From: Phycisphaerae bacterium
GTDB lineage: Bacteria; Planctomycetota; Phycisphaerae; Sedimentisphaerales; Anaerobacaceae
Reading direction: 5' to 3'
DNA length: 64,000 nt
Assembly (NCBI GenBank): GCA_012744475.1
Contig: JAAYBV010000097.1
Span: 1-64,000 of the forward strand
In this document: positions 1-64,000 of the stretch, piece by piece
Numbering within the stretch: position 1 is the stretch's first letter
Layout of the letters: every line of letters begins with the position of its first letter
Made by a program: the position numbers and the translations under genes
Notes under the pieces: generated by a model
What the model saw: the letters and a program-made list of their open reading frames with translations, nothing else
The model's database searches: none
Told to the model about the DNA's origin: nothing

Positions 1-611
1 CGCTGACGCCGACGCCGTCGCATGGCCTTTCATTCCAGCGTCGTCCAACGGCCGACGCGGCCAGCGCCAATACGGACGTGGCCGACATCGCGCTGCCGCA
101 CTGGGTGAAGCTGACGCGAACGGGCAATGTCTTTGCCGCCCAGCAGTCGGAAGACGGTGAGGCCTGGACCGACATCGTGGTCAGCCCGGCGCTGGACATC
201 GGGATGGCCGCCAATGTTTATATCGGTCTGGCGGTCTGCAGCCACGACACCGCGATTGTGACGGGCGCCGAGTTCTCGAACGTTTCGACGACCGGCAATG
301 TGACGGGCGCCTGGCAGACAGCCGAGATCGGTATCGCGCAGCCGGCAGGCAACTCGGCAGAGGCGATGTACGTGACGATCGAGGACAGCGCCGGCAAGAG
401 CGCGACGGTCGTGAATGCCGATGCGGCCATCACCGTGCGTCCCTCGTGGCAGGAATGGGCGATCCCATTCAGTGATCTGTCCGGCGTGAATATGGGCCGC
501 GTCGAGAAGATGATCATCGGCAGCGGTAGTGCCACCGCTCCAGCCGCCGGCGGAAGCGGCACGGTTTACATCGACGACATCGGCCACGGCCGGCCCGCAA
601 CGACCGAGTAA
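1..611 (+). CDS. Partial secreted protein, C-terminal concanavalin A-like and carbohydrate-binding-type modules
   Basis: The reading frame is open from the first bases of the window (codons begin at base 3) to a TAA at 609-611, so the gene starts upstream. The first 70 or so residues (motifs HWVKLTRTGN and SEDGEAWT) resemble the concanavalin A-like 'regulation of enolase 1' (DUF1349-type) domain found in planctomycete secreted proteins. After a VSTTGNVTG linker comes a beta-rich module ending in VYIDDIGHGRP, the usual end of a galactose-binding-like carbohydrate-binding module. No catalytic domain lies in the visible part. A terminator-like hairpin follows. Domain calls rest on pattern recognition, and the overall function is unknown. 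Confidence 0.75.
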   Translation, partial: LTPTPSHGLSFQRRPTADAASANTDVADIALPHWVKLTRTGNVFAAQQSEDGEAWTDIVVSPALDIGMAANVYIGLAVCSHDTAIVTGAEFSNVSTTGNVTGAWQTAEIGIAQPAGNSAEAMYVTIEDSAGKSATVVNADAAITVRPSWQEWAIPFSDLSGVNMGRVEKMIIGSGSATAPAAGGSGTVYIDDIGHGRPATTE

Positions 612-661
612 CGCGCCGCGACGAAAACCGAAGCGTTGCACCTGCGAACGCCACAACTATC

Positions 662-697
662 AAGGGGCTGCAAGCACCACTTGCGGCCCCTTCTTCT
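662..697 (+). terminator. Intrinsic-type terminator after the first CDS
   Basis: AAGGGGC pairs with GCCCCTT and, after one mismatch, GCAAG pairs with CTTGC around a CACCA loop. The stem is followed by the pyrimidine tract TTCTTCT. It lies 50 nt after the stop codon of the upstream gene. Confidence 0.6.
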
Positions 698-735
698 ATG
701 CGCCTACACAGCTCCTCGGCCATGGGAGAGGCGGA

Positions 736-764
736 TTGATGCAGCGGCCGGTTCGTGGTAGGAT
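736..764 (+). promoter_or_regulatory. Candidate sigma70 promoter for the GH27 gene
   Basis: TTGATG, 17 nt, TAGGAT. It lies between the upstream terminator and the alpha-galactosidase start, giving a leader of about 50 nt. Confidence 0.4.
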
Positions 765-823
765 TCGGGGGCGGCCGGATCGAGGCTGCGGCAAACACAG
801 GGCTCAGACAACGGGAGGTGACC

Positions 824-2806
824 ATGCGTTCGGGCACGAAACAGCGATGGATTCCGGTGTGTTCTCTGATCTGTCTCGGCGCGGCGGTCGCCTCGGGGGC
901 AACGGTGCCACTGGGCGAGCTGGACCTGACGAAGATGTCTACCGGGTGGGGCAAGCCCCAGGTCAACAAGAGCATCACCGCCCGGACGCTGTCGATCGGC
1001 GGGCGCACGTTCGAAACGGGCGTGGCGACGCACGCCGAATCGATCTGCTACATCGCCCTGGACGGCAGGACCGAACGGTTCACCGCCTGGGTGGGCGTCG
1101 ACGACGCCACCGGACCTCGCGGTTCGGTGCGGTTCAAGGTCTTCGGGGACGGCAAGGTGCTGTTCGACAGCGGCCTGATGACCGGCAACGACGAGGCCAA
1201 ACGCGTCGACATCTCGCTGGCAGGCGTGACGCAGATGATCCTGCTGGTCAGCTCCGGCGGCGACGGCGTCGACTACGACCACGCCGACTGGGCGGGCGCC
1301 GAGTTCATCGTGGGCGGCGACGAGCCCCAGACGCTCGATGCGCCGAAACCTCCTGCCGAGGAGAAGGTGCTGCTAACGCCTAAGCCGGGCCCGGCGCCGC
1401 AGATCAACGGGCCGAGAGTCTATGGCTGCCGGCCGGGGCATCCATTCATCTATCGCATCCCCTGCACGGGCGCGCGGCCGATCGCGTTCACCGCCGCCGG
1501 ACTGCCCGAGACGCTGCGGCTCGACGCGGGCACGGGAATCATCACGGGCGCTGCCCCTGCCAAGCGCCGTGAATACGTCGTGACACTCGAAGCGAAGAAC
1601 GGCCACGGCAGCGACCGACGCACCTTCGCGATCATCGTCGGCGACACGCTGGCGCTGACCCCTCCGATGGGCTGGAACAGTTGGTACATCCACTACTACC
1701 ACGTCACCGAGGAGCACATGCGAAACGCCGCCGACGTCATGGTCCGCTCGGGCATGGCCGACTACGGATACAGCTACGTCAACATCGACGACTGCTGGAT
1801 GAAGAAGCGTGATGATGAGCCCTACCGCGACGCCGACGGCGCGATCCTGCCCAACGCCAAGTTCCCCGACATCCAGGGCATGGTCGAGCACATCCACAGC
1901 AAAGGTCTCAGGGCGGGCCTCTACACCGGGCCGGGGCCCTGGACCTGCGCCGGGTACGTCGCCAGCTACGAGCACGAGCGGGTGGACGCCGAGAAGTTCG
2001 CTGAGTGGGGGTTCGATTTCCTCAAGCACGACTGGTGCTCGTACAGCGCGGTCGCCGGCGGCACGGATCTGGAGCACCTCAAGCGGCCGTATCAGTTGAT
2101 GGGCGACATCCTCAAGAGCGTAGACCGGGACATCATCCTGAACCTGTGCCAGTACGGGATGGGCAACGTCTGGACTTGGGGCGGCGAGGTCGGCGGGCAC
2201 TGCTGGCGCACCACGGGCGACCTGGGCCTCGAACAAGGCGGGCTGCTGCCCGGCTTCTATCAGATCGGCCTGAGCAACGCCCGGCACTATGAGTACGCCC
2301 GGCCGGGACAGTGGAACGACCCCGACTACATCCTGATCGGCCACATCGGCAACGCCCACCAGCACGATGAGCCGCCCAAGCTCACCACACTGACGCCGAG
2401 CGAGCAGTACAGCTACATGTCGATGTGGTGCCTGATGGCCGCCCCGCTGTTCTACTCGGGCGACATGCGCTATCTCGACGAATTCACCCTCAACGTGCTG
2501 TGCAATGCCGAGGTGATCGACGTCGACCAGGACCCGCTGGGCATCCAGGCCAGGCCGCTGGTGCAGGACGACGAGACGCTGATCCTGGCCAAGGCGATGG
2601 CCGACGGCTCGATGGCGGTGGGCCTGTTCAACCTGGCCGAGTTGCCTCGCGAGATGGCGGTCGACTGGTCGCTGCTGGGCCTGTCGGGCAAGCGCCTCGT
2701 GCGGGACCTCTGGCGGCAGAAGGACCTGGGCACGTACGACGGCCGCTTTACCGCCAACGTATCGCGCCACGGCGTGGCCCTGGTCCGCCTGATCCCCCAG
2801 CCTTAG
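824..2806 (+). CDS. GH27 alpha-galactosidase with N-terminal NPCBM domain, secreted
   Basis: 660 aa. The ATG at 824 is preceded by GGGAGGTG and begins a signal peptide; an upstream in-frame start would precede it without an SD. Residues about 25-140 form an NPCBM-type domain (GGRTFETGVATHA, DDATG). Residues about 185-275 resemble a putative Ig domain (AAGLPETLRLDAGTG). The GH27 barrel starts at TPPMGWNSW. The nucleophile motif is FDFLKHDWCS (Asp about 403; Tyr is more usual before this Asp), and the acid/base motif is WNDPD (499-501). Family knowledge predicts release of terminal alpha-galactose, or another hexose or pentose, from glycans outside the cytoplasm. It looks monocistronic. Family assignment is strong; the substrate is inferred. 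Confidence 0.93.
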   Translation: MRSGTKQRWIPVCSLICLGAAVASGATVPLGELDLTKMSTGWGKPQVNKSITARTLSIGGRTFETGVATHAESICYIALDGRTERFTAWVGVDDATGPRGSVRFKVFGDGKVLFDSGLMTGNDEAKRVDISLAGVTQMILLVSSGGDGVDYDHADWAGAEFIVGGDEPQTLDAPKPPAEEKVLLTPKPGPAPQINGPRVYGCRPGHPFIYRIPCTGARPIAFTAAGLPETLRLDAGTGIITGAAPAKRREYVVTLEAKNGHGSDRRTFAIIVGDTLALTPPMGWNSWYIHYYHVTEEHMRNAADVMVRSGMADYGYSYVNIDDCWMKKRDDEPYRDADGAILPNAKFPDIQGMVEHIHSKGLRAGLYTGPGPWTCAGYVASYEHERVDAEKFAEWGFDFLKHDWCSYSAVAGGTDLEHLKRPYQLMGDILKSVDRDIILNLCQYGMGNVWTWGGEVGGHCWRTTGDLGLEQGGLLPGFYQIGLSNARHYEYARPGQWNDPDYILIGHIGNAHQHDEPPKLTTLTPSEQYSYMSMWCLMAAPLFYSGDMRYLDEFTLNVLCNAEVIDVDQDPLGIQARPLVQDDETLILAKAMADGSMAVGLFNLAELPREMAVDWSLLGLSGKRLVRDLWRQKDLGTYDGRFTANVSRHGVALVRLIPQP

Positions 2807-2823
2807 GCCGTATTAGCATGCGT

Positions 2824-2958
2824 GGGTGGCAGCCTCAAAGCGTAGTACAACGGAGCTTTGGGGATGGTCCGCGTGTGGCGGATGAGTGGCACATACGTAC
2901 GGAAAGGCCTCTGCGATGCGGTCCATCCCCAACTCCTGCGGAGTTGAGGCTGCCACCC
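2824..2958. repeat. 135-bp nested inverted-repeat element
   Basis: The outer arms are a perfect 15-bp inverted repeat (GGGTGGCAGCCTCAA at 2824-2838, complement at 2944-2958). Inner arms at 2859-2872 and 2918-2931 pair over 14 bp with one mismatch. A small AACTCC-TGC-GGAGTT hairpin sits at 2931-2945. There is no coding capacity. It occupies much of the 386-nt gap after the GH27 gene and looks like a non-autonomous MITE or REP-type element. Confidence 0.7.
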
Positions 2959-3035
2959 CTCGTTGTTTGCGTCCTCAAGGGAGCGCTGCCCTGAAGTCCT
3001 GACAGACACACTGCCATGCGGGTTGGCGATATTTC

Positions 3036-3065
3036 TTGCAGCAGACCCCGTTCTGCCGATAGAAT
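3036..3065 (+). promoter_or_regulatory. Candidate sigma70 promoter for the prepilin-like gene
   Basis: TTGCAG, 18 nt, TAGAAT, about 120 nt upstream of the ATG at 3193. It lies just beyond the inverted-repeat element. Confidence 0.4.
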
Positions 3066-3192
3066 GACAGATGCCACGATGCAACGCGATCAGGCACCCT
3101 GACTGGCATACCATACCGGGTGCGCCCGGAGACGAGTGTGTAGAGACGATAGGTCTGGGTAAGCGCTTCCCGAGAACGTGGAGGACCATGTC

Positions 3193-4047
3193 ATGCGGAA
3201 GTCGAAGGCGTTCACACTGATCGAACTACTGGTCGTCATCGCCGTCATCGCCGTGCTGATGGGGATCCTGATGCCGGCGCTGGGCAAGGCCCGCGAGCTG
3301 GCCCAGGGCGCCGCCTGCAAGGGCAACCTGAAGAACTACACCATCGGCATGGCGATGTATCTCGACGACAACGACCGCAAGTTCTGCATGCCCGAGATGT
3401 GCTACTTCTCCAAGCTCACCGCCTTCCCGGGCGAGTCGTATCTGTCGGACCATCTGCACATGCGCTGGTGCAACGGCGACGTCGAGCTGAAGAGTCACCC
3501 CGAGTGCGGCGGAATGATGGCCCGGTACATCGCCGATGCCCGCGCGTGCATCTGTCCGACCTTCAAGAACCTGGCGGTGCGTCACAGCGACGACCAGTTC
3601 TTCCTGGCCTACGGCAACAACATCAAGAACTACGAGCCCTGGTACAACTACACGATGAACGCCTACCTGGGCAGCGCCAACGCCGACGTCAAAGAGAGTC
3701 GCGTCCTCAAGGACACGGACATCAAGCACCCGGCGACGACGTTCTCCTTCACGGAAGAGAGCGCTCGCGTGGATACGGCGTACAACGCCTCGGGGCTCAA
3801 CGACACGTTCATGATCCCGGGCAGCGATTCGATGATCAAGGGCTGGCTCAGTCAGGTCGGAGGCAATGTGCGGGAGGTCATCCCGGGGCCCGAGGGGGTC
3901 GGGCAGTTCTACGATGTGATCGCGGGCTTCCACCACGCCCCATCCGGCGACAAGCTGGGCGGACGCGGCAACTGCGCGTTCCTCGATGGGCACGTCGAAG
4001 CCTTCTCCCGCGCCGAGACGTTTTACTACGCCTATCCGAAGAAATGA
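3193..4047 (+). CDS. Type II secretion/pseudopilin-like protein with H-x9-DG C-terminus
   Basis: 284 aa. The ATG at 3193 follows GGAGGA by a normal distance. The N-terminus [20 protein letters not shown] is a class III prepilin signal: a prepilin peptidase would cut before the Phe and methylate it, and Glu +5 is present. The C-terminus contains HHAPSGDK...[10 protein letters not shown], the H-x9-DG element of planctomycete DUF1559-type prepilin-like proteins. The middle is Cys-rich. Planctomycetes carry many such paralogues; they are thought to form pseudopilus-like or surface structures, but specific roles are unknown. It converges with the LTD/CotH gene across a repeat-rich spacer. Confidence 0.88.
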
Positions 4048-4057
4048 CAACCTCGTG

Positions 4058-4212
4058 TCAAATCCGAAATCCGAAACTCGAAATCCGAAACAAGCCCGAA
4101 ATCCGGAAACTCAAATGAACGAAACGCGGACGCTGTGCCGAACCCCGTTTCGGATTTGAGGCTTGGCGTCCTCGGACTTGTTTCGGATTTCGTATTTCGT
4201 GTTTCGAATTTC
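4058..4212. repeat. Inverted repeat built of AAATCCGAAA-type units
   Basis: The left arm (about 4058-4117) repeats AAATCCGAAA-like units with small variations. The right arm (about 4148-4212) repeats the complement, TTTCGGATTT. It fills the spacer between two convergent genes, so it could fold into a long imperfect hairpin and act as a bidirectional terminator. It looks like a dispersed chromosomal repeat family. Confidence 0.75.
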
Positions 4213-4215
4213 TGT

Positions 4216-7200
4216 TCAGTCGTCGTAGCCGGGCGAGCCGCCGGGTTCGGCGCTGGCGCGCCAGGCACCCTTCTTGTCGAGGGTGGCCGAATCGGCGGTC
4301 AGCGGGTCAATCACCGTCAGCGAGTAGCCTTCCCCATCGGTGAGGTCATACCATCCATCCTTGTAGCGGAAGGCGAGGATCGTCTGGCCGGCGGCATCAA
4401 GCAACTCGATGCGCTCGCCCGCGTTGTTCAGACTGCCTTCGTACTGGCCGACTACGGGCGACTGATCCCCGTAGCGCGCCTCGAACACCGCAATATCCTT
4501 GACGATCAGAACATACGTACCCGAATCGAGCGTGACATCGCCGAAGGTGAAGTCGATCCCATCGGTGAAACTCACGAGACGGAGATTGATCGGCTCAGAG
4601 CCGATGTTGAGCAGCTCGATGTATTCGGCGTTCGGATCGACAGGATGATACATGATCTCGCTGATCCGCAGGCTCTCCGCCACCGGACCGACCGCGTAGA
4701 CCGCCTCGTTCAGTGCGCTCCAGGTGTTGCCGCTCTGGGCTCTGGCGCGGACCATCGCGCTGGCGTCGAGCCGGATCGGGCCGGCGTAGCGGACCGCCGT
4801 CGCCGCGACGCCGCTCGCGATGTTTGCCCCTCCCTGGGACGCGGCCAGCTCGACCGAGATCAGGAAGTCGGAGCTGTTGGCGCCTGCGTTGAGCCCCTGG
4901 ATCGCCAGGAGGTTGCGGCCCAGGCGGAGCCGGCTGATATGGCTGGATAGGTCGAACCTCTCGAACTCGATCGCGTCGAGATCGGAGTGGTTGTCGGTGG
5001 CGCCCGAATTCCACGCGGGCGTCCCCTCGAACATGACGCGCTGGACTTCGACGCCGTTGAGGTAAGCGATGAAGCCGTCGTCGTACCGCGCCTTGAGCGT
5101 CAGGCCGCCGGCGTATTGGAGCCCCTCAGGAGTGACGTCGAACGGAATGCGGATATAGCAGCTCTGGTTGCGGTTGTACATCTGGGTCTGGAGGTCGATG
5201 TCGAAGAACGCCTCATAGCCGGTGCTGCGTTCGAAGCCGACGCCACCGGAGCCGGCGATCCAGCCGGAATCGTCGAAGTCCACCTCGCTGCGCCAGGCGC
5301 TGCCGATGTCCGCGGCGGGGACGAACGCTCGCTTGGCCGCCGCTTCCGGCACCAGGACCAGCTCGGCGCCCGTGCTGCCGCTGACGCCGGGGCGCCGCGG
5401 ATCGCTGCCGTCGAGCGTGTACCAGACCGTCGCGGCGGTCGACGAGATTGTGAACGATGAGCCCTCGGCAACGTGCCCGCCATGCTGATAGACGCCGTCG
5501 ATGTGGAAGACCGGCGCCTCAACGCTCGGGTAGAACCCCAGCGATCTGAACTGCGACATCGCCACGTCGTTGCGCCGCGGGAAGTAGTTGTCGAGCAGGT
5601 TCTGACGCTCGTTGATCCAGAAATCGTTGCGGGTATAGAGGTGATACGGTCCCGAACTGTAGGAGTGCATGTCGCGGCGATAGTCGCCCCAGCGGGCGGA
5701 CTCGGCGATGACCGCCGCGTCGATCTCGTCGGCGCGTCGGGTCCATCGCGCGACGTTGCGCTCGGTCGTCAGGGCGCCGCCGTTGAACAGGTGCTTGTGC
5801 ACGTGGTCGCCGAAGCGGACGCGGAACTCCTCGATTTGCAGGAGCGAGCGATACATGCCGGTCGGGTCCGAGGAAGGGCTCGTGCCGGTCTGGTTGCGAT
5901 TGACCAGGACCTGTTCGCCGTCCCAACTGTAGAAGCGCCAGGGCCTGGCGTCGGGGCCGCCTCCGGCGGCGCGCCAGTTGCCGTCGTTCTTGAGATCGAC
6001 GTTGCCCGCGAACAGGTTCAGGAGCGTGAAGTCGATGAAGTTGTCGATATCGATCGCCTCACAGATCCGGGCCCAGTCCCCACCGGCGGCGATGCTCCTG
6101 GCCTGCTGCCAGGCCTGCGCGGTGCCGTCGGTCGCCCGGCCCCCATTGATCGAGTCGATCCGATCGGGGTCGCCTCCGTTGTAGGCGGCGTAGTGCGAGT
6201 TAACCGGCCGCTCCTGGACCAGATACAGGCCCCAGTAAATCCCGTTGATGTAGAGGTGCACATAGAACCCTCGACCGGCGTCGGCCTGGCCCATCTCCAG
6301 CAGCGAGTCGCGCATCCACTGGTCGCGAATGTACTGCGTGCGCTGGCGCTGGCCGGGGTCCCAGTGCGTCCAGGCGTTGTTGAAGAAGCCGCGCAACTGG
6401 AGCGAATCGAACGCCTCCACCGGGCTGCCGTCAAACAACGGGAACTGGAGCTTCGACGAGCCGTAATCGCCTCGAAAGCGGAGGCTGAAGCTGTGCTTGG
6501 GACACTTGGGCGGGTTGCGGCTCTCGCCGCCCTGGATGCGCAGGCCGCAATCGATCTGGAACTCCTTGGCGCCGTCGATGCTGAACAGCTCCGCGGACAC
6601 GGGCCGTTCCCAGTCCTGGCCGCCGGTGCTGCCGTGGCCGGTGTAGATGTAGATGCCGCCGGTCTCGGCATCCTTGGTCTTGCTGAAGAGATGGTCCTTG
6701 TCAGCCACCAGAGACAACGTCGGGACCGCCAGCAGCGCGTCGTCCATGACGTCGGCATATGCGGGGCTGTTGTAGATCTCCGGGTCCATCTCGTAGTCGG
6801 CCGGGTAGGAGCCGAACCACGTGCTCGGATAGCCACGCGCCAGCACCTCGGACTGCGAGCGCCTCGCCGCGTCGGCCGGGAAGATGTACGTGTGTGTGTC
6901 GGCGTTGCTGGGCAGCCACTGCGGCTTGACCGCCTGGGCTCGCAGGCAGGTGGTCCCGGTGATCCGGATCGGACCGGCGTAGACGCTGCCGGCGGGAACC
7001 TGCCGGCTCACCGAATACGGGACGCTGCCGTCGAGGGTGTAGTAGATGGTCGCGCCGGGCGTCTCGCACGTGATCGTTACGTCAAATGGCGTATCGTAAA
7101 AGCCGAGATCATGGCTGAACTTCGTGTCGGCCACGAGGCCTTCGTACAGACCGCTGTTGCGCGAGCCGGGCGTCGGCGCCAACAGGAAACCGTACGGGCC

Positions 7201-7695
7201 GGCACCATCGGACGAGCGGCCGTAGGAGACATCGGTCTTCTGCTTTCCGAACGTGACGCTGTCGATCAGCGTGGTCCCGTCGGGGGCGAACAGCGCGAGG
7301 CTGTCGCCGTCGGAATCGAGCGCAAACGATGCATGCAGTCCGCTGTCGGCCGTGTGGCCGTCGAGCCAGACGAGGAGGTATCCCCCGGCCGGAACGCTTG
7401 CCGGCTGCGAGACGCCGGCCGGAAACTGCCACTTCGTCGGTTCGCCAAGGTCGTCCGTGAGGTACATCCGCCCCAGATCGATGGGCGCATCGCTGTAGTT
7501 GTGGATCTCGACCCAGTCGTCGTACTGCCCCTGAGGGTCGGCCTTGGCGCTGCTGTTGGCCGCCATCAGCTCGTTGATCGCCAGCGGCAGACCCGCTCCC
7601 CGGGCCGTAGGGTTCGTCGAGGCGAGACAGACGCCCAGAAAGAAAGAGACCAGCACAAAACGGACAGGCCGGCGGGGTTCACGCGTCATACTCAT
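4216..7695 (-). CDS. Giant secreted protein with lamin-tail, chitobiase-C-like and CotH kinase-like domains
   Basis: 1159 aa. Two ATGs (7695 and 7689) share a GGGAG/GAGGA region; either could be used. A signal peptide spans residues 1-33. Order: lamin-tail domain about 38-165 (AINELMAANS, DDWVEIHNYS); chitobiase/beta-hexosaminidase C-terminal-type repeat about 195-275 (ATIYYTLDGSVP); CotH domain about 320-700 (GLRIQGGESRN, KHSFSLRFRGDYG); second chitobiase-type repeat about 735-785 (ATVWYTLDGSDP); a galactose-binding-like stretch about 790-950; second lamin-tail domain about 1010-1130 (ISEIMYHPVDPNAEYIEL). CotH relatives are atypical protein kinases in Bacillus spores. In planctomycetes such proteins are large exported proteins of unknown substrate. 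Confidence 0.88.
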   Translation of the reverse strand: MSMTREPRRPVRFVLVSFFLGVCLASTNPTARGAGLPLAINELMAANSSAKADPQGQYDDWVEIHNYSDAPIDLGRMYLTDDLGEPTKWQFPAGVSQPASVPAGGYLLVWLDGHTADSGLHASFALDSDGDSLALFAPDGTTLIDSVTFGKQKTDVSYGRSSDGAGPYGFLLAPTPGSRNSGLYEGLVADTKFSHDLGFYDTPFDVTITCETPGATIYYTLDGSVPYSVSRQVPAGSVYAGPIRITGTTCLRAQAVKPQWLPSNADTHTYIFPADAARRSQSEVLARGYPSTWFGSYPADYEMDPEIYNSPAYADVMDDALLAVPTLSLVADKDHLFSKTKDAETGGIYIYTGHGSTGGQDWERPVSAELFSIDGAKEFQIDCGLRIQGGESRNPPKCPKHSFSLRFRGDYGSSKLQFPLFDGSPVEAFDSLQLRGFFNNAWTHWDPGQRQRTQYIRDQWMRDSLLEMGQADAGRGFYVHLYINGIYWGLYLVQERPVNSHYAAYNGGDPDRIDSINGGRATDGTAQAWQQARSIAAGGDWARICEAIDIDNFIDFTLLNLFAGNVDLKNDGNWRAAGGGPDARPWRFYSWDGEQVLVNRNQTGTSPSSDPTGMYRSLLQIEEFRVRFGDHVHKHLFNGGALTTERNVARWTRRADEIDAAVIAESARWGDYRRDMHSYSSGPYHLYTRNDFWINERQNLLDNYFPRRNDVAMSQFRSLGFYPSVEAPVFHIDGVYQHGGHVAEGSSFTISSTAATVWYTLDGSDPRRPGVSGSTGAELVLVPEAAAKRAFVPAADIGSAWRSEVDFDDSGWIAGSGGVGFERSTGYEAFFDIDLQTQMYNRNQSCYIRIPFDVTPEGLQYAGGLTLKARYDDGFIAYLNGVEVQRVMFEGTPAWNSGATDNHSDLDAIEFERFDLSSHISRLRLGRNLLAIQGLNAGANSSDFLISVELAASQGGANIASGVAATAVRYAGPIRLDASAMVRARAQSGNTWSALNEAVYAVGPVAESLRISEIMYHPVDPNAEYIELLNIGSEPINLRLVSFTDGIDFTFGDVTLDSGTYVLIVKDIAVFEARYGDQSPVVGQYEGSLNNAGERIELLDAAGQTILAFRYKDGWYDLTDGEGYSLTVIDPLTADSATLDKKGAWRASAEPGGSPGYDD

Positions 7696-7992
7696 TCCTC
7701 ACTCCCGACAATCCAAGGACGACAGGCGTGTAAGTACGCTGGTATTACAGAATCCGGGACCCTCGTCGATCCCGAATGACCTCGCGACTCCGCCCGCCGT
7801 GAAGGCACATTGGCACGTGCGCATCAAATTGCATTCTACCATTCGTCGCCTGAAAATCAACGTTACTTGCCCTTCCCGGCCGCTCCGAGATACTGCCGAC
7901 GCCTTGCCAGGGACGGCCCGAACTGTTACGATCCGCCATGCCATCGTGGCCTTGACGGCAAGGCCGTCGATAGAGTCCGGGAGAACGTCGTC

Positions 7993-9039
7993 ATGGCAGT
8001 AGTTCGCGCTCCAGCCAATCCGATCCTCACCCCGCAGGATGCGGCGCCGTCGCCTGACGGTTTCGAGGTTATCGGCGTCTTCAACCCCGCCGTGGCCCGC
8101 TATCGCGACGAGGTCGTCCTGCTGGTGCGCGTGGCCGAGCGTCCAATCCAGACCGATCCGGAGGTCGTGCAGACCGCGTTTCTGGACCCGGTCCGAGGCC
8201 GGATTGTCACCATGGCGTTCGCCCGATCCGATCCGGCCAACGATTTCTCCGACCCCCGCCTGATCGTTCGCCAGGGCCGGACATACCTGACCTCGATATC
8301 GCATCTGCGCGTCGCCCGCAGCAGGGATGGCATCCACTTCACCGTCGATGCGCGTCCCGCCCTCGCGGCGGCCGACACCTGCGAGAGCTTCGGCGTCGAG
8401 GACCCGAGGATCACGCGCATCGGCGAGACCTTCTACATCAGCTATGTCGCCGTCTCGCCTGTGGGCGTGACGACCGCACTGGCGTCGACAGCGGACTTCG
8501 TGACATTCGAGCGTCGCGGCATCCTCTTCGGCCCGGAGAACAAGGACGTCGTGCTCTTTCCCGAGGCGGTCGGCGGGCGACACTACGCACTGCATCGGCC
8601 GCACTCGCCGCTGTGTCACACCAACGACATGTGGATCGCCGAGTCGCCCGACCTGCTCTGCTGGGGTCGCCATCGTCACCTGATGGGCCTGCGCGACGGG
8701 TTCTGGGACGAGACCCGCATCGGCGCCGGCGCACCGCCGGTTCGCGTCGACGAGGGCTGGCTGGAGGTCTACCACGGCGCCGACCGCAACCATCGTTACT
8801 GCCTTGGCGCAGTCCTGCTCGACGCCCGCGAGCCCTGGAAGGTGCGGGCCCGCTCGGCACGGCCGATCTTCGAACCGCAGGCCGAGTATGAGCGCGCCGG
8901 CTTCTTCGGCCAGGTGGTTTTCACCTGCGGGCTGCTCTTGGAACGCAGGACCCTGAAGGTCTACTATGGCGCCGCCGACACGACGGTCTGCTACGCCGAG
9001 ATTCCGCTCGACGACGTGCTCGCGTCGGTGCGGTCCTGA
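7993..9039 (+). CDS. GH130-family glycoside phosphorylase / mannosidase-like protein
   Basis: 348 aa, the usual GH130 length. The ATG at 7993 is preceded by GGGAG at a longish spacing; upstream in-frame sequence is not protein-like. Motifs in order: FNPAVARY, SDPRL, GVEDPRIT, NKDVVLFPE, HRPHSP, RIGAGAPP, VYHGAD, GAVLLD, YERAGFFGQVVF, YYGAAD. These are typical of the five-bladed propeller that phosphorolyses beta-mannosides. There is no signal peptide, so it is probably cytoplasmic, acting on imported oligosaccharides. The 297-nt gap to the divergent CotH-like gene shows no other gene. The exact substrate cannot be read from sequence. Confidence 0.88.
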   Translation: MAVVRAPANPILTPQDAAPSPDGFEVIGVFNPAVARYRDEVVLLVRVAERPIQTDPEVVQTAFLDPVRGRIVTMAFARSDPANDFSDPRLIVRQGRTYLTSISHLRVARSRDGIHFTVDARPALAAADTCESFGVEDPRITRIGETFYISYVAVSPVGVTTALASTADFVTFERRGILFGPENKDVVLFPEAVGGRHYALHRPHSPLCHTNDMWIAESPDLLCWGRHRHLMGLRDGFWDETRIGAGAPPVRVDEGWLEVYHGADRNHRYCLGAVLLDAREPWKVRARSARPIFEPQAEYERAGFFGQVVFTCGLLLERRTLKVYYGAADTTVCYAEIPLDDVLASVRS

Positions 9040-9161
9040 ACCACAATCCCGCCCGATTCCGCGTCGAAACACGCACCACGTCATTGCCTTCGGCGTCGTC
9101 ATCGGGTATGATAGAGCATGAGGTAATGGCCCGACAGTGCGATTGAGATGGACGGCGAGTG

Positions 9162-10286
9162 ATGATTGTACCCTGGTGCGTTGATGTCCCCCAAGACCGT
9201 TGGCCGGTGGTCAACTGGCTGATCATCGCGGGAGCAGTGTGTGTTTTCGCGCTCCAGATTGCCGAGGCTGTTGAGGGGCGTCCCGACGCGGCCGCTGGGG
9301 CAGGCCCGCAGGCCATTGGCGGCATCGTGGGCGCTTTGATGCTGAACGGCTGGGGTCTCAGAGGACTCCTGGGGCACATGTGGGTTCATGGCGGCTTGCT
9401 TCATCTGCTCGGCAACATGTGGTTTCTCTGGATCTTCGGCAATGCCGTGTGCGCCAAGGTCGGCAATCTCCGTTACCTCCTCCTGTATGTCCTCCTGGGC
9501 GTCGCAGCCGGCGTCACTCACCTGCTGTTCGATTCGGATCCGGCCATCGGGGCCAGCGGCGCCATCAACGGCGTGGTCGGGATGTATCTGGTCCTGTTTT
9601 ACGAGAATGGCATCACCTGCTACTGGGCGCCGATTCTCATCTACTGGCGTCAGTTCACGGTGAGCAGTTTCTGGATGATCCTGATGTGGCTGATCTTCGA
9701 CATTTACGGCGCCGCTCGAGGCGGTTCCGGCGTGGCCTACTTCGCCCATCTCGGCGGTTTCGGCGCGGGCTTTGGCGTCGCCCTGTACATGTGCATGAAG
9801 GGCTGGATCACGATGGAGCGTTACGAGAAGTCCCTGTGGCAGTGGTGGCAGCAGCGCAAGGGCGGCCCCCCGGAGACGTCACTCGAAGCGGCCTTCCGCG
9901 CGGCGCGGCAGGAGGCATCGTTGCCGGCGTCTCCGGAATCGGTGTCACCGGCGCGGCCGCTCAAACCGGTTCCGCTGCTTTCCTTGAACAAGCGGCCGGC
10001 GTCAGACGGCCATGTGCACGTGACATGCGTCTGCAGCAAGTCCTTGCGCCTGTCGCGACAATACGCCGGCCAGACGGTGCGCTGTCCGGCCTGTGGAGCG
10101 GAGCTGACCGTCGGGCGTGACAGGCCGTCGGCCTCGCAGGGCGACGTGGTGACACCCGACGACGGCTTCATTCGCTTCGTCTGCAGGTGCGGAAGAAGGA
10201 TGAAGGTCCCGTCACGCTATGCCGGCCGGTCGGGCAAGTGTCCCCGGTGCGGTGTTCGTGTGACAATCCCGCGCGCCAGTCTGTGA
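9162..10286 (+). CDS. Rhomboid-family intramembrane serine protease with two C-terminal zinc ribbons
   Basis: 374 aa. The start is taken at the ATG at 9162; a GTG directly before it is an alternative. A polytopic rhomboid core spans residues about 15-215. The HLLGNMWFLWIFGN loop is present, the catalytic Ser is in GASGAIN (S132) and the His in FAHLGGF (H196), so it is probably active. The C-terminus carries two similar C-x-C...C-x2-C ribbons (CVCSKSLRLS...CPAC and CRCGRRMKV...CPRC), each with a YAG(Q/R) turn. This planctomycete-style ribbon pair may bind partners or zinc in the cytoplasm. Substrates are unknown. Confidence 0.9.
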   Translation: MIVPWCVDVPQDRWPVVNWLIIAGAVCVFALQIAEAVEGRPDAAAGAGPQAIGGIVGALMLNGWGLRGLLGHMWVHGGLLHLLGNMWFLWIFGNAVCAKVGNLRYLLLYVLLGVAAGVTHLLFDSDPAIGASGAINGVVGMYLVLFYENGITCYWAPILIYWRQFTVSSFWMILMWLIFDIYGAARGGSGVAYFAHLGGFGAGFGVALYMCMKGWITMERYEKSLWQWWQQRKGGPPETSLEAAFRAARQEASLPASPESVSPARPLKPVPLLSLNKRPASDGHVHVTCVCSKSLRLSRQYAGQTVRCPACGAELTVGRDRPSASQGDVVTPDDGFIRFVCRCGRRMKVPSRYAGRSGKCPRCGVRVTIPRASL

Positions 10287-10440
10287 CGCAAGCGGTCCAG
10301 CCGACGCAGACAAGTCCAAACACCATGCCAATCGGGCAAGCGCCAGGTTGGATTTCGGAAAGACAACTCGCACGCAGACAACCTCCCCATTTCCCCCAGC
10401 CTTCCTGTATCAGAATAAGTATTTTCCTCAATAGTTTTCG

Positions 10441-10470
10441 TTGCAGGGCGTCCTATATTCTCTTTATATT
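10441..10470 (+). promoter_or_regulatory. Candidate promoter for the PEP-CTERM gene leader
   Basis: TTGCAG, 17-18 nt, TTATAT/TATATT in a locally AT-rich stretch. It gives a leader of about 250 nt before the ATG at 10726. The 439-nt gap between the rhomboid and PEP-CTERM genes holds this promoter and the structured leader described in the next entries. Confidence 0.5.
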
Positions 10471-10571
10471 CCTTTCGGATGGGGTGGTGATGAATACACG
10501 TGTGGTTCTTCGCGCGGAGTTTCTGTGCATGGGCTCTATGCGAACACGGAGGCTGTGGAGATGAGGCAAGT

Positions 10572-10616
10572 CCGTTCGGGGTGAGGTCTACCCGAACGGG
10601 GGAATGGGGAGACCTC
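10572..10616 (+). promoter_or_regulatory. Predicted H-type pseudoknot in the PEP-CTERM leader
   Basis: CCGTTCGGG (10572-10580) pairs perfectly with CCCGAACGG (10591-10599). The enclosed loop contains GAGGTCT (10583-10589), which is perfectly complementary to AGACCTC (10610-10616) downstream, the geometry of an H-type pseudoknot. Short ORFs with ATG starts surround it (for example at 10491 and 10561). The arrangement suggests a riboswitch or translational control element. It matches no riboswitch family that I recognise. Confidence 0.45.
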
Positions 10617-10638
10617 GTGATAGTGGGGAGAAACCCTG

Positions 10639-10654
10639 AGAAAGGAGGTGCTCC
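10639..10654 (+). promoter_or_regulatory. Extended anti-16S (Shine-Dalgarno-like) sequence with no adjacent gene start
   Basis: AGAAAGGAGGTGCTCC matches the complement of the conserved 3' end of bacterial 16S rRNA at 15 of 16 positions. It lies about 70 nt upstream of the PEP-CTERM ATG, which has its own AAGGAG. Only tiny ORFs begin nearby. It could be a ribosome standby site, or the SD of a leader peptide. Confidence 0.45.
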
Positions 10655-10725
10655 GGGGGTTCCACGCATGTGAGGTAAGCTGACGGTTTCCACAGAGTCA
10701 CACACGGAGTGTAAGGAGACACAAG

Positions 10726-11454
10726 ATGAGACGGTTACCTGCAATACTGCCGGCGATGGCGCTGCTCGCCATCGTCGGAACGGCCAGTGGTGCGCTGACG
10801 CTTTCCAGCGTCGCCAGCACCTGGAGCGATCCTGTCCTTCAGCCCTTGGCCCCCCCAACGTCCCCCGGCACGGTGTTCGGGTATGACATGATACGCTGGG
10901 GAACGCCGGCGTCTCTGTACGGCAAGTCCGGCCTGGGCTTCAAGGGCGAGTTCCCCCCCGCCGCGGAAGTCTCGATCGACGAGGCATTCAAGGTGGGCAC
11001 CCTGTGGCACTACAACACGCCCATCGCTGTGAACAGCGGCATCACCTCGGTCAAGCTGAACCTGGCGCTGAACTTCCAGGGAACGCCGGTCAACACGTCC
11101 CTGACACTGGGCGTTTTGGAAACGGTCGGCCCCGGGGGCCAGCCTGCCGACACAATCAGCTTGCCGACCTCGTTCACTCCGATCGCCTTCGAGGTCGGGG
11201 GCGCGGACTACGAGTTGTGCGTGCTGGGTTTCGGCAACAGCCCCACCAGCATCATCCCTTCGTTCGACACACCGGAACCTGGTTGGAACCCGTGTGGGCA
11301 GTGCCCGGGCAACAATTCTACCTGCGTTCCCCTTTGGGCAAGAATCTGTCAGACACCCAATGGGACGCCGGTGATCCCGGCGCCGGGCGCCCTGATTCTG
11401 GGCAGCATCGGCGTTACTGCGGTGAGCTGGTTGCGCCGACGCCGAACGCTCTAA
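10726..11454 (+). CDS. PEP-CTERM sorting domain protein, THxN / choice-of-anchor K-like
   Basis: 242 aa with a signal peptide (cleavage near GTASGA). The start is fixed by AAGGAG 8 nt upstream of ATG 10726. The body has FGYDMIRWGTPAS, KSGLGF and GTLWHYNTPI, resembling the THxN / choice-of-anchor K families. The C-terminus has PAPGALILGSIGV followed by SWLRRRRTL, a PEP-CTERM-type sorting signal recognised by an exosortase. No exosortase gene is in the window. Such proteins are exported and may associate with exopolysaccharide. The long structured leader suggests post-transcriptional control. Confidence 0.85.
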   Translation: MRRLPAILPAMALLAIVGTASGALTLSSVASTWSDPVLQPLAPPTSPGTVFGYDMIRWGTPASLYGKSGLGFKGEFPPAAEVSIDEAFKVGTLWHYNTPIAVNSGITSVKLNLALNFQGTPVNTSLTLGVLETVGPGGQPADTISLPTSFTPIAFEVGGADYELCVLGFGNSPTSIIPSFDTPEPGWNPCGQCPGNNSTCVPLWARICQTPNGTPVIPAPGALILGSIGVTAVSWLRRRRTL

Positions 11455-11485
11455 AGCTCGGCACCTGAGGGGCGATACAATAATT

Positions 11486-11512
11486 GCCGGCCCGGAGTCG
11501 AACCGGGCCAGG
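11486..11512. terminator. Hairpin between convergent genes
   Basis: GGCCCGG pairs with CCGGGCC around AGTCGAA, with a GCC/GGC extension across a bulge. It lies in the 108-nt gap between the PEP-CTERM gene and the convergent thioester-protein gene. There is no T-tract, so terminator function is inferred from position. Confidence 0.45.
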
Positions 11513-11562
11513 CCGTGAGCGACCCGCAGCAGTACGCCTGGACTTGACGCCACAGTCCTCGT

Positions 11563-14500
11563 TTACTGCTGCGGGGCCGGCTCCACGATGATTTCATTTC
11601 CGCCGGCCTCGGCACGCACGTCCGGTTCATAATAGGAGTATGCCTGGCTGTCGGGAATTGTTGCGCGCACCGGGAAGCGGGCCTTGACCTGGAAGCGCAG
11701 GGTACGTTGCTCGCCTTGTTCCAGGCCGTCGAGATAGAAGATCACCTTGCGTCCGGCCACCTCGTACCGCGTGATGAGCCTCTCGGCGGCCAGGGCATCC
11801 AGCGTCTCGGTGACGGTGGAGAATCCTGTCGGCACCCCGACATCCACGATCATCATGCCCGTCGAATCCTTCGGCCCAGAGTACCGCACGGTTGCGGTCA
11901 CGTTGACGATGTCGTCGACTTCGACGTGATCGGCATCGTAGTTGACCTCCAGGGTCATGTCCTTGGCGACCAGATCATCGCGCAGCAGGACGTTGAACCG
12001 CCGCACCAGTTGGAATCGCACCTGCCCGGCGCCGACGGCGGCGATCTCCACGGCCGGCTGCACCGGCAGCTCCACCGTCTGAAGGACATCGAAGTTCGTG
12101 CTGTCCACGGTGAACTGGGCCAGCGTGTCCTGGCCGGGCGTTTTGGCAGTCACCGTCAGGTTCACGTTGCGGCTTTGACTGCGCGCCGCCATCATCAAGG
12201 CCTTGAGCCCCATGACCGTGTCCTGGGTGCTGCCGTAGCCACCGAGACTGTTGCGCTGGAGCGAGAGCCACTGGACCGCCTCATTCGCCTGCGGCCATTC
12301 CTTCCCGATCATCGCCAGCGCCGCATAGGCGGTCGTCTCGACCGGATGCGGCTGCCAGTGCAGACCGTCGGCGTCTCTGACGGACATCGCCAGCAGCCGG
12401 TCGAGCGCGGCGTCGGCGCCGGGGTCGCCCACCCGCGCCAGGGCCAGCGCCGCAATCGCCAGGGCATACGCATCGTCCGAGGCCGACGCGAGATTGTTCC
12501 GCAGATACTGCGTCGCCGCCCCCTGCACGTGCGGATCGGCCATGCCGTAGTCGGCCAGTGCGATCGTCACGAACGCGGTCAGGGCGTAGGTCCCCTGCAC
12601 CCCGCCGACCATCTCGCTGTGACAGACGAACCCCACCGGCGGCCATGACCCGTCGGCCGCCTGGTGCGAAGTGATCCACGCGGCCGCCTCCGCCAGCAGA
12701 CTCTCGTCGATCGTCGTCACCTCGCGGGCGGCGCTGAACGTGCCGAGCACGAACGCCGTCAGCCAGAGGCTGCCCTCGGCGTCGCTCTCGCCGAAGGCCG
12801 AGAACGAGCCATCCTGATGGCGGAATGTCAACTCCCGCTGATAGCCCACCGTGATAAAGTGCTCGGCCTTGGCCCGCACCTCGGGCGTGAGCTGGCCCGT
12901 CGCGTTGAGATAGCGGAGGATTTCCACGTCCGGGGCGAAGAAGATCATGTTCTGCTCGCCGCAGCCGTAGGGCATGCCAAGCAGGTCATCCACGCCGTTG
13001 ATGCTCTGGGCCACCAGACTGGGCGTGATGCTCAGCAGGAGCTTCTGCGAATCGGGCACGGCAAATTCCGGCATGTTCGCGTCGAGGACGACGGTTTCGC
13101 CCGCTCGAATCACGCCGTTGGCGACCCGTTCGCGCCGGGTGCCTTCCGGCTCCACCAGCACCTCCTTACGCACGGCGTCGGCCCGCCGGACCGAACGCAG
13201 GCGAACCTCCAGTGGATGCCGGCCGAGCTTCATCGGCTCGATGACGAACGAAACGCTGGACACAGAATTCACATTCACCAGCACCTGTTGCTCGCTGACG
13301 TCGAGCAGGGTGAACCAGTCGGCGTCCGCCATCTCCACGTAGACCACCTGAGGCTCGTCGAGGTAGTTGAACACCTGGATGCGAACCGGGAACTGCTCGC
13401 CCCGTGTCACCGCGTACGGCAGATCGGGCTCGCCGAAGAATTCCTGGAACACGCGGAGCGACGACTCGGTGACACCGAGCCCATTGTCGCTCGTCGAAAC
13501 GGCGTGAAGACGCCACGTCGTGATGCTGTCGGGCGCCGTCAGGTCCAGCGTCGCGGTCCCGTTGGGCTCGGTGAGCAGATCGGGCATCCACACCCACGTC
13601 TCGGGGAAGAACTGACGCACCCGATCGACTTCGGCCAGGCCGGTGTCCTTGTCATTGGACCCGGCCTCGCCTCCATCGCCACGTCGCACGACCGGCGCCA
13701 ACTGCCACCAGAGCCCATCGATCCGTTCGCCTTCCGGGACCTGGAGCCCGCTCGAAGTCACCACGGCAAGTCCGGCGTCCTCGAATACGTTGCGCGCGCC
13801 GTAGCTGTACGGTTGGTTGTGCGTCTCCGCCTGCGGCTCCATGAAACGCCGCTCCAGCTCGCGGAACACCTCCTGCATGTTGAGCCGGCCTTCGTTCAGC
13901 GCATAGACCGACTCGTCGACGATGGCCAGGCCGATCATCGACTGGACATCCGAACGGACGGAGACGCGAACCGGCTCGCCCGGTCCAACCTCTTCAGCGC
14001 TGACCCCCAAGGCCAGGCTGGCGGCGTGGTCCATCGTAACCTCGAACTCGATCGTGTCGGCGGAGATTTCGTTGTTCGGGTTGATCACATATGCCACCAC
14101 GCGGGCGGCCGGCACCATCTGCTGGGTCGCCTGGAACCGGATCGCCGACCCGGTCACCGCATCCGACCAGACGGTGCGTCCGTTGGCAAAGACATCGTAG
14201 TAGATCGTCGCGTTGTGCGTGCGAAAGACATCGATCGTGATCGTGTCACCCACGGCGACGGCATCGGTGGATTCGCGGCTCAGATGCAGGAAGCTGTCGC
14301 TGGGCGAGTACGTCGCATAGACGTACAACTCCGCCTGCCCACTCTCTTCGTCACCTCGAACCTCGCTCTTGAGCGTGGACCAGGAGGCCTTCTGCGGCGC
14401 CCTCAGGGTGATCGAAGTCGAGCCTTCGAACACCAGCGAATGGGCCTCCTTGGAAATCAGCTCGCCCGACTCGGCGTAGTACTCGCAGGTCAACTGCCCT

Positions 14501-15606
14501 GTCACGACAACGGGCACGCCGTCCGGCGTCTCGGCCACCGCCAGAACGTCATACGATTGGCCCGGCGTGAACGACCGCGATGAGGCGATAAGTCGGTTCT
14601 CGATTCCCGATGAGACGATCTTCAAGAGCCTGGTCGTCTTCTCCTGATGGTCCGACGTGTCGGTCACGATCACGTCGAGCTGCACGCTGCCGGCGCCCCC
14701 GGCTCCCGTGGTCCCGCTGACGTATTTGACTTCGGGCAGCGAGAACTCCGCGCGCCCCTCGGCCAGCGGCGCGGTGTAGCGGGCGTATTCCTCCCAGACG
14801 CCGACATAGCGACTGGCGCTGATCTGGACCGCCCCGTCGACAGGCTTGCCGAAGAAGTACGTCGCCGTGACGGTCCCGGGAATCTGTTCATCGGTGCGGA
14901 AGTAATCTCGCGGCGTATCGAGCTTGACCTCGAATCGCGGCAGCACATACTCTTCGACTCGCAGGTCGATGGTTCCCCGGCCGGCCCCCGATTCGGCGAC
15001 GATCTTCCACGTGCCATAGTTCAGCTCGCTGGCCAGATCGAGGTTGAACGGCGCGACACCGAAGGCGTTCGTCGTAAGGTCCTTGCGGAAGATCTTGACG
15101 CCCTTGCCGTCGGTGATCTGCACGGTCACGTCGGAGGCGGTCGGCCGCAGCTCGTTCGTCAACACCAGCACGCGGCCCTGGATCGTCTGGCCGGGCTTGT
15201 AGATCGGCTTGTCCGTTTCAATCAGCACGACCGGCATCCGGCGGATCATGATCTGGGTACTTAGGGGCGAATAATTACTCGCCTCTTCGGGGCCGTCAAC
15301 GGACGCCTCCAGGGTGTACGAGCCTTCTGCCACGTCGGGCGTGTCGAATCGGGCGACGAACCGCCCTGCCTCGTCGGTCTGTCCGGCGGCAAGGTCGATC
15401 CCCCCTTCGTGCGTCTTGATCCGAAGATCGACGTCGATCCCTGCCGACGACTGGCGTGCGTTCACCACCGTGATCGTCGCCGAGGCCGAAGCACCGGTAT
15501 ACAACGTCTTGGGGACGACCATCATCACATCGACGGTCCCGGCCTGAGCGACTGCCGCCAGGAGCCCCAGCACCAGAAGCCCCGCGAATTTCGTTTTCCA
15601 TGCCAT
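11563..15606 (-). CDS. Secreted alpha-2-macroglobulin / complement C3-like thioester protein
   Basis: 1347 aa from ATG 15606, 7 nt after AAGGAG (a second ATG lies directly upstream). The signal peptide ends near AVAQAG, without a lipobox. N-terminal MG domains include VLIETDKPIYKPGQTIQGRVL. A variable stretch about 630-690 occupies the bait/anaphylatoxin position. Next come FFPETWVWMPDL, TAPDSITTWRLHAVST and LPYAVTRGEQFPV. The thioester motif PYGCGEQNM lies near residue 878, and the helical TED follows. VCHSEMVGG lies about 115 residues later and matches the catalytic-His segment of C3. The C-terminal part resembles the A2M receptor-binding domain (YYEPDV). Known bacterial A2Ms are mostly larger YfhM-type lipoproteins beside pbpC; no pbpC is present here. 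Probable role: covalent trapping of proteases or tagging of surfaces outside the cell. Confidence 0.93.
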   Translation of the reverse strand: MAWKTKFAGLLVLGLLAAVAQAGTVDVMMVVPKTLYTGASASATITVVNARQSSAGIDVDLRIKTHEGGIDLAAGQTDEAGRFVARFDTPDVAEGSYTLEASVDGPEEASNYSPLSTQIMIRRMPVVLIETDKPIYKPGQTIQGRVLVLTNELRPTASDVTVQITDGKGVKIFRKDLTTNAFGVAPFNLDLASELNYGTWKIVAESGAGRGTIDLRVEEYVLPRFEVKLDTPRDYFRTDEQIPGTVTATYFFGKPVDGAVQISASRYVGVWEEYARYTAPLAEGRAEFSLPEVKYVSGTTGAGGAGSVQLDVIVTDTSDHQEKTTRLLKIVSSGIENRLIASSRSFTPGQSYDVLAVAETPDGVPVVVTGQLTCEYYAESGELISKEAHSLVFEGSTSITLRAPQKASWSTLKSEVRGDEESGQAELYVYATYSPSDSFLHLSRESTDAVAVGDTITIDVFRTHNATIYYDVFANGRTVWSDAVTGSAIRFQATQQMVPAARVVAYVINPNNEISADTIEFEVTMDHAASLALGVSAEEVGPGEPVRVSVRSDVQSMIGLAIVDESVYALNEGRLNMQEVFRELERRFMEPQAETHNQPYSYGARNVFEDAGLAVVTSSGLQVPEGERIDGLWWQLAPVVRRGDGGEAGSNDKDTGLAEVDRVRQFFPETWVWMPDLLTEPNGTATLDLTAPDSITTWRLHAVSTSDNGLGVTESSLRVFQEFFGEPDLPYAVTRGEQFPVRIQVFNYLDEPQVVYVEMADADWFTLLDVSEQQVLVNVNSVSSVSFVIEPMKLGRHPLEVRLRSVRRADAVRKEVLVEPEGTRRERVANGVIRAGETVVLDANMPEFAVPDSQKLLLSITPSLVAQSINGVDDLLGMPYGCGEQNMIFFAPDVEILRYLNATGQLTPEVRAKAEHFITVGYQRELTFRHQDGSFSAFGESDAEGSLWLTAFVLGTFSAAREVTTIDESLLAEAAAWITSHQAADGSWPPVGFVCHSEMVGGVQGTYALTAFVTIALADYGMADPHVQGAATQYLRNNLASASDDAYALAIAALALARVGDPGADAALDRLLAMSVRDADGLHWQPHPVETTAYAALAMIGKEWPQANEAVQWLSLQRNSLGGYGSTQDTVMGLKALMMAARSQSRNVNLTVTAKTPGQDTLAQFTVDSTNFDVLQTVELPVQPAVEIAAVGAGQVRFQLVRRFNVLLRDDLVAKDMTLEVNYDADHVEVDDIVNVTATVRYSGPKDSTGMMIVDVGVPTGFSTVTETLDALAAERLITRYEVAGRKVIFYLDGLEQGEQRTLRFQVKARFPVRATIPDSQAYSYYEPDVRAEAGGNEIIVEPAPQQ

Positions 15607-15709
15607 CATGCCGCTCCTTAGATTGGAATGAACAAATGGATGATAACCGTAAGTTCAGCACCTGCCCTCTCTTCGACCAGACGGAGGGCGTCTCTTTGGC
15701 TGATAGTAC

Positions 15710-15729
15710 GGGCGAATCATCATTCGCCC
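15710..15729. repeat. REP-like hairpin
   Basis: GGGCGAAT and ATTCGCCC form a perfect 8-bp stem around CATC, followed by CCTGCGG. Similar short palindromes are dispersed in many bacterial genomes. It lies in the 322-nt gap upstream of the thioester-protein gene. Nothing else clear was seen in that gap apart from low-similarity promoter-like sequences. Confidence 0.5.
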
Positions 15730-15928
15730 CTGCGGTTTGTGGAACCGCCGGCAGTGCTCCGAAATCCCTCAAGCCAGGCTGAGCTATCTCCGCAAGGTTT
15801 CCGAAGGTGCCGGTGCGATGACATGCGACAAAAGTATGATAGCGACAAGCACGGATATGATGGTCAATTCCGGCCGGCCTTCGAACCTTCATTCACTACG
15901 ATGATTTTATCGGAACGTGCGGCGCAGT

Positions 15929-16885
15929 TCAAGCTTTTTCGCCCAGGCCCGCAAAGAGCCGGCGGACGTACTCGGTGCTCCTGGCGAACGCCTCCAGGGG
16001 CGGCATAGTGTTGGGCGAGCCGTTTTCGATCGCCTGCTCCAGGACGATGTGCGGACGAACGCCCTCATGCCGCAGGGCATCGGCCAGGGCGCGGTAATCG
16101 ATGTCCCCGTCGCCAAACGCCTCGGTCCAGACGCCGCCAGCGGACTGACGCAGGTGCAACTCGCGGATGCGCCTGCCGTAGAGCCTGACGATGTCGAACA
16201 GGGCGACCTGCGAGTTGCCCGAGCCGCGATAGACCCAGTGGGCGTCGAGGCAGAGCGTCACGTTGGCCGGATCGGTGCCGAGCATCATGTGATGGAACTC
16301 GCGTGCGGCCTGCCGCAGCTCCATGTCGTGGTTGTGGTAGGCCAGCGTCAGGCCCAGCTTCTTCAATTCAGCCCCGAGCCGGTTCAGAGCGGCCGCCTGG
16401 ACCCTGAGCTGTTCGTCGTTCTTGTCCTGCGCGCCGCCCCAGGCGAGCGGGTTGGGATTGGTCACGACGATCCGCGCTCCGGCGTCCCGGGCCCTCGGAG
16501 CCACCGCCAGGATTTGGCGGATGCTCTCGTCGGCCCGGCCGGCCTCGTGCAGAAAGCTGTTGACGTAAAAGGACCGCATTCCCAGGCCGTGCTTCTTCAG
16601 CAGCGGCGCGAGGCGTTCGACCTGCGCGACGTCGCCGAACGATGGCTCGAACCCGTCGAGCCCACTGGCGGCCACCTCGGCCAGACCTTCTTCCAGCAAC
16701 TGGTCGAAGTTGCGCCCCTGCCGCTGATAGAACACGGTCCAGGAGTACGAGTTGCAGGCCACGTGCATCCGCTCGTCCTGGGCGCCCATCGCCGGACGGA
16801 CCGGAGCCGGCGAGAGTGCGAGTGCCCCTGTCGTCAGAACCGCATCCGCAAGAAATGTCCGCCGCGTTGTCAATCGAGCTGCCAT
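15929..16885 (-). CDS. Sugar phosphate isomerase/epimerase-like TIM barrel, Tat-exported
   Basis: 318 aa. The ATG at 16885 is preceded by a strong AAAGGAGGT. The N-terminus has TTRRTFLADA followed by a hydrophobic stretch and Ala-rich cleavage region, a Tat-type signal, so the mature enzyme is probably folded and exported. The body is the AP endonuclease 2 / xylose isomerase-like barrel: GLDGFEPSFGD, TLAYHNHDME, LCLDAHWVYRG, RELHLRQS, VLEQAIENG, with His, Asp and Glu at usual metal-binding positions. Exported relatives are common in planctomycete carbohydrate loci; the substrate is unknown. The divergent neighbour is a GH5-like hydrolase. Confidence 0.85.
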   Translation of the reverse strand: MAARLTTRRTFLADAVLTTGALALSPAPVRPAMGAQDERMHVACNSYSWTVFYQRQGRNFDQLLEEGLAEVAASGLDGFEPSFGDVAQVERLAPLLKKHGLGMRSFYVNSFLHEAGRADESIRQILAVAPRARDAGARIVVTNPNPLAWGGAQDKNDEQLRVQAAALNRLGAELKKLGLTLAYHNHDMELRQAAREFHHMMLGTDPANVTLCLDAHWVYRGSGNSQVALFDIVRLYGRRIRELHLRQSAGGVWTEAFGDGDIDYRALADALRHEGVRPHIVLEQAIENGSPNTMPPLEAFARSTEYVRRLFAGLGEKA

Positions 16886-17055
16886 GGTGCAAACCTCCTT
16901 TGCCCCAATCGGACTTGCCGTCTGAGTGCCATCCCTACAGACCGCGCACGCTGAGTATGCGGCCTTTGCCGGGCAAATGCAAGGGCCCTTCCGCGAAGGG
17001 ATGGGGCATGGTAGGCTGTGCCTCGTGAGAAGTCAGGGCTCAAGGAGAACATCGC

Positions 17056-19170
17056 ATGCGATACGGGATGATTCTTGCCCATGTGTTCGCGGGCTGTCTG
17101 GCCGCGTCCGGAAGCCTCTTGGCCGCACCGGGTCCGGTCGCCATCGGGCCTTGTCCGGCCCACGTCGGTAAGTACGAGCGGCTCGAACTGGCGCTGACGC
17201 CGGAGCAGACGTACGACAATCCTTTCGACCCATGTGAGGTGGCAATTGACCTGCTGGTCGAGTGCCCAAGCGGCCGGTCGCTCGTTCTGCCGGCCTTCTT
17301 CGGCCAGGACTACGAGCGGCGCGATCTCCACCGGGACGGCAAGCCGGTGGCCTGGTGCTACCCGGTCGGCTCGGGGACGTGGAAAGCGAGGTTTGCACCA
17401 ACCGAGACGGGAACGTACACGATCCGGGCCCGACTGACAGACCGCGAGGGTCTATCGCAGTCGCAGGCCATTCGCGTCGAGTGCGTCCCTTCGGCGAGCA
17501 AAGGCTTTCTTCGCACCGGCCGTCAAGACCCCAAGTTTCTGGAGTTCACAGAAGGCGATCCCTTCTTTGCCATCGGTCAGAACCTCGCGTTCATCGGCGA
17601 GAGCCAGTATGTCAACGTCCCGAAGGCCGAAGCCATCTTCGCTGAGCTGGAGCACAATGGCGCGAACTTCCTGCGTCTGTGGACCTGCTGCCAGGATTGG
17701 GCCATCGCGATCGAGGCCCACAAGAGCGCGTGGACCCGTTCATGGAACCGGCAATCGCCCGTGGTTCCTCTGCCTGATACCGAGGGCAAGTGCGTACAAC
17801 TGAAGGGTCCGGACGGCGGATCGATCGAGGTTTCGCCTTCGCACCGCGTCGCGCTGCGTCCGGACACGCGGTACACACTCCGCGGACGGTTCAGAACCGA
17901 CGGAGCCGGCGGCCTGCGAATCCAGGTCGGCAGGCACGATTGGCAGGCGTCGGCCAACGCCGGCACTTGGCAGACCTTCGCAGAGGAATTCTCCACCGGC
18001 CCCGGTGAATACTGGCTGGGCCGCACGACAATCGCCCTGTCGGGCGAGGGCACTGCGTGGCTGACCGATCTGTCGCTGAAGGAAAGCGCCGGCGGCGCGG
18101 AGCTGCTCTGGGAGGCAGACGTCAACCGTCCCGTGCGCGGCTACTACAATCCGCTCGACTGCTTCATGCTCGATCAAGTCGTCCAGGCCGGTGAGCGACA
18201 CGGCATCTATCTGATGCTCTGCCTGCTGACGCGGGATCTCTACATGAATGCGCTTTCCGAGCCGAACAGCGCACCCTACGACCAAGCCATCATCGACGCC
18301 AGGAAGCTCATGCGCTACGCTGTCGCGCGGTGGGGCTACTCGACCAGCGTTGCGGCGTGGGAGTACTTCAACGAGATCGACCCGGGCAAGCCGACCGACC
18401 GCTTCTATCAGGAGGTGGGCGACTATCTCGACGAAATCGATATCTACCGCCACCTGCGGACCACCAGCACATGGCATCCGTCGGCGCGCGACTGTCACCT
18501 GGCGGCCCTTGACGTCGCGCAATTGCACCACTACCTGCGGCCGGGCGGAGCAGACTTCCGGGACGAAGTCCAGGCGATCATCGATAGAGCGGCCTTTCTG
18601 CGCGAGCACGCACCGAACAAGCCTGCGCTGATCGGCGAGTTCGGCCTGGCCACCGACAAGTGGGGCCTGAGCGAGCACATGAAACAGGACCGCGAGGGCG
18701 TGCACTTCCACAATGCCCTGTGGGCGTCGGCGTTCGCCGGACCATCAGGCGCGGCCATGTTTTGGTGGTGGGAGCAGTTGGACTTACAGGACGCCTACCG
18801 TCACTATCGTCCGTTGGCGGCATACCTGCGGGACATCTCCTTCGAGGGATTGCGAGCGACAGGCGCGACCACCTCCGACGAGCGTCTGCGCGTGCTCGGC
18901 TATCAGGGAACGGATCGCGCTTACCTGTGGCTGTCCAGCCGGAACGCCATATGGTGGAACATCGTCGCCGCCGGACAGCCGCCCCAGGAGGTGACAGATG
19001 CAGCCCTCCGTATCGAAGGTCTGTCGCCGGGCGAGTACACCGTCCAATGGTGGGATACCGGCCGAGGCATTTGCTTCCAGACGCACCGCATTCGACACGA
19101 TCAGACCCGATTGAGCGTCACTGTGCCACCGGTGCGAAGTGACATCGCGTGCAAGATCGTGCGGCCGTGA
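17056..19170 (+). CDS. Secreted GH5-like glycoside hydrolase with DUF5060-type N-terminus
   Basis: 704 aa with a signal peptide ending near LLAAPG. AAGGAG precedes ATG 17056. Residues 30-145 form a beta-sandwich resembling DUF5060 (TWKARFAPTETGTYTIRA). A (beta/alpha)8 barrel follows, interrupted at about 235-355 by an inserted carbohydrate-binding-like module (TRYTLRGRFRTDG, GEYWLGRTTI). The predicted acid/base is Glu440 in EYFNEID and the nucleophile Glu528 in IGEFG, as in clan GH-A. A beta domain with QWWDTGRG closes the protein. It probably cleaves an extracellular polysaccharide; the bond specificity is not evident. Confidence 0.85.
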   Translation: MRYGMILAHVFAGCLAASGSLLAAPGPVAIGPCPAHVGKYERLELALTPEQTYDNPFDPCEVAIDLLVECPSGRSLVLPAFFGQDYERRDLHRDGKPVAWCYPVGSGTWKARFAPTETGTYTIRARLTDREGLSQSQAIRVECVPSASKGFLRTGRQDPKFLEFTEGDPFFAIGQNLAFIGESQYVNVPKAEAIFAELEHNGANFLRLWTCCQDWAIAIEAHKSAWTRSWNRQSPVVPLPDTEGKCVQLKGPDGGSIEVSPSHRVALRPDTRYTLRGRFRTDGAGGLRIQVGRHDWQASANAGTWQTFAEEFSTGPGEYWLGRTTIALSGEGTAWLTDLSLKESAGGAELLWEADVNRPVRGYYNPLDCFMLDQVVQAGERHGIYLMLCLLTRDLYMNALSEPNSAPYDQAIIDARKLMRYAVARWGYSTSVAAWEYFNEIDPGKPTDRFYQEVGDYLDEIDIYRHLRTTSTWHPSARDCHLAALDVAQLHHYLRPGGADFRDEVQAIIDRAAFLREHAPNKPALIGEFGLATDKWGLSEHMKQDREGVHFHNALWASAFAGPSGAAMFWWWEQLDLQDAYRHYRPLAAYLRDISFEGLRATGATTSDERLRVLGYQGTDRAYLWLSSRNAIWWNIVAAGQPPQEVTDAALRIEGLSPGEYTVQWWDTGRGICFQTHRIRHDQTRLSVTVPPVRSDIACKIVRP

Positions 19171-19186
19171 TCTGGACAGTCCGGCG

Positions 19187-19807
19187 TCAGACGGCGCCGG
19201 CCAAGTCTCTCTCCAGCTCCGTCAGGATCGTCTGGAGACAGCGATCAAGGCCGGCGACAAGGCCCTCGGGACCAGCGGTTGCCACATCGGCCGTCGCGGC
19301 GTAGGACTTGGCCATGACAATCACCGGATCGGCGCCGCCTTCGATGCGCAGCAGGAAGAAGCGAATTTCCATGACCGCCTTGGGCGCGCGCTTGTCGCGA
19401 AAGTCACCGTAGACAGCGGCAATATTGGCTTCCATTCGATGCGTGGGCTCAGCGCCGCTGCCCGAGCCAAGAACCTGCGCGAACAGACCCGACTGGGCCA
19501 GCCAGTCGCGTGTCCTCTCGGTGATCATCACGGTCGGGGAAACCAGAAACTCGTTGTACGCATCGGATTCGTATCGATGTTCGTCGAGCCGGTAGACCAG
19601 CCCCCTGTTGGCATACGCCGCATCGATGGTACACCTTGGGACCGCCAGGACGGCCTTGCCTTCGCGGACCGCCGGCGCCACCGGTCGCGGCGCCTGAAGC
19701 ATATAGAAGCGGCTGTTGGCCGATACGGGTCTGGCACAACCGGACAGCACGAGCGAGCACGCCGCCGGAACCAGACACAGCGCGACCCGGGTCCATTTGC
19801 ACGTCAT
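19187..19807 (-). CDS. ABC-type transport auxiliary lipoprotein (PqiC/MlaE-associated)
   Basis: 206 aa. The lipobox LSGC (Cys24) follows a hydrophobic signal. The body (RFYMLQAP near the N-terminus, LVYRLDEHRYESDAYNEFLVSP) fits the PqiC-like auxiliary lipoprotein family. Its ATG overlaps the end of the MlaD-type gene by 4 nt, so it is the last gene of the lipid-transport operon. It would sit on the inner face of the outer membrane and work with the MCE protein in retrograde or anterograde phospholipid transport. Confidence 0.85.
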   Translation of the reverse strand: MTCKWTRVALCLVPAACSLVLSGCARPVSANSRFYMLQAPRPVAPAVREGKAVLAVPRCTIDAAYANRGLVYRLDEHRYESDAYNEFLVSPTVMITERTRDWLAQSGLFAQVLGSGSGAEPTHRMEANIAAVYGDFRDKRAPKAVMEIRFFLLRIEGGADPVIVMAKSYAATADVATAGPEGLVAGLDRCLQTILTELERDLAGAV

Positions 19808-20889
19808 TTGTAGGCCTCCGATTCACGTGGGGGTTTGCTGAAGATCAACTCCGAAGGACGCTCTCTGAGACTCTCGGTCAGGTCTCGCAGATTGTCGGAG
19901 ATCTCCCGGAAGTTGGCGATGATGATTTCGATCTCCGGCTTCTCGCTTGTGACCAGACGGTCGATGCTCGACAGCGCCCGGTTCAGCCGCGCGACGACCT
20001 CCGGTAGGTTGGTCCCGCTGCCGATCCCCTCAGGCGACGCCAGCAGACGGCGGAGATTGTCGTTCGTGGCACGAATCTCCTGAACGAACTGTGTGACCGC
20101 TGCGCTCAATTCCGGCACGTTGGCGTCCGAAACGGTTCGATCCAGCGAGGCGAGCATACGCTGCGTGGCGTCGCTGATGCCCGCCGTGTCAAGCGCCTGG
20201 ACCTTCTGCCGTGTCTCCGCCAGCAGGCCCGTGGCCTCCTCGCTGATCCGGGCCAGGTTCGCATCCCCCACCGCCCTCTCGGCCGCCTCCAGCGTCCGTT
20301 CGAACGAATTCACCAGCCCTTCGAAGTCGATCTCCTCCAGCCGGGTGAAGATCTTCTCGAGCGAGTCCTTCAGCGTCGTGATCTCGCTGGGCGCCGACGG
20401 CATGTAGGTGTACATCGGCGTCCACGGCACCTCGAGGACCGGGAAGCGATTCGGATCGAGATAGTCGGCTTCGAGATAGCCCTGGCCGGTCAGGATGTTC
20501 GAGTTGACGCGAACGCGCAGGCCGCGAGCGATCATCTGTTGGAGCATGACGCCGGCCTTTTCGACGCCGAGTTCCGGCATCGTCTCTCGCGGCACCGCGT
20601 AGACGACCCGGACGATGGGCTTGAAGGCCGACAGTCGTCCGCTGCCCGGCGGGATCGTATACACACTGCCGGCAAACGTGATGGTCTCGACCTGGCCGAT
20701 GCGGACCCCGCGAAACTCGACCGGCGATCCGACGGTCAGACCGGTGATGGACTCATCGAAGTAGGTCTCGAACTTCAGTTTGTCCTTCGCGAACAGGCCG
20801 GAACCGAACAGGACCACGGCCGTCAGCAACAAGGCCGTCGCGAGGATCACGAAGACGCCGATCTTGAAGTAGCTCGGTTTCCTTCCCAT
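19804..20889 (-). CDS. MlaD-family MCE-domain protein
   Basis: 361 aa from ATG 20889; an in-frame TTG at 20907 is an alternative start, and neither has a clear SD. One N-terminal transmembrane helix (YFKIGVFVILATALLL) is followed by a single MCE domain (GLTVGSPVEFRGVRIGQVETI). A long helical, coiled-coil-like C-terminus (residues about 165-345) probably extends into the periplasm. It is the substrate-binding partner of the MlaE/MlaF transporter encoded upstream. Confidence 0.9.
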   Translation of the reverse strand: MGRKPSYFKIGVFVILATALLLTAVVLFGSGLFAKDKLKFETYFDESITGLTVGSPVEFRGVRIGQVETITFAGSVYTIPPGSGRLSAFKPIVRVVYAVPRETMPELGVEKAGVMLQQMIARGLRVRVNSNILTGQGYLEADYLDPNRFPVLEVPWTPMYTYMPSAPSEITTLKDSLEKIFTRLEEIDFEGLVNSFERTLEAAERAVGDANLARISEEATGLLAETRQKVQALDTAGISDATQRMLASLDRTVSDANVPELSAAVTQFVQEIRATNDNLRRLLASPEGIGSGTNLPEVVARLNRALSSIDRLVTSEKPEIEIIIANFREISDNLRDLTESLRERPSELIFSKPPRESEAYK

Positions 20890-20947
20890 CAGGCCAATCC
20901 GTCCCAATCTCTCTGTTGACCAGTTCCAAACATGTCTGCCTCCTGAT

Positions 20948-21712
20948 TCACGCCGACGACGACTGCCGATGGAAAAACTGTCGCACCCACGGATCGTCGC
21001 TACGATCCCGAAGCTCCTCGGGCGAGCCTCGGGCGATGATCGTCTGCCGTTCCTTGTCGAGCATGATCACGCGGTCGGCGACGGCGAAGATGCTTGCCAG
21101 TTCATGCGTCACGATGACGAATGTGATCCTCAGGGTCTGCGACAGTTCGACGATCAGCTCGTCGAGCTGCGCCGCGGTGATGGGATCCAGTCCGGCCGAA
21201 GGCTCGTCCAGGAACAGGATTTTCGGGTCCAGGGCCAGCGCCCGCGCGATGGCCGCCCTCTTGCGCATGCCGCCGCTGAGTTCGGAGGGCATCCGGTCGC
21301 CCGCGTCCTGGAGCCCGACCACCTTCATCTTCATCCGCGCGATCGCCTGCATGGCCTGTCGCGGCAGGCTCGTGAACTCCTCCAGGACCATGCAGATGTT
21401 CTCGATCAGACTCATGGAGCCGAACAGCGCGCCGTTCTGATAGGCCACTCCGATCCGGCCGAGCAGCGCCCGGCGTTCCTCGCCTTCAGCCGTAACAATG
21501 TCGGTCCCGTCGACGAGGATGCTCCCGGCCATCGGCCGATGCAGCCCGATCATGTGCTTGAGCAGCGTGCTCTTGCCGCAGCCCGAGCCGCCCAGGATGC
21601 AAAAGACCTCGCCGGCGCGCACCTCGAACGTCACGTCCTTCAGGACGATGTGGTGATCGTAGCCCACGGTCACGTCGCTGACCTGAATGATCGGCGGTGC
21701 GTCGGAACCCAT
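20948..21712 (-). CDS. mlaF: MlaF-type ABC transporter ATPase
   Basis: 254 aa. Walker A GGSGCGKST, signature LSGGMRKRAAIARAL, Walker B ILFLDEPSAGLDP and an HELAS switch His are intact. NGALFGSMSLIENI is the Q-loop-adjacent region typical of MlaF/Ttg2A proteins. It starts 6 nt after the permease stop and precedes the MlaD-type gene, the standard order. It powers phospholipid transport across the envelope. Confidence 0.93.
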   Translation of the reverse strand: MGSDAPPIIQVSDVTVGYDHHIVLKDVTFEVRAGEVFCILGGSGCGKSTLLKHMIGLHRPMAGSILVDGTDIVTAEGEERRALLGRIGVAYQNGALFGSMSLIENICMVLEEFTSLPRQAMQAIARMKMKVVGLQDAGDRMPSELSGGMRKRAAIARALALDPKILFLDEPSAGLDPITAAQLDELIVELSQTLRITFVIVTHELASIFAVADRVIMLDKERQTIIARGSPEELRDRSDDPWVRQFFHRQSSSA

Positions 21713-21718
21713 CTTCCG

Positions 21719-22852
21719 TCATATCCCCAGGTAATAGTACATCACGGCGAACACTCCATCGACGACCACAATGGCGACGATGCCGCTGACGACGGCGCGC
21801 GTCGCCGAATCGCCGACGGCGCTGGGGCTCTTGCCCGTCTGCAAGCCTCGCAGACACCCGATGCCGGCGATCAGGCCGCCGAATACAAAGGTCTTGGCCA
21901 GGCCGCCGAACAAGTCGCCCAGGCTGGCGGCCTCCTGGATCTGGTCGATATAGGTCGCCACGGGAAAACCGAACGAGCGCATGACCAGCCCGCAACCGAT
22001 CAGGCCGAACAGCTCGTTGAACAGCGTCAGCAGCGGCATCACACAAATCGCGGCGACCAGGCGGGGCAAAGCCAGGAACTGAACGGGGTCCACCCCCATC
22101 GTCACCAGCGCATCGACCTCCTCGTTGACCTTCATGGTTCCCAGTTCGGCGGCGAAGGCCGATCCGCTGCGGCTCGTCAGGATGAAGGCTGTGATCAAAG
22201 GTCCCAACTCGCGGAACAACACCAGCACGACGAGGTCGGCCACGTAAATCTCGGCGCCGAACTTGCGCATGCCGATCGCGGATTGAAAGGCCAGAATCAG
22301 TCCGATCAGAAAGCCCATCAAGGCGACGATCCCGACGGCGTTGGCCCCGGCCTTCTCGGCGATCAGGAACGTGTCGGCCCAACGCAGGCGGCTTGGACGG
22401 ACCAGGACACTGAGCAGCCGGACAAAGATCTCCCCGAGGAAGTTGACCTGCGTGTGGAAGCCCACGAGAACTCCGTGCGAAATCTCGCCCACGCGATGGA
22501 CGAAGCGGACCAGCAGCCCCGGACCCGGCTTGGGCGGCGCGGGCGGTCCCGGATCGAACAGCTTCATCAGATCGCTCAGGTCGTCGCGCAAGCCCCGGAT
22601 GCGGAAATCCTGGCGGCGCTGCTCCTGTTGGGCCTTCAATTCGAGCAGAAGGGCCATGCCCGCTGCATCGAGGCTCTCCACACCCCGGGCATCGATTTCG
22701 AGGGCGGCGGGATCGGACTGAGCCACCTGCCGCATGGCCTGTCGCCAGAGCTGCTGTATGCCCGCCGCATTCAGCGTCCCCTTCAGGACGAGGCGCAACC
22801 CGCCTTCTGCGAGCGGCTCGTAGTCCAGCGTTGCGGTACCCGAATCTGCCAC
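21719..22852 (-). CDS. MlaE-family permease with N-terminal STAS-like domain
   Basis: 377 aa from GTG 22852, chosen because AAGGA sits 5 nt upstream and the 44 in-frame codons before it look non-protein-like. Residues 1-95 form a STAS-like domain (LEIDARGVESLDAAGMALLLEL); the same fusion occurs in other MlaE relatives and replaces a separate MlaB. The MlaE core then follows (FRELGPLITAFILTSRSGSAFAAELGTMK, split here across strand ends) with VDALVTMGVDPVQFL and five or six membrane helices. First gene of the four-gene lipid transport operon. Confidence 0.92.
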   Translation of the reverse strand: MADSGTATLDYEPLAEGGLRLVLKGTLNAAGIQQLWRQAMRQVAQSDPAALEIDARGVESLDAAGMALLLELKAQQEQRRQDFRIRGLRDDLSDLMKLFDPGPPAPPKPGPGLLVRFVHRVGEISHGVLVGFHTQVNFLGEIFVRLLSVLVRPSRLRWADTFLIAEKAGANAVGIVALMGFLIGLILAFQSAIGMRKFGAEIYVADLVVLVLFRELGPLITAFILTSRSGSAFAAELGTMKVNEEVDALVTMGVDPVQFLALPRLVAAICVMPLLTLFNELFGLIGCGLVMRSFGFPVATYIDQIQEAASLGDLFGGLAKTFVFGGLIAGIGCLRGLQTGKSPSAVGDSATRAVVSGIVAIVVVDGVFAVMYYYLGI

Positions 22853-23126
22853 GGCTTTCCTTGCCCAGTGCCCTTCTTCCGATCCATGATTCGACGCGCC
22901 AAGCGGGCGTCGCCGCACCTTCCGGCGTCCCGCAGAGTGGATCCGGTCGCCCATCTCCCACAGGGTCGCCGCGAAGATGCCCAACTATACCGTCGCCACA
23001 GACCCCAGGCAAGTTCCATAAGAAGCAGGTTGCTCCGCACAGTTGGACACCGAATCCATCGGCGAGCGGGGGCTTGCCGCTGCCACCCGACAGAATACGG
23101 AAGCAACTGAGACAAACAAGGGGAAA

Positions 23127-23202
23127 TCGGGGAGACAGGATTTGAACCTGCGACCTCTGCGTCCCGAACGCAGCGCTCTAAGCCAAGCTGAGCTACTCCC
23201 CG
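23127..23202 (-). tRNA. tRNA-Pro (anticodon CGG)
   Basis: 76 nt on the minus strand. Acceptor arms CGGGGAG/CTCCCCG, D arm AGCTCAGCTTGG, anticodon stem CTGCG/CGCAG with loop TTCGGGA (anticodon CGG), T arm with GGTTCAAATCC, discriminator A. CCA is not encoded. It lies between the Mla operon and priA. Confidence 0.93.
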
Positions 23203-23247
23203 GTCGTCGAAACGTGTAGTATAGCACGCGTCGCGAAGGAGAGCAAG

Positions 23248-25608
23248 CTATAACAAGTTGACCGGGTCGATGTCAACAGCAATTTTTACCGCCGGGCGAA
23301 TCGGCGGCGCCCCCCGCAGGCCGGCGAACAGCTTTCCCATGATCGCGGCGGTCGGCGCCTGGACCACGATCTGGAGACGGTGGAAGCGCTGAATTCGGCT
23401 GATGACCGCGGGCATCGGGCCGCGAACCTTCACCTGCAGGCCGTGATGGGCGACGGCCTCATCAATTCGCAGCCGCATCTTGTTGGCCGCGGTTTCGAGC
23501 CGATCATATTCTTCGTCGCGCATCACGATCGTCGCCAGCCGCCACAACGGGGGCAGCGTGCAGATTTCGCGGTGCTTCATCTCCTCGCGGACGAATCCCT
23601 CGAAATCCTGGTGGAGGGCGAATTGGATCGTCGGCTGGTCGGGAAAGTACGTCTGGACGAAGACGGTTCCGTGCTTTTCCGAGCGTCCGGCCCGCCCGGC
23701 CACCTGCGAGATCAGTTGAAACGTCCGCTCGTTGGACCGAAAGTCCGGTAAATACAGGCAGGTGTCGGCGCTTACGACGCCCACTAACGTGACGTTGGGA
23801 AAGTGCAGGCCCTTGGCGAGGATCTGGGTGCCCGCGAGAATGTCGATATGACCCTGGCCGAACTCCTTCAGCAGCCGGTAGTAGTCCTGGCTGGCCATGG
23901 AATCGCTGTCGACCCGGCGGACCCGGGCCTGCGGGAATTTCGTCGCCAGCTCCTCTTCGAGCCGCTGTGAGCCCAGGCCGATCATGGTCATCGCCTTGCC
24001 GCACACGGGACAGTTGCGCGGGACCAGCGTCTGAGCCAGACAGTGGTGACAGATCGCGTGGCCGAAGTCCATGTGCCGGCCGGTGACGGTCTTCATGGGC
24101 GCGGTCGAACGCTGCGTCTTGTGGAAGGTCAGCGCCGCGTCGCAGTTGCGGCATTGCAGCGTGTGCCTGCAGGATGGGCAGAAGACGAAGTTGCTGTAAC
24201 CTCGTCGGTTCAGAAGCAGGATCGCCTGTTCCTTCCTCGCCAGCGTTTCGGCCAGATGCGCCGCCAAGGGCTGGCTGAGCAGATCCTGCCGGTCGGCGAC
24301 GGCGTCGCGCGCCCGCATGTCCACGAGCTTCATCTCGGGCATCGGCAGGTCCATCACCCGCCTGGGAAGGCGGACCAGCGTGAAGCTGGACTTGGTCCGG
24401 CTGTTGTGAAGGCTCTCCAGCGAAGGGGTGGCGCTGCCGAGGATGCAGTGCGCGCCGGCCAGTTGGGCCCGCTTGATCGCCACATCGCGCCCATGGTAAC
24501 GCGGGACCGTGTCCTGCTTGTAGCTCGGCTCGTGCTCCTCGTCGACGACAACGATGCCGAGATTGGGCAGCGGCGCAAAGACTGCCGAGCGGGCACCGAT
24601 CACGACGTCGGTCTCGCCGGCCCGAATCTTCTGCCATTGGACATTGCGTTGGCCGGCGGTCAGACCCGAGTGCATCACGGCGATCCGCGCAAAGCGCTCG
24701 CTGAATCGCTGTACGGTCTGGGCGGTCAGCGCGATTTCCGGCAGCAAAATGATGGCCGCCTTGCCCTTTTTGAGGACCATTTCGATCGCGCGGATGTACA
24801 GCTCGGTCTTGCCGCTGTCGGTGACGCCATGCAGGAGTGTGACGCCGAATCGGCCGGAGGCAATCTGCTGTGCGATCTGTTCGAGCCCCCGCTGCTGGTC
24901 GGCGTTCAGAATGACCTCGTGCTCGGGATTCGCCATCGATTCGGGCACCGCCGGCAGCGCGCTGAGCACCTTCTTCACCGCGACCTTGACGACGCCCTTT
25001 TCGGCCAGTCGCTTGACCGTCGCCGACTGGCAATCGACCGCCGCGACCAGTTCGTCCAGCTCGACCGCTGAGTCAACCGTCAGTGCTTCACGTGCGCTCA
25101 GGAAACTGACGATCTGCTTGTGCTTGGCGCTGCGAAGCTCGGCGGCGATCTCCTGAGCCCGCGCGACCAGATACACGCATCGCTGCTTCTTGACACCAGC
25201 CGCCCGCTTGACCGCGCCGGGCACCATCGCTGCCAGCACCTGGCCCAGCGGGCAGACGTAGTAGTCGCCGATCCACCGCGCCAGCTCCATCAGATCGGGG
25301 CCGAGCAGCGGCTCGGCGTCGAGAACGCGGGCAACCCGCTTGAGGCGGACCTGCCGGCTCCCGCCGTCAAAGGCCCTCTCGGGCGCAACGTCCGACTCGA
25401 CGCAGAAGCCGACTTCGGGCTTGTTGCCCCTTCCGAACGGGACCTCGACACGACACCCGACTTCAATGGGCCAGAGGGCATCAGGCACGAGGTAGTCGAA
25501 TTCCGTGTCCGCCGCCGAGGCCAGGGCCACCCGGACGATATGCGCACCGGCCGGCTCGGGCGGCTCCTGTGAGGCGAACAGACTGGGCGTGGCGTGCCTC
25601 CTTGTCAT
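23248..25608 (-). CDS. priA: Primosomal protein N' (PriA helicase)
   Basis: 786 aa from ATG 25608; no good SD is visible, and the start could be slightly different. The N-terminal 3'-DNA-binding domain contains DYLVPDALWPIEVGCRVEVPFG. The helicase has Walker A as GVTDSGKTE (Gly is usual where Asp occurs), DEEHEPSYKQ and GSATPSLES. The zinc cluster has pairs CPSC, CRNC, CHHC and CPVC between residues about 475 and 540. The C-terminal helicase lobe has GTQILAKGLHFPNVTLVGV and QVAGRAGRS. It restarts stalled replication forks. It follows the CGGC gene by 10 nt. Confidence 0.93.
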   Translation of the reverse strand: MTRRHATPSLFASQEPPEPAGAHIVRVALASAADTEFDYLVPDALWPIEVGCRVEVPFGRGNKPEVGFCVESDVAPERAFDGGSRQVRLKRVARVLDAEPLLGPDLMELARWIGDYYVCPLGQVLAAMVPGAVKRAAGVKKQRCVYLVARAQEIAAELRSAKHKQIVSFLSAREALTVDSAVELDELVAAVDCQSATVKRLAEKGVVKVAVKKVLSALPAVPESMANPEHEVILNADQQRGLEQIAQQIASGRFGVTLLHGVTDSGKTELYIRAIEMVLKKGKAAIILLPEIALTAQTVQRFSERFARIAVMHSGLTAGQRNVQWQKIRAGETDVVIGARSAVFAPLPNLGIVVVDEEHEPSYKQDTVPRYHGRDVAIKRAQLAGAHCILGSATPSLESLHNSRTKSSFTLVRLPRRVMDLPMPEMKLVDMRARDAVADRQDLLSQPLAAHLAETLARKEQAILLLNRRGYSNFVFCPSCRHTLQCRNCDAALTFHKTQRSTAPMKTVTGRHMDFGHAICHHCLAQTLVPRNCPVCGKAMTMIGLGSQRLEEELATKFPQARVRRVDSDSMASQDYYRLLKEFGQGHIDILAGTQILAKGLHFPNVTLVGVVSADTCLYLPDFRSNERTFQLISQVAGRAGRSEKHGTVFVQTYFPDQPTIQFALHQDFEGFVREEMKHREICTLPPLWRLATIVMRDEEYDRLETAANKMRLRIDEAVAHHGLQVKVRGPMPAVISRIQRFHRLQIVVQAPTAAIMGKLFAGLRGAPPIRPAVKIAVDIDPVNLL

Positions 25609-25618
25609 GGCGTTCGAC

Positions 25619-26041
25619 TCAGGAATGGTACCGCCCCTCTCGTCTGCGCTTCTCGGCCGTCGCACTGATGACGCTGGCATCGAGCACATCGAGTCCGATT
25701 CGCGCGATCAATGTCCGGAGGTAGTCCAGATGGGGGCACGGCGGCGCGTGGAAGTTGTCGTTGGTGATACAGGAGGATAGCTGCACCACGATCTGTTCCT
25801 TGGTAATGCCTTCCTTCTTGCCGATGGTCCGGAGCAGCAGCGTGAGCTTTCGATGCAGGGCACGTCCGCAGCAGCCGCCGCAAGTCATCGAGAGCATCCG
25901 GTGCGTCTGGTCTTTGGGATACGGCGCAAAGCCGCCGGTCCGTTCGTGGAAGGCCTTCTCGCACAGGTAGCCCGGGCAGCGCTCCTTGACGATGTGACAC
26001 TGTACCAGGACGATGTATCGCTTCGCCGCCAGGTCGATCAT
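25619..26041 (-). CDS. CGGC domain protein, probable metal-binding
   Basis: 140 aa. Motif MTCGGCCGR (Cys54, 57, 58) plus Cys15, Cys22 and Cys27 and a later CPHLDYL matches the CGGC family, small cytosolic proteins thought to bind metal. The start has GAGAGG upstream. It sits between the LhgO gene (10 nt) and priA (10 nt), so the three may be co-transcribed. Function is unknown in the family. Confidence 0.8.
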   Translation of the reverse strand: MIDLAAKRYIVLVQCHIVKERCPGYLCEKAFHERTGGFAPYPKDQTHRMLSMTCGGCCGRALHRKLTLLLRTIGKKEGITKEQIVVQLSSCITNDNFHAPPCPHLDYLRTLIARIGLDVLDASVISATAEKRRREGRYHS

Positions 26042-26050
26042 ATCAGCCTC

Positions 26051-27271
26051 TCACAGTTGGAATCGCTCTGTGGCGATGCCACAGATGTGGTCGCCGATGG
26101 CCAGGCAGGCGGTGGCGGCCGGCGACGGCGCGTTCAGGACGTGGATCGCGTTCTTCGTCGCCTCGATCTTGAAGTCGTCCACCAACTCGCCTCTGGGACC
26201 CAGCGCCTGGGCGCGAATGCCGGCGCTGCCCGGCTGAAGGTCTTCCGGCGTCAGCGAGGGCACCAGCCGCTGGAGCTGCTTGACCAGCCGCTTCTTCGAG
26301 AACGTGCGGACACACTCGCCCAGCCCATAGCGCCAATGGCGAAGGAACAGCCGCCAGGTGCCCCGGTACGACAGGGCATCCCATGTGTCGCGAAGGCTGA
26401 AATCCGTCTTTCCGTAGCCTTCCCGCTCAAAAGAGAAGACCGCGCTGGGGCCGCACTCCACGCCGCCGGAAAGCATGCGCGTGAAGTGCACGCCCAGGAA
26501 CGGGAAGGCCGGATCGGGCACGGGATAGACCAAGTTCCTCACCTTTTGCGCCGCCTCCGGGCTCAAATCGCTGTAGTCCCCACGAAATGGGACGATCCTG
26601 ACGCCCGGATCGACGCGATCCATCCAGGCGATCCGGTCGGACTGCAGACCGGCGCAGTTGACGACATATCGCGTGCTGATCTGCCTGCGAGAGGTCCTGA
26701 CATTCAGGTAGAAATCGTGCCTGTCGAAGGACTCGACCCGGTGCTCGTTGAGGACCTTGTTCTCCGGCCGGTGCTCGCAGAGCAGTTCGGCCAACTGCTC
26801 GGCCACCGCGACGAAGTCGATGATGCCGGCGCTGGGGACGTGAAGGCCCGCGATGCCGGCGACCGAGGGCTCGATCTGCCGGATCCGCTCGGGCCCGATC
26901 TTCTCCAGCCCTTCGACACCGTTGGCCAGGCCGTTCTGGAGGATTCGTTCCATCGCGGGCAACTCGCGCCGATCGGTGGCGACGATGATCTTGCCGCAGA
27001 TGTCATGCGGGATTTTGTGTTGCCGGGCGAAGGCGATCAGTTCCTTACGTCCGGCGGAGCAGGTCCTGGCCTTGGCGGAGCCGGGCTTGTAGTACAGGCC
27101 CGAGTGAATCACGCCGGAGTTGCGCCCGCTCTGGTGACTCGCCAGCCGGTCCTCCTTCTCCAGCACCGCCACACGGACCTGCGGATGCCTCTGCGCGATC
27201 TTGTACGCCGAGGCCAATCCGACGATACCGCCTCCGATGATGACAATGTCGAAATCCGTATCCGGTCGCAT
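26051..27271 (-). CDS. lhgO: L-2-hydroxyglutarate oxidase, FAD-dependent (LhgO family)
   Basis: 406 aa from ATG 27271 (a TTG eight codons upstream is possible). The FAD Rossmann motif DIVIIGGGIVGLASAY opens the protein. SHQSGRNSGVIHSGLYY, SAGRKELIAFA and GLHVPSAGIIDF, and a late LGPRGELVDDF, are characteristic of the LhgO/DAO family. It oxidises L-2-hydroxyglutarate to 2-oxoglutarate, a metabolite-repair reaction, delivering electrons to the membrane. Confidence 0.9.
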   Translation of the reverse strand: MRPDTDFDIVIIGGGIVGLASAYKIAQRHPQVRVAVLEKEDRLASHQSGRNSGVIHSGLYYKPGSAKARTCSAGRKELIAFARQHKIPHDICGKIIVATDRRELPAMERILQNGLANGVEGLEKIGPERIRQIEPSVAGIAGLHVPSAGIIDFVAVAEQLAELLCEHRPENKVLNEHRVESFDRHDFYLNVRTSRRQISTRYVVNCAGLQSDRIAWMDRVDPGVRIVPFRGDYSDLSPEAAQKVRNLVYPVPDPAFPFLGVHFTRMLSGGVECGPSAVFSFEREGYGKTDFSLRDTWDALSYRGTWRLFLRHWRYGLGECVRTFSKKRLVKQLQRLVPSLTPEDLQPGSAGIRAQALGPRGELVDDFKIEATKNAIHVLNAPSPAATACLAIGDHICGIATERFQL

Positions 27272-27418
27272 GCCTGCCCGTTCATGGTCTGCCAATCACA
27301 ACGCCACCCACACCATACCCGGACCGCCCACACCCGTCAATGCGCAACACACCCCGTGAGATGACCGACGCCTCGCGCAGTATCAGAGGTACGCCCTATG
27401 CGGCCTCGCTTCTCTCCG

Positions 27419-27717
27419 CTACGGTCGCCCCGTTCGGCCCTGCCAATAGCCGGGTCGGCGATTCAGATGCATAACGGCAACGATCCGGATCGCACGCGAG
27501 CTATCTGGCAGACGACGTCACAGGGAAGACGGCGCACGAGGCAACGGCGTGTGTGCTTCGACAGAGAGGTCCACGCCAGCGGATGCGCCAGGATGCTCTG
27601 AATCGCCAAGTGGACCTCCTGGGCGGACTCCCATCCCAGATCGGGACGGCAGGCGTTGTAGTAGTCCACCGCCTGATTCAATTCCGCTTCCGCCCCGGCG
27701 TGAAAGCTGTAGTTCAC
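27419..27717 (-). pseudogene. RelE/ParE-type toxin with a frameshift near its C-terminus
   Basis: The first frame (27717 to a stop at 27463) reads NYSFHAGAEAELNQAVDYY and RRCLVRRLPCDVV, a ParE-type toxin, but then ends in an atypical SGSLPLCI. In the next frame the DNA from about 27505 to the stop at 27419 encodes IRIVAVMHLNRRPGYW, the conserved ParE C-terminus. A single-base deletion (or a -1 recoding event) between about 27495 and 27520 explains this. The gene overlaps the antitoxin by 4 nt (ATGA), the usual arrangement. The toxin is probably inactive unless the shift is programmed or is an assembly error. Confidence 0.8.
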
Positions 27718-27941
27718 TGGCTCCGTCTCTTGAGCAGTTTGGCAAAGACTTCCTCGCCCGGTATTAGTTCGGCCTGGCCCGCCTCAATCTCGGCCACTCG
27801 CCTCTCGGCCTCAGCGGCCCACAGTTCGTCGATCTCCGCACGCGTGGGATTGAGGCTCTTGAGCAGCTCATCGACCAACTGAGCGCGAAGCTCGACAGGC
27901 AAAGACATCGCCTCGTTCAGCAGTTCATCTGTCGTGAGCAT
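27714..27941 (-). CDS. Antitoxin of a ParE-type toxin-antitoxin pair (addiction module component)
   Basis: 75 aa from ATG 27941, 7 nt after AAAAGG. TTDELLNEAMSLPVELRAQL, split as an N-terminal helix, then ELWAAEAERRVAEIEAG and a basic end fit the addiction-module antitoxin family (TIGR02574-like) that pairs with ParE/RelE toxins. Translationally coupled to the downstream toxin. With the toxin frameshifted, it may be an orphan antitoxin. Confidence 0.85.
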   Translation of the reverse strand: MLTTDELLNEAMSLPVELRAQLVDELLKSLNPTRAEIDELWAAEAERRVAEIEAGQAELIPGEEVFAKLLKRRSQ

Positions 27942-28067
27942 CAACGGCCTTTTCCGGTCAAATGCCCTATGGTATGCCCAACTCAACTGGTTTCAGTATG
28001 GCGGACAGCCTTTGTCGCGCCAACGGCGAGCGCGCCGCAGCCGGTCGAAATCGGAGACGAGCCATCG

Positions 28068-28739
28068 TTACATGGCGGGGACGTCTTCGACGTAGAGGTG
28101 GCCGGTGGGGCCGATCTTGAAGACGTAGATCAGGCCCTCGCGGAGCTGGGAGTAGATGACGTTGCCGTAGATGGCCTTGATGCCGTATTGGGCCAGGGCC
28201 TCGGGGTCGTGGGCGAGATCCCAGATGTGGGACCAGAACAGGTCGCGCTGGTCGGCGGGGAGGAGCTTGAGCAGGTCGGCGTAGCGTTTGGGCTCGCTGC
28301 CCATCGTCTCGATGGGCAACCCCTCTTCCGGGGCCATCTTCTCGCCGTAGACGCGACGCCAGATGTACAGGGCGCGGGCCTTGCCGTCCATGACCATCTG
28401 GTCCGTGAACTTGACGATCAGGGCATCGAAATGAATGACGTCCCCCTCGATCGTGTACTCCTTCTGGAGGATCGTCTGGGTCTTGTCCTCGCGGCTGGTC
28501 TCGACGAACCGCAGGGTCGTCAGCAGGCGCCCATCGGTTTCCGTGCGCTGGGAGATCACCTTGGCATAGCCGATCTGGTCCTCGGCTGTCAGGTTGGTGA
28601 TGGCGCCCTTGAGCTGCTGGTTCTCGGTGAGCAGATCGTGGATCGTCATCGCGCCCCGGAAGAACCCGCGGCCGAAGAACGCAGCCGCTCCCAGGGCCAC
28701 CAGCACCACACCGCCGGATAGTACGCTCAGTCTTCTCAA
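28068..28739 (-). CDS. Membrane-anchored protein of unknown function
   Basis: 223 aa. The start is a TTG at 28739, 7 nt after GAGGTG; no ATG fits better. Residues 5-28 are one hydrophobic segment (VLSGGVVLVALGAAAFFG), then a charged helix (TENQQLKGAITNLT) suggests a short coiled coil. The rest is a mixed soluble domain (WSHIWDLAHDPEALAQYG) facing outwards. I do not recognise a family. It stands alone, with a strong promoter for a divergent gene nearby. Confidence 0.65.
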   Translation of the reverse strand: MRRLSVLSGGVVLVALGAAAFFGRGFFRGAMTIHDLLTENQQLKGAITNLTAEDQIGYAKVISQRTETDGRLLTTLRFVETSREDKTQTILQKEYTIEGDVIHFDALIVKFTDQMVMDGKARALYIWRRVYGEKMAPEEGLPIETMGSEPKRYADLLKLLPADQRDLFWSHIWDLAHDPEALAQYGIKAIYGNVIYSQLREGLIYVFKIGPTGHLYVEDVPAM

Positions 28740-28979
28740 TGCAGTACACCTCGAATTACCTGCTGTAGGCAGGATATACGAACGCCTTCAGTTGACTGTT
28801 TCATCGGCTTGTGGTGGGCAATCTCTCCATTTTTCAGGCTCGATAAGCCACATCGCAGCCGAGAACGCGTTTGAAGCTACCATACGCCCGTCCCCGTGGC
28901 AACCGTAAGCTGCGGCCGTTCTGATGCATCCTATCGCGATATCCATCCGAACCGCTATGAATGGAAGACGGGACGAGGT

Positions 28980-29009
28980 TTGACAGCCCAGAGAAAAAAA
29001 GGGTATACT
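28980..29009 (+). promoter_or_regulatory. Near-consensus sigma70 promoter upstream of the DUF362 gene
   Basis: TTGACA, 18 nt, TATACT, ending about 87 nt before ATG 29096. It is the strongest promoter match in the 356-nt divergent gap. The rest of the gap shows nothing else I can support. Confidence 0.65.
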
Positions 29010-29095
29010 GGTAGTTTTGCAGGCCTGTTGAGGATCACCAGACGCGACCTGAAAGACAGTCCGAAGCCCCGGAACGTGCCCTTGCCGCGACGATT

Positions 29096-30328
29096 ATGTT
29101 AGCACACAATCCACTCTTGGAGTCAGCCACGCATCCGTCGGTCCAGGTGGCCCACGGCCAGGGGCCATACGTCAACACGCGCTCGGCTCTGGCAGGGCTG
29201 GACCTGTCGCCCGCGAGAGGCAAGCGCGTGCTGCTCAAGCCCAACGTCGGGCGGGTGGCGACGCCGGGTGAGGGGATCACCACGCATCCGGACGTCGTCG
29301 CCGCCGCCATCGATGCGCTGGCCGAAGCCGGTGCGGATGTGGCCGTCGGCGAAAGCCCGATTACCGGCGTCGACGCGATGGAGGCGTTCGTCACGTCCGG
29401 GATCGCAGATGTTGCCCGGAAACGCGGTTGCGGCCTGATCGACATGGACCGCCGTCCGCCCGTCGAGTTGCCCATCGAGCGGGGCGTAGCGCTGCACGAG
29501 CTCAAGCTCTGCGCCGACGTGTGGGACTACGACCTGGTCGTCTCGATCCCGGTGATGAAGATGCACATGCACACGGGGGTGACGCTGGCGGTCAAAAACA
29601 TGAAGGGCTGCCTCTGGCGGCGCAGCAAGGTGCAACTGCACATGCTGCCGCCCGTCGAAGGCAGTGACGAGAAACCGATCAACATCGCGATCGCCGACAT
29701 GGCGTCGGTGCTGCGTCCGCACTTGGCCATCATCGACGGGACGGTAGGCATGGAGGGGCTGGGACCGAGCGCGGGTGAGGCCAAGGTGATGGACACCGTG
29801 GTCGCCGGCGCAGACGCCTTTGCGGCCGATGCGGTGGCGTGCCGGCTGATGGGGACGACTGCCGAGACCGTTCCCCACCTGGCGATCGGGGCCGCGCGGG
29901 GCTACGGCGTCATCGACCTGCCCTCGATCTGCGTGACGCCCGACCACTGGCAGGAGTGGATCACTCCGTTTGCCGCGCCGGCGGCCAACCTGACCATCGA
30001 GTTTCCCAACGTCACGGTCTTCGACAGGAACTCCTGCAGCGCGTGCCAGTCCACCGTGCTGCTGTTCCTGAAGGGGTATCGAGACCAGTTGTTCGACTAC
30101 TTCCCGTCCTGGCGGCATTTGAACATCGCCATCGGCAAAGGGAATGTGGACCTCCCCGAGGGGACCCTTTGCATCGGCAACTGCGCCGCCCGATGCAGGC
30201 AGGACGGCCAATACGTGCCTGGATGCCCGCCGGTCACCAGTGAGATTCTCAAGACACTGACCGGAAAGCCGTCCATCGACAGCCGGGACGGACGCAGTCC
30301 CAGGGCAAACAGACCAGCTACGCCATAG
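29096..30328 (+). CDS. DUF362 domain protein with a C-terminal cysteine cluster
   Basis: 410 aa. The DUF362 core runs from LLKPNVGR (46-53) through THPDVVAAAIDAL, ADVAVGESP, DLVVSIPVMKMH, LAVKNMKGCLW and AIIDGTVGMEG to GADAFAADAVACRLMG. Six Cys lie near the end at 314, 317, 359, 363, 367 and 377 (CSAC, CIGNCAARC, PGC), which could bind an iron-sulfur cluster or zinc. DUF362 proteins have no firm general function. It lies 27 nt upstream of the dus gene, so the two may be co-transcribed. A second, Cys-cluster-free DUF362 is at 52 kb. Confidence 0.85.
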   Translation: MLAHNPLLESATHPSVQVAHGQGPYVNTRSALAGLDLSPARGKRVLLKPNVGRVATPGEGITTHPDVVAAAIDALAEAGADVAVGESPITGVDAMEAFVTSGIADVARKRGCGLIDMDRRPPVELPIERGVALHELKLCADVWDYDLVVSIPVMKMHMHTGVTLAVKNMKGCLWRRSKVQLHMLPPVEGSDEKPINIAIADMASVLRPHLAIIDGTVGMEGLGPSAGEAKVMDTVVAGADAFAADAVACRLMGTTAETVPHLAIGAARGYGVIDLPSICVTPDHWQEWITPFAAPAANLTIEFPNVTVFDRNSCSACQSTVLLFLKGYRDQLFDYFPSWRHLNIAIGKGNVDLPEGTLCIGNCAARCRQDGQYVPGCPPVTSEILKTLTGKPSIDSRDGRSPRANRPATP

Positions 30329-30355
30329 TCGCCGCTGAACCGCCGCCAAAACATT

Positions 30356-31357
30356 ATGCAAGAATCCATCGGACTACGACTTGGCAGCCTGACGCTGGAC
30401 GTTCCCTTCTTCCAGGCGTCGCTCAGCGGGTACAGCGACTACACCATGCGCTCGTTCGCCCGGCGCTTCGGCTGCCCGTTCGCGTTAGCCGATGTGATGC
30501 TGGCCAAGAGCATGGCCGAGCCGCGCGTCCTGCGGAAGGCCTGTTTTCGTCCGGGCATCGACGAGCATCCGGTGGGCGCGCAGATCATGGGCGAAAGCCC
30601 CGCCATCATGGCCAAGGCCGCGCGCGACCTGGTGGCGGTTGGATACGATGTGATCGATCTGAACTTCGCCTGTCCGGTGCCCAAGGTCCTGCGGCGCGGG
30701 CGCGGCGGCGCACTGCTGGCCCGCCCCAAAACAGTCATCGACATCGTCAGGATGGTCCGCGAGACCGTCGCCTGTCCCCTGCTGGTCAAGCTTCGCATCG
30801 GCATCGATCACGACAGCGCCTCCCAGGATGACTTTTGGGAGATCGTGACGCGATCGATCGAAGAAGGAATCGATGCACTGGTCATTCACGGGCGCACCGT
30901 CGAACAGCGCTATCGCGGCAAGGCCGACTGGGACACTCTGGCCAGTGTCAAGGCCCGGTTTCCTTCGGCCACGATCATCGGCAGCGGGGATGTCTTCGAT
31001 CCGCAGGCGGCCTTCGAACGGATGAGACAGACCGGTCTCGACGGGTTCGTCGTCGCCCGTGGCGCGATCGGCAATCCGTGGATCTTCCGCGAGCTGCGTT
31101 GCGTGTGGGAGAACCGTCCCATCCCGCCCCCGCCGGACTTGGCCGAACAGCGGGCGATCATGCTCGAGCACTTCCATCGCGTCCTGAACGGCTATCCGGA
31201 AAAGCGGGCTATCGGCTACTTTCGCAAGTTCATCGTCCGCTACGCCCGGCTGCACCCCAGCCGCAAGCAGGTGACGACAACCCTGATGAAGGCGGAGTCA
31301 CGGGCCGCCGTGGAGGCGGGAATCCACGCCTTGTACGGTGCTGGCGAGACCCACTGA
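30356..31357 (+). CDS. dus: tRNA-dihydrouridine synthase
   Basis: 333 aa, normal for DusB-type enzymes. N-terminal QASLSGYSDYTMRSF, ADVMLAKSM and GAQIMGESP, then DLNFACPVPKVLRRGRGGALL (written across the FMN/active site; the catalytic Cys is in NFACP, where Gly is more usual than Ala). VKLRIGID, VIHGRTVEQRYRGKADW, IGSGDVFD and ARGAIGNPWIF complete the FMN barrel. It reduces specific tRNA uridines to dihydrouridine with FMN/NADPH. It follows the DUF362 gene closely. Confidence 0.92.
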   Translation: MQESIGLRLGSLTLDVPFFQASLSGYSDYTMRSFARRFGCPFALADVMLAKSMAEPRVLRKACFRPGIDEHPVGAQIMGESPAIMAKAARDLVAVGYDVIDLNFACPVPKVLRRGRGGALLARPKTVIDIVRMVRETVACPLLVKLRIGIDHDSASQDDFWEIVTRSIEEGIDALVIHGRTVEQRYRGKADWDTLASVKARFPSATIIGSGDVFDPQAAFERMRQTGLDGFVVARGAIGNPWIFRELRCVWENRPIPPPPDLAEQRAIMLEHFHRVLNGYPEKRAIGYFRKFIVRYARLHPSRKQVTTTLMKAESRAAVEAGIHALYGAGETH

Positions 31358-31376
31358 GGGCGGAACGGCGTTCGCG

Positions 31377-31880
31377 TCAAAGGGGCTTGGCGTAGAACAG
31401 CGAGCCGCCGGTGCCCTCCTGGTACTGGGCCTGTGCGAAGCCTGCCGCTTCGTACAGACGCCGGGCGCGACGGTTGTTCTCCTGCACCTCCAGGGTGAGC
31501 TTGCAGCAGTGCAAGTGTCGCGCCTTGTCGGCGACCGCGTCGAGGAGCCGGCGGCCGATTTGCCGTCCGCGACAGTCCGCCACCACCGCCAGGTCATGGA
31601 TGTTGACCAAGGGTTTGGCGTGGAAGGTCGAGAAGCCGAGGAAACAGACCGCGATTCCGACCGCCCTGCCGCCCTGGAAGGCGAGGAAGATCAGGGTCGT
31701 GGGATGCCGCCGCAGACCGTCGACGAGGTTGTCTCGCACCTGCGGCGCAAGAGGCCGGCCATTGCCCATCGGGTCGGCGGCGTACGCATCGATCAGCTCG
31801 ACCACCGCTCGCTGATGCGCGACGCAATCCAAATCGGCCTCGACAATCTCCATCGTCGGCATTTCCACAGGGTTCTCCAT
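31377..31880 (-). CDS. GNAT family N-acetyltransferase
   Basis: 167 aa. ATG 31880 is placed 5 nt after GGGAGGA; long upstream in-frame sequence overlaps the divergent tyrS gene and is not protein-like. The acetyl-CoA motif is VVADCRGRQIGRRLLDAV, preceded by NIHDLAV; ENNRRARRLYEAAGF and a final FYAKPL complete a typical GNAT. The substrate is unknown. It converges with dus and diverges from tyrS. Confidence 0.88.
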   Translation of the reverse strand: MENPVEMPTMEIVEADLDCVAHQRAVVELIDAYAADPMGNGRPLAPQVRDNLVDGLRRHPTTLIFLAFQGGRAVGIAVCFLGFSTFHAKPLVNIHDLAVVADCRGRQIGRRLLDAVADKARHLHCCKLTLEVQENNRRARRLYEAAGFAQAQYQEGTGGSLFYAKPL

Positions 31881-32079
31881 CCAGATCCTCCCGGCCACGA
31901 GACTCCCAACGCGCCGGACAGTCACTGCGACTATACCCGGCCCGCGACGGTTCGGCAAGCAGTCCCTCGATTCGTCGCGGCTACGCTCGGCGGTGCGGAT
32001 TTCCCGGTTGCATTCGCCGGTGCATCTGACTAAGATTGCCAGTTCTTTCGAACGGCAACGAAGATAGAGAGGCAGGTTT

Positions 32080-33285
32080 ATGTCGGACAACGTGGTGCAG
32101 ACTGTACAGGCGTTGAAACGGGGCACCGTGGAGGTGTACACCGAAACGGACCTGGCCCAGCGTCTGGTGGACGCGGCCAAGGCGGGCCGCCCGATGCGGA
32201 TCAAGCTGGGGCTGGACCCGACCAGCCCGGACATTCACCTGGGCCACACGGTCGTGCTCCGCAAGATGCGCCAATTTCAGGACCTGGGCCACAAGGCGGT
32301 CCTGATCATCGGCGACTACACCGCGCGGGTGGGCGACCCGACGGGCCAGAACGCGACGCGGCCCATGCTCTCGCCCGAGCAGATCGAGCGAAACGCCCGC
32401 ACCTATTTCAACCAGGCCGGACACATCCTCAACACCTCCCCCGACAAGCTCGAAGTCCGCTACAACAGCGAGTGGCTCGCCAAGCTCAACCTGGCCGATC
32501 TGATCAAGCTGGCCAGCAGCATGACAGTCGCCCGCATGCTCGAACGCGACACGTTCGAGCTGCGCTACAAGGCCGGCGACCCCATCGGCATCCACGAGTT
32601 CCTCTATCCGCTCATGCAGGGCTATGACTCCGTGATGGTCCGCAGTGACGTCGAGCTGGGCGGTACCGACCAGACCTTCAACAACCTCGTCGGACGCGAC
32701 CTCCAGCGGCTGAACGACCAGCCCCCACAGATCGTCATCACCATGCCCATCCTCGTCGGCCTCGACGGCAAGGAGAAGATGAGCAAGTCCAAGGGCAACT
32801 ACGTCGGCGTCACCGACGCTCCGAACGACATGTTCGGCAAGGTCATGAGCATCAGCGACGAGATGATGGCCAACTACTACACGCTGTTGACCAGCCTTCC
32901 CGCCGAGCAGATCGCGACGCTGGTCGATCCGAACCAGACCCATCCCAAGGAGGCCAAGGTCGCGCTGGGCAAGACGATCGTCGCCCAGTTCTACGGCCCC
33001 GAACTGGCGGAGATTGCCGCAGCGGAGTTCGACAAGGTCTTCGCGCAGGGCCAGTTGCCCGATGAGATTCCCGAGTTCCGGCTGCCGGCCGAGCCGATCA
33101 GCGTCAAGCAGCTCCTGACGACCTGCAAGCTGGTCGATACCGGCGGCGAAGCCAAGCGCATGGTCATGCAGGGCGGCGTCAGCATCGACGGGCAGAAGGT
33201 CACGGACCCCAACGCCGCGACCACGCCGGCCGACGGCATGGTCGTCCAGGTCGGCAAGCGCCGCTTCGCCAGGATCCGCGTCTGA
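32080..33285 (+). CDS. tyrS: Tyrosyl-tRNA synthetase
   Basis: 401 aa, class I synthetase of the TyrZ-like length class. The HIGH motif is HLGH (53-56) and KMSKS is intact (233-237). KLGLDPTSPDIHLG and YPLMQGYDSV form the tyrosine pocket. The C-terminal S4 domain runs from about residue 335 (KQLLTTCKLVDTGGEAKRMV). It charges tRNA-Tyr. A purine-rich GAGAGGCAGG precedes the ATG. Confidence 0.95.
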   Translation: MSDNVVQTVQALKRGTVEVYTETDLAQRLVDAAKAGRPMRIKLGLDPTSPDIHLGHTVVLRKMRQFQDLGHKAVLIIGDYTARVGDPTGQNATRPMLSPEQIERNARTYFNQAGHILNTSPDKLEVRYNSEWLAKLNLADLIKLASSMTVARMLERDTFELRYKAGDPIGIHEFLYPLMQGYDSVMVRSDVELGGTDQTFNNLVGRDLQRLNDQPPQIVITMPILVGLDGKEKMSKSKGNYVGVTDAPNDMFGKVMSISDEMMANYYTLLTSLPAEQIATLVDPNQTHPKEAKVALGKTIVAQFYGPELAEIAAAEFDKVFAQGQLPDEIPEFRLPAEPISVKQLLTTCKLVDTGGEAKRMVMQGGVSIDGQKVTDPNAATTPADGMVVQVGKRRFARIRV

Positions 33286-33339
33286 CGACGGACCGTCCGT
33301 CGCGGAAGATCGAACGAACGTCACGTGAGAAGGGATATC

Positions 33340-33516
33340 ATGAAGCGTCTCAGCCCGGAACGACGGAATCAGCTCATCCACGAACACCTCCGACACCTTT
33401 GTGCCGACTGGACCTGTCGATACGGGCAATGGAATCTCGAGAAGCTCCTGGCGGAAATGGAGTCGGCGCTGCGGGCCCGGAGGCACCGTCAAAAGGCCGA
33501 CGCGATCAGCGCGTAG
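33340..33516 (+). CDS. Small hypothetical protein
   Basis: 58 aa from ATG 33340, after AGAAGGGA. The sequence is charged and helical (RLSPERRNQLIHEHLRHL; KLLAEMESALRARRHRQ). It lies 54 nt after tyrS and 45 nt before the EEP gene in the same direction. I do not recognise it; the good SD and position support it being real. Confidence 0.5.
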   Translation: MKRLSPERRNQLIHEHLRHLCADWTCRYGQWNLEKLLAEMESALRARRHRQKADAISA

Positions 33517-33561
33517 AAAGAGTCGCATTTGAACGACAAGACCCCAATCGCAGGTGACGAC

Positions 33562-34368
33562 ATGAAACGAAGCAGAAGAGCTGTCACTGTATTCGTCTTG
33601 GGCATCGCTTTACTTGCGGCGTTGAGCGGCTGCCAGTCGGGATCGGCCCGCCCGCAGCGCCCGCAAACGCTTCGCGTGCTGACCTACAACATCCATCACG
33701 GCGAAGCGATGGACGAGCAGTTCGACTACGAGCGTCTGGCAAAGGTCATCAACGATCTGTCGCCGGACCTCGTCGCCTTGCAGGAGGTCGACCACGGCAC
33801 CGAGCGAGCCTCGGGCGTCGATCAGACGGCGCTGCTCGGCAAGCTCTGCAAGATGCACTGCGCTTTCGGCCAGGCGATGCCTTACCAGGGCGGCCGCTAC
33901 GGCGAAGCCATCCTCTCGCGGTTTCCCATCGTCGCGACGGCCGTGCACCCCCTTCCTCACTGGGGCGACCGCGAACCGCGAGCGGCGCTGGAGGTGTGGA
34001 TCGAGCCGGAGGGCATCGGACCGCTGCGATTCGTCGGAACGCATCTGTGCCATCTCGATGAGGAGATCCGCACGCAGCAGACGACGCGGCTGGCCCAGTT
34101 GTTCGGCACCGAAGACGGCCCGCCTGTTGTCCTGGCAGGCGACTTCAACGCCCGGCCGGGCAGTCGCCCGATGAACGTCCTGCTCGACGCCGCCTGGACC
34201 GACGTCGTCGCCCCCCGCTCGAAGATCGACTACATCCTCATCCGTTCGGCGGATCCCTGGCAGGTGGAGCAAGTGACTATCGTCGATGAGCCGGTCGTCT
34301 CCGACCACAACCCGGTCCTCGCGGAGCTGCGATGGCAAGGCACCCCAGCGTCAACGGCTGAGAACTAA
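33562..34368 (+). CDS. Endonuclease/exonuclease/phosphatase family lipoprotein
   Basis: 268 aa. From ATG 33562 the signal LLAALSGC gives a lipoprotein Cys at about residue 23. EEP-family motifs follow in order: TYNIHHG, LVALQEVD, GRYGEAILSRF, VGTHLCHLDEEIR, VLAGDFNARPGS and VSDHNPVLAEL. All catalytic Asn, Glu, Asp and His positions are present. Membrane-anchored EEP proteins may hydrolyse phosphodiesters or phosphates outside the cytoplasm; the actual substrate is unknown. It stops a few nt before the RNA unit promoter. Confidence 0.88.
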   Translation: MKRSRRAVTVFVLGIALLAALSGCQSGSARPQRPQTLRVLTYNIHHGEAMDEQFDYERLAKVINDLSPDLVALQEVDHGTERASGVDQTALLGKLCKMHCAFGQAMPYQGGRYGEAILSRFPIVATAVHPLPHWGDREPRAALEVWIEPEGIGPLRFVGTHLCHLDEEIRTQQTTRLAQLFGTEDGPPVVLAGDFNARPGSRPMNVLLDAAWTDVVAPRSKIDYILIRSADPWQVEQVTIVDEPVVSDHNPVLAELRWQGTPASTAEN

Positions 34369-34376
34369 AGTCATGG

Positions 34377-34405
34377 TTGACATGGGCCGATAGTCCTGGT
34401 AAAGA
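34377..34405 (+). promoter_or_regulatory. Candidate promoter of the small RNA unit
   Basis: TTGACA, 17 nt, TAAAGA, starting 9 nt after the EEP gene stop. Perfect -35, weak -10. Predicted transcription start near 34412. Confidence 0.45.
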
Positions 34406-34411
34406 TCGAAC

Positions 34412-34597
34412 CTCAAAGAGGTTATCATGCAGATGGCAAACGGTGGACAATTCGGGGCAGCAGCCGGGAAGGCGACGCAAAGGATATGCGCCGGCCCGAT
34501 CGCTGTCACTGGAGACCACAGGAAGCTGCCCTGAGAACGCTTTGACCCCGCGATCATGAAAGCCTTTCAGAGCAGCCGACTCTGGAAGGCTTTTTTT
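34412..34597 (+). ncRNA. Candidate structured small RNA (about 185 nt) of unknown family
   Basis: The interval has its own promoter and intrinsic terminator, and ileS has a separate promoter downstream, so it looks like an independent transcript. Structure read by eye: a 5' hairpin AACCTC-AAA-GAGGTT; a closing stem TCGGGGCAGC (34452-34461) with GCTGCCCTGA (34525-34534); inside it a hairpin at 34465-34498 and a CTGT/ACAG hairpin at 34503-34521; then the terminator. A 35-codon ORF (34427-34534) with AGAGG upstream overlaps it, so a small protein is an alternative. It does not match SRP, tmRNA, RNase P or T-box signatures I know; 6S RNA is possible on length alone. Confidence 0.45.
34560..34597 (+). 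terminator. Strong intrinsic terminator
   Basis: AAGCCTTTCAGAG pairs with CTCTGGAAGGCTT over 13 bp with one G-U, around a 7-nt loop, followed by seven T. It is the clearest rho-independent terminator in the window. Confidence 0.88.
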
Positions 34598-34651
34598 CGT
34601 TGGAAGCTGCCAACGCCGTCGCGGCACGACCCAATGCGTTTGGCGGTTCCG

Positions 34652-34680
34652 TTGACAGAGGCCAGGGCGAAGCATAAGAT
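34652..34680 (+). promoter_or_regulatory. Near-consensus sigma70 promoter for ileS
   Basis: TTGACA, 17 nt, TAAGAT. Predicted start near 34687, giving a leader of about 30 nt before ATG 34718. Because it lies after the terminator at 34597, ileS has no room for a long attenuator leader. Confidence 0.65.
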
Positions 34681-34717
34681 ACGCGATTCGTTTTTCGAGC
34701 TTTCAAGGACCTTGACG

Positions 34718-37579
34718 ATGGCAGACGAGAACAAGAAGAACTACCGCGACACCCTGAACCTGCCGCAAACGAGCTTTGCGATGAAGGCCAACCTCGTGCA
34801 GCGCGAGCCCCAGATGCGCCAGCGCTGGGCGAAGGAGAGTATCTACACGCAGATTCGCGAGGCCCGGCTGGGCGCCCCGCTCTACGTCCTGCACGACGGC
34901 CCGCCCTACGCCAACGGCGACATCCACATGGGCCACGTCATCAACAAGGTCCTCAAGGACTTCGTCGTCAAATACAAGACGATGGCCGGCTTCGACGCGC
35001 CGTACATCCCGGGCTGGGACTGCCACGGGCTGCCCATCGAGGCCAAGGTGATGACCGACCTGGGCGAGAAGGTCCGGCAGATGAGCAAGACGGAGGTCCG
35101 CCGCGAGTGCATGAAGTACGCCAGCAAGTACGTCAAGCTCCAGAGCCGGCAGTTCCAGGACCTCGGCGTGTTCGGCGACTTCGAGAATCCCTACCTGACC
35201 TTCAAGCCGCAATACGAGGCCGGAATCCTGGAGGTCTTCGCGACGCTGGTGGGAAAGGGACTGGTCTATCGCCAGCTCAAGCCGATCCACTGGTCCGTCG
35301 GATGTGAGACGGCGCTGGCGGAGGCGGAGCTGGAATACAAAGACATCGCTTCGCCCAGCATCTTCGTCAACTTCAGTGCGACGCAGGAGACCACCGCACG
35401 GCTGATCGAGCTGGGAGTCGTCACGAATGATCAGACCAAGGATTCAGAGGTCGCCCTGATGATCTGGACGACCACGCCCTGGACGCTGGCAGCCAACCTG
35501 GCGGTCGCCGTGCATCCGAATCTCGAATACACCGCCGTCTCCTACGAGAAGGATGGACGCAAGTACACCTCCGTCGTCGCGACCGATCGCATCGAGGCCG
35601 TCGTCGCCGCCGGCGGCCTGACGCAAGGTCAATACGCCGTCGGAACCAAGACGGTCCGCGGTAGCGAACTCGAAGGACTTCGCTATCGGCACCCGTTCAT
35701 CGAGACCAATCCGACCGACAGGGACGCCTATATGGTGATCCTCGCCGAGTACGTGACCACCGAGGACGGCACGGGTCTGGTCCACACCGCGCCCGGCCAC
35801 GGCCAGGAAGACTATCTCTCGGGCCAGCGGTATGGCCTGGCGGTCTATTCGCCCGTCAAAGACGATGGCTGCTACGACGAGACCGTCCCCGACTGGCTGC
35901 AAGGCAAGAACGTGCTCTCCGTGGACAAGGAAGTCAACGAGCGCCTGGCAAGAACGGGCCGGCTGTTTGCCCAGCGAGAGATCGTCCACAGCTACCCCCA
36001 CTGCTGGCGAAGCAAAGGCCCGGTGATCTTCCGCGCAACCGAGCAGTGGTTCGTGGGCGTGGACAGGGACTTGCCCGACACCAGCCGCAACCTCCGTGCG
36101 ATGGCGATGGACGCCGTCGAGGAGGTCCGCTGGATTCCCGCGTGGGGCCAGAAGCGGATCGCGGGCATGCTCGAATCGCGGCCGGACTGGTGCATCAGCC
36201 GCCAGCGAAGCTGGGGTCTGCCGATCCCGGTCTTCACGATGCCGGATGGGCAGACGCTGCTGACGAAAGAATCGGTGATGGCGGTCGCCCGGCACATCGG
36301 CCAGCGCGGCTCCAATAGCTGGTTCACCGACTCGCCCCGCGAGATTCTGGGGGATGATTTCCACTTGCCCGAAGGGTTCGACCTCGACCATCTCCAGAAA
36401 GAAGAGAACATCTTCGACGTGTGGTTCGAGTCGGGCTGTAGCTGGTACAGCGTCGCGGTGGCGGCCGGCTGGCCAGTCCCGGTCGATCTGTACCTCGAAG
36501 GCTCCGACCAGCATCGCGGCTGGTTTCAGCTCTCCCTGCTGCCGGCGCTGGGCGCCACGGGAAAGCCCCCCTTCAAAAGCGTTCTGACGCACGGTTTTAC
36601 CGTCGACGAAAAGGGCATGAAGCAATCCAAGTCGCTGGGCAACTACATCAACGCCCAGGACGAGATCGCCAAGTACGGCGCCGACATCCTGCGGTTGTGG
36701 GTCGCCAGCGTCAACTACCAGGAGGACGTGCGCTGCAACGATGAGCTGATCGGCCGCACGCAGGACGCCTACCGCAAGATCCGCAACACACTCCGTTACC
36801 TGCTGGGCAACCTCGACGGCTTCGAGCCGGCCATTGACTCGATCCCGTACGACCGCATGTTCGAGATCGACAAGTGGGCCATGTGCCAGTTGCAGAAGCT
36901 GATCGCGGACGTCACCGACGCGTACGAGAACTTCGTGTTCCATCGCGTCTTCTCGCTGCTGTACAACTTCTGCACGGTCGAGATGAGCAGCATCTATATG
37001 GACGTCCTCAAGGACCGGATGTACTGCGACGCGACAGACGGCCTGTCCCGACGCAGCGGCCAGACCGTGATGTACGAGATCCTCAGCGCGCTCGTGCGGC
37101 TGCTGGCGCCGGTCCTGGCGCACACCGCCGAAGAGGCGTGGGAAGCGATGCCCTTCAAGCCGCAGGACTGCGCCAGCGTGCATCTGGTGAGCCTGCCAAA
37201 GGTCGATGCGAGCGTCGACTACGCGAGCCAGCAGGCCCGATGGCAGAAGATCATGGCCCTTCGCGATGAGGTCCTGCGTGCCCTCGAAGGACTCCGGCAG
37301 GACAAGACCATCGCCAGCAATCAGGAAGCGTCCGTGACGATGCGATGCACGGACGAAGATGCCGCCGCGATCGAGGCGTTCGGCGTCGAAGCGTTCGCAG
37401 CCCTCTGCATCGTCAGCGAGGTGAAGCTCGAACGATCCGCCGAGGCGACGACCGTCGCCGCCGCCAAAAGCCCACACGCCAAGTGTCAGCGCTGCTGGAA
37501 CTACTGGCCCAGCGTCGGCGCCAACGCCGACAGTCCCGACCTCTGCCAGCGCTGCGCCACCGTCGTCGCTCCTGCATAG
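34718..37579 (+). CDS. ileS: Isoleucyl-tRNA synthetase
   Basis: 953 aa from ATG 34718, about 9 nt after AAGGA; upstream in-frame ATGs lie across the terminator and promoter and are rejected. The HIGH motif is HMGH (70-73) in PPYANGDIHMGH. The editing domain contains WTTTPWTLAANLAV. The KMSKS element is the variant MKQSKSLGN near residue 635. The C-terminal zinc finger pairs are CQRC and CQRC near residues 922-948. Length and domains fit bacterial IleRS. It charges tRNA-Ile and edits valine. Confidence 0.95.
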   Translation: MADENKKNYRDTLNLPQTSFAMKANLVQREPQMRQRWAKESIYTQIREARLGAPLYVLHDGPPYANGDIHMGHVINKVLKDFVVKYKTMAGFDAPYIPGWDCHGLPIEAKVMTDLGEKVRQMSKTEVRRECMKYASKYVKLQSRQFQDLGVFGDFENPYLTFKPQYEAGILEVFATLVGKGLVYRQLKPIHWSVGCETALAEAELEYKDIASPSIFVNFSATQETTARLIELGVVTNDQTKDSEVALMIWTTTPWTLAANLAVAVHPNLEYTAVSYEKDGRKYTSVVATDRIEAVVAAGGLTQGQYAVGTKTVRGSELEGLRYRHPFIETNPTDRDAYMVILAEYVTTEDGTGLVHTAPGHGQEDYLSGQRYGLAVYSPVKDDGCYDETVPDWLQGKNVLSVDKEVNERLARTGRLFAQREIVHSYPHCWRSKGPVIFRATEQWFVGVDRDLPDTSRNLRAMAMDAVEEVRWIPAWGQKRIAGMLESRPDWCISRQRSWGLPIPVFTMPDGQTLLTKESVMAVARHIGQRGSNSWFTDSPREILGDDFHLPEGFDLDHLQKEENIFDVWFESGCSWYSVAVAAGWPVPVDLYLEGSDQHRGWFQLSLLPALGATGKPPFKSVLTHGFTVDEKGMKQSKSLGNYINAQDEIAKYGADILRLWVASVNYQEDVRCNDELIGRTQDAYRKIRNTLRYLLGNLDGFEPAIDSIPYDRMFEIDKWAMCQLQKLIADVTDAYENFVFHRVFSLLYNFCTVEMSSIYMDVLKDRMYCDATDGLSRRSGQTVMYEILSALVRLLAPVLAHTAEEAWEAMPFKPQDCASVHLVSLPKVDASVDYASQQARWQKIMALRDEVLRALEGLRQDKTIASNQEASVTMRCTDEDAAAIEAFGVEAFAALCIVSEVKLERSAEATTVAAAKSPHAKCQRCWNYWPSVGANADSPDLCQRCATVVAPA

Positions 37580-37732
37580 GCTGGCGGCCGGAGACCGTAG
37601 GCTTCGGGCTGGAGGAAGAGCTACGGTTTGCGCAGGGCACGGACCAAACCATTGAGAACTCTACACGTCTCGGCAGCAAAGGAAGATAGAAGCTCGGCAG
37701 ACTATCCGTAAGTCTGGTTTCCGTGCTCTCAG

Positions 37733-38188
37733 CTAGAGAGACGATGATCTGGTCGACGAAGTAGGCGCAGACATCCTCGAAGGCACGTCCGGCAGCGGGC
37801 ACAGTCTTTGGTCGCTGAATAGGCCATCCACATGCGCCGTGTTCAGACTGTATTCATTCAACTGATCGCACCTTCGTGGAGCAGACATGACGCGTTCTCT
37901 TGGAATGAGAAACACCCTAGATTCATCGAGGAAGATGACATCGCTATCCTTGACGAGGTTGACAACCGCCAGGAGATGGTAGTGATCTGGCAGTCCATTC
38001 GTTTGATACGAAGAGCCTGTGGTAGTCTTGACCTGAATCGCCCTAAAAACGCCGTGGCGAACTGCGATAAGGTCATTGCCTGAATCCTTAAGAGGTGGTG
38101 CCGCCTGCACATCAAATTGCAGCAACCGAAGTTGAACCAACAACTCCCCAAGGGTGCCAACTTTGATTTGCGTTGTTATGCCGTTCAT
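37733..38188 (-). CDS. PD-(D/E)XK nuclease-like protein, lower GC
   Basis: 151 aa from ATG 38188. TLGELLVQLRLLQFDVQAAPP, then SGNDLIAV and FRAIQVKTTTGSSY form a plausible PD-(D/E)XK core: Glu in the first helix, Asp in NDL and Q-x-K. Small proteins of this fold include Mrr/YraN-like and homing-type nucleases. The last 25 residues (rich in Ser/Arg) look unlike the rest and may be a decayed end. Base composition is clearly lower in GC than neighbours, suggesting acquisition by transfer. It follows the unknown gene at 38256 in the same direction. Confidence 0.55.
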   Translation of the reverse strand: MNGITTQIKVGTLGELLVQLRLLQFDVQAAPPLKDSGNDLIAVRHGVFRAIQVKTTTGSSYQTNGLPDHYHLLAVVNLVKDSDVIFLDESRVFLIPRERVMSAPRRCDQLNEYSLNTAHVDGLFSDQRLCPLPDVPSRMSAPTSSTRSSSL

Positions 38189-38255
38189 CTTACTTTTCCC
38201 AAATGGTCTTCCTTGTGGCTCTGAAGAGAAACAGGCTGTCAGTTTGCATGGGACT

Positions 38256-38816
38256 TCAAGGCGCCCGTTCGCCATATCTACGTAGGTTCGCAATAAGTGT
38301 GAGAGTCCCCTCATAGTCGGGCGAGTTCGCCCCAATTGTCAGAGCCTCACTCAATATTTCTGCATCAGCCGCGCATGAAGACAACACGTACCCTAGGGTC
38401 TTCTCCTCGGTCTGGTCGAGAGTGTGGTCAATGAGACATTCGTTGACCTCAAAGTCCCTCAATAAGTTGATGACAGCCTCCCGATCTCCACCCCTGTAAG
38501 CGCATTTCTCAACGATCGCAAAGTGGCCGCGATCCAATACCCACTCACCGGTCCCCATCGAGAGCTCCCAATCGGGCAGATTCGGAATGTTCCCAAAATA
38601 GGACGCGATCGTCTCTAAGGCTTCATAGTCATTCCCCGCCGCCACTTGCTCTTTGATAGAAGAAGCCCTGCTCACACACAATTCTATGTGCAGGAGTTTC
38701 GGCGGACCTGCGTACTCCACCGCTTCCCACCATGGGTGGGTTTGTATGCCAGCTTTCCTCACAGCTCTCGTAAACTGCATCCACTGTTCAGAATTGAGCT
38801 GATCCCTTATGTCCAT
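38256..38816 (-). CDS. Hypothetical protein in the low-GC patch
   Basis: 186 aa from ATG 38816, which has GGAAGG 6 nt upstream; further upstream ATGs lack an SD. No domain is recognised. The sequence is acidic and helical, with WWEAVEYAG, LETIASYFGNIPNLPDWEL and VEKCAYRGGDREAVINLL. The second half resembles helical-repeat immunity-like proteins, but this is only an impression. It lies 67 nt upstream of the nuclease-like gene; the two could form a unit. Confidence 0.6.
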   Translation of the reverse strand: MDIRDQLNSEQWMQFTRAVRKAGIQTHPWWEAVEYAGPPKLLHIELCVSRASSIKEQVAAGNDYEALETIASYFGNIPNLPDWELSMGTGEWVLDRGHFAIVEKCAYRGGDREAVINLLRDFEVNECLIDHTLDQTEEKTLGYVLSSCAADAEILSEALTIGANSPDYEGTLTLIANLRRYGERAP

Positions 38817-38982
38817 ATCGGACCTTCCAGCATCTCTGTCTATCTCGTCTTGCCCATCGGACATATCGGACTGATACATGTGGGACTTAAGTGCAACTAG
38901 GGAGCAGAGGGGAAGTTGACGCACGAGCCACAGCAGTGTCCATCGCGACGCGATGCGAGCCCCGTTACCTCCCGTCTCCAGT

Positions 38983-40032
38983 CTACGGTCTATGGCCTGC
39001 GAGCTGCTGCACAGCTCGCGTGTAGACTTCGTCGAGGGTGATGTGGGTGATGGCGTGGGCGGGGTTGGTGCTCTTGATCGCGAGACCGCGCGTCGCGACG
39101 TCACGGCCGACGATGCACTCAGGCCGGCGGTAGGGGCCGACGCGCAGCGGGTTGGACCAACTGAACATCATCACCAGCGGCTTGCCCAGCGCTGCGGCGA
39201 TATGGCCCGGTCCCGTGTCGTTGCTGATGACGATCCGGGCGGAGCGCAGCACCTCGACCAGTTCGGGCAGTGACGTGCGGCCGGCCAGGTTCACGATCCG
39301 GCACGTCGCGTGGCTCTGAATTCGCTCGATCATCGCGCTCTCGGCGCCGCTGCCGGTGGCGACGATGGCCAGCCCGTGCTCGGAGGCCAGCCGGCCGGCC
39401 AGCGATCCAAACCGCGCGGCGGGCCAACACTTGCTGATCTGGGCGGAACCGGGGATCAACACCGCGTATCGTTCGCGAGCCAGGTCGTGCTGCGACAGCA
39501 ACGCGCCGACAGCCTCGACGGCCGCCGGCTTCTCGGGCAGGACGAACTCCACGCCAAGGTCACAACCGCCCATCGCCTCGATGATCTTCATGTAGTAGTC
39601 GATCACGTGGACCCAGTCTGCGTGTCGCGGCACGGTGGTCGTGTAGAACCAATGGGCGAACTCCCGGCCCCAGACCGGGCCGAAACGATACTTGCAGCCG
39701 CAGGCCCAGGACAGCGACGCAGACCGCAGCAGCCCCTGGAGGTCCAGCACCGCGTCGAAGCGACGCCGACGCAGGTCGCCGATCAGGGACCCGAGGGCTT
39801 TCATCGCGAACGGACAGTACCACGCCTTGCCCAGCGTCTTGCGGTCGAAGTGGATGATCTCGTCCAGGTGCGGATGGCCCTCGATCAGCCCAGCAAACGC
39901 CGGACGGACAAGCCAGGTGATCCGCGCTTGCGGGAAGCTGCGGCGCAGCGCCGACAACGCCGGCAGCGCCATCACGATGTCGCCCAGCGAACTGGGCTTG
40001 ATCAGGAGAATGTTCTTCCACGCACTGGACAT
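38983..40032 (-). CDS. Glycosyltransferase family 9 (heptosyltransferase-like)
   Basis: 349 aa from ATG 40032. The N-terminal NILLIKPSSLGDIVMALPAL and the C-terminal SNDTGPGHIAAALGKP are hallmark GT9 motifs. VLIPGSAQISKCWP and NLAGRTSLPELVEVL are donor-site segments. GT9 enzymes add heptose or related sugars to lipopolysaccharide core in the cytoplasm. No other LPS genes are adjacent. It diverges from the NUDIX gene. Confidence 0.9.
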   Translation of the reverse strand: MSSAWKNILLIKPSSLGDIVMALPALSALRRSFPQARITWLVRPAFAGLIEGHPHLDEIIHFDRKTLGKAWYCPFAMKALGSLIGDLRRRRFDAVLDLQGLLRSASLSWACGCKYRFGPVWGREFAHWFYTTTVPRHADWVHVIDYYMKIIEAMGGCDLGVEFVLPEKPAAVEAVGALLSQHDLARERYAVLIPGSAQISKCWPAARFGSLAGRLASEHGLAIVATGSGAESAMIERIQSHATCRIVNLAGRTSLPELVEVLRSARIVISNDTGPGHIAAALGKPLVMMFSWSNPLRVGPYRRPECIVGRDVATRGLAIKSTNPAHAITHITLDEVYTRAVQQLAGHRP

Positions 40033-40176
40033 AAGCTGCAAATTCTACGCCAGCGCCGGCCCGCAAGCAACGGGCGATCCGCAATCGGCCGTTGAAATGT
40101 CCACATAGGCCGATAGAATGATGTCCCGCGACGCGTTCGACAGGGGTATGCACGCAGGCAGTAGAGGATTTGACGC

Positions 40177-40662
40177 ATGGCGAAGAAGGGCAGGTATGTG
40201 TACGACTGGCCCCGGCCGATGGTGACGGTCGACGCGGCGGTGTTTCGCTTCGCGCGGGGCAAGGCCTGGCTGTTGCTGGTCGAACGCAAGAAGGAACCAT
40301 ACAAAGGGCAATGGGCGATCCCGGGCGGTTTCGTCGAGATGGACGAGGAACTGGAGGACGCCGTTGCACGCGAGTTGAAGGAAGAGACCGGGCTGACGGG
40401 CATAGCCCTGGAGCAGTTGCGGGCCTTCGGCACGGTCGGCCGAGACCCTCGCGGCCGGCAGATCACCGTGGTCTTCACGGGCATCGCCGCCAAGGGGCAG
40501 ACAATCGTGCGTGGAGGCGACGACGCCGCCGAAGCCAGGTGGTTTCCCATCGACCGCCTGCCGGAGAACCTCGCCTTCGACCATGATCGCGTCACCCGCG
40601 CGGCCATCGCCCGACTGAAGCGAACGAACGCCTATCGCCAATCCGTAACCGAGCGCCGATAG
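40177..40662 (+). CDS. NUDIX hydrolase
   Basis: 161 aa. The NUDIX box is complete: GGFVEMDEELEDAVARELKE followed by ETGL. An N-terminal VTVDAAVFRF strand and a C-terminal DDAAEARWFPIDRLP fit the ADP-ribose/NrtR-like NUDIX group. It probably hydrolyses a nucleoside diphosphate derivative; the substrate is not determinable here. Confidence 0.9.
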   Translation: MAKKGRYVYDWPRPMVTVDAAVFRFARGKAWLLLVERKKEPYKGQWAIPGGFVEMDEELEDAVARELKEETGLTGIALEQLRAFGTVGRDPRGRQITVVFTGIAAKGQTIVRGGDDAAEARWFPIDRLPENLAFDHDRVTRAAIARLKRTNAYRQSVTERR

Positions 40663-40746
40663 TAGATTGACAGGCCGCGACGGCGGCTCTACGATGGCCC
40701 CGGCGTTGAGCGGTCCACCGAAACGGTCAGTAACAGGAGCACCACC

Positions 40747-41016
40747 ATGAGCGACGGCGCGTCCGAGGACTTCACCCCGGCCTACCTCAAACAGGCGATG
40801 AAGGCGTTCAAGAAGCGTCTGAAGCTGACGCGTCTCGATGCGGAGTCCACGTTGGGCGGAGGGCCTTTCAGCGGAGGCCGAAGCTCAGGCATCGTGGCCA
40901 TCCAGCCTCCGAACCAGTATCCGCGTCAGGTATGGGACAAGCTCGTGGAGATGGGCAGACTCCGCCACGCCGGCGGCGGGCTCTACCAGATGTGCCAGGA
41001 CCCTGAGGCCCACTGA
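40747..41016 (+). CDS. Small conserved-looking hypothetical protein
   Basis: 89 aa from ATG 40747 with AGGAGC upstream. A charged N-terminal helix (YLKQAMKAFKKRLKLTRLDAE) leads to a Gly-rich turn and a winged-helix-like end (YPRQVWDKLVEMGRLRHAGGG, LYQM). The end pattern suggests a small winged-helix fold. Function is unknown. Confidence 0.65.
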   Translation: MSDGASEDFTPAYLKQAMKAFKKRLKLTRLDAESTLGGGPFSGGRSSGIVAIQPPNQYPRQVWDKLVEMGRLRHAGGGLYQMCQDPEAH

Positions 41017-41049
41017 CGCGCGGGCCGTTGCCGAACGGCATGGGCCCGG

Positions 41050-42987
41050 TCACTCGCTCGAACCGGAAACGGCCTTCCTGACCTGCTGATTGAACATCCG
41101 CAACTGAACGGCGATTGCCCCGAGCGCCCACTCGATGTAGTGCAGGCGGTGTGCGGGCTTGCGGTGGCGTTCGATCATCAACCCTTGCTGAGCCGCATTC
41201 ACGAACCGGGCGATCACCTGCGAACTGATCTGCGTGGGCTGGGCCGCCCATCTCTTCAGTTGTTCGTACTGTCGTTGCAGCGCCCGGTCGGACCGGAGTT
41301 GCTCGGCGCTGAGATAGTCACCCGGATTCAGGGCCAGTTGCAGACCCTTCAGACACAGGATCAGCGGCTCGTAATTGGCCCTCCTCTCCAACCGAATGAA
41401 CTTGTATTGCTGGATGTAGGTCGTAGCCTGGGCCGGCGGCTTGTCGCCGATCTCATCGCCCCCGAGGTACCAGTTGCGCCGGCTGCGTCGGGCGAAGACC
41501 AGCTCTTCGCCCACGCTGCGCTGGGTGATCTCGTCATGGCCCATGCGGGACACCCAGAGGCCACCGGGTCTTCGTTCGGGCCCGCCTCCCAGTGCCAGCA
41601 GGCACTTGACGAACCCCAGAGGCAGGATGGTCTGCTCCTTGACCCTGCTCTTGAGCAGTTGGAAGGACAGGTGGAGGCTGTGCGGCTGAACCTGGAAGAA
41701 GCTGACCAACTCGTGGATCAACTGGTTCAGCAACCAAGGGTCGGAGCTGGCCGGCCGGGAAAGCTCGCCGGCAATGCTCAGCCTTCCGGGCGCCAGTTCG
41801 AGAAACCCCGAGGTGCGTCTTCGCTGTCCGGAACCGGTGTGGTCGTCGATGTAGCCTCCCAGCTTCCAGCAGAGCACGTCGAGGCAGAAATCGTAGAAGT
41901 ACCGGAATCCGTCGTACGCCGGATCCAACGCTTTGCAGATGCTGCGCCTGGATTCGATGGCATCGGGTCCCAGGCTGCTCAGCTCCAGCTCGAAGCCGAG
42001 CGGGATAAGTCCCGGCTGGAGGTTGGAGCGAATCCGATGCAGATGGGACTCCGCCACGCGCGAATCGAAGATACTGCGCGAAGCGCGCACGGCGTATTTG
42101 ACATAGTCGATCAGATCCAGGTTCTCCGACGGCATCATGTTCAGGCCCCGTTCGATGATCAGGTCCACCACGCTGCGGTTGGCGTTGATCATCCGCAAGG
42201 CCGCCACCAAACTGATCGACCGGGCGAAAAACCGCTCGCTGGTCCGCATGTGCTCCAGGTCGAAACGGTATCGGCTCTGGATCTGCTCGTCGAACTCGTT
42301 GAGCAACACCTGTCGCAGCACCAGCGACAGGTAATTGCGCAGGTATGGCTGCGCCTCCGGATCGTTCAGCAGATGGCGGATGCTCGGTCGTGGCCGGTCC
42401 AGTTCGCGTTCCAGCCAGTAATCGCTGATGGCATCCGTGTGGTAGTGGCTCATGACCAGATCGCGTTCGGTCGTGGCCAGCAGCTCGCGTTCGGCCAGGC
42501 GCTCCAGTTCGGCGTCGACGGTCCGCTCGCCGGGACGCGTGTGTCTCTGGAGGAACCGGTTGATGCGCTTGCGAAGCCACAGTTCGTGGATGAGATTGAC
42601 GTGAAACCGGTCGCCGAAGCGTGTGCGCATCGATTCGGGCGTCACGAGATAGGCCTGGGCCTCGACCGTCCCATGCGCGGTGTAGACATGGACCGTCTCC
42701 CTCTGGTAGCGTTTTCCTTCATATCGGTCGATCTCCGCCATCGCCGAGAGGGGCACGTCATGAATCACGAATCCTTCGATCCTGGCGTCCGGCGTCTTGA
42801 CGGCGTAGTAATACACGTTGTCCGGGCTGACCCGCCGATGGCCCGGCAGAAAGGCCGGCTCGGCAAACAACGTCTTGACGTCGATCTTCGAGGGCTTGCG
42901 CGTGAAGGCGAAGCCGCTGACCGATTGGAAGATGCGACTGTCTCGAAGCGATCCGTAGATGAAGAGGTTGACTTTTCGCTTGTGCAT
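41050..42987 (-). CDS. GGCT-domain protein fused to an amidoligase-like C-terminal region
   Basis: 645 aa from ATG 42987; the in-frame sequence upstream overlaps the GT2 gene and is rejected. Residues 6-115 are a gamma-glutamylcyclotransferase/AIG2-like domain (LFIYGSLRDSRIF; catalytic-type Glu90 in DRYEGKRYQRETV). The long remainder contains GFELELSSLG (331-340), FLELAPGRLS (395-404) and PHSLHLSFQL (435-444), in the order of the E-x-E, E-x-R and H-x-H-x-S type motifs of glutamine-synthetase-fold amidoligases; GGCT partners are known for that family. This part is inferred. It would make and break amide bonds on a peptide or metabolite. Last gene of a minus-strand cluster, 42 nt after GT2. Confidence 0.6.
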   Translation of the reverse strand: MHKRKVNLFIYGSLRDSRIFQSVSGFAFTRKPSKIDVKTLFAEPAFLPGHRRVSPDNVYYYAVKTPDARIEGFVIHDVPLSAMAEIDRYEGKRYQRETVHVYTAHGTVEAQAYLVTPESMRTRFGDRFHVNLIHELWLRKRINRFLQRHTRPGERTVDAELERLAERELLATTERDLVMSHYHTDAISDYWLERELDRPRPSIRHLLNDPEAQPYLRNYLSLVLRQVLLNEFDEQIQSRYRFDLEHMRTSERFFARSISLVAALRMINANRSVVDLIIERGLNMMPSENLDLIDYVKYAVRASRSIFDSRVAESHLHRIRSNLQPGLIPLGFELELSSLGPDAIESRRSICKALDPAYDGFRYFYDFCLDVLCWKLGGYIDDHTGSGQRRRTSGFLELAPGRLSIAGELSRPASSDPWLLNQLIHELVSFFQVQPHSLHLSFQLLKSRVKEQTILPLGFVKCLLALGGGPERRPGGLWVSRMGHDEITQRSVGEELVFARRSRRNWYLGGDEIGDKPPAQATTYIQQYKFIRLERRANYEPLILCLKGLQLALNPGDYLSAEQLRSDRALQRQYEQLKRWAAQPTQISSQVIARFVNAAQQGLMIERHRKPAHRLHYIEWALGAIAVQLRMFNQQVRKAVSGSSE

Positions 42988-43028
42988 AGACGGCTCGATC
43001 TGCCCCGTCGACCGACCGCTGCGTCCGG

Positions 43029-43772
43029 TCACGGTTCCCGTACGATGCGCCGTCGCAGTTGCCAGAGTTCCCGGAAGGCCCTCAGGATCACACGGAGGCT
43101 GGCTCCGGTCTGCCGCCCGGCGGTGCGTGGATAGTGGTGCACCCCCCGCTGCGTGATCGTGTACCCTTTTCGGGCGGCCCGCGCGAGAATCTCCGTGTCG
43201 ATCAGCGCCCCGGTGCTTTCCATCTTGATCCGGTCGAAGATGCCGCGGCGATACAGCTTGAAGGCGCAATCCACGTCGCGGACCTTCAGCGAGAACACCA
43301 GACCGGTGACCTTTGTCCAGAGCCACCCGTTGATCTTGCGGACGACGTTGTCCCGGCGGTTCATTCGGTAGCAACTGACGATGTCGTAGTCGTTCATCAG
43401 CGGCAGCAGCGCCGGCATCTCGCCAATGTCGAACTGGCCGTCGCCGTCGGTGTAGAAGACCAGTTCCTTGCGCGCCGCGCGGAAACCGGACTGGAGGGCG
43501 GCGCCGTAGCCGAGGTTGCGCTCGTGGTGAACGACGCGAACCCGCTCGTTGCCCGCGGCGATCTCATCGGCGATGCGTCCCGTCTCGTCGGCGCTGCCGT
43601 CGTCCACGATGATGATCTCGTAATCGGCGCCCAGCCCTTCGAGCACACGGACCGCCTGTTTGGCCACGCGCGCCACGTTGGCCTGCTCGTTGTAGCAGGG
43701 AAAGAAGACCGAAATGGATACGGCCGACGGCGACTGCCCACCCGGCGATGTCGGCCTGTCCGCCTGGACCAT
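43029..43772 (-). CDS. Family 2 glycosyltransferase, polyprenyl-phosphate sugar transferase-like
   Basis: 247 aa. FFPCYNEQANVARV, IIIVDDGSADETG, NLGYGAALQSGF and YTDGDGQFDIGE are typical of the DPM1-like GT2 group that loads a sugar on polyprenyl phosphate. Four-residue acceptor region VDCAFKLYRR is present. It starts 3 nt after the stop of the 1000-aa membrane protein gene, so the two are translationally close. Such enzymes supply lipid-linked sugar to membrane transferases, which fits the neighbour. Confidence 0.9.
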   Translation of the reverse strand: MVQADRPTSPGGQSPSAVSISVFFPCYNEQANVARVAKQAVRVLEGLGADYEIIIVDDGSADETGRIADEIAAGNERVRVVHHERNLGYGAALQSGFRAARKELVFYTDGDGQFDIGEMPALLPLMNDYDIVSCYRMNRRDNVVRKINGWLWTKVTGLVFSLKVRDVDCAFKLYRRGIFDRIKMESTGALIDTEILARAARKGYTITQRGVHHYPRTAGRQTGASLRVILRAFRELWQLRRRIVREP

Positions 43773-43775
43773 GGC

Positions 43776-46700
43776 TCACCACCTCTTCCTGTCGGAGATG
43801 CGGTCCCTCTCGATCAGATAGCGTTTCATCTGGTCCTCACAGGTCCGGGCGACCTCGCGGTTGCCCTGAGCCTCCGCCACCTGCTTGAGCCGCACCATCG
43901 CCAGACGCGCCGCTTCGAGCCGCAGGTTATAGCCATCGTGATTGGCGTAGCTGGACCTGTTCTTCTCGAACTTCGTGGTGTACTCGACGCAGATCTCGCT
44001 GACCCGCTGCTGAAGCTCGGGGTACCGAGCGGCAATCACCAGCAGATCGAGCATCGGCCCGGGCGACGGATCGAGGTGGAACGCCTTGATGACCATGTCC
44101 AGACCCTGCTGTCTCTGACCGGCCTCGGTGGACAGCAGAAGGTTGTGCCCGACCGAGAAGTTGGCGGCGAATTCGTCCGGATACGTGGTCCGGCCGGTGA
44201 ACATGCCACTGAACAACTGCTTGCCCTGCTCGGTCGTCACATTGACGAACAGCTTCTGCTTGTTGTTGAGGAAGACCAGACGCCAGTTGGGGTCGTACTC
44301 GAGGGCGCGGACGAAATCCTTGTCGAACTGGTTGGCCGGCATCAGGATCACCCAGACGTCGAATTTGTCGAGCTGCTCGGTCACCCACTGCCCGATCTCT
44401 CTCAGTTCGGCGGCGGTGGGGTCCCGTCCCTCGTACGCGGCCCTTCTGGCGGCCGGTCCGCCTGCCAGGATCTCGGTCCAGAGGTCGAACGTCCGGGTAT
44501 CGTAGGCGGCCTGGGCCCGGCCATCCATGAACAATTGCAGAGGCGTCCGTCCCGTGTTGGGATCGGGGTCCTGGCCCCAGGCGACAAACCCGCCCTCCGT
44601 CCAGTAGTTGAACATATTGCCGGCCAGCTTGTTCTCGCGGATGAACTGGCAGGCGTAGAACGGCTTGGCATCGGAGGCGGTCATCCGCATGAAGACCGAC
44701 GTCAGCTTCGGGTCCGCCGGCCAGTAATCCAGGTAGATCAGCTTGAACCTCAGCCCTACCCACAGGCCGAACCCAACGACAGCCACCAACACCAGTAGCG
44801 ACGCGACCTGCCACGCCGGTTTGAGGAGCATGCGGGCATCCACCTGCTTGGCCCCTCCGCCGTACCTGTCGGTCCCAAGAAACATGGCGAACAGGGGAAA
44901 CGACGAGAACGCCAGCAACGTTCCGAACGCCAGGAGCCAGAAACGCGGTTGAATCTGCGTGGGCACACCCGGCACCGGGAAGAACAGCCAAGGCCAGAAC
45001 AACAGACGCCACAATCCCAGGACGGCCAGGGCCCCGGCCAGCCCGATCAGAAGCAGGCGTTCTACGGTTTCGTCGCGATCCGCATCGGACGTTCGGGCGG
45101 CGCCGCGCAGATCCGCAATGGTCAGGATGGAGGCCACGATGCGCTGTACCAGCAATGCGATCACGGGACAGGCGACAAGAGCAGCGATCGGGATGAATCG
45201 TCGCGAGCGTACGGCCATGTAGACGGTCACCGCGGCCACGATGATGAAAACGACATCGATTTGCGGCGCGGCGGGCGCCTCGGCCTTCCCGGTGCGCTTC
45301 TTCGGAGATGGTTCCGCGAGCGTCGCACGCACCGACAGAATCGACCAGACAATCAGAGCGAGCCAGGCGAGGATGTACATCGTCAGAAACGGAATAGCGG
45401 TGCCAACCGGGTTGGTCCAGTCCAGGGCCCGATGCCACTCGTGAACGTCGCGCCAGCGTTCGGCGTGCTTGCTGACCGAGATGACAAAGGTGTGCGTCAG
45501 ATTGGTCAGGTGGAACGGATTGAAGACAACCATCGCGACGAACGCGACCGCTCCGGCGCCGACCGTGTGCATAAGGGTCCGGCGATCCAGCACGCGAAGG
45601 GCCTTGTCTCGGAGAGACAGAACCGCCGCCCCGAACGCCATGGACAGCACGAACATGCCCACGCACGTCCAACGTCCGCCGGCCGCGTGATCGGCAAAGA
45701 TCCTCAGGATACGATCGTTCATCGTGTTGGGTGGCGCGGGGAAGTACCGCGCCAGCAGTAGAAGGAACACGATGCACATTGCGACGACGTGCAGCGCCGT
45801 CAGGGCACTGCCGCTGATCTGCCGGTGCAGAACGGCCGCGATGCTGCCCCCGACGGCCAGCACCAGAAGCACAACCATCCAGTCGCCGATGCCGGAAGCG
45901 CCGGCGTTGGTCTGCGAGAAATACTCGGCCATCAACTCGGCCCGGCGACCGAGGAACTGATGGGTCAGGCCAGAGAGGACCAGCCACGTCAGAATGCTAT
46001 AAGCCGCCACCAGCCAACGTTTCGGAAGGTGCATGATCAGATGCCAGCCTACGAACGGGACCAGCACGATGAAAGCGTAAACATAGCCGCCGTGTACGTT
46101 GGACCAGAAGACCACCACCGGCACGATCAGCCAGATGTAGAGTGCGTTCCTGTAGCTGGTCAGGACCAGGATCAGGACAAAGACCGCCACCAGCAGGTTC
46201 GAGAAGCCGGCCGGACGGATGTCGAAGAAGGACCGCCCGATGAACAAGGCAAAACCCGAAGCGGCAGCGGCCAGGGCGGGGTTCACACCCAACAGCCGGG
46301 CGGTGAAGTAGATCGCGGCAACCGCCAGGAAGTACACGGCAAATTTCCAGAACACCAGCGCATCGAAGTAAGGCTCCTGCTCCGAACCGAACATTGTGGT
46401 CAGGCGGTAGAAGATGACGTGTGTCAGCCAGTTCTGGTTGATCCAGCCGGTCGGATGCCACTTGCGAACGGTTTCGAGGCCTACCTTCTCGGTGATCCAG
46501 CGAGCCCAGCCCGGCCAGGTCGCGACCTCGGCCTCCGTCGGGCCGGCGCGGTGGCTGTTGGCGCTGAAAGGCTCGACGGTGTCCACGCCGTGGTTGACAA
46601 AGTGCCGGCCGCACGCCATCGCCACCCAGGTGTCGCCGGCGGCCACCATATGCGTGCAGGCGTGAAAGGCGAAGATCAACATCGCCAGCCAGCCAGCGGC

Positions 46701-46778
46701 CACCACCCAAGCGGACCATGCCGAGCGTCGTTCGGTGGTTAACAGTATGTCCCCCTCGCCGGTCTCATTTGCCGCCAT
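43776..46778 (-). CDS. Large polytopic membrane protein, possible lipid-linked sugar transferase
   Basis: 1000 aa from ATG 46778 (GGAAAG upstream). The first 690 residues hold about twelve or more transmembrane helices, with an early HMVAAGDTWVAMACGRHFVNHG loop that is rich in Asp, Arg and His, as in GT-C enzymes. The last 300 residues are soluble, with WTEGGFVAWGQDP and LFMDGRAQAAYDTRTF, and a TPR-like helical end. I do not recognise a named family. The next gene is a polyprenyl-sugar-type GT2, so a role in transferring lipid-linked sugars outside the membrane is inferred. Confidence 0.75.
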   Translation of the reverse strand: MAANETGEGDILLTTERRSAWSAWVVAAGWLAMLIFAFHACTHMVAAGDTWVAMACGRHFVNHGVDTVEPFSANSHRAGPTEAEVATWPGWARWITEKVGLETVRKWHPTGWINQNWLTHVIFYRLTTMFGSEQEPYFDALVFWKFAVYFLAVAAIYFTARLLGVNPALAAAASGFALFIGRSFFDIRPAGFSNLLVAVFVLILVLTSYRNALYIWLIVPVVVFWSNVHGGYVYAFIVLVPFVGWHLIMHLPKRWLVAAYSILTWLVLSGLTHQFLGRRAELMAEYFSQTNAGASGIGDWMVVLLVLAVGGSIAAVLHRQISGSALTALHVVAMCIVFLLLLARYFPAPPNTMNDRILRIFADHAAGGRWTCVGMFVLSMAFGAAVLSLRDKALRVLDRRTLMHTVGAGAVAFVAMVVFNPFHLTNLTHTFVISVSKHAERWRDVHEWHRALDWTNPVGTAIPFLTMYILAWLALIVWSILSVRATLAEPSPKKRTGKAEAPAAPQIDVVFIIVAAVTVYMAVRSRRFIPIAALVACPVIALLVQRIVASILTIADLRGAARTSDADRDETVERLLLIGLAGALAVLGLWRLLFWPWLFFPVPGVPTQIQPRFWLLAFGTLLAFSSFPLFAMFLGTDRYGGGAKQVDARMLLKPAWQVASLLVLVAVVGFGLWVGLRFKLIYLDYWPADPKLTSVFMRMTASDAKPFYACQFIRENKLAGNMFNYWTEGGFVAWGQDPDPNTGRTPLQLFMDGRAQAAYDTRTFDLWTEILAGGPAARRAAYEGRDPTAAELREIGQWVTEQLDKFDVWVILMPANQFDKDFVRALEYDPNWRLVFLNNKQKLFVNVTTEQGKQLFSGMFTGRTTYPDEFAANFSVGHNLLLSTEAGQRQQGLDMVIKAFHLDPSPGPMLDLLVIAARYPELQQRVSEICVEYTTKFEKNRSSYANHDGYNLRLEAARLAMVRLKQVAEAQGNREVARTCEDQMKRYLIERDRISDRKRW

Positions 46779-46803
46779 TCGCGCACTTTCCAACAGGTTT
46801 CGG

Positions 46804-47100
46804 CTAATAACACAGAAGAAGAGTACTTCTTCTTCCGTCTATCGTCAAGAACGCCCCCCGGCCTGTTGCTCTTTGTGGAAAAGCACCCACAGAACGGGCC
46901 CGGCCGTCAAAACCGCCAAGAGCCTGCCACGCCGCAATGAAGACCTCCTGCGTCAGATCCTCGGCCAGACTCGCCTCGCGCGTCAGAAACACCAGGAATC
47001 GGTACACCGAGCCGTAATGGGCATCGATCACGGCTTCATACGCCTCGCGGCGACCCTCACGAAGGGCAGAAAGAATCCTTCGCTCAGCCTTGTCCCGCAC
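46804..47100 (-). pseudogene. Truncated ECF sigma factor, region 2 only
   Basis: 98 codons from GTG 47100, after GGAGG at a good spacing. Residues 8-65 match sigma-70 region 2 (AYEAVIDAHYGSVYRFLVFLTRE; LAEDLTQEVFIAAWQAL, read in two parts). After GGFDGRA the frame loses similarity and stops; region 4 is absent from all frames downstream. The stop lies about 25 nt from the start of the 1000-aa membrane protein gene. It is a remnant or a very short sigma-like protein. Confidence 0.7.
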
Positions 47101-47332
47101 ACACGCCTCCCGATACTGAAACTGACGTCGCCAGCCCTGCCGAGCTCTGTTTCCAGATTAGACGTTCCGCTGGCGCCACGTGTTGGCGCCTGACCACAGA
47201 ATTCTGCGGATTGTGCGTGACAAGCCACCTGCCGCGCATGCGGAATGCATGGCGGCCAGGCTCCGCCCAGACGTGGCCGATCCATCGAAATGCCGCTCGC
47301 CGCGCCCTGCCATCGTGGACCGCTTCTCGGCC

Positions 47333-48523
47333 CTACTGGCTCAGCCACTGCTCCAGCCGGTCGAGGCCCTTCTTGATGTGTTCCATCGAACAGGCGAAGC
47401 TCAGGCGCACGTTGTCGCCGCAGCCGAACGGCAGGCCCGGGACCAGGGCCACGTTGGCCTGCTCCAGCAGGGCCGAGGCGAATTGCATGCTGTCGCCGAT
47501 CCTGGTGCCGCCAATGGTCCGGCCGAAGTGCGCGGAAACGTCCGGGAAACAATAGAACGCGCCCGCCGGCTCGGCACACCACACGCCCTTGATGCCATTG
47601 AGCCGGTCGGCCATGTATTTGCCGCGTTTGGCGAACTCGACCCGCATCTTCTCGATCGTCGCATCGGCCTGCGGGCCGAAGGCGGCAATCGCTGCGTACT
47701 GGGCAAACGTCACAGGGTTCGAGGTCATGTGGTCCTGAAGACGGGACATCGCCTTGATGACGTCCAGTGGTCCGGCGGTGTAGCCCAGACGCCAGCCGGT
47801 CATGGAGAACGCCTTGCTCAGGCCGTTGAGGGTCAGCGTCCTTTGGAACGCGTCGTCGCTCAGGGCCGCGAAGCTGATGAACTTCGAGTCACCATAGACG
47901 AGCTTCTCGTAGATTTCATCGGACATCACGCAGACGTTGGTGCCTTCGAGCACCTTGGCCACGGCCCGCAGTTCGTCCGGCGTGTACATGAACCCGCCGG
48001 GGTTGCTGGGCGAGTTGAGAATGAGCATCGCGGTCTTGGGCGTGATAGCTTTTTTGAGCTGCTGCGGCGTGATCTTGTAGCTGTTGGCCTTGTCCGTCTC
48101 GACGATCTTCGTCACCGCGCCGGCCAGCTTGATCGCCTCGGGATACGTCACCCAGTAGGGTCGGGGCAGCAGCACCTCGTCGCCCGGATCGAGCACCGCC
48201 TGCATCGCCTCGTAGACCGAGTGCTTGCCGCCGATGTTGACGACGATCTGCTCGGGCGTGTACTTGAGCCCGTTCTCCCGTTCGAGCTTCTTGGCGATCG
48301 CGGTCCGCAGCTCGATGATGCCCGCAGCGGGCGTGTACTTGGTCTTGCCCTCTTTCAGGGCCCTGATTGCCGCTTCCTTGATATACTCCGGCGTATCGAA
48401 ATCCGGCTCGCCCGCTCCGAAACCGACCACATCGATCCCCTGGGCCTTCAGCTCCTTGGCTCGGGCCGTCACGGCGATCGTTGCCGAAGGCGGAACGCTC
48501 TTGGCTCTCTGGCTGATCTTCAT
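47333..48523 (-). CDS. Class I pyridoxal-phosphate aminotransferase, aspartate aminotransferase type
   Basis: 396 aa from ATG 48523. GAGEPDFDTPEYIKEAA and TKYTPAAGI at the N-terminus, NSPSNPGG, MSDEIYEKLVY, and the PLP lysine K237 in NGLSKAFSMTGWR are typical of the I-gamma aspartate/prephenate aminotransferase group. RLSFACS near the end contains the Arg that binds the substrate carboxylate. It transfers amino groups between aspartate and 2-oxoglutarate or prephenate. An in-frame extension to 48745 is not supported by an SD. Confidence 0.93.
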   Translation of the reverse strand: MKISQRAKSVPPSATIAVTARAKELKAQGIDVVGFGAGEPDFDTPEYIKEAAIRALKEGKTKYTPAAGIIELRTAIAKKLERENGLKYTPEQIVVNIGGKHSVYEAMQAVLDPGDEVLLPRPYWVTYPEAIKLAGAVTKIVETDKANSYKITPQQLKKAITPKTAMLILNSPSNPGGFMYTPDELRAVAKVLEGTNVCVMSDEIYEKLVYGDSKFISFAALSDDAFQRTLTLNGLSKAFSMTGWRLGYTAGPLDVIKAMSRLQDHMTSNPVTFAQYAAIAAFGPQADATIEKMRVEFAKRGKYMADRLNGIKGVWCAEPAGAFYCFPDVSAHFGRTIGGTRIGDSMQFASALLEQANVALVPGLPFGCGDNVRLSFACSMEHIKKGLDRLEQWLSQ

Positions 48524-48713
48524 CGTCAAAATACCCTTTCTCGTGGAATCCCATTCTGACAACCGGCGGCTCATTAAACCCAAAACCGCCCGCCAGTCAA
48601 GCGAATTCGCATTCTCGCGATTCGCCGGCGCAGGGTTGCCACGGCTGGCACCAGAACGCGACGCAAAGATGCGTGGGCAGACACTCCCCCCATTCCCGTT
48701 CGATGGAAGGCAT

Positions 48714-48743
48714 GGCCCCTCTCTACTGGGTTCGAGAGGGGCC
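48714..48743. terminator. Hairpin after the SGNH hydrolase gene
   Basis: GGCCCCTCTC pairs perfectly with GAGAGGGGCC over 10 bp around a 10-nt loop. It lies 15 nt past the stop of the minus-strand gene. There is no T-tract on either side. Confidence 0.55.
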
Positions 48744-48757
48744 ACGTGATTCTGCCG

Positions 48758-51217
48758 TCAGTCGGCCGGTGTCGGCTCGACCTTCAACACGCCGAGATAG
48801 GTGAAGTGATTGGTGTTGACGTTGTTGGTGGTCGGGGCCAGATCGATCCGGATCTCGCCGGCTTCGTCGGGCGCGATCGCGGTGACGCTTGCGAACTCGT
48901 TCTCGTTGTCCGAGGCATTCAAGGCCGCGAAGCCTGAGTCGGCTCCGGCGACCGTGTAACCCGTCTCGCGGTTGTCACGGACGCCCATTCGCGAGGCGTA
49001 GAAGGTGAAGTCGTACGTCAGCAGCGGGTCCAGTCCCGTCAGTTTGAAGCTCGGGAAGACATCGGCCAGCCCGCTGAATGTCTCGGTGTTGCCGAACAGG
49101 GAGTCGCGCGTGGCATTCGCGGGGAAGACCGGCGAGGCGAGTGTCCCGTTGGTGTTGGCGCCGTTGAACCGCCGGATCGTGACCAGACTGACCTTCGTCG
49201 CAATACCGTCGACGGTCACCAGAGCGGCCAGGCGACCGCCATCGACGCACCCGACGCTCTGTGTCACGTTGTTCCATGCATTGGCCGGATCGTCGTCCGT
49301 GGGAGTCTCCGAAGCGCCGAAATCGATGAGAAGAACCTCCAGACGCACCTGCCCCGCCACGGCTGAGCCGGCGGCGATCTGATTGCCCGCCAAGTCCTGC
49401 AACGCGCTGACACTCACCGTGAAGCTACCCAGAACGCGCTGGCCCAGCGTGAGAACAACAGTGCGACCGTCGGCGCCCGGCTCGGCGGCGACGACCTCGA
49501 CAGTCCCCTCGTTGACGCCGTAGTTGGCCGCCACGGCAGCCGTCTCCTGAGCCAGACGCTCGTCGAAGGACAGCGTGATCGTATAGCCGTTGGTGCTCTC
49601 GGCCGACAGCAGGACCGGCGCGTTGACGTCGGGGACCACGTGGAGGAACGCCCCTTCGCTCAGGGCGCTGTAGACCATGTTGCTGACGCCCACCGCAAAG
49701 ACGGCGCCGTCCATGTCCGGCGTCACGATGTCGATCGTATACGCGAAGTCGTTGGCGTCGGCGATCGCGCCGCCGTTCTTGTACCACTGCACAACATACG
49801 GAGGCGTGCTCTGAACCTGCGCCTGGAACGTGACGGACTGGTAGGCGACCACCGTCTGGCTGGCGGGCTGCCGCACAAAGACGATCGGCTGCTGCTCGGG
49901 GATCTCTTCAACCTTCATCGCGCCGAGATAGATGAAGTGATATCCGTTATTGTTGTTCGCCGTCGGGGCCAGATGGATCGTGATCTCGTTCATCGCGTCG
50001 GGCACGATGCCAAGCGCCGTCGCCACCTCGTCCACGTTGTTGGCCGGATCGAGCGTCACATACGTGGTCCCTTCGCCCACGACCGTGTAGCTCGTCTCGC
50101 GAACGTCGGTGGCGCCCATTCGTGATCCGTAGAAGGTGAAGTTGTACACTCGTTCCGGATTGAGGCCGGTCAACTTGAAGCTGGGCGTCACATTGGCCAG
50201 TCCGCCCCAGATTTCGGTGTTGCCGTAGAGGGAATCCCGCGTGGCGTTCGCGGGGAACACCGTCGATTCGAGGGTCCCGTTGGTGTTCGGACCGCTGCCG
50301 TTGAACGGGCTGAGAATCTCCAGGCCGATCGACGTCGGCACGTTCAAGGTGTTGACCAGGCCGGATAGCTGCCCGCCTGCTACACCGCCAACGGACTCGG
50401 TCACGTTGTTCCAGAAATTCACCGGGTCGTCCGGCGCCGGGCCGTTCTGCGTGAGCGTGCCCGACGTGCCGAAGTCGAATAGCAGAGTCTGCACCTTGGG
50501 CATGGCCCATGCCGCCAGCACCGGTTCGACGATCGAGCGCCACAGTTCGTAGCCGGCGGCGTTCATGTGGAGCATGTCGCTGCCGAACAGCTCGGGACGC
50601 GGCTGGCCGCTCTCGTTGAGCATCGGGGTGAACACGTCGATGAACCACAGGTGCGCATCGGTCGCGGCCAGGGCCTCCAGACGCTCGTTCAACTGCCGCG
50701 TGACCTCCACATACTGGGCCCGGCTCGGGCTCGGCTTGGTGGCGATGAAGGCGATGTCCGCCTGCGGCAACTGCTCCTCGACCAGCGCGACGAATTGCAG
50801 GTACTCGGCGTAAACCTGGTCCACAGGTTTTCCGCCGGACAGGTCGTTGTCGCCCTCGTAGACCAGGATCAGAGCCGGATCGTACGCAGCCACGACGCGA
50901 TCGAAATAGTACAGCAGGTCGCTCATGTACGAACCGCCGAAGCCGCGATTCATCACGGGATAGTCCGGGAAGTCCGTCGCCAGCGTGGTCCACATCCGAA
51001 TGCTCGAGGAGCCGACGAACAGCACCGGGTTCTCAGGCGGAGGCGTGGTCAGGTCCGTGCGTTCGAACGCCTGGATGTCGGCCTCGAAGCGGGTCGGGTC
51101 CTGCGCCCGGACCGGAGCGAGCGGCAGCACCAGGAGCGATGCCGCGAACCATATCACCAATCGCGATGTGACGCCAAGCCTGCGGTGAATCTTCACACAA
51201 TGTGCCTGTCTGGACAT
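48758..51217 (-). CDS. Secreted SGNH/GDSL hydrolase with Ig-like and duplicated C-terminal modules
   Basis: 819 aa. ATG 51217 follows GAGGAGG. The signal peptide ends near PVRAQ. The SGNH domain (about 50-240) has block I VGSSSIR (Ser about 71), GFGGS (92-96), GDND (122-125) and SDMLHMN with the Asp-x2-His pair. Then a module of about 170 aa (LLFDFGTSG, WNNVTESVGG, FKLTGLNP) is repeated near the C-terminus (LLIDFGASE, WNNVTQSVGC, FKLTGLDP), separated by an Ig-like region (FVRQPASQTVVAY) and a SbsA Ig-like region. Probably an extracellular carbohydrate esterase; the substrate is not known. Confidence 0.87.
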   Translation of the reverse strand: MSRQAHCVKIHRRLGVTSRLVIWFAASLLVLPLAPVRAQDPTRFEADIQAFERTDLTTPPPENPVLFVGSSSIRMWTTLATDFPDYPVMNRGFGGSYMSDLLYYFDRVVAAYDPALILVYEGDNDLSGGKPVDQVYAEYLQFVALVEEQLPQADIAFIATKPSPSRAQYVEVTRQLNERLEALAATDAHLWFIDVFTPMLNESGQPRPELFGSDMLHMNAAGYELWRSIVEPVLAAWAMPKVQTLLFDFGTSGTLTQNGPAPDDPVNFWNNVTESVGGVAGGQLSGLVNTLNVPTSIGLEILSPFNGSGPNTNGTLESTVFPANATRDSLYGNTEIWGGLANVTPSFKLTGLNPERVYNFTFYGSRMGATDVRETSYTVVGEGTTYVTLDPANNVDEVATALGIVPDAMNEITIHLAPTANNNNGYHFIYLGAMKVEEIPEQQPIVFVRQPASQTVVAYQSVTFQAQVQSTPPYVVQWYKNGGAIADANDFAYTIDIVTPDMDGAVFAVGVSNMVYSALSEGAFLHVVPDVNAPVLLSAESTNGYTITLSFDERLAQETAAVAANYGVNEGTVEVVAAEPGADGRTVVLTLGQRVLGSFTVSVSALQDLAGNQIAAGSAVAGQVRLEVLLIDFGASETPTDDDPANAWNNVTQSVGCVDGGRLAALVTVDGIATKVSLVTIRRFNGANTNGTLASPVFPANATRDSLFGNTETFSGLADVFPSFKLTGLDPLLTYDFTFYASRMGVRDNRETGYTVAGADSGFAALNASDNENEFASVTAIAPDEAGEIRIDLAPTTNNVNTNHFTYLGVLKVEPTPAD

Positions 51218-51374
51218 GACCGAACCTCCTCATGGTGCGCTGGAATCTGCTGCCTGCATCCGGCGGTGACGTCTGCCACATGTTCCTACAGCATCATACA
51301 GTCGCCGGCGTCGAGGGTCAATCGAAATCGTGGCGACATTGACAAGGAGGACTCGCACAGGTAGGCTGGCATGC

Positions 51375-52226
51375 ATGCGTGTCCTGCGAGCCATCCTGCT
51401 GGTGATTCTGTCCGGGCTGAGCCTGAGCGGCTGCGAGCCGGCGTCCGAGCCGGTGGTACCGATCTGGGAACAGGTCAAGATCGGCGAACTCGCACCGCCG
51501 TCGCCCGATTCCTTGCGGCAGGCGAAGTTCCTGGCGACCGTCAACCTTGACGTCTACACCATGGACGTGCCGGCCGAGAACATCCGCAAGCTCGACGATC
51601 TCTGGCAGACGCTGTCGGCCAGGCCGATCCAAACCAATAGCTACAGCGCCTTCGCGGGCAACTCCTTCCGCGTGCGGCTGGGACGCACGACGATGTGGGA
51701 GCAGATTCGGGACCTGCTGGCCGCGGCCGGGGCCCAGGATGCAGGAACCACCTCCCTGGTGATCGGCAACGACGAACCCGCGAACCTCCCTGTTGCCAAC
51801 GTCCCTCAGAACAGCGAGATCTCCTTTGTCGGCACGGACCTGTCGTCGCAAACCGTGAAAGCCGGCCCCGGACTGCTGGTGTTGCGGCTTCGCGAGCAGG
51901 CGATTCCCGGCGCTCGAGGCGTTCGCAAGATCATCGCCTATCCCGTGTATACATTGGCCTTAACCAGCGCGATTCCGGAACTGGACGAGCAGAATCGCCG
52001 GCGGGAGTTCTATTTCGACTCGGCGGCGTTCGCCGCCCAGATGACACCGGGCGACCTGCTGGTGCTGGCGCCCGACAGCTACTCGGGCGAGACCCTCACT
52101 CTGGGCGGGCGGTTTTTCAACCGGCCGGAACCGGTGTTGTTTTTCGACCCGGAAACGAAGGAGCCGCCGAAGCGCCGCCCGGCCTTTCGCGTGTTCGTCC
52201 TGGTGTGCACGCGCATCAATGATTGA
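51375..52226 (+). CDS. Lipoprotein of unknown function
   Basis: 283 aa from ATG 51375, though the best SD (AAGGAGG) is 24 nt upstream. Lipobox LSLSGC gives Cys at about residue 20. The body shows no recognised domain: KFLATVNLDVYTMDVPAENI, LWQTLSARPI, then a FVLVC end. The pattern of a planctomycete envelope lipoprotein is clear but the role is unknown. Only 6 nt separate it from the DUF362 gene, so the two form an operon. Confidence 0.75.
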   Translation: MRVLRAILLVILSGLSLSGCEPASEPVVPIWEQVKIGELAPPSPDSLRQAKFLATVNLDVYTMDVPAENIRKLDDLWQTLSARPIQTNSYSAFAGNSFRVRLGRTTMWEQIRDLLAAAGAQDAGTTSLVIGNDEPANLPVANVPQNSEISFVGTDLSSQTVKAGPGLLVLRLREQAIPGARGVRKIIAYPVYTLALTSAIPELDEQNRRREFYFDSAAFAAQMTPGDLLVLAPDSYSGETLTLGGRFFNRPEPVLFFDPETKEPPKRRPAFRVFVLVCTRIND

Positions 52227-52232
52227 GCGACC

Positions 52233-53195
52233 ATGGCTCAGAAGACTACCGTTTCGCTGATTCGATGTCACGACTATCAACCCGCAAGGGTGGCAAAGGC
52301 CGTAGAACATCAACTCCAACTGCTCGGGGGCCTTGAACGATTCGTCAAGCCCGGTGACAGCGTGCTGCTCAAACCGAACTTCATCTCGCCGCGGTCGCAC
52401 CGACAAGACCCGACGCAGACACACCCCGAGGTAATCCTGGCAGTCGCACGACTTCTCAAGGATTTCGGGGCCCGGCCGTTCGTGGGTGATTCGCCCGGAT
52501 GGGGGGACGTGCAGACCTGTGCCGAGGCGCTGGAGCTGATCGAGCCATTGAAGAGACTGGGTGTGCCTTTGCGACAACTGGACAGGCCCAGGACGCACCG
52601 TGTCGGGAGACATGGTCCGCGAGTCGGGCTCAGCGCCGTGGCGCTGGAAGCCGACGCCATCATTAACCTGCCCAAGCTCAAGGCGCACGGCCAGCTTCTG
52701 GTGACCCTGGCGGTCAAGAACATGTTCGGGTGCGTCAGCGGCAAGCGCAAGGCGATGTGTCATTACCTGTACGGAGGCGACCCGACGAGATTCTGCCGAC
52801 TGCTGATCGACATCTGCTACTTCCTCCGGCCGGCGCTGACCCTCATCGACGGCATCATCGCAATGGAGCGAACGGGTCCGTCGGGGGGCGCCAGCAGGCC
52901 CCTCGGCTGGCTGATCGGAGGCGCCGATCCGCTTTCGTGCGAGACGGTGTGCTGCCGACTGCTCGGCATCGACCCCGAGCGGGTTCCCCTGCTCCGCGCC
53001 ACGAGCGGCATGCAACTCGACGGTTTGGATCTCGACCGGATCGAGCTGGTGGGGGATCCACCGGGCGAGCCGCTCTCGGACTTCGAGCTGCCGACGCTGG
53101 CTCCGATCCGCTTCTCTCTGCGTCGGGTTCTGCGAAGCAAGCTGCGACAGATGTGGCTCCTGGCGCGCAAACCCAAGCCCGCCCCGTCCACATGA
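52233..53195 (+). CDS. DUF362 domain protein (second copy, without Cys cluster)
   Basis: 320 aa. LLKPNFISPRSH, THPEVILAVARLLKDFGARP, FVGDSPGWGD, AIINLPKLKAHGQ, TLAVKNMFGCVSGKRKA and LTLIDGIIAMERTGPSGG define the DUF362 core. The Cys cluster seen in the 29-kb copy is absent; Cys pairs ETVCCRLLG occur instead. The basic C-terminal tail may contact membrane or nucleic acid. In an operon with a lipoprotein gene. Function in the family is not established. Confidence 0.88.
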   Translation: MAQKTTVSLIRCHDYQPARVAKAVEHQLQLLGGLERFVKPGDSVLLKPNFISPRSHRQDPTQTHPEVILAVARLLKDFGARPFVGDSPGWGDVQTCAEALELIEPLKRLGVPLRQLDRPRTHRVGRHGPRVGLSAVALEADAIINLPKLKAHGQLLVTLAVKNMFGCVSGKRKAMCHYLYGGDPTRFCRLLIDICYFLRPALTLIDGIIAMERTGPSGGASRPLGWLIGGADPLSCETVCCRLLGIDPERVPLLRATSGMQLDGLDLDRIELVGDPPGEPLSDFELPTLAPIRFSLRRVLRSKLRQMWLLARKPKPAPST

Positions 53196-53213
53196 CGGAC
53201 CGACGGGGACCGT

Positions 53214-54488
53214 CTATCTCGGCGTGTCGTTGCGCCAGTAGTCGGCGTGGTAGGTGGCGCCGTCCTTGTTCCAGATCTTCGTGACGATGTCGATGTCCCC
53301 GTCCCCATCGACGTCACCGAGAGTGGCGTCGTGCCAACCGGGATTGTCGATTTGCAGCACGACGGGCGTGAACGTCGGACTCGATCCGCCGGAGCTGAGC
53401 CAGATCACGCCGCGCTCTTTGAGCCCCTTGGGCTTCATCGCCAGCTTGCCGCTGGACTCCATGTAGGCGTCGGGGTCTTCCTGCTCGCCCGCGAAAATGT
53501 CGAGATCGCCGTCGCTGTCGAAGTCCGCGACGCCGAGGGAATGAAACGAGCCGGTCCCCGGCACATCCCCCGGCCGTGTGGGCGGATCCTCAAGAAGATG
53601 GCGTTTCCAGCGGGGCCGTTTGCCGGTGTCCTCGACCCAGTAGACGTGCGACCAGCCGGTGTCGCAGTCGCTGTAGACGATGTCGTTGCGCCCGTCACCG
53701 TTGAGATCGACGATCCAGGAGCGCATGCTGGTCCCGTACGACGCGTTCGGCACGGCCAGATGGGGCCATTCGTATCGCCGCCAGGGGCGGGGTGCGTTGC
53801 CGGGATTCTCGAACCAGTAGGCCGGGATGACGATATCGAGGTCGCCGTCGCCGTCGAGATCGCCGACGCCGTTGGGGGCGATGCCGCCATGGTTCTCCTC
53901 GCCCTGGCCTACGTCGGTCTGCTTCATGCCGTCGGCCGGGTCGTACCACGAGACGACCGTGCCGTGATACGTCACGATGTCGAGCCGGCCGTCGCCGTTG
54001 ATATCGGCGGCGACGATGTCGTGTCCGCCTCCCGCAAAGTCATGGGCGGGCCACGGCGTGTCGGGGTCCTCCGCCAGAGTGCCCGGATTCTCGAACCACA
54101 CCTTCGTCAGGACCACATCGAGCCAACCATCGTCATTGATGTCCAGCGCCGCGGCGCCCAGCGTGTTGGCCAGGCCCTCGGCCGAGCCCATGACGTGACG
54201 GACCCAGTTCGCGTCGTCCTTCCGCTCGAACCAGTAGGCGGTCTTCGGTTCGCGCCGCGAGATGACCACATCCAAGTCGCCGTCGCCGTCGTAGTCGGCC
54301 AGCGGGCTGCCGCCCGTCCCCCACGCCGAGCCGGGCAACGGATCGGCAATCGTAAAATGCGTGAACACCAGGTCCCCCGCGCGCACCCCCGCCGCGGGTG
54401 CAACACACATCACAAAGACGCACGCGCACGTCACGGCCCTGTATTGACTCAGAATACGAACCTGTCTGTCACGGCAACGGCTTGACAT
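53214..54488 (-). CDS. Secreted FG-GAP/VCBS-repeat protein
   Basis: 424 aa from ATG 54488, after GAGGTG. A hydrophobic signal (CACVFVMCVAPAAGVRAG) leads to at least seven D-x-D/N-x-D-G-x2-D repeats, for example DYDGDGDLDVV, DINDDGWLDVV, DINGDGRLDIV, DLDGDGDLDIV and DVDGDGDIDIV. These form a calcium-binding beta-propeller. WFENPG recurs between repeats. Planctomycetes have many such exported proteins, with possible binding or surface roles. The next gene on the same strand encodes a beta-helix-type protein. Confidence 0.9.
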   Translation of the reverse strand: MSSRCRDRQVRILSQYRAVTCACVFVMCVAPAAGVRAGDLVFTHFTIADPLPGSAWGTGGSPLADYDGDGDLDVVISRREPKTAYWFERKDDANWVRHVMGSAEGLANTLGAAALDINDDGWLDVVLTKVWFENPGTLAEDPDTPWPAHDFAGGGHDIVAADINGDGRLDIVTYHGTVVSWYDPADGMKQTDVGQGEENHGGIAPNGVGDLDGDGDLDIVIPAYWFENPGNAPRPWRRYEWPHLAVPNASYGTSMRSWIVDLNGDGRNDIVYSDCDTGWSHVYWVEDTGKRPRWKRHLLEDPPTRPGDVPGTGSFHSLGVADFDSDGDLDIFAGEQEDPDAYMESSGKLAMKPKGLKERGVIWLSSGGSSPTFTPVVLQIDNPGWHDATLGDVDGDGDIDIVTKIWNKDGATYHADYWRNDTPR

Positions 54489-54568
54489 CCTCACACCTCG
54501 CTTTCGTCCCATGTCCTGATCCATACCTGCGATTGCAGCGGTCCGCCGGATCTCCGAAGTACACACTT

Positions 54569-55720
54569 CTAACGCCATGCGGGCCACTCGATTACCCCGC
54601 CTTTCACCTGCGGCGGGGCGATGCGGAAGAACAGCTCTGTCGGCCAGGCGCCCAGACGCTCGAAGCCGGCGGGGGCGGTCTGCTCGAACTGCAAATACGC
54701 CTGGACGCGACCCTCGGTCGTGTAGGAGATCTTCTCGTCATGGCCCCCGGCGCCGAAAACATGATATCCGGCGAGAATGCAGTCTTTCAGATCGACGTGC
54801 AGCAGTTGCGGGGCCCTCTCGGAGCAAATGATGCCGGTCGAAGGACTGATCGTCGGCTGGGAGAAGTTCAGCACGATCATCCGGCAGTCTTCGAACCGGG
54901 CCCGCACACACTTGCTCGCGTAGGAAGCCTGGACCGCATTGTCGGGGTGGACGAGGGTGCAGTCCTCAAAGACGACGTGCGGGGCCTGCGGCATCGTGGT
55001 CTCCCAGCCCCCAATCAGGACGGCTGCTGTGTCGCCTCGCCAGTCCAGGGCCAGGAAGTAACAGCGTCGAAAGACGCTTGGCTCATCCGGCCGCACGGTC
55101 GGATAGCACAGCCCGCCGCCGAACGCCCGTCCGATGCCGACGCAGTCCTCGACCAGGACGGTGAAGCCCCCGCCGCTCTCGTGCGTCAGGTCCCAGAACA
55201 GGCCCGCGTCGCCTCCAGTCGCGTAGAGGTTCCGCAGCGCCCACCGGTCCCAGACGATGCAGGAGAAATTCGTCTGGTTGTTGCCGCGGGACCATTCGGT
55301 GGTCGAAGCCCGCATGTTGGACCACCAGTCCCAGCTCTTGAACCCCAGGTTCGGATCGCCCGCGTCGATCACGACCCAGCCCTGCGCGCCCGAGCCGAGA
55401 CGCCCATCGACGTCACCGATCAGGAGATTGTAGGCGCCCGGCGCGCCTTTATGCGGCGTTTCGAGGTTGGGCTCCATGTAGTGGTCCGGCCGGACGATCA
55501 CCCGGTGGCCCCCGCCATCGTCGGGCACCGCGTTCAATGCCGCCTGGATCGTGCGGAACGCACTGCTCCAGCTCCGCCCGTCGGAGTTGCCCCCCGCCTT
55601 CGAGACATAGAGAGTCACGCCCTGCCGGCCGGCATAGCCGACCTCACCCGGCACGGCTGACGCCGACACGGCTCCGCAAGCAAACAGAACCCAGACAAGA
55701 CACAGCCGCACCCGATCCAT
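54569..55720 (-). CDS. Secreted right-handed beta-helix-type protein
   Basis: 383 aa. ATG 55720 has GGAGTGG upstream. The signal peptide ends near VSASAV. TLYVSKAGGNSDGRSW and AFRTIQAALNAVPDDG form the N-terminal cap typical of pectate-lyase-like parallel beta-helices, and repeated VFEDCTL, RFEDCRM, VDLKDCIL rungs follow. No catalytic triad is obvious, so it may bind polysaccharide or degrade uronates. It lies 80 nt upstream of the FG-GAP gene on the same strand. Confidence 0.8.
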   Translation of the reverse strand: MDRVRLCLVWVLFACGAVSASAVPGEVGYAGRQGVTLYVSKAGGNSDGRSWSSAFRTIQAALNAVPDDGGGHRVIVRPDHYMEPNLETPHKGAPGAYNLLIGDVDGRLGSGAQGWVVIDAGDPNLGFKSWDWWSNMRASTTEWSRGNNQTNFSCIVWDRWALRNLYATGGDAGLFWDLTHESGGGFTVLVEDCVGIGRAFGGGLCYPTVRPDEPSVFRRCYFLALDWRGDTAAVLIGGWETTMPQAPHVVFEDCTLVHPDNAVQASYASKCVRARFEDCRMIVLNFSQPTISPSTGIICSERAPQLLHVDLKDCILAGYHVFGAGGHDEKISYTTEGRVQAYLQFEQTAPAGFERLGAWPTELFFRIAPPQVKGGVIEWPAWR

Positions 55721-55799
55721 AGACCACTCCTTCGTGCTCGATCACGCCTGTATCATACAGGCGGCACACACCACGTGTACAGCATCTGCCGGCGAAGAC

Positions 55800-56207
55800 T
55801 CAGCCGAGAAGCCTCTCGCCGTAGGCCAGGTACGCCGTCGCCAGGAATGCAGCCACGTAGGTCAACAGCAACGAGATGCCGTGCAAGAGCAGAATGCCCA
55901 GCCCTCTGAGCCGGCGAGCCCAAAGCAGGTAGATGGGCACGCCGGCCGGTCACAAAACGAAGATGCCAACCCTGGCCAGTGGCAAGAGTGGCTTACCCAA
56001 GAGCCTTGCATCGGCCGTGCAGTACCACATGAACCCGAGCGAGACCGCAATAGCATACAGCAGTTCGACGCGAGGAAAGACGTTCGCATCAGACGAGAAC
56101 CAGAGCAGTCCACACACACACACACCCGTGAGAAGAAAGACCGCATACAGATACACCAGCGCGTTGCGACGCTGGCGTCGCCATCGACTCTCAGAAATTG
56201 TCTCCAT
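55800..56207 (-). pseudogene. Small membrane protein gene interrupted by an in-frame TGA
   Basis: From ATG 56207 (GAGGGAG upstream) the frame encodes NALVYLYAVFLLTGVCVC, DANVFPRVELLYAIAVSLGF, WYCTADARLLGKPLLPLARVG (parts) and then meets TGA at 55952-55950. The same frame continues as PAGVPIYLLWARRLRGLG, LLLHGISLL, TYVAAFLATAYLAYG to a TGA at 55802-55800. The full 135-codon frame makes a membrane protein of about four helices, so the internal TGA probably replaced TGG (Trp). Nonsense mutation, read-through or sequencing error are all possible. A (CA)7-8 run at 56111-56125 lies in the gene. Confidence 0.7.
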
Positions 56208-56393
56208 CGCTCACACACTCCCTCTCACGAACTGCGTCCCCGCGAAACATCGTGACATCACGGGCGGCTGCCCCCAACCGCTCCCAATGGGCCACACGGT
56301 GACACCGGCCGTCTTTATACCACCCGCGATCAGAATTGTCCACTTCTCTTCGATGCGGGAATCACGGCCTCGGCAAGTCCACGACCAGTCTGG

Positions 56394-56813
56394 TCAGCGG
56401 CTGTTTCGCTCGCGGTACTTGTCGATGGCGACGGCGGTGTAGTGCTCCACCGGCAATTCGTTGATCCGGTCGAGGTCGACCCAGACGTAGTCCTGCGCCT
56501 CGTCGTTGAGCAGCACTTCGGTCGAATCGGTCCGGCAGGCGTAATCGAAGAAGATGAAGTGGCGGCGCCGCCAGAACCGCTCGTCGTGGATGAACTCCTG
56601 GAAACAGATGAACTCGATGTCACGAATCTCCAGGTTGGTCTCCTCGCGGACCTCGCGCCGCAGGGCCTGTTCCATCGTCTCGCCCAGCTCGATGTGCCCG
56701 CCGGGAACGACCCATCTGCCCCGCCACTTGTGCGAGCGCATCAGAAAGAGCTGTCCCTGGGCATTGAAGATCAACGCCCCTACCGTCGGTTCCGGATAGT
56801 GCTGCTCAGCCAT
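56394..56813 (-). CDS. NUDIX hydrolase
   Basis: 139 aa. NUDIX box: GGHIELGETMEQALRREVRE followed by ETNL, complete. HKWRGRWVVPG precedes the box and FICFQEFIHDERFWRRRHFIF follows, similar to 8-oxo-dGTP-type or ADP-ribose NUDIX groups. Its ATG lies 1 nt after the stop of the methyltransferase gene, so the two are probably translated together. The 186-nt gap downstream to the interrupted membrane gene holds no gene. Confidence 0.88.
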   Translation of the reverse strand: MAEQHYPEPTVGALIFNAQGQLFLMRSHKWRGRWVVPGGHIELGETMEQALRREVREETNLEIRDIEFICFQEFIHDERFWRRRHFIFFDYACRTDSTEVLLNDEAQDYVWVDLDRINELPVEHYTAVAIDKYRERNSR

Positions 56814-56814
56814 A

Positions 56815-57588
56815 TCACACTGTCTTCGCTCGTGCTTTCCGCAGGACCCAGATCATGAAAGGGCTCGTCTGGGGCTCGAAGGGACCATAGGAGCAGTCGC
56901 CATATAGATGGGCCGGAACGAAGCCCGCCGCTTCCGCCAGCGACTGGAAGTCGTAGTGCGAGTGCAGACAGAAGTGGAGGTCCACAGTCATGCTGGCCAG
57001 AAGAGAGCCATCCCAGCGTCGGACGTCGTAGAACTGGCTGCCGTTCACCGTTTTCGAGACGGGATCATAGTCCTCCACGGACGACAGGGCGAGCATATTG
57101 CCGTCCGGAAGCGGAAAGTTGCCCAGCTCGCGTCGCCATCCGGTCACCGACTTCAATCGTACCGGCGGATTGTGCAGGGTGCAGATGAACCGCCCTTCAT
57201 CCGACAGATGATCGTGAATCCGCGACAGAGCCTGTCGCTGCCGGGCGGCCTCTGTGATTTCGGCGAACGAATGGAACGGAATGAAGATCAAATCGAACTT
57301 CCGGTCCAGCGACAGCTCGCACATGTCGGCCTGGATCACTTCCGCCGAGAGGTCTTCCGTTCGAAGCTTGTCACGCAGAACATCGAGCATGGCCGGTGAA
57401 CTGTCCACGCACGTCAGGTCGGTCCCGGCCAACAGCAAGGGAATCGAGACGCGTCCCGTGCCGGCCGTCAGCTCCAGGACCGCTCCGGCAGCCCTCTTCG
57501 CTTCCCGCAGGAAGAATGGGACATCCATGTCCGTCTGGACGTAGCTGTCGTAAAAGCGGGCGACCCGCTCGTAGTCCATCGCAGGCAT
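56815..57588 (-). CDS. Class I SAM-dependent methyltransferase
   Basis: 257 aa. SAM-binding motif I AVLELTAGTGRVSIPLL, CVDSSPAMLDVL for the ribose, then ADMCELSLDRKFDLIFIPF as motif II; a HDHLSDEGRFICTLHNPP stretch follows. This is a typical ubiE-like Rossmann methyltransferase. The C-terminus extends past the fold (HFCLHSHYDFQSLAEAAGF). The substrate is unknown. ATG 57588 has GGAG upstream, and the gene starts 6 nt after the stop of the GH140-like gene. Confidence 0.88.
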   Translation of the reverse strand: MPAMDYERVARFYDSYVQTDMDVPFFLREAKRAAGAVLELTAGTGRVSIPLLLAGTDLTCVDSSPAMLDVLRDKLRTEDLSAEVIQADMCELSLDRKFDLIFIPFHSFAEITEAARQRQALSRIHDHLSDEGRFICTLHNPPVRLKSVTGWRRELGNFPLPDGNMLALSSVEDYDPVSKTVNGSQFYDVRRWDGSLLASMTVDLHFCLHSHYDFQSLAEAAGFVPAHLYGDCSYGPFEPQTSPFMIWVLRKARAKTV

Positions 57589-57594
57589 GGCCGA

Positions 57595-58998
57595 TCACTC
57601 CGACTGTCCCGGCGGCGGAAACTTCGCCGCCTCGTCATCGAGAACCAGGACCCAATCGCAGCCGCGTCCCGACGTCGGCGGCACGAACGTCTGAAAACCC
57701 ACGTTGTCGCCGGTGTGCAGAGGCTCGGCGATTCCATAGCGGGGATCGAACCACGTCGCCTTCACACGGGCGGCGCGGATGGCGTTCATGCGCACCATGA
57801 ACGGCTCGCCCCGTGGCGAATAGATGAAAGCGAACGACCCGTCGGAGGCAAGCGCTGCGCGGACCTTGGCGCCTCCCGTATCCGGAGCATCAACGAGGAT
57901 CGACGGCGCCGGCCGGAGCTTGCGGAACTGACGCGATTCGAACAGCCTGCGAATCAGGCCCATCTGAAAGGCGCCAGGATGGTCCAGCGATTCGAACCAG
58001 GGGACGTTGGCCCAGAGGACCGGCGCGCGTCCCGGCTGCCACATCTGCCAGATGCTGCTGTGTCCGTAGGTGTGCCCGCACGCACCGGCCAGCAGCGACC
58101 AGTAGGCCGCCTGCCGCACGTCGTAGGCATCGAAACGAACGTTGCGCGCCTCGTTGGCATTGTAGAACCCCACCGACAGCATTTCATATCGAGGCTCGCC
58201 GTCGAGCGTGGGCTTGACCGGCTCGAGCAGGTAGTCGTGCTCCGTGAACAGGCCGTTGTCGTGGTCCCGCGCCGCGTGCGACGACTGGAACATGTTGAAG
58301 TCCAGCCAGCCGGCCCGGCGGAAGTAGTCCGACGACAAGCCCGGCCCGCGCGGGTGGTACGTGATCAGATGGCCGCCGCCGTCGCCTTCGCGAAGCCCCG
58401 TCGCCATCGCCTCGATCGTGGCCCGCTCGGTGTCGTTGCGGATGTTCTCGTCACCGCCGAGAATCCAGATGATCGACTTATCCTTGTATCGCCGCCCGAG
58501 GAAGCGTCCATAGACTTTGGCATTCTCGGCGTTGAAGGTGCCCGATCCCGCTTTCCAGTAGCTGCCCCACGTCGGCAGCATCCCGACGACCAGGCCCACC
58601 TCGTTCGCCTTGTTGACGATGTAGTCGACGTGCTCGAAGTAGGCCTCGTTGGGCCGCGTCGGGTCTTTGTCGACCAGCGGCACGTCGCCGTACGGATTCG
58701 GGTCCGTCAGACCGTTCAACTGGGCCAGGACCACCGCCTGAATCACTGTGAAGCCCTTTGCGGCGCGATTGGCCAGGTAGCGATCCGCCTCTTCCCGGTT
58801 GAGACGATGAAACAGCTCCCACGCGGTGTCCCCCAGATAGAAGAACGGCTTGCCGTCATCGTATTCGAGATAGCGCCCTCCGTCGGCGACGCGAAGCCGC
58901 GGCGAGACATCGCTCGCCCTGCCGACCGGCGCCGGCAGCGATATCAAGAGAGCCGCAACCACCAGCCAACCCGCCTTCGCACCTGTAGCATCCCTCAT
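57595..58998 (-). CDS. Secreted DUF4038 (apiosidase-like, GH140-type) glycoside hydrolase
   Basis: 467 aa from ATG 58998, 7 nt after AAAGGA. The signal peptide ends near GRASDV. The barrel starts FFYLGDTAWELFHRLNREEAD, then QAVVLAQLNGL, and IWILGGDENIR carries acidic residues of the active site. GHTYGHSSIWQMW follows. The C-terminal TWFDPRYGI and GCDWVLVLDD fit the collagen-binding-type domain often attached. GH140 enzymes remove apiose from rhamnogalacturonan II; the precise substrate here is inferred. Cotranscribed with the methyltransferase and NUDIX genes by spacing. Confidence 0.87.
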   Translation of the reverse strand: MRDATGAKAGWLVVAALLISLPAPVGRASDVSPRLRVADGGRYLEYDDGKPFFYLGDTAWELFHRLNREEADRYLANRAAKGFTVIQAVVLAQLNGLTDPNPYGDVPLVDKDPTRPNEAYFEHVDYIVNKANEVGLVVGMLPTWGSYWKAGSGTFNAENAKVYGRFLGRRYKDKSIIWILGGDENIRNDTERATIEAMATGLREGDGGGHLITYHPRGPGLSSDYFRRAGWLDFNMFQSSHAARDHDNGLFTEHDYLLEPVKPTLDGEPRYEMLSVGFYNANEARNVRFDAYDVRQAAYWSLLAGACGHTYGHSSIWQMWQPGRAPVLWANVPWFESLDHPGAFQMGLIRRLFESRQFRKLRPAPSILVDAPDTGGAKVRAALASDGSFAFIYSPRGEPFMVRMNAIRAARVKATWFDPRYGIAEPLHTGDNVGFQTFVPPTSGRGCDWVLVLDDEAAKFPPPGQSE

Positions 58999-59068
58999 GG
59001 TCAATCCTTTCTGAAGAAGAAGGCGCAGCCGCACGCCCCGAACAGTCATCTTGTCATGATGCGCCGGT

Positions 59069-59725
59069 TCACCCGGCCGCGCGACCAGCCTGGATCGACT
59101 CCATCACTCGGGCGAGGTCGTCGAGGATCGCGTCCTCGGCATGTGGATACCCATCGAACGTGCCTGTCACCGTTTCGCGTCCACCCGAGCCGAATCGTAC
59201 CAGTTCGTATCGAGGCGGCGCTTTCGACGTCCGACGCACCTCCATCGCCAGGAGAGAACGGCCCATCCGATCGGGCGGAGGCGATCCTTTCGGTCCCCAG
59301 AATCGCCACAGCAGCCGCACGCCGAGCGGAGCAGCACTGATGTGGGACAACTCGATCCGCATCGTCCCGGTCTGCTCCAGGACACCGCCCCAGTCCGCTC
59401 CGGCATCGACCAGCAGGATGTCGAGCATCCCGCGAACATCGTCTCCCGGAGCGGTTTTGAAGGTCGCTCCTGGAGACGGACCGGGGAAGTGAAGCGTCCA
59501 TTCATACCTGCCATCGACGGGCGGCGGCACGTACGTCAATTCCCGAACCACCGCCAGACCCGCCAGACCGATGAGCAGAGCGAGCCCCGCGAACACAAGA
59601 ATCCGCCGTCGGGGCCAACAAACCCCGAGCTTGAAACCAGGGCTGCCTTCATGGCTCTTCGTTTGACCTTCGTGGATCGGGCGATCATTCGTTGTATCAG
59701 TCACCACTACACTCGCATGGCCCAC
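59069..59725 (-). CDS. Single-pass membrane protein of unknown function
   Basis: 218 aa. The start is uncertain: a GTG at 59725 opens the frame without a clear SD, and an internal GTG near the same place is possible. A basic N-terminal stretch precedes one transmembrane helix (RRILVFAGLALLIGLAGLAV, about 40-60). The rest is an exported beta-rich domain (YEWTLHFPGPSPGATF, MLDILLVDAGADWG, RLLWRFWGPKGSPP). No family recognised. It lies 70 nt upstream of the GH140-like gene. Confidence 0.6.
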   Translation of the reverse strand: MGHASVVVTDTTNDRPIHEGQTKSHEGSPGFKLGVCWPRRRILVFAGLALLIGLAGLAVVRELTYVPPPVDGRYEWTLHFPGPSPGATFKTAPGDDVRGMLDILLVDAGADWGGVLEQTGTMRIELSHISAAPLGVRLLWRFWGPKGSPPPDRMGRSLLAMEVRRTSKAPPRYELVRFGSGGRETVTGTFDGYPHAEDAILDDLARVMESIQAGRAAG

Positions 59726-59884
59726 AGAGACTCGTTTGTGTCTGTCATACCAACCGCGTTACGAGAGACTCGATGCCGCCCAGATTATCACAACCGACGA
59801 TCCTTGGGAAGCCGCGTTCAGACTGCTCGCCTCGACGCGCGGGATCATAGAGGCGAATTGACGCACAGAACATCCAGATTTCTC

Positions 59885-59913
59885 TTGACAACCGCACGCC
59901 GGCGGTGTATGAA
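59885..59913 (+). promoter_or_regulatory. Candidate sigma70 promoter for the first Cys/Pro-rich protein gene
   Basis: TTGACA, 17 nt, TATGAA. It gives a leader of about 235 nt before ATG 60155. The 429-nt gap upstream of that gene holds this promoter and the hairpin at 60093; nothing else is clear. Confidence 0.5.
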
Positions 59914-60092
59914 TGGGGCCAGTATCGGTTGGAGTCGATACGTAGGCACGGAGGCAGGGATGCTGAATGGGCCACATTTCTCCACCACACTCCTGTTTTC
60001 GCACGCGCTCTGTCTCCGCGCAGAACTGTAGTCAGGGATGAATCGCATTCTATGCGCACCCGCATGGATGGTTCAGGTGCGTCCGGACGGAG

Positions 60093-60112
60093 CGACCTTC
60101 CGGAGAAGGTCG
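60093..60112 (+). promoter_or_regulatory. Perfect hairpin in the leader of the first Cys/Pro-rich gene
   Basis: CGACCTTC pairs perfectly with GAAGGTCG around CGGA, about 40 nt upstream of ATG 60155. No T-tract follows, so it is more likely a leader structure than a terminator. Confidence 0.4.
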
Positions 60113-60154
60113 TGCTCTGATGAAGAAGAGTATCTGTTTACAAGGAGGTAAAGG

Positions 60155-60517
60155 ATGAACAAGTGCGTACTGGTACTGGCGGTGCTCGCGATGAGCACCA
60201 GTGCATGGGGATTCGGCATCGGCAACTACAGTGGCAACTGCAATGGACTGCCGCTGTGCTGCCCGACCCCCAGTCCGTGTCCGACGCCCTCTCCCTGTCC
60301 CGGGGCCGTCATCGTTGGTGACTTCGCGGGTCAGGCCGGCCTGCTCTACAGCAGTCCGTGCGCCCCGGTGTGTGTCATGGGCGTCGACAGTTGCCAAGGG
60401 GCCTGGTCCAAGCAAGGCCAGATCGGTTGCCTCGATTGGAGTTGCTTCGCGAGCTTCGGCAACCACCATGTCTATGGCGGCCCGGTGTGGCCCAGTTTCA
60501 CCTACGCACCGCGGTGA
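60155..60517 (+). CDS. Small secreted Cys/Pro-rich protein (first of a pair)
   Basis: 120 aa. ATG 60155 follows CAAGGAGGT. Signal peptide MNKCVLVLAVLAMSTSAWG. The mature part has CNGLPLCCPTPSPCPTPSPCP, two or three PSPCPTP units, and then spaced Cys (CAPVCVMG, SCQGAW, GCLDWSCF). Eleven or so Cys could form disulfides or bind metal. The second gene, 405 nt downstream, encodes a protein with the same signal-peptide style (ends AWG) and a larger Pro-Cys repeat, so the two look paralogous. Function unknown. Confidence 0.75.
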   Translation: MNKCVLVLAVLAMSTSAWGFGIGNYSGNCNGLPLCCPTPSPCPTPSPCPGAVIVGDFAGQAGLLYSSPCAPVCVMGVDSCQGAWSKQGQIGCLDWSCFASFGNHHVYGGPVWPSFTYAPR

Positions 60518-60579
60518 TCGCCGAGACACTCTGCAAACGGGATATGGGCAGTGGCGAGAGCATGGTGTGCAGATTCGGC

Positions 60580-60613
60580 CCAGCCGTGGGCCGACTGTAT
60601 CGCCCACGGCTGG
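60580..60613 (+). terminator. Strong hairpin after the first Cys/Pro-rich gene
   Basis: CCAGCCGTGGGC pairs perfectly with GCCCACGGCTGG over 12 bp around a 10-nt loop, 63 nt after the stop codon. No T-tract. Confidence 0.55.
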
Positions 60614-60804
60614 GGTCCGCCATCTAAGCGGCATCTCTGACATCCTGCTCGCGCTGCGATCCAATCCGTCGGACCACAACTGTGTGGACGGGCCGTTTCA
60701 CCCAGCCTTTGGGGCGGCGCATCGTCCGGAAGGACGATTCGTCCGGCGGGTGGCTGCCACACAGGGTCTGTAGACCGCCACCACATATACAAGACGTCGC
60801 CCGT

Positions 60805-60884
60805 TCGGAACCTGCGGTTCCGACCGGACGGATTGAGTGCGCAGGGATCGCACTCACGCACGCGAGCCTATGGAGAGACTCGCG
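60805..60884 (+). promoter_or_regulatory. Three consecutive perfect hairpins in the second gene leader
   Basis: TCGGAACC-TGC-GGTTCCGA (60805-60823), GAGTGCG/CGCACTC with a 7-nt loop (60835-60855) and CGCGAG/CTCGCG with a 12-nt loop (60861-60884). They lie just before the CAAGGAGGT SD of ATG 60922. A GGACG-ATT-CGTCC hairpin occurs earlier in the same gap. Together they suggest a stabilising or regulatory 5' leader. Confidence 0.45.
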
Positions 60885-60921
60885 CGGTTGGGAACATCGT
60901 ATTGTCACAAGGAGGTGTCAT

Positions 60922-61320
60922 ATGAAGAAGTATGCCTTGCTGCTCCTGCTCGTTCTGGCGTTCAACACGACCGCTTGGGGATGCCATGTCGGGATGCATT
61001 ACTCGAGCTCTTACATGAGCGTCTGTCACTATTCGAACTGGGGCCTGTGTCCGACCCCGTGTCCCAATCCGAACCCGTGTCCGTGCCCGGACCCGAATCC
61101 GTGCCCGAACCCGAATCCGTGCCCGAACCCAAACCCGTGCCCGAACCCAAACCCGTGCCCTAACCCGAATCCGTGCCCGGACCCAGACCCGTGCCCGTGC
61201 CCGAACCCGTGCCCGAACTTGAGCTGGCACTGGTCATGGCACTGGAGCAACTGCGGCTACATGTCCTACTACAGCTACAGTTGTGGCGGTGTGAACTACT
61301 GCAACGCGTGGGCGCAGTAG
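60922..61320 (+). CDS. Small secreted Cys/Pro-rich repeat protein (second of a pair)
   Basis: 132 aa from ATG 60922, after CACAAGGAGGTG. Signal peptide ends near NTTAWG. Residues about 43-98 are short tandem units of the type C-P-N-P-N-P, with Asp sometimes replacing Asn. The DNA repeats lie between about 61050 and 61215 and mostly share an 18-nt unit. The end is aromatic and His-rich (SWHWSWHWSNCGYMSYYSY, parts). A polyproline-like rod with regularly spaced Cys and a metal-binding or adhesive tip is an inference. Similar in plan to the first protein of the pair. Confidence 0.8.
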   Translation: MKKYALLLLLVLAFNTTAWGCHVGMHYSSSYMSVCHYSNWGLCPTPCPNPNPCPCPDPNPCPNPNPCPNPNPCPNPNPCPNPNPCPDPDPCPCPNPCPNLSWHWSWHWSNCGYMSYYSYSCGGVNYCNAWAQ

Positions 61321-61381
61321 CCTCGTGATACGAACACCATTGCGGACACCGGTCGGCAGCCATCAGAATCACATCCGGCCC

Positions 61382-61411
61382 GGCGGCGGCCTGCAGCGCA
61401 CAGCCGCCGCC
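61382..61411 (+). terminator. GC-rich hairpin after the second Cys/Pro-rich gene
   Basis: GGCGGCGGC pairs perfectly with GCCGCCGCC over 9 bp around a 12-nt loop, with a weak outer extension. It lies 62 nt after the stop. No T-tract. The remainder of the 337-nt gap to the GGDEF gene shows no other gene. Confidence 0.5.
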
Positions 61412-61657
61412 GGAGCCGGTCGCATGTGAAGTCTCGTTGCTGCTGGCGAGAAGACTCCACCCGTCTTCCCAACGACACCGTACGCCCTGCCTCCAAGTCT
61501 TCCCGTATCCACACCTCCTCGATTCGTGGGCGCAGCAGCGAGAGAGGATCAGCGATGACAGAGGACTGGCAATGCGCCCTTGAGGTGATGGGATCATCAA
61601 GGCTCTTCGGGGTGCTTCGTTGCGGCTGGAGCACCGGCGTGATTGCGTCCGCCGCGA

Positions 61658-62731
61658 TCACTGCTTCTCGGCAGACCCGAAAACCCAGACAGTGTTCTTG
61701 CCCGACTGCTTGGCCCTGTAGAGAGCCCGGTCGGACCGACTGGTGATATCCTCAGGATTGGCATCGGCGCCGTACTGACCCACGCCGATGCTGATCGACA
61801 GCGGAATACGGACGCTCTGCCAGCACACGCAGGAGCAGGCAACCGCGTCGACAATGCGCTGGGAGACCAGGATGGCCTCCTCCAATGACGTGTTCGGCAG
61901 GATGACACCAAACTCGTCGCCCCCGTAGCGCGCCGCCAGGTCGATCTGCCGGATGCACTCCCGTATCCTGCGGCTGATCTCGCGGATGACCTTGTCGCCT
62001 GCCCGGTGGCCGTGGGTGTCGTTGATGGCCTTGAGGTTGTCGATGTCGGCCATGATCATCGAGATCGTGCCGCCATAGCGACGCGACCGCCACAACTCCC
62101 GCTCCAGGGCTTCATAGAAGGTCCTGTGGTTCATCAACCCGGTCAGGCCGTCCAGCATGGCCTGACGCTGCATCTTCTCGAACAGCTTGATATTGCCGAT
62201 CGAGGCACCGATCAACTGCCCCAGCAACTCGATCAGCGAGATGTCTTCCCGACCGAACGAGGCAGGTTGGGCCTTGTCCGCCAGATTCAGGACGCCAACG
62301 ACACCGTCGTGACAGATCAGGGGCACGATCGCACAATTGGTCGTCGTGTAGTTTCCCGCAAATGCCCGTTGCGACTTCTTGATGATCGGTCTGTTGTACG
62401 TGTCGATGTCACCGGTCAGGATCAGTTCCTTGCTCTTGACGGCCACGACCATCGGTGACGGCGGCGTCTGATTCAGGGACACGATCTTGTTGATGGGAAA
62501 CGGATGGTTGCAGCGGACCAGATGGAGAATGTGGTTCGGCTCGTCCAGCACGTACAGTGACGCGAAAGTCGATCCTACGATCGCGGGAATCTTCGCGACG
62601 CAGACATCTGCGATCCGGTCCATGTCCAGACTGTTGATCTGGCGCGCCAGCGGCGTGACCAGCTCCAGCAAGGAGCGGCCGGACGAGGGAGCGTCCTTGT
62701 GCTCGTTCGATTGGTCGATTCGTCTGGTCAT
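61658..62731 (-). CDS. GAF-GGDEF protein, probable diguanylate cyclase
   Basis: 357 aa. The first 185 residues form a GAF-type sensor (SLYVLDEPNHILHLVR, NCAIVPLICHDGVVGVLNLAD). The GGDEF domain starts at QAMLDGLTGLMNHRTF; the active site is RYGGDEFGVILP, intact, with an I-site RQID five residues upstream for product inhibition. It should make cyclic di-GMP in the cytoplasm in response to a GAF ligand. No TM segments. ATG 62731 has no clear SD. Confidence 0.92.
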   Translation of the reverse strand: MTRRIDQSNEHKDAPSSGRSLLELVTPLARQINSLDMDRIADVCVAKIPAIVGSTFASLYVLDEPNHILHLVRCNHPFPINKIVSLNQTPPSPMVVAVKSKELILTGDIDTYNRPIIKKSQRAFAGNYTTTNCAIVPLICHDGVVGVLNLADKAQPASFGREDISLIELLGQLIGASIGNIKLFEKMQRQAMLDGLTGLMNHRTFYEALERELWRSRRYGGTISMIMADIDNLKAINDTHGHRAGDKVIREISRRIRECIRQIDLAARYGGDEFGVILPNTSLEEAILVSQRIVDAVACSCVCWQSVRIPLSISIGVGQYGADANPEDITSRSDRALYRAKQSGKNTVWVFGSAEKQ

Positions 62732-63004
62732 GGGCGAACAACAGCACCCCGAGTCATCACAGATTACGGTGTCTGCACCTACACCGCCTCTTATCGTCCA
62801 ATCCCCGACAGCCTGTTTGGAGAAATCTCCAAATGGACTGCTGCCATGCCCCTGACGCGGAAATGCGCCGGTCCGGACGGCCTGCGAACCCGCATGTCCA
62901 AGAGTTATAGGGCTTTAGCGTGAGAACAGGTCCGGCGTCTGCCGAGGTCTATCGCGCTGCGAACGAATCGGCCGAAGATTTTTCCGCAAAAATCCCAAAA
63001 CCAG

Positions 63005-63033
63005 TTGACAGGCCGATAAAGGCCTTTTACATT
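63005..63033 (+). promoter_or_regulatory. Sigma70-like promoter overlapping a palindrome
   Basis: TTGACA, 17 nt, TACATT. The -10 lies inside the left half of the 30-bp palindrome. The MerR-type gene begins about 280 nt downstream. Confidence 0.5.
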
Positions 63034-63051
63034 TTGCAAAATGTAAAAGGC
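63022..63051. promoter_or_regulatory. Perfect 30-bp palindrome, candidate operator
   Basis: GCCTTTTACATTTTG and its exact complement CAAAATGTAAAAGGC are joined with no spacer, an AT-rich perfect dyad in a GC-rich region. It overlaps the -10 of the promoter. It could be an operator or a hairpin in RNA. The rest of the 585-nt gap between the GGDEF and MerR genes holds no gene I can support; a short hydrophobic ORF near 63200-63260 is weak. Confidence 0.65.
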
Positions 63052-63316
63052 GTTCTCTGCGGTCGCCGCAGACAGGTGCAAGGCGTTTGGCTGTGACATG
63101 GATGGTTGGTCAGGCGTGGATTTGGCGACAGCAGATGCCGCCACAGCGTGGGTCGTGTGTCTCGGGATGCTCCGGAGCGGGAGGCCACCTCGAAAGGATG
63201 GTTTGCCTGGTTCGGAATGTGTTTGTCTCTTTTGGGTGTGGTCTCATGGGTATGCGCGGTGAGAAGAATCTCTGTGCTGCCCCCGTCTTCGGGGCGCAAT
63301 CGTGAGCTGGCAAAAG

Positions 63317-63676
63317 ATGGGTCAGAGGCTACAGGTTCCTGCCAAACGCTATCGTATCGGCGACCTGGTTCGCTATAGCCCCTTCTCCCGACAAACGATC
63401 CACAACTACACCATCATGGGACTCATTCGCGAGGCGGAATGGACCGAAGGCGGGCATCGTCTCTACGATGAATCGGTGTTCGATCGTCTCTCCCGAATCA
63501 TGGAACTGCGAGAGAGCATGAGTCTCAGCGAGATTCGTCGCACGCTGAATGAGGAAGAGCGAACGCAGAGAGCTGTCCACTACGACGGCAGTTGCCGATC
63601 TCGGCCGATGGAGGCCCCCGGACCGGGCAACGCCACGCCCTCTGGAGAAGATTTCCTGTCGTCCGAAGCTACATAA
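63317..63676 (+). CDS. MerR-family transcriptional regulator
   Basis: 119 aa from ATG 63317; a GTG at 63302 is an alternative, and neither has a good SD. RIGDLVRYSPFSRQTIHNYT is the helix-turn-helix, MGLIREAEW and GGHRLYDESVFDRL the wing and second helix. SLSEIRRTLNEEERTQ is a shortened dimerisation helix, and the rest is a low-complexity tail without metal-binding Cys. The palindromic promoter upstream suggests autoregulation. Confidence 0.78.
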   Translation: MGQRLQVPAKRYRIGDLVRYSPFSRQTIHNYTIMGLIREAEWTEGGHRLYDESVFDRLSRIMELRESMSLSEIRRTLNEEERTQRAVHYDGSCRSRPMEAPGPGNATPSGEDFLSSEAT

Positions 63677-63966
63677 GCGTTTGTGATAAGCCGCGGCGCT
63701 CAGAGCGCGCGTCTGTACCCCATGGAGGTTCGCCGCTTCATGGGGGTTGAAGGAAGACCGAAAGGATCAAGGATGAGACATCCGGCTTCAGTGCGAGCAA
63801 CACCGTCTCGTGTGCATTCCCTACTCACATACGGACACATTTCCGCGAATCCCCGCGAGCCTGCGACGGACAATGCCGGCTCCCATCAGACTCGTACGCA
63901 TCAGCGCACGTCGTGTTGCTGTGCGGTTCGGACCGCGTGAGATCGTCTTGCCGAGAGGGATTGCTC

Positions 63967-64000
63967 ATGGACCTGCTGTTTTCCATTCCCGACAATCTGA
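63967..64000 (+). CDS. Start of a CDS truncated by the window end
   Basis: ATG 63967 follows AGAGGG by 8 nt and begins MDLLFSIPDNL. Only 11 codons are visible, so neither its reality nor its function can be confirmed. The 290 nt between it and the MerR gene show no convincing gene. Confidence 0.4.
   Translation, partial: MDLLFSIPDNL

What the first reader, a model, noticed from the sequence alone, without database searches (positions are those of the whole stretch)
41050..47100. Possible undescribed surface-modification cluster
In one direction and tight spacing: region-2-only sigma remnant, 1000-aa multi-pass protein with a GT-C-like first loop, DPM1-like GT2 (3 nt away), then the GGCT/amidoligase-like fusion (42 nt). 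Lipid-linked sugar production, sugar transfer outside the membrane and amide chemistry would together make an exported glyco-amide modification that I cannot match to a named pathway.
Basis: inference. Interest (0 to 1): 0.65.

Follow-up and report, generated by a model that had tools for sequence, protein, structure and literature searches.

The report
Conserved glycosyltransferase pair with fused ligase
In one order of planctomycete bacteria a membrane sugar transferase, the enzyme that probably loads its lipid-linked sugar, and a two-headed enzyme that can probably both make and break glutamyl amide bonds are kept side by side, but genome comparison shows that these are two separable modules rather than one pathway.

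Summary
The genes are real and correctly placed. The membrane protein (MP) and GT2 form a stable pair in Sedimentisphaerales: at most 600 nt apart in 37 of 38 loci holding both. GT2 resembles ArnC/DPM1-type polyprenyl-phosphate sugar synthases. MP, hit by no Pfam or NCBIfam model, is a GT-C transferase by predicted fold (DPY19 Z 16.6, STT3 Z 16.3, PMT Z 15.6). The third gene fuses a gamma-glutamyl cyclotransferase (GGCT) to a divergent carboxylate-amine ligase of the PafA/GCS/GS fold. Core catalytic positions of both halves are kept in 82 of 84 aligned homologues. The sigma "remnant" is a deletion of an ECF sigma intact in relatives. The operon is confirmed; the listed rows of my literature searches do not describe it. 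One "glyco-amide" pathway is not supported: MP/GT2 occurs without the fusion (families f2, f4, f5), and 31 Phycisphaerae genomes outside the order carry the fusion, none with a strong MP match. In 20 of their neighbourhoods neither MP nor GT2 lies beside it. No exported acceptor stood out. I read two modules: an extracytoplasmic glycosylation pair, and a cytosolic enzyme that may add and remove gamma-glutamyl groups.

The parts
47333..48523 (-). class I aminotransferase (aspartate-aminotransferase-like, 396 aa), usual first gene of the block in relatives
   Evidence: Aminotran_1_2 E 8.7e-79; upstream of MP on the same strand in 41 of 80 loci, within 600 nt in 34, and in 32 of the 41 loci; start chosen by length in relatives
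46804..47100 (-). ECF sigma factor remnant (region 2 only); region 4 and the anti-sigma-like gene seen in relatives are missing
   Evidence: Sigma70_r2 E 1.2e-10; resembles intact 177-188 aa orthologues only to about residue 72; intact sigma plus small membrane protein in L069 and L102
46820..46848 (-). conserved promoter-like leader of MP: TTGACG, 17 nt, TACTCT
   Evidence: GTTCTTGACGATA block identical in 6 of 6 near loci, window included; not listed by the consensus scan, so an inference
43776..46793 (-). membrane protein MP: GT-C fold glycosyltransferase with OST/DPY19-like outer dome (about 705-852) and helical-repeat C terminus (861-1005)
   Evidence: model pLDDT 85, pTM 0.86; DPY19 Z 16.6, STT3 Z 16.3, PMT Z 15.6, PglB Z 13.7; no Pfam, NCBIfam or PDB sequence match
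43029..43772 (-). GT2 family polyprenyl-phosphate sugar synthase-like enzyme, no membrane segment
   Evidence: PF00535 E 9.8e-31; nearest solved ArnC E 2.1e-21, then sll0501, DPMS; D58, D109, D111 invariant in 24 sequences; hydropathy
41050..42987 (-). 645-aa fusion of GGCT, helical middle and carboxylate-amine ligase
42628..42987 (-). gamma-glutamyl cyclotransferase (AIG2/GGACT-like) domain, residues 1-120, Y11-G12 and Glu90 invariant
   Evidence: GGACT E 1.6e-11; 2g0q Z 13.3, human GGCT 3cry Z 11.9; Glu90 in 84 of 84 aligned homologues
41053..42012 (-). carboxylate-amine ligase (GS fold) domain, residues 326-645
   Evidence: Dop Z 13.1, PafA Z 12.9, GshF Z 12.3, YbdK Z 12.2, GS about 10; whole GxExE motif at 331-335 in 82 of 84

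Best explanation
Two modules share what looks like one transcription unit. Module 1: GT2 loads a single sugar from a nucleotide sugar onto polyprenyl phosphate at the inner face of the membrane. After flipping by an unidentified carrier, MP, a GT-C enzyme whose closest solved folds are protein glycosyltransferases (DPY19, STT3, PMT), transfers that sugar outside the membrane to an acceptor, most likely an exported protein. Module 2: the fusion protein is a cytosolic bifunctional enzyme. Its C-terminal GS-fold domain uses ATP to join a carboxylate (by family precedent the gamma-carboxylate of glutamate) to an amine. Its N-terminal GGCT domain releases gamma-glutamyl groups as 5-oxoproline, so that one chain can make and undo the same kind of bond. 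Shown here: gene order, conservation, folds of the models, conserved positions, separability of the modules. Inferred: co-transcription, substrates, direction, acceptor, any functional coupling of the modules.
For: MP and GT2 at most 600 nt apart in 37 of 38 loci that hold both, and in 68 of 69 named loci with MP and GT2 upstream of the fusion gene; the two sets share genomes. GT2 relatives ArnC, sll0501 and DPMS (NCBIfam neighbours all below their cut-offs), with D58, D109 and D111 invariant in 24 sequences. MP model pLDDT 85; the first 26 rows of the fold comparison are GT-C enzymes or chains of OST-containing complexes. 55 aligned MPs keep D54, R187, D191, E452, R531/R532 and W731-T-E-G-G735, at places that by my reading match GT-C loop motifs (PMC6801728 and PMC10154233, passages). 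Fusion: both folds found; Glu90, GxExE, D381, E397, H436, H439, R481, R504 and R532 in 70 of 70 order members, 3 of 3 f12 and 9 of 9 f16 sequences aligned. Separability.
Against: MP has no sequence-level link to STT3: no Pfam hit, no PDB profile hit to a GT-C chain, and hhalign against six planctomycete STT3-like proteins gave nothing. Foldseek gave no MP match below E 0.001 (best 1.1e-3), and its match of the fusion to PafA is weak (E 0.027). No flippase gene was recognised in the cluster. The ligase half has no Pfam hit and no profile match to phage Amidoligase_2-type proteins; its evidence is fold plus motifs. A ligase and a cyclotransferase in one chain would run a futile cycle unless regulated. 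Envelope-type genes lie downstream in relatives: GT9 in 30 of 80 loci and a WaaP/Kdo-kinase-like gene in 7 of 80, so the acceptor may be lipopolysaccharide rather than protein. Two of 41 fusion-bearing genomes of the order (G026 and G030, both incomplete) show no MP.
Confidence: 0.6

Rival explanations
1. MP and GT2 decorate lipopolysaccharide or another surface glycan, as ArnC/ArnT and the Gtr three-component systems do, not protein.
For: GT2's nearest solved relatives are ArnC. ArnT is among MP's fold matches (Z 10.4). GT9 follows downstream in 30 of 80 loci and a WaaP/Kdo-kinase-like gene in 7 of 80. Three-component systems are described as widespread (PMC11127046, passages).
Against: MP's best fold matches are protein glycosyltransferases with the outer dome, 3 to 6 Z units above ArnT. 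In the window the GT9 gene sits beyond an opposite-strand NUDIX gene, and no GT9 lies beside the cluster in the four f7 and three f4 loci.
Confidence: 0.3
2. One reading: all genes form one exported glyco-amide modification pathway.
For: In the class draw all 30 Sedimentisphaerales genomes with a strong fusion match also have MP; among 41 fusion-bearing genomes of the order draw 39 do. The genes are tightly spaced.
Against: 31 of 61 fusion-bearing genomes of the class draw have no strong MP match and 16 of 46 MP-bearing genomes lack the fusion. In 20 neighbourhoods outside the order the fusion gene has no MP, GT2 or Alr beside it. The fusion protein has no membrane segment.
Confidence: 0.08
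3. The ligase half is no longer a ligase but a regulatory or binding domain, and the fusion protein is only a gamma-glutamyl cyclotransferase.
For: In two f15 homologues the ligase residues D381, E397 and H439 are lost while the GGCT glutamate stays. Sequence divergence is strong.
Against: In 82 of 84 aligned homologues the whole GxExE motif, D381, E397, H436, H439, R481, R504 and R532 are kept; other tested places (H383, S441, K529, N554) vary.
Confidence: 0.12
4. MP carries out C-mannosylation-like chemistry: its top fold match is DPY19, the donor would be polyprenyl-P-hexose, and bacterial C-glycosylation of tryptophan would result.
For: DPY19 Z 16.6 with 486 aligned residues; a monosaccharide polyprenyl-phosphate donor is implied by the GT2 neighbour.
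Against: DPY19 and STT3 rows are tied in Z and PMT is 1 below. C-mannosylation is stated to be restricted to metazoa and alveolata (PMC6801728, passage). The acceptor is not testable here.
Confidence: 0.08

Closest known systems
DPY19 C-mannosyltransferase and STT3/OST (GT-C)
   Same: multi-pass fold with a large first outer loop, outer dome after the last membrane helices, conserved acidic and arginine positions in loops; polyprenyl-linked donor expected
   Different: no sequence similarity detected; the WWDYG place reads YWTEGG by my reading; extra helical repeats at the C terminus; bacterial
Gtr-type and pentofuranose three-component periplasmic glycosylation systems (PMC11127046, passages)
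   Same: polyprenyl-phosphate sugar synthase next to a GT-C transferase
   Different: no flippase gene recognised in the cluster; MP has an OST-like dome; no profile match to a named GT-C family
GGCT/GGACT/AIG2 gamma-glutamyl cyclotransferases
   Same: fold, YG(S/T) motif and glutamate at the catalytic place (Glu90)
   Different: fused to a 520-residue helical plus ligase part
Carboxylate-amine ligases: PafA/Dop, GCS2/YbdK, GshF, GS
   Same: GS fold, GhExE signature, conserved acids, arginines and histidines
   Different: sequence not recognised by Pfam; GGCT and helical domains in front
Amidoligase_2 (PF12224) and ligases encoded beside a separate Aig2 GGCT gene in Firmicutes (PMC2588565, passage) and phages (PMC3890496, PMC11253131, passages)
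   Same: the same two activities linked by genome context; GxExE and histidine motifs
   Different: here one polypeptide; no profile match between the ligase parts; chromosomal and conserved in several Phycisphaerae families

Membership tests
GT-C glycosyltransferases (MP) | GT-C fold: TM core, large outer loop after TM1, outer domain | tested here: met
   Z 16.6 to 13.2 to DPY19, STT3, PMT, ALG9, PglB, AglB over 364 to 489 residues; predicted model, not a solved structure
GT-C glycosyltransferases (MP) | DxD/ExE-like acidic motif shortly after TM1 and conserved Arg in a late outer loop | tested here: inconclusive
   D54 and R531/R532 invariant in 55 sequences, but a lone D, not DxD; placement by reading, not by superposition
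STT3/PglB/AglB (PF02516) | Pfam STT3 profile | tested here: not met
   no Pfam hit at E 0.1; G000 has no STT3 match while four archaeal controls rang
STT3/PglB/AglB (PF02516) | WWDYG motif (recalled) | tested here: not met
   the place that I take as equivalent reads YWTEGG
DPY19 C-mannosyltransferase | C-mannosylation of WxxW sequons | not testable with these tools
   needs an enzyme assay
DPY19 C-mannosyltransferase | Pfam-level similarity | tested here: not met
   no Pfam hit at E 0.1
Polyprenyl-phosphate sugar synthases (GT2) | GT2 family with catalytic Asp motifs | tested here: met
   PF00535; D58, D109, D111 invariant in 24 sequences
Polyprenyl-phosphate sugar synthases (GT2) | transfers sugar to polyprenyl phosphate | not testable with these tools
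   closest solved relatives ArnC, sll0501 and DPMS suggest it; no NCBIfam equivalog cut-off is reached
Gtr-like three-component system | flippase gene (GtrA, SMR or MATE) in the cluster | tested here: inconclusive
   no such family among those recurring in seven or more loci; a DUF2062 gene recurs in 7 loci, beyond the GT9 gene in those I looked at; GtrA-like families were not searched for
GGCT/GGACT (PF06094) | profile above cut-off, YG(S/T) motif and catalytic Glu | tested here: met
   45.2 bits against a cut-off of 22.8; Glu90 in 84 of 84
Carboxylate-amine/ammonia ligase superfamily (GS fold) | fold | tested here: met
   Dop, PafA, GshF, YbdK Z 12 to 13; GS and GCS Z about 10; Foldseek alone is weak (PafA E 0.027)
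Carboxylate-amine/ammonia ligase superfamily (GS fold) | GhExE on strand 1 (as defined in PMC2588565, section 5 part 1 read) | tested here: met
   whole motif at 331-335 in 82 of 84
Carboxylate-amine/ammonia ligase superfamily (GS fold) | [HD]x[NH] on strand 4 | tested here: inconclusive
   H436 in 84 of 84, H439 in 82 of 84, spacing H-x-x-H not exact
Carboxylate-amine/ammonia ligase superfamily (GS fold) | two active-site arginines near strand 5 | tested here: inconclusive
   R481 and R504 in 84 of 84; their place in the active site was not superposed
Amidoligase_2 (PF12224) | Pfam profile or profile-profile match | tested here: not met
   none in hmmscan at E 0.1; hhalign probability 0.3%; no match in 61 genomes, where however no control rang
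ECF sigma factor (46804-47100) | regions 2 and 4 | tested here: not met
   region 2 only; region 4 missing

The most novel reading that the evidence does not exclude
Sedimentisphaerales carry a previously unnamed family of bacterial protein glycosyltransferases of the DPY19/STT3 type, fed with single sugars by a dedicated polyprenyl-phosphate sugar synthase. Beside it lies a bifunctional enzyme, found in several Phycisphaerae families, that reversibly adds and removes gamma-glutamyl groups on an amine, peptide or protein: a writer and an eraser in one chain.
Probability: 0.22. Interest if true: 0.8.

Novelty: new variant of a known kind. Interest (0 to 1): 0.52.

Why it matters
If right, it adds a GT-C family invisible to Pfam and NCBIfam profiles that joins the protein-glycosyltransferase fold group, in a bacterial order for whose glycosylation the rows listed by my searches gave no study. 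It also adds a natural fusion of two activities that, in what I read, genome context had linked only as separate genes (carboxylate-amine ligase and Aig2 GGCT). A one-chain maker and breaker of gamma-glutamyl bonds would make the open question of what these ligase/GGCT pairs act on directly testable with a single purified protein.

Tried and rejected
Sigma gene as part of the system: rejected. It is present before MP in 12 of 80 loci, intact in the five orthologues that I aligned, and a deletion remnant in the window.

Exported acceptor nearby: ten gene families recur in seven or more of 41 loci. They are MP, GT2, fusion, aminotransferase, NUDIX, GT9 merged with a WaaP-like kinase, IleRS, alanine racemase, ECF sigma and DUF2062 (Pfam of examples). 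None looks like an acceptor. Families in four or fewer loci were not annotated and no signal-peptide prediction was made.

Fusion as PF12224 member: tested with nine phage proteins (PF12224 is noted for the query phage's protein; the other eight are its tblastn relatives, eight of the 313 matching records, chosen from 25 listed). hhalign gave nothing for the ligase, GGCT or helical parts. PF12224 in 61 genomes found nothing, but no control rang, so that search alone proves nothing.

MP as STT3: sequence-level tests failed. Two first attempts to pick STT3 reading frames gave antisense or partial frames and were redone.

Promoter: the TTGACG-17-TACTCT site is conserved, but the consensus scan did not list it, so it stays an inference.

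The helical middle of the fusion protein (124-322) was not folded alone; its fold is untested. Gene calls by my simple ORF picker can miss or misplace genes; counts rest on tblastn.

Literature: the rows listed by the searches (capped lists, 1,720 papers in one case) hold no paper on this cluster or on the fusion, by title and abstract start. Iyer 2009 is not held and is known to me only through other papers' citations. PMC4973528 (passages) gave nothing on this family.

Full report
WHAT IS THERE. The window lies in a 5.7 Mb, 118-contig genome. Named relatives are MAGs labelled Sedimentisphaerales, Phycisphaerales, Phycisphaerae or Planctomycetota (titles); I call the order Sedimentisphaerales on that basis. 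MP to GT2 is 3 nt and GT2 to the fusion start is 41 nt.

CONSERVATION AND ORDER OF GENES. In 61 genomes of the order (60 relatives and the window's own), MP is found in 56, a GT2 match at E 1e-30 or better in 56 (in G024 only a 38% identical match) and the fusion in 41. Two fusion-bearing genomes, G026 and G030, both incomplete, show no MP. Forty neighbourhoods plus the short L046 were examined. Where both MP and GT2 lie in the stretch, their matches are at most 600 nt apart in 37 of 38; the exception is L082 with 836 nt. A second set, sharing many genomes with the first, is the 80 best of 119 named loci found with the fusion protein. There GT2 lies upstream on the same strand in 72 and MP within 600 nt before GT2 in 68. 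Of the eight loci without GT2, three have under 350 nt of upstream sequence and one starts inside Alr. Three have 1.3 to 5.3 kb and no GT2 (L125, L158, L134), and one has MP directly before the fusion without GT2 (L128). In L142 MP is 3.4 kb away from GT2. The usual block reads aminotransferase, (ECF sigma), MP, GT2, (alanine racemase), fusion. The aminotransferase is upstream of MP in 41 of 80 loci, the sigma in 12 of 80; several contigs end too early to tell.

ALANINE RACEMASE. Between GT2 and the fusion, 14 of 80 loci carry an Alr gene (Pfam of three examples). It also follows GT2 in f2 (5 of 6 loci) and f4 (3 of 3), where the fusion is absent. In G076, of another family in the class, Alr directly follows MP without a GT2.

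SEPARABILITY. In a draw of 248 Phycisphaerae genomes a strong fusion match (E below 1e-60; a few cut by contig ends) is in 61: 30 inside the order and 31 outside it, in f12, f15 and f16. All 30 inside the order have a strong MP match (E below 1e-50). Of the 31 outside, none has, and five show only weak similarity, E 6e-4 to 1e-18. I assume that both calls drew the same 248 genomes. MP is strong in 46 genomes, of which 16 lack the fusion: seven f2, two f4, four f5, one f14, and G008 and G247. Twenty neighbourhoods of the fusion gene outside the order (4 to 20 kb) contain no MP, GT2 or Alr match; GT2 was not sought genome-wide there. In a phylum draw of 246 genomes the four fusion hits are all in the order. 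Strong MP likewise: four of 199, all in the order. The fusion and the MP/GT2 pair are therefore distinct units that became neighbours within Sedimentisphaerales and stayed so.

MEMBRANE PROTEIN. No Pfam, NCBIfam or PDB sequence match (the profile search lists only unrelated chains at E 0.1 or worse). A model from 55 aligned sequences has mean pLDDT 85 and pTM 0.86. Foldseek puts OST subunits and PglB first, with E 1.1e-3 to 2.4e-2 and probability 0.99 to 1; none is below E 0.001. The second aligner gives DPY19 Z 16.6 (486 residues), STT3 Z 16.3, Pmt Z 15.6, PglB Z 13.7, AglB Z 13.5, ArnT Z 10.4 and EmbC/AftD about 9 to 10. Its residues 705-852 match the AglB C-terminal globular domain alone (3vu0, Z 7.8, rmsd 2.6, 113 residues), and residues from about 861 on match helical repeats including TPRs (Z about 8). 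Both values are within the range that may be a common arrangement. So it is a GT-C enzyme by fold; membership in the STT3 or DPY19 family is not shown. Invariant D54, R187, D191, E452, R531/R532 and WTEGG stand, by my reading, where GT-C enzymes carry loop motifs (PMC6801728 and PMC10154233, passages seen). No superposition was possible.

GT2. Glycos_transf_2. NCBIfam neighbours, all below cut-off, include ArnC, a haloarchaeal dolichyl-phosphate hexose transferase and PpgS; solved relatives are ArnC, sll0501 and DPMS. No membrane segment. Asp58, Asp109 and Asp111 are invariant in 24 sequences. A polyprenyl-phosphate sugar synthase next to a GT-C enzyme is the logic of known three-component systems (PMC11127046, passages). 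A flippase was not recognised in this cluster.

FUSION PROTEIN. 645 aa, 55 to 84% identical in 69 order members aligned (of 80 available). Model pLDDT 86.9, pTM 0.87. N-terminal residues match GGCT/AIG2 structures (Z about 9 to 13). The C-terminal 320 residues match Dop, PafA, GshF, YbdK, GS and GCS (Z about 9 to 13); in Foldseek alone the PafA match is E 0.027. PMC2588565 (section 5, part 1 read; passages) defines the ligase superfamily by GhExE, conserved acids, an [HD]x[NH] motif and two arginines. It also names a ligase family found beside a separate Aig2 GGCT gene in firmicutes. I aligned 84 homologues: 70 of the order, window included, and 14 of the 20 fetched outside it. Glu90, H436, R481, R504 and R532 are in 84 of 84. 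The whole GxExE motif, D381, E397 and H439 are in 82 of 84; the two exceptions are the f15 copies L202 and L203. H383, S441, K529 and N554 vary. Hmmscan and profile comparison with nine phage Amidoligase_2-type proteins found no link, so I do not file it under PF12224. By fold and motifs it works like a member of the wider superfamily.

SIGMA REMNANT AND LEADER. Orthologues of 177 to 188 aa precede MP in relatives. In the two loci that I read (L069, L102) a small single-pass protein that looks like an anti-sigma factor follows them. The window frame resembles them only to about residue 72, then continues into sequence that in relatives lies in the leader just before MP. I read this as a deletion. 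The leader holds a block GTTCTTGACGATA, identical in six of six near loci, that looks like the start of a sigma-70 promoter. The scan did not list the site; its second hexamer is poor.

JUDGEMENT. What remains is a well-conserved glycosylation pair with a GT-C protein not recognised by profiles, and a two-headed ligase/cyclotransferase. Both functions are inferred from fold and conserved residues. The rows listed by the searches describe neither. PMC3890496 and PMC11253131 (passages) concern phages in which ligase and GGCT are separate genes.

Noticed in passing
whole genome G000 and family f1: No alanine racemase (PF00842) match in 34 of 37 f1 genomes, including the window's 99.6% complete genome (other f1 genomes are 68 to 99% complete), although D-Ala-D-Ala ligase family matches are in 61 of 61. 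In most f2, f3, f4 and f7 genomes the only Alr match lies beside GT2 in this cluster. The source of D-alanine in f1 is unexplained.
   Followed up: partly
L202:9089-11140 and L203:3831-5966: Two f15 homologues of the fusion protein have lost ligase residues (D381, E397, H439) but keep the cyclotransferase glutamate.
   Followed up: partly
46820-46848: Conserved leader block before MP in six of six near loci, possible promoter TTGACG-17-TACTCT; a terminator-like inverted repeat at 46814-46833 overlaps it.
   Followed up: partly
L069:6759-7184 and L102:3958-4329: Small single-pass protein after the intact ECF sigma, perhaps its anti-sigma factor, missing from the window.
   Followed up: no
L177: A contig labelled Candidatus Kuenenia stuttgartiensis carries a Sedimentisphaerales-type cluster; probably a wrong label or bin.
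   Followed up: no
L243 (G076, family f14): MP directly followed by Alr and no GT2 match, outside the order.
   Followed up: no
42562-42618 (residues 124-142 of the fusion protein): Stretch FGDRFHVNLIHELWLRKRI is nearly invariant in the order, yet the model is least sure at 126-132; outside the order it is only partly kept.
   Followed up: no
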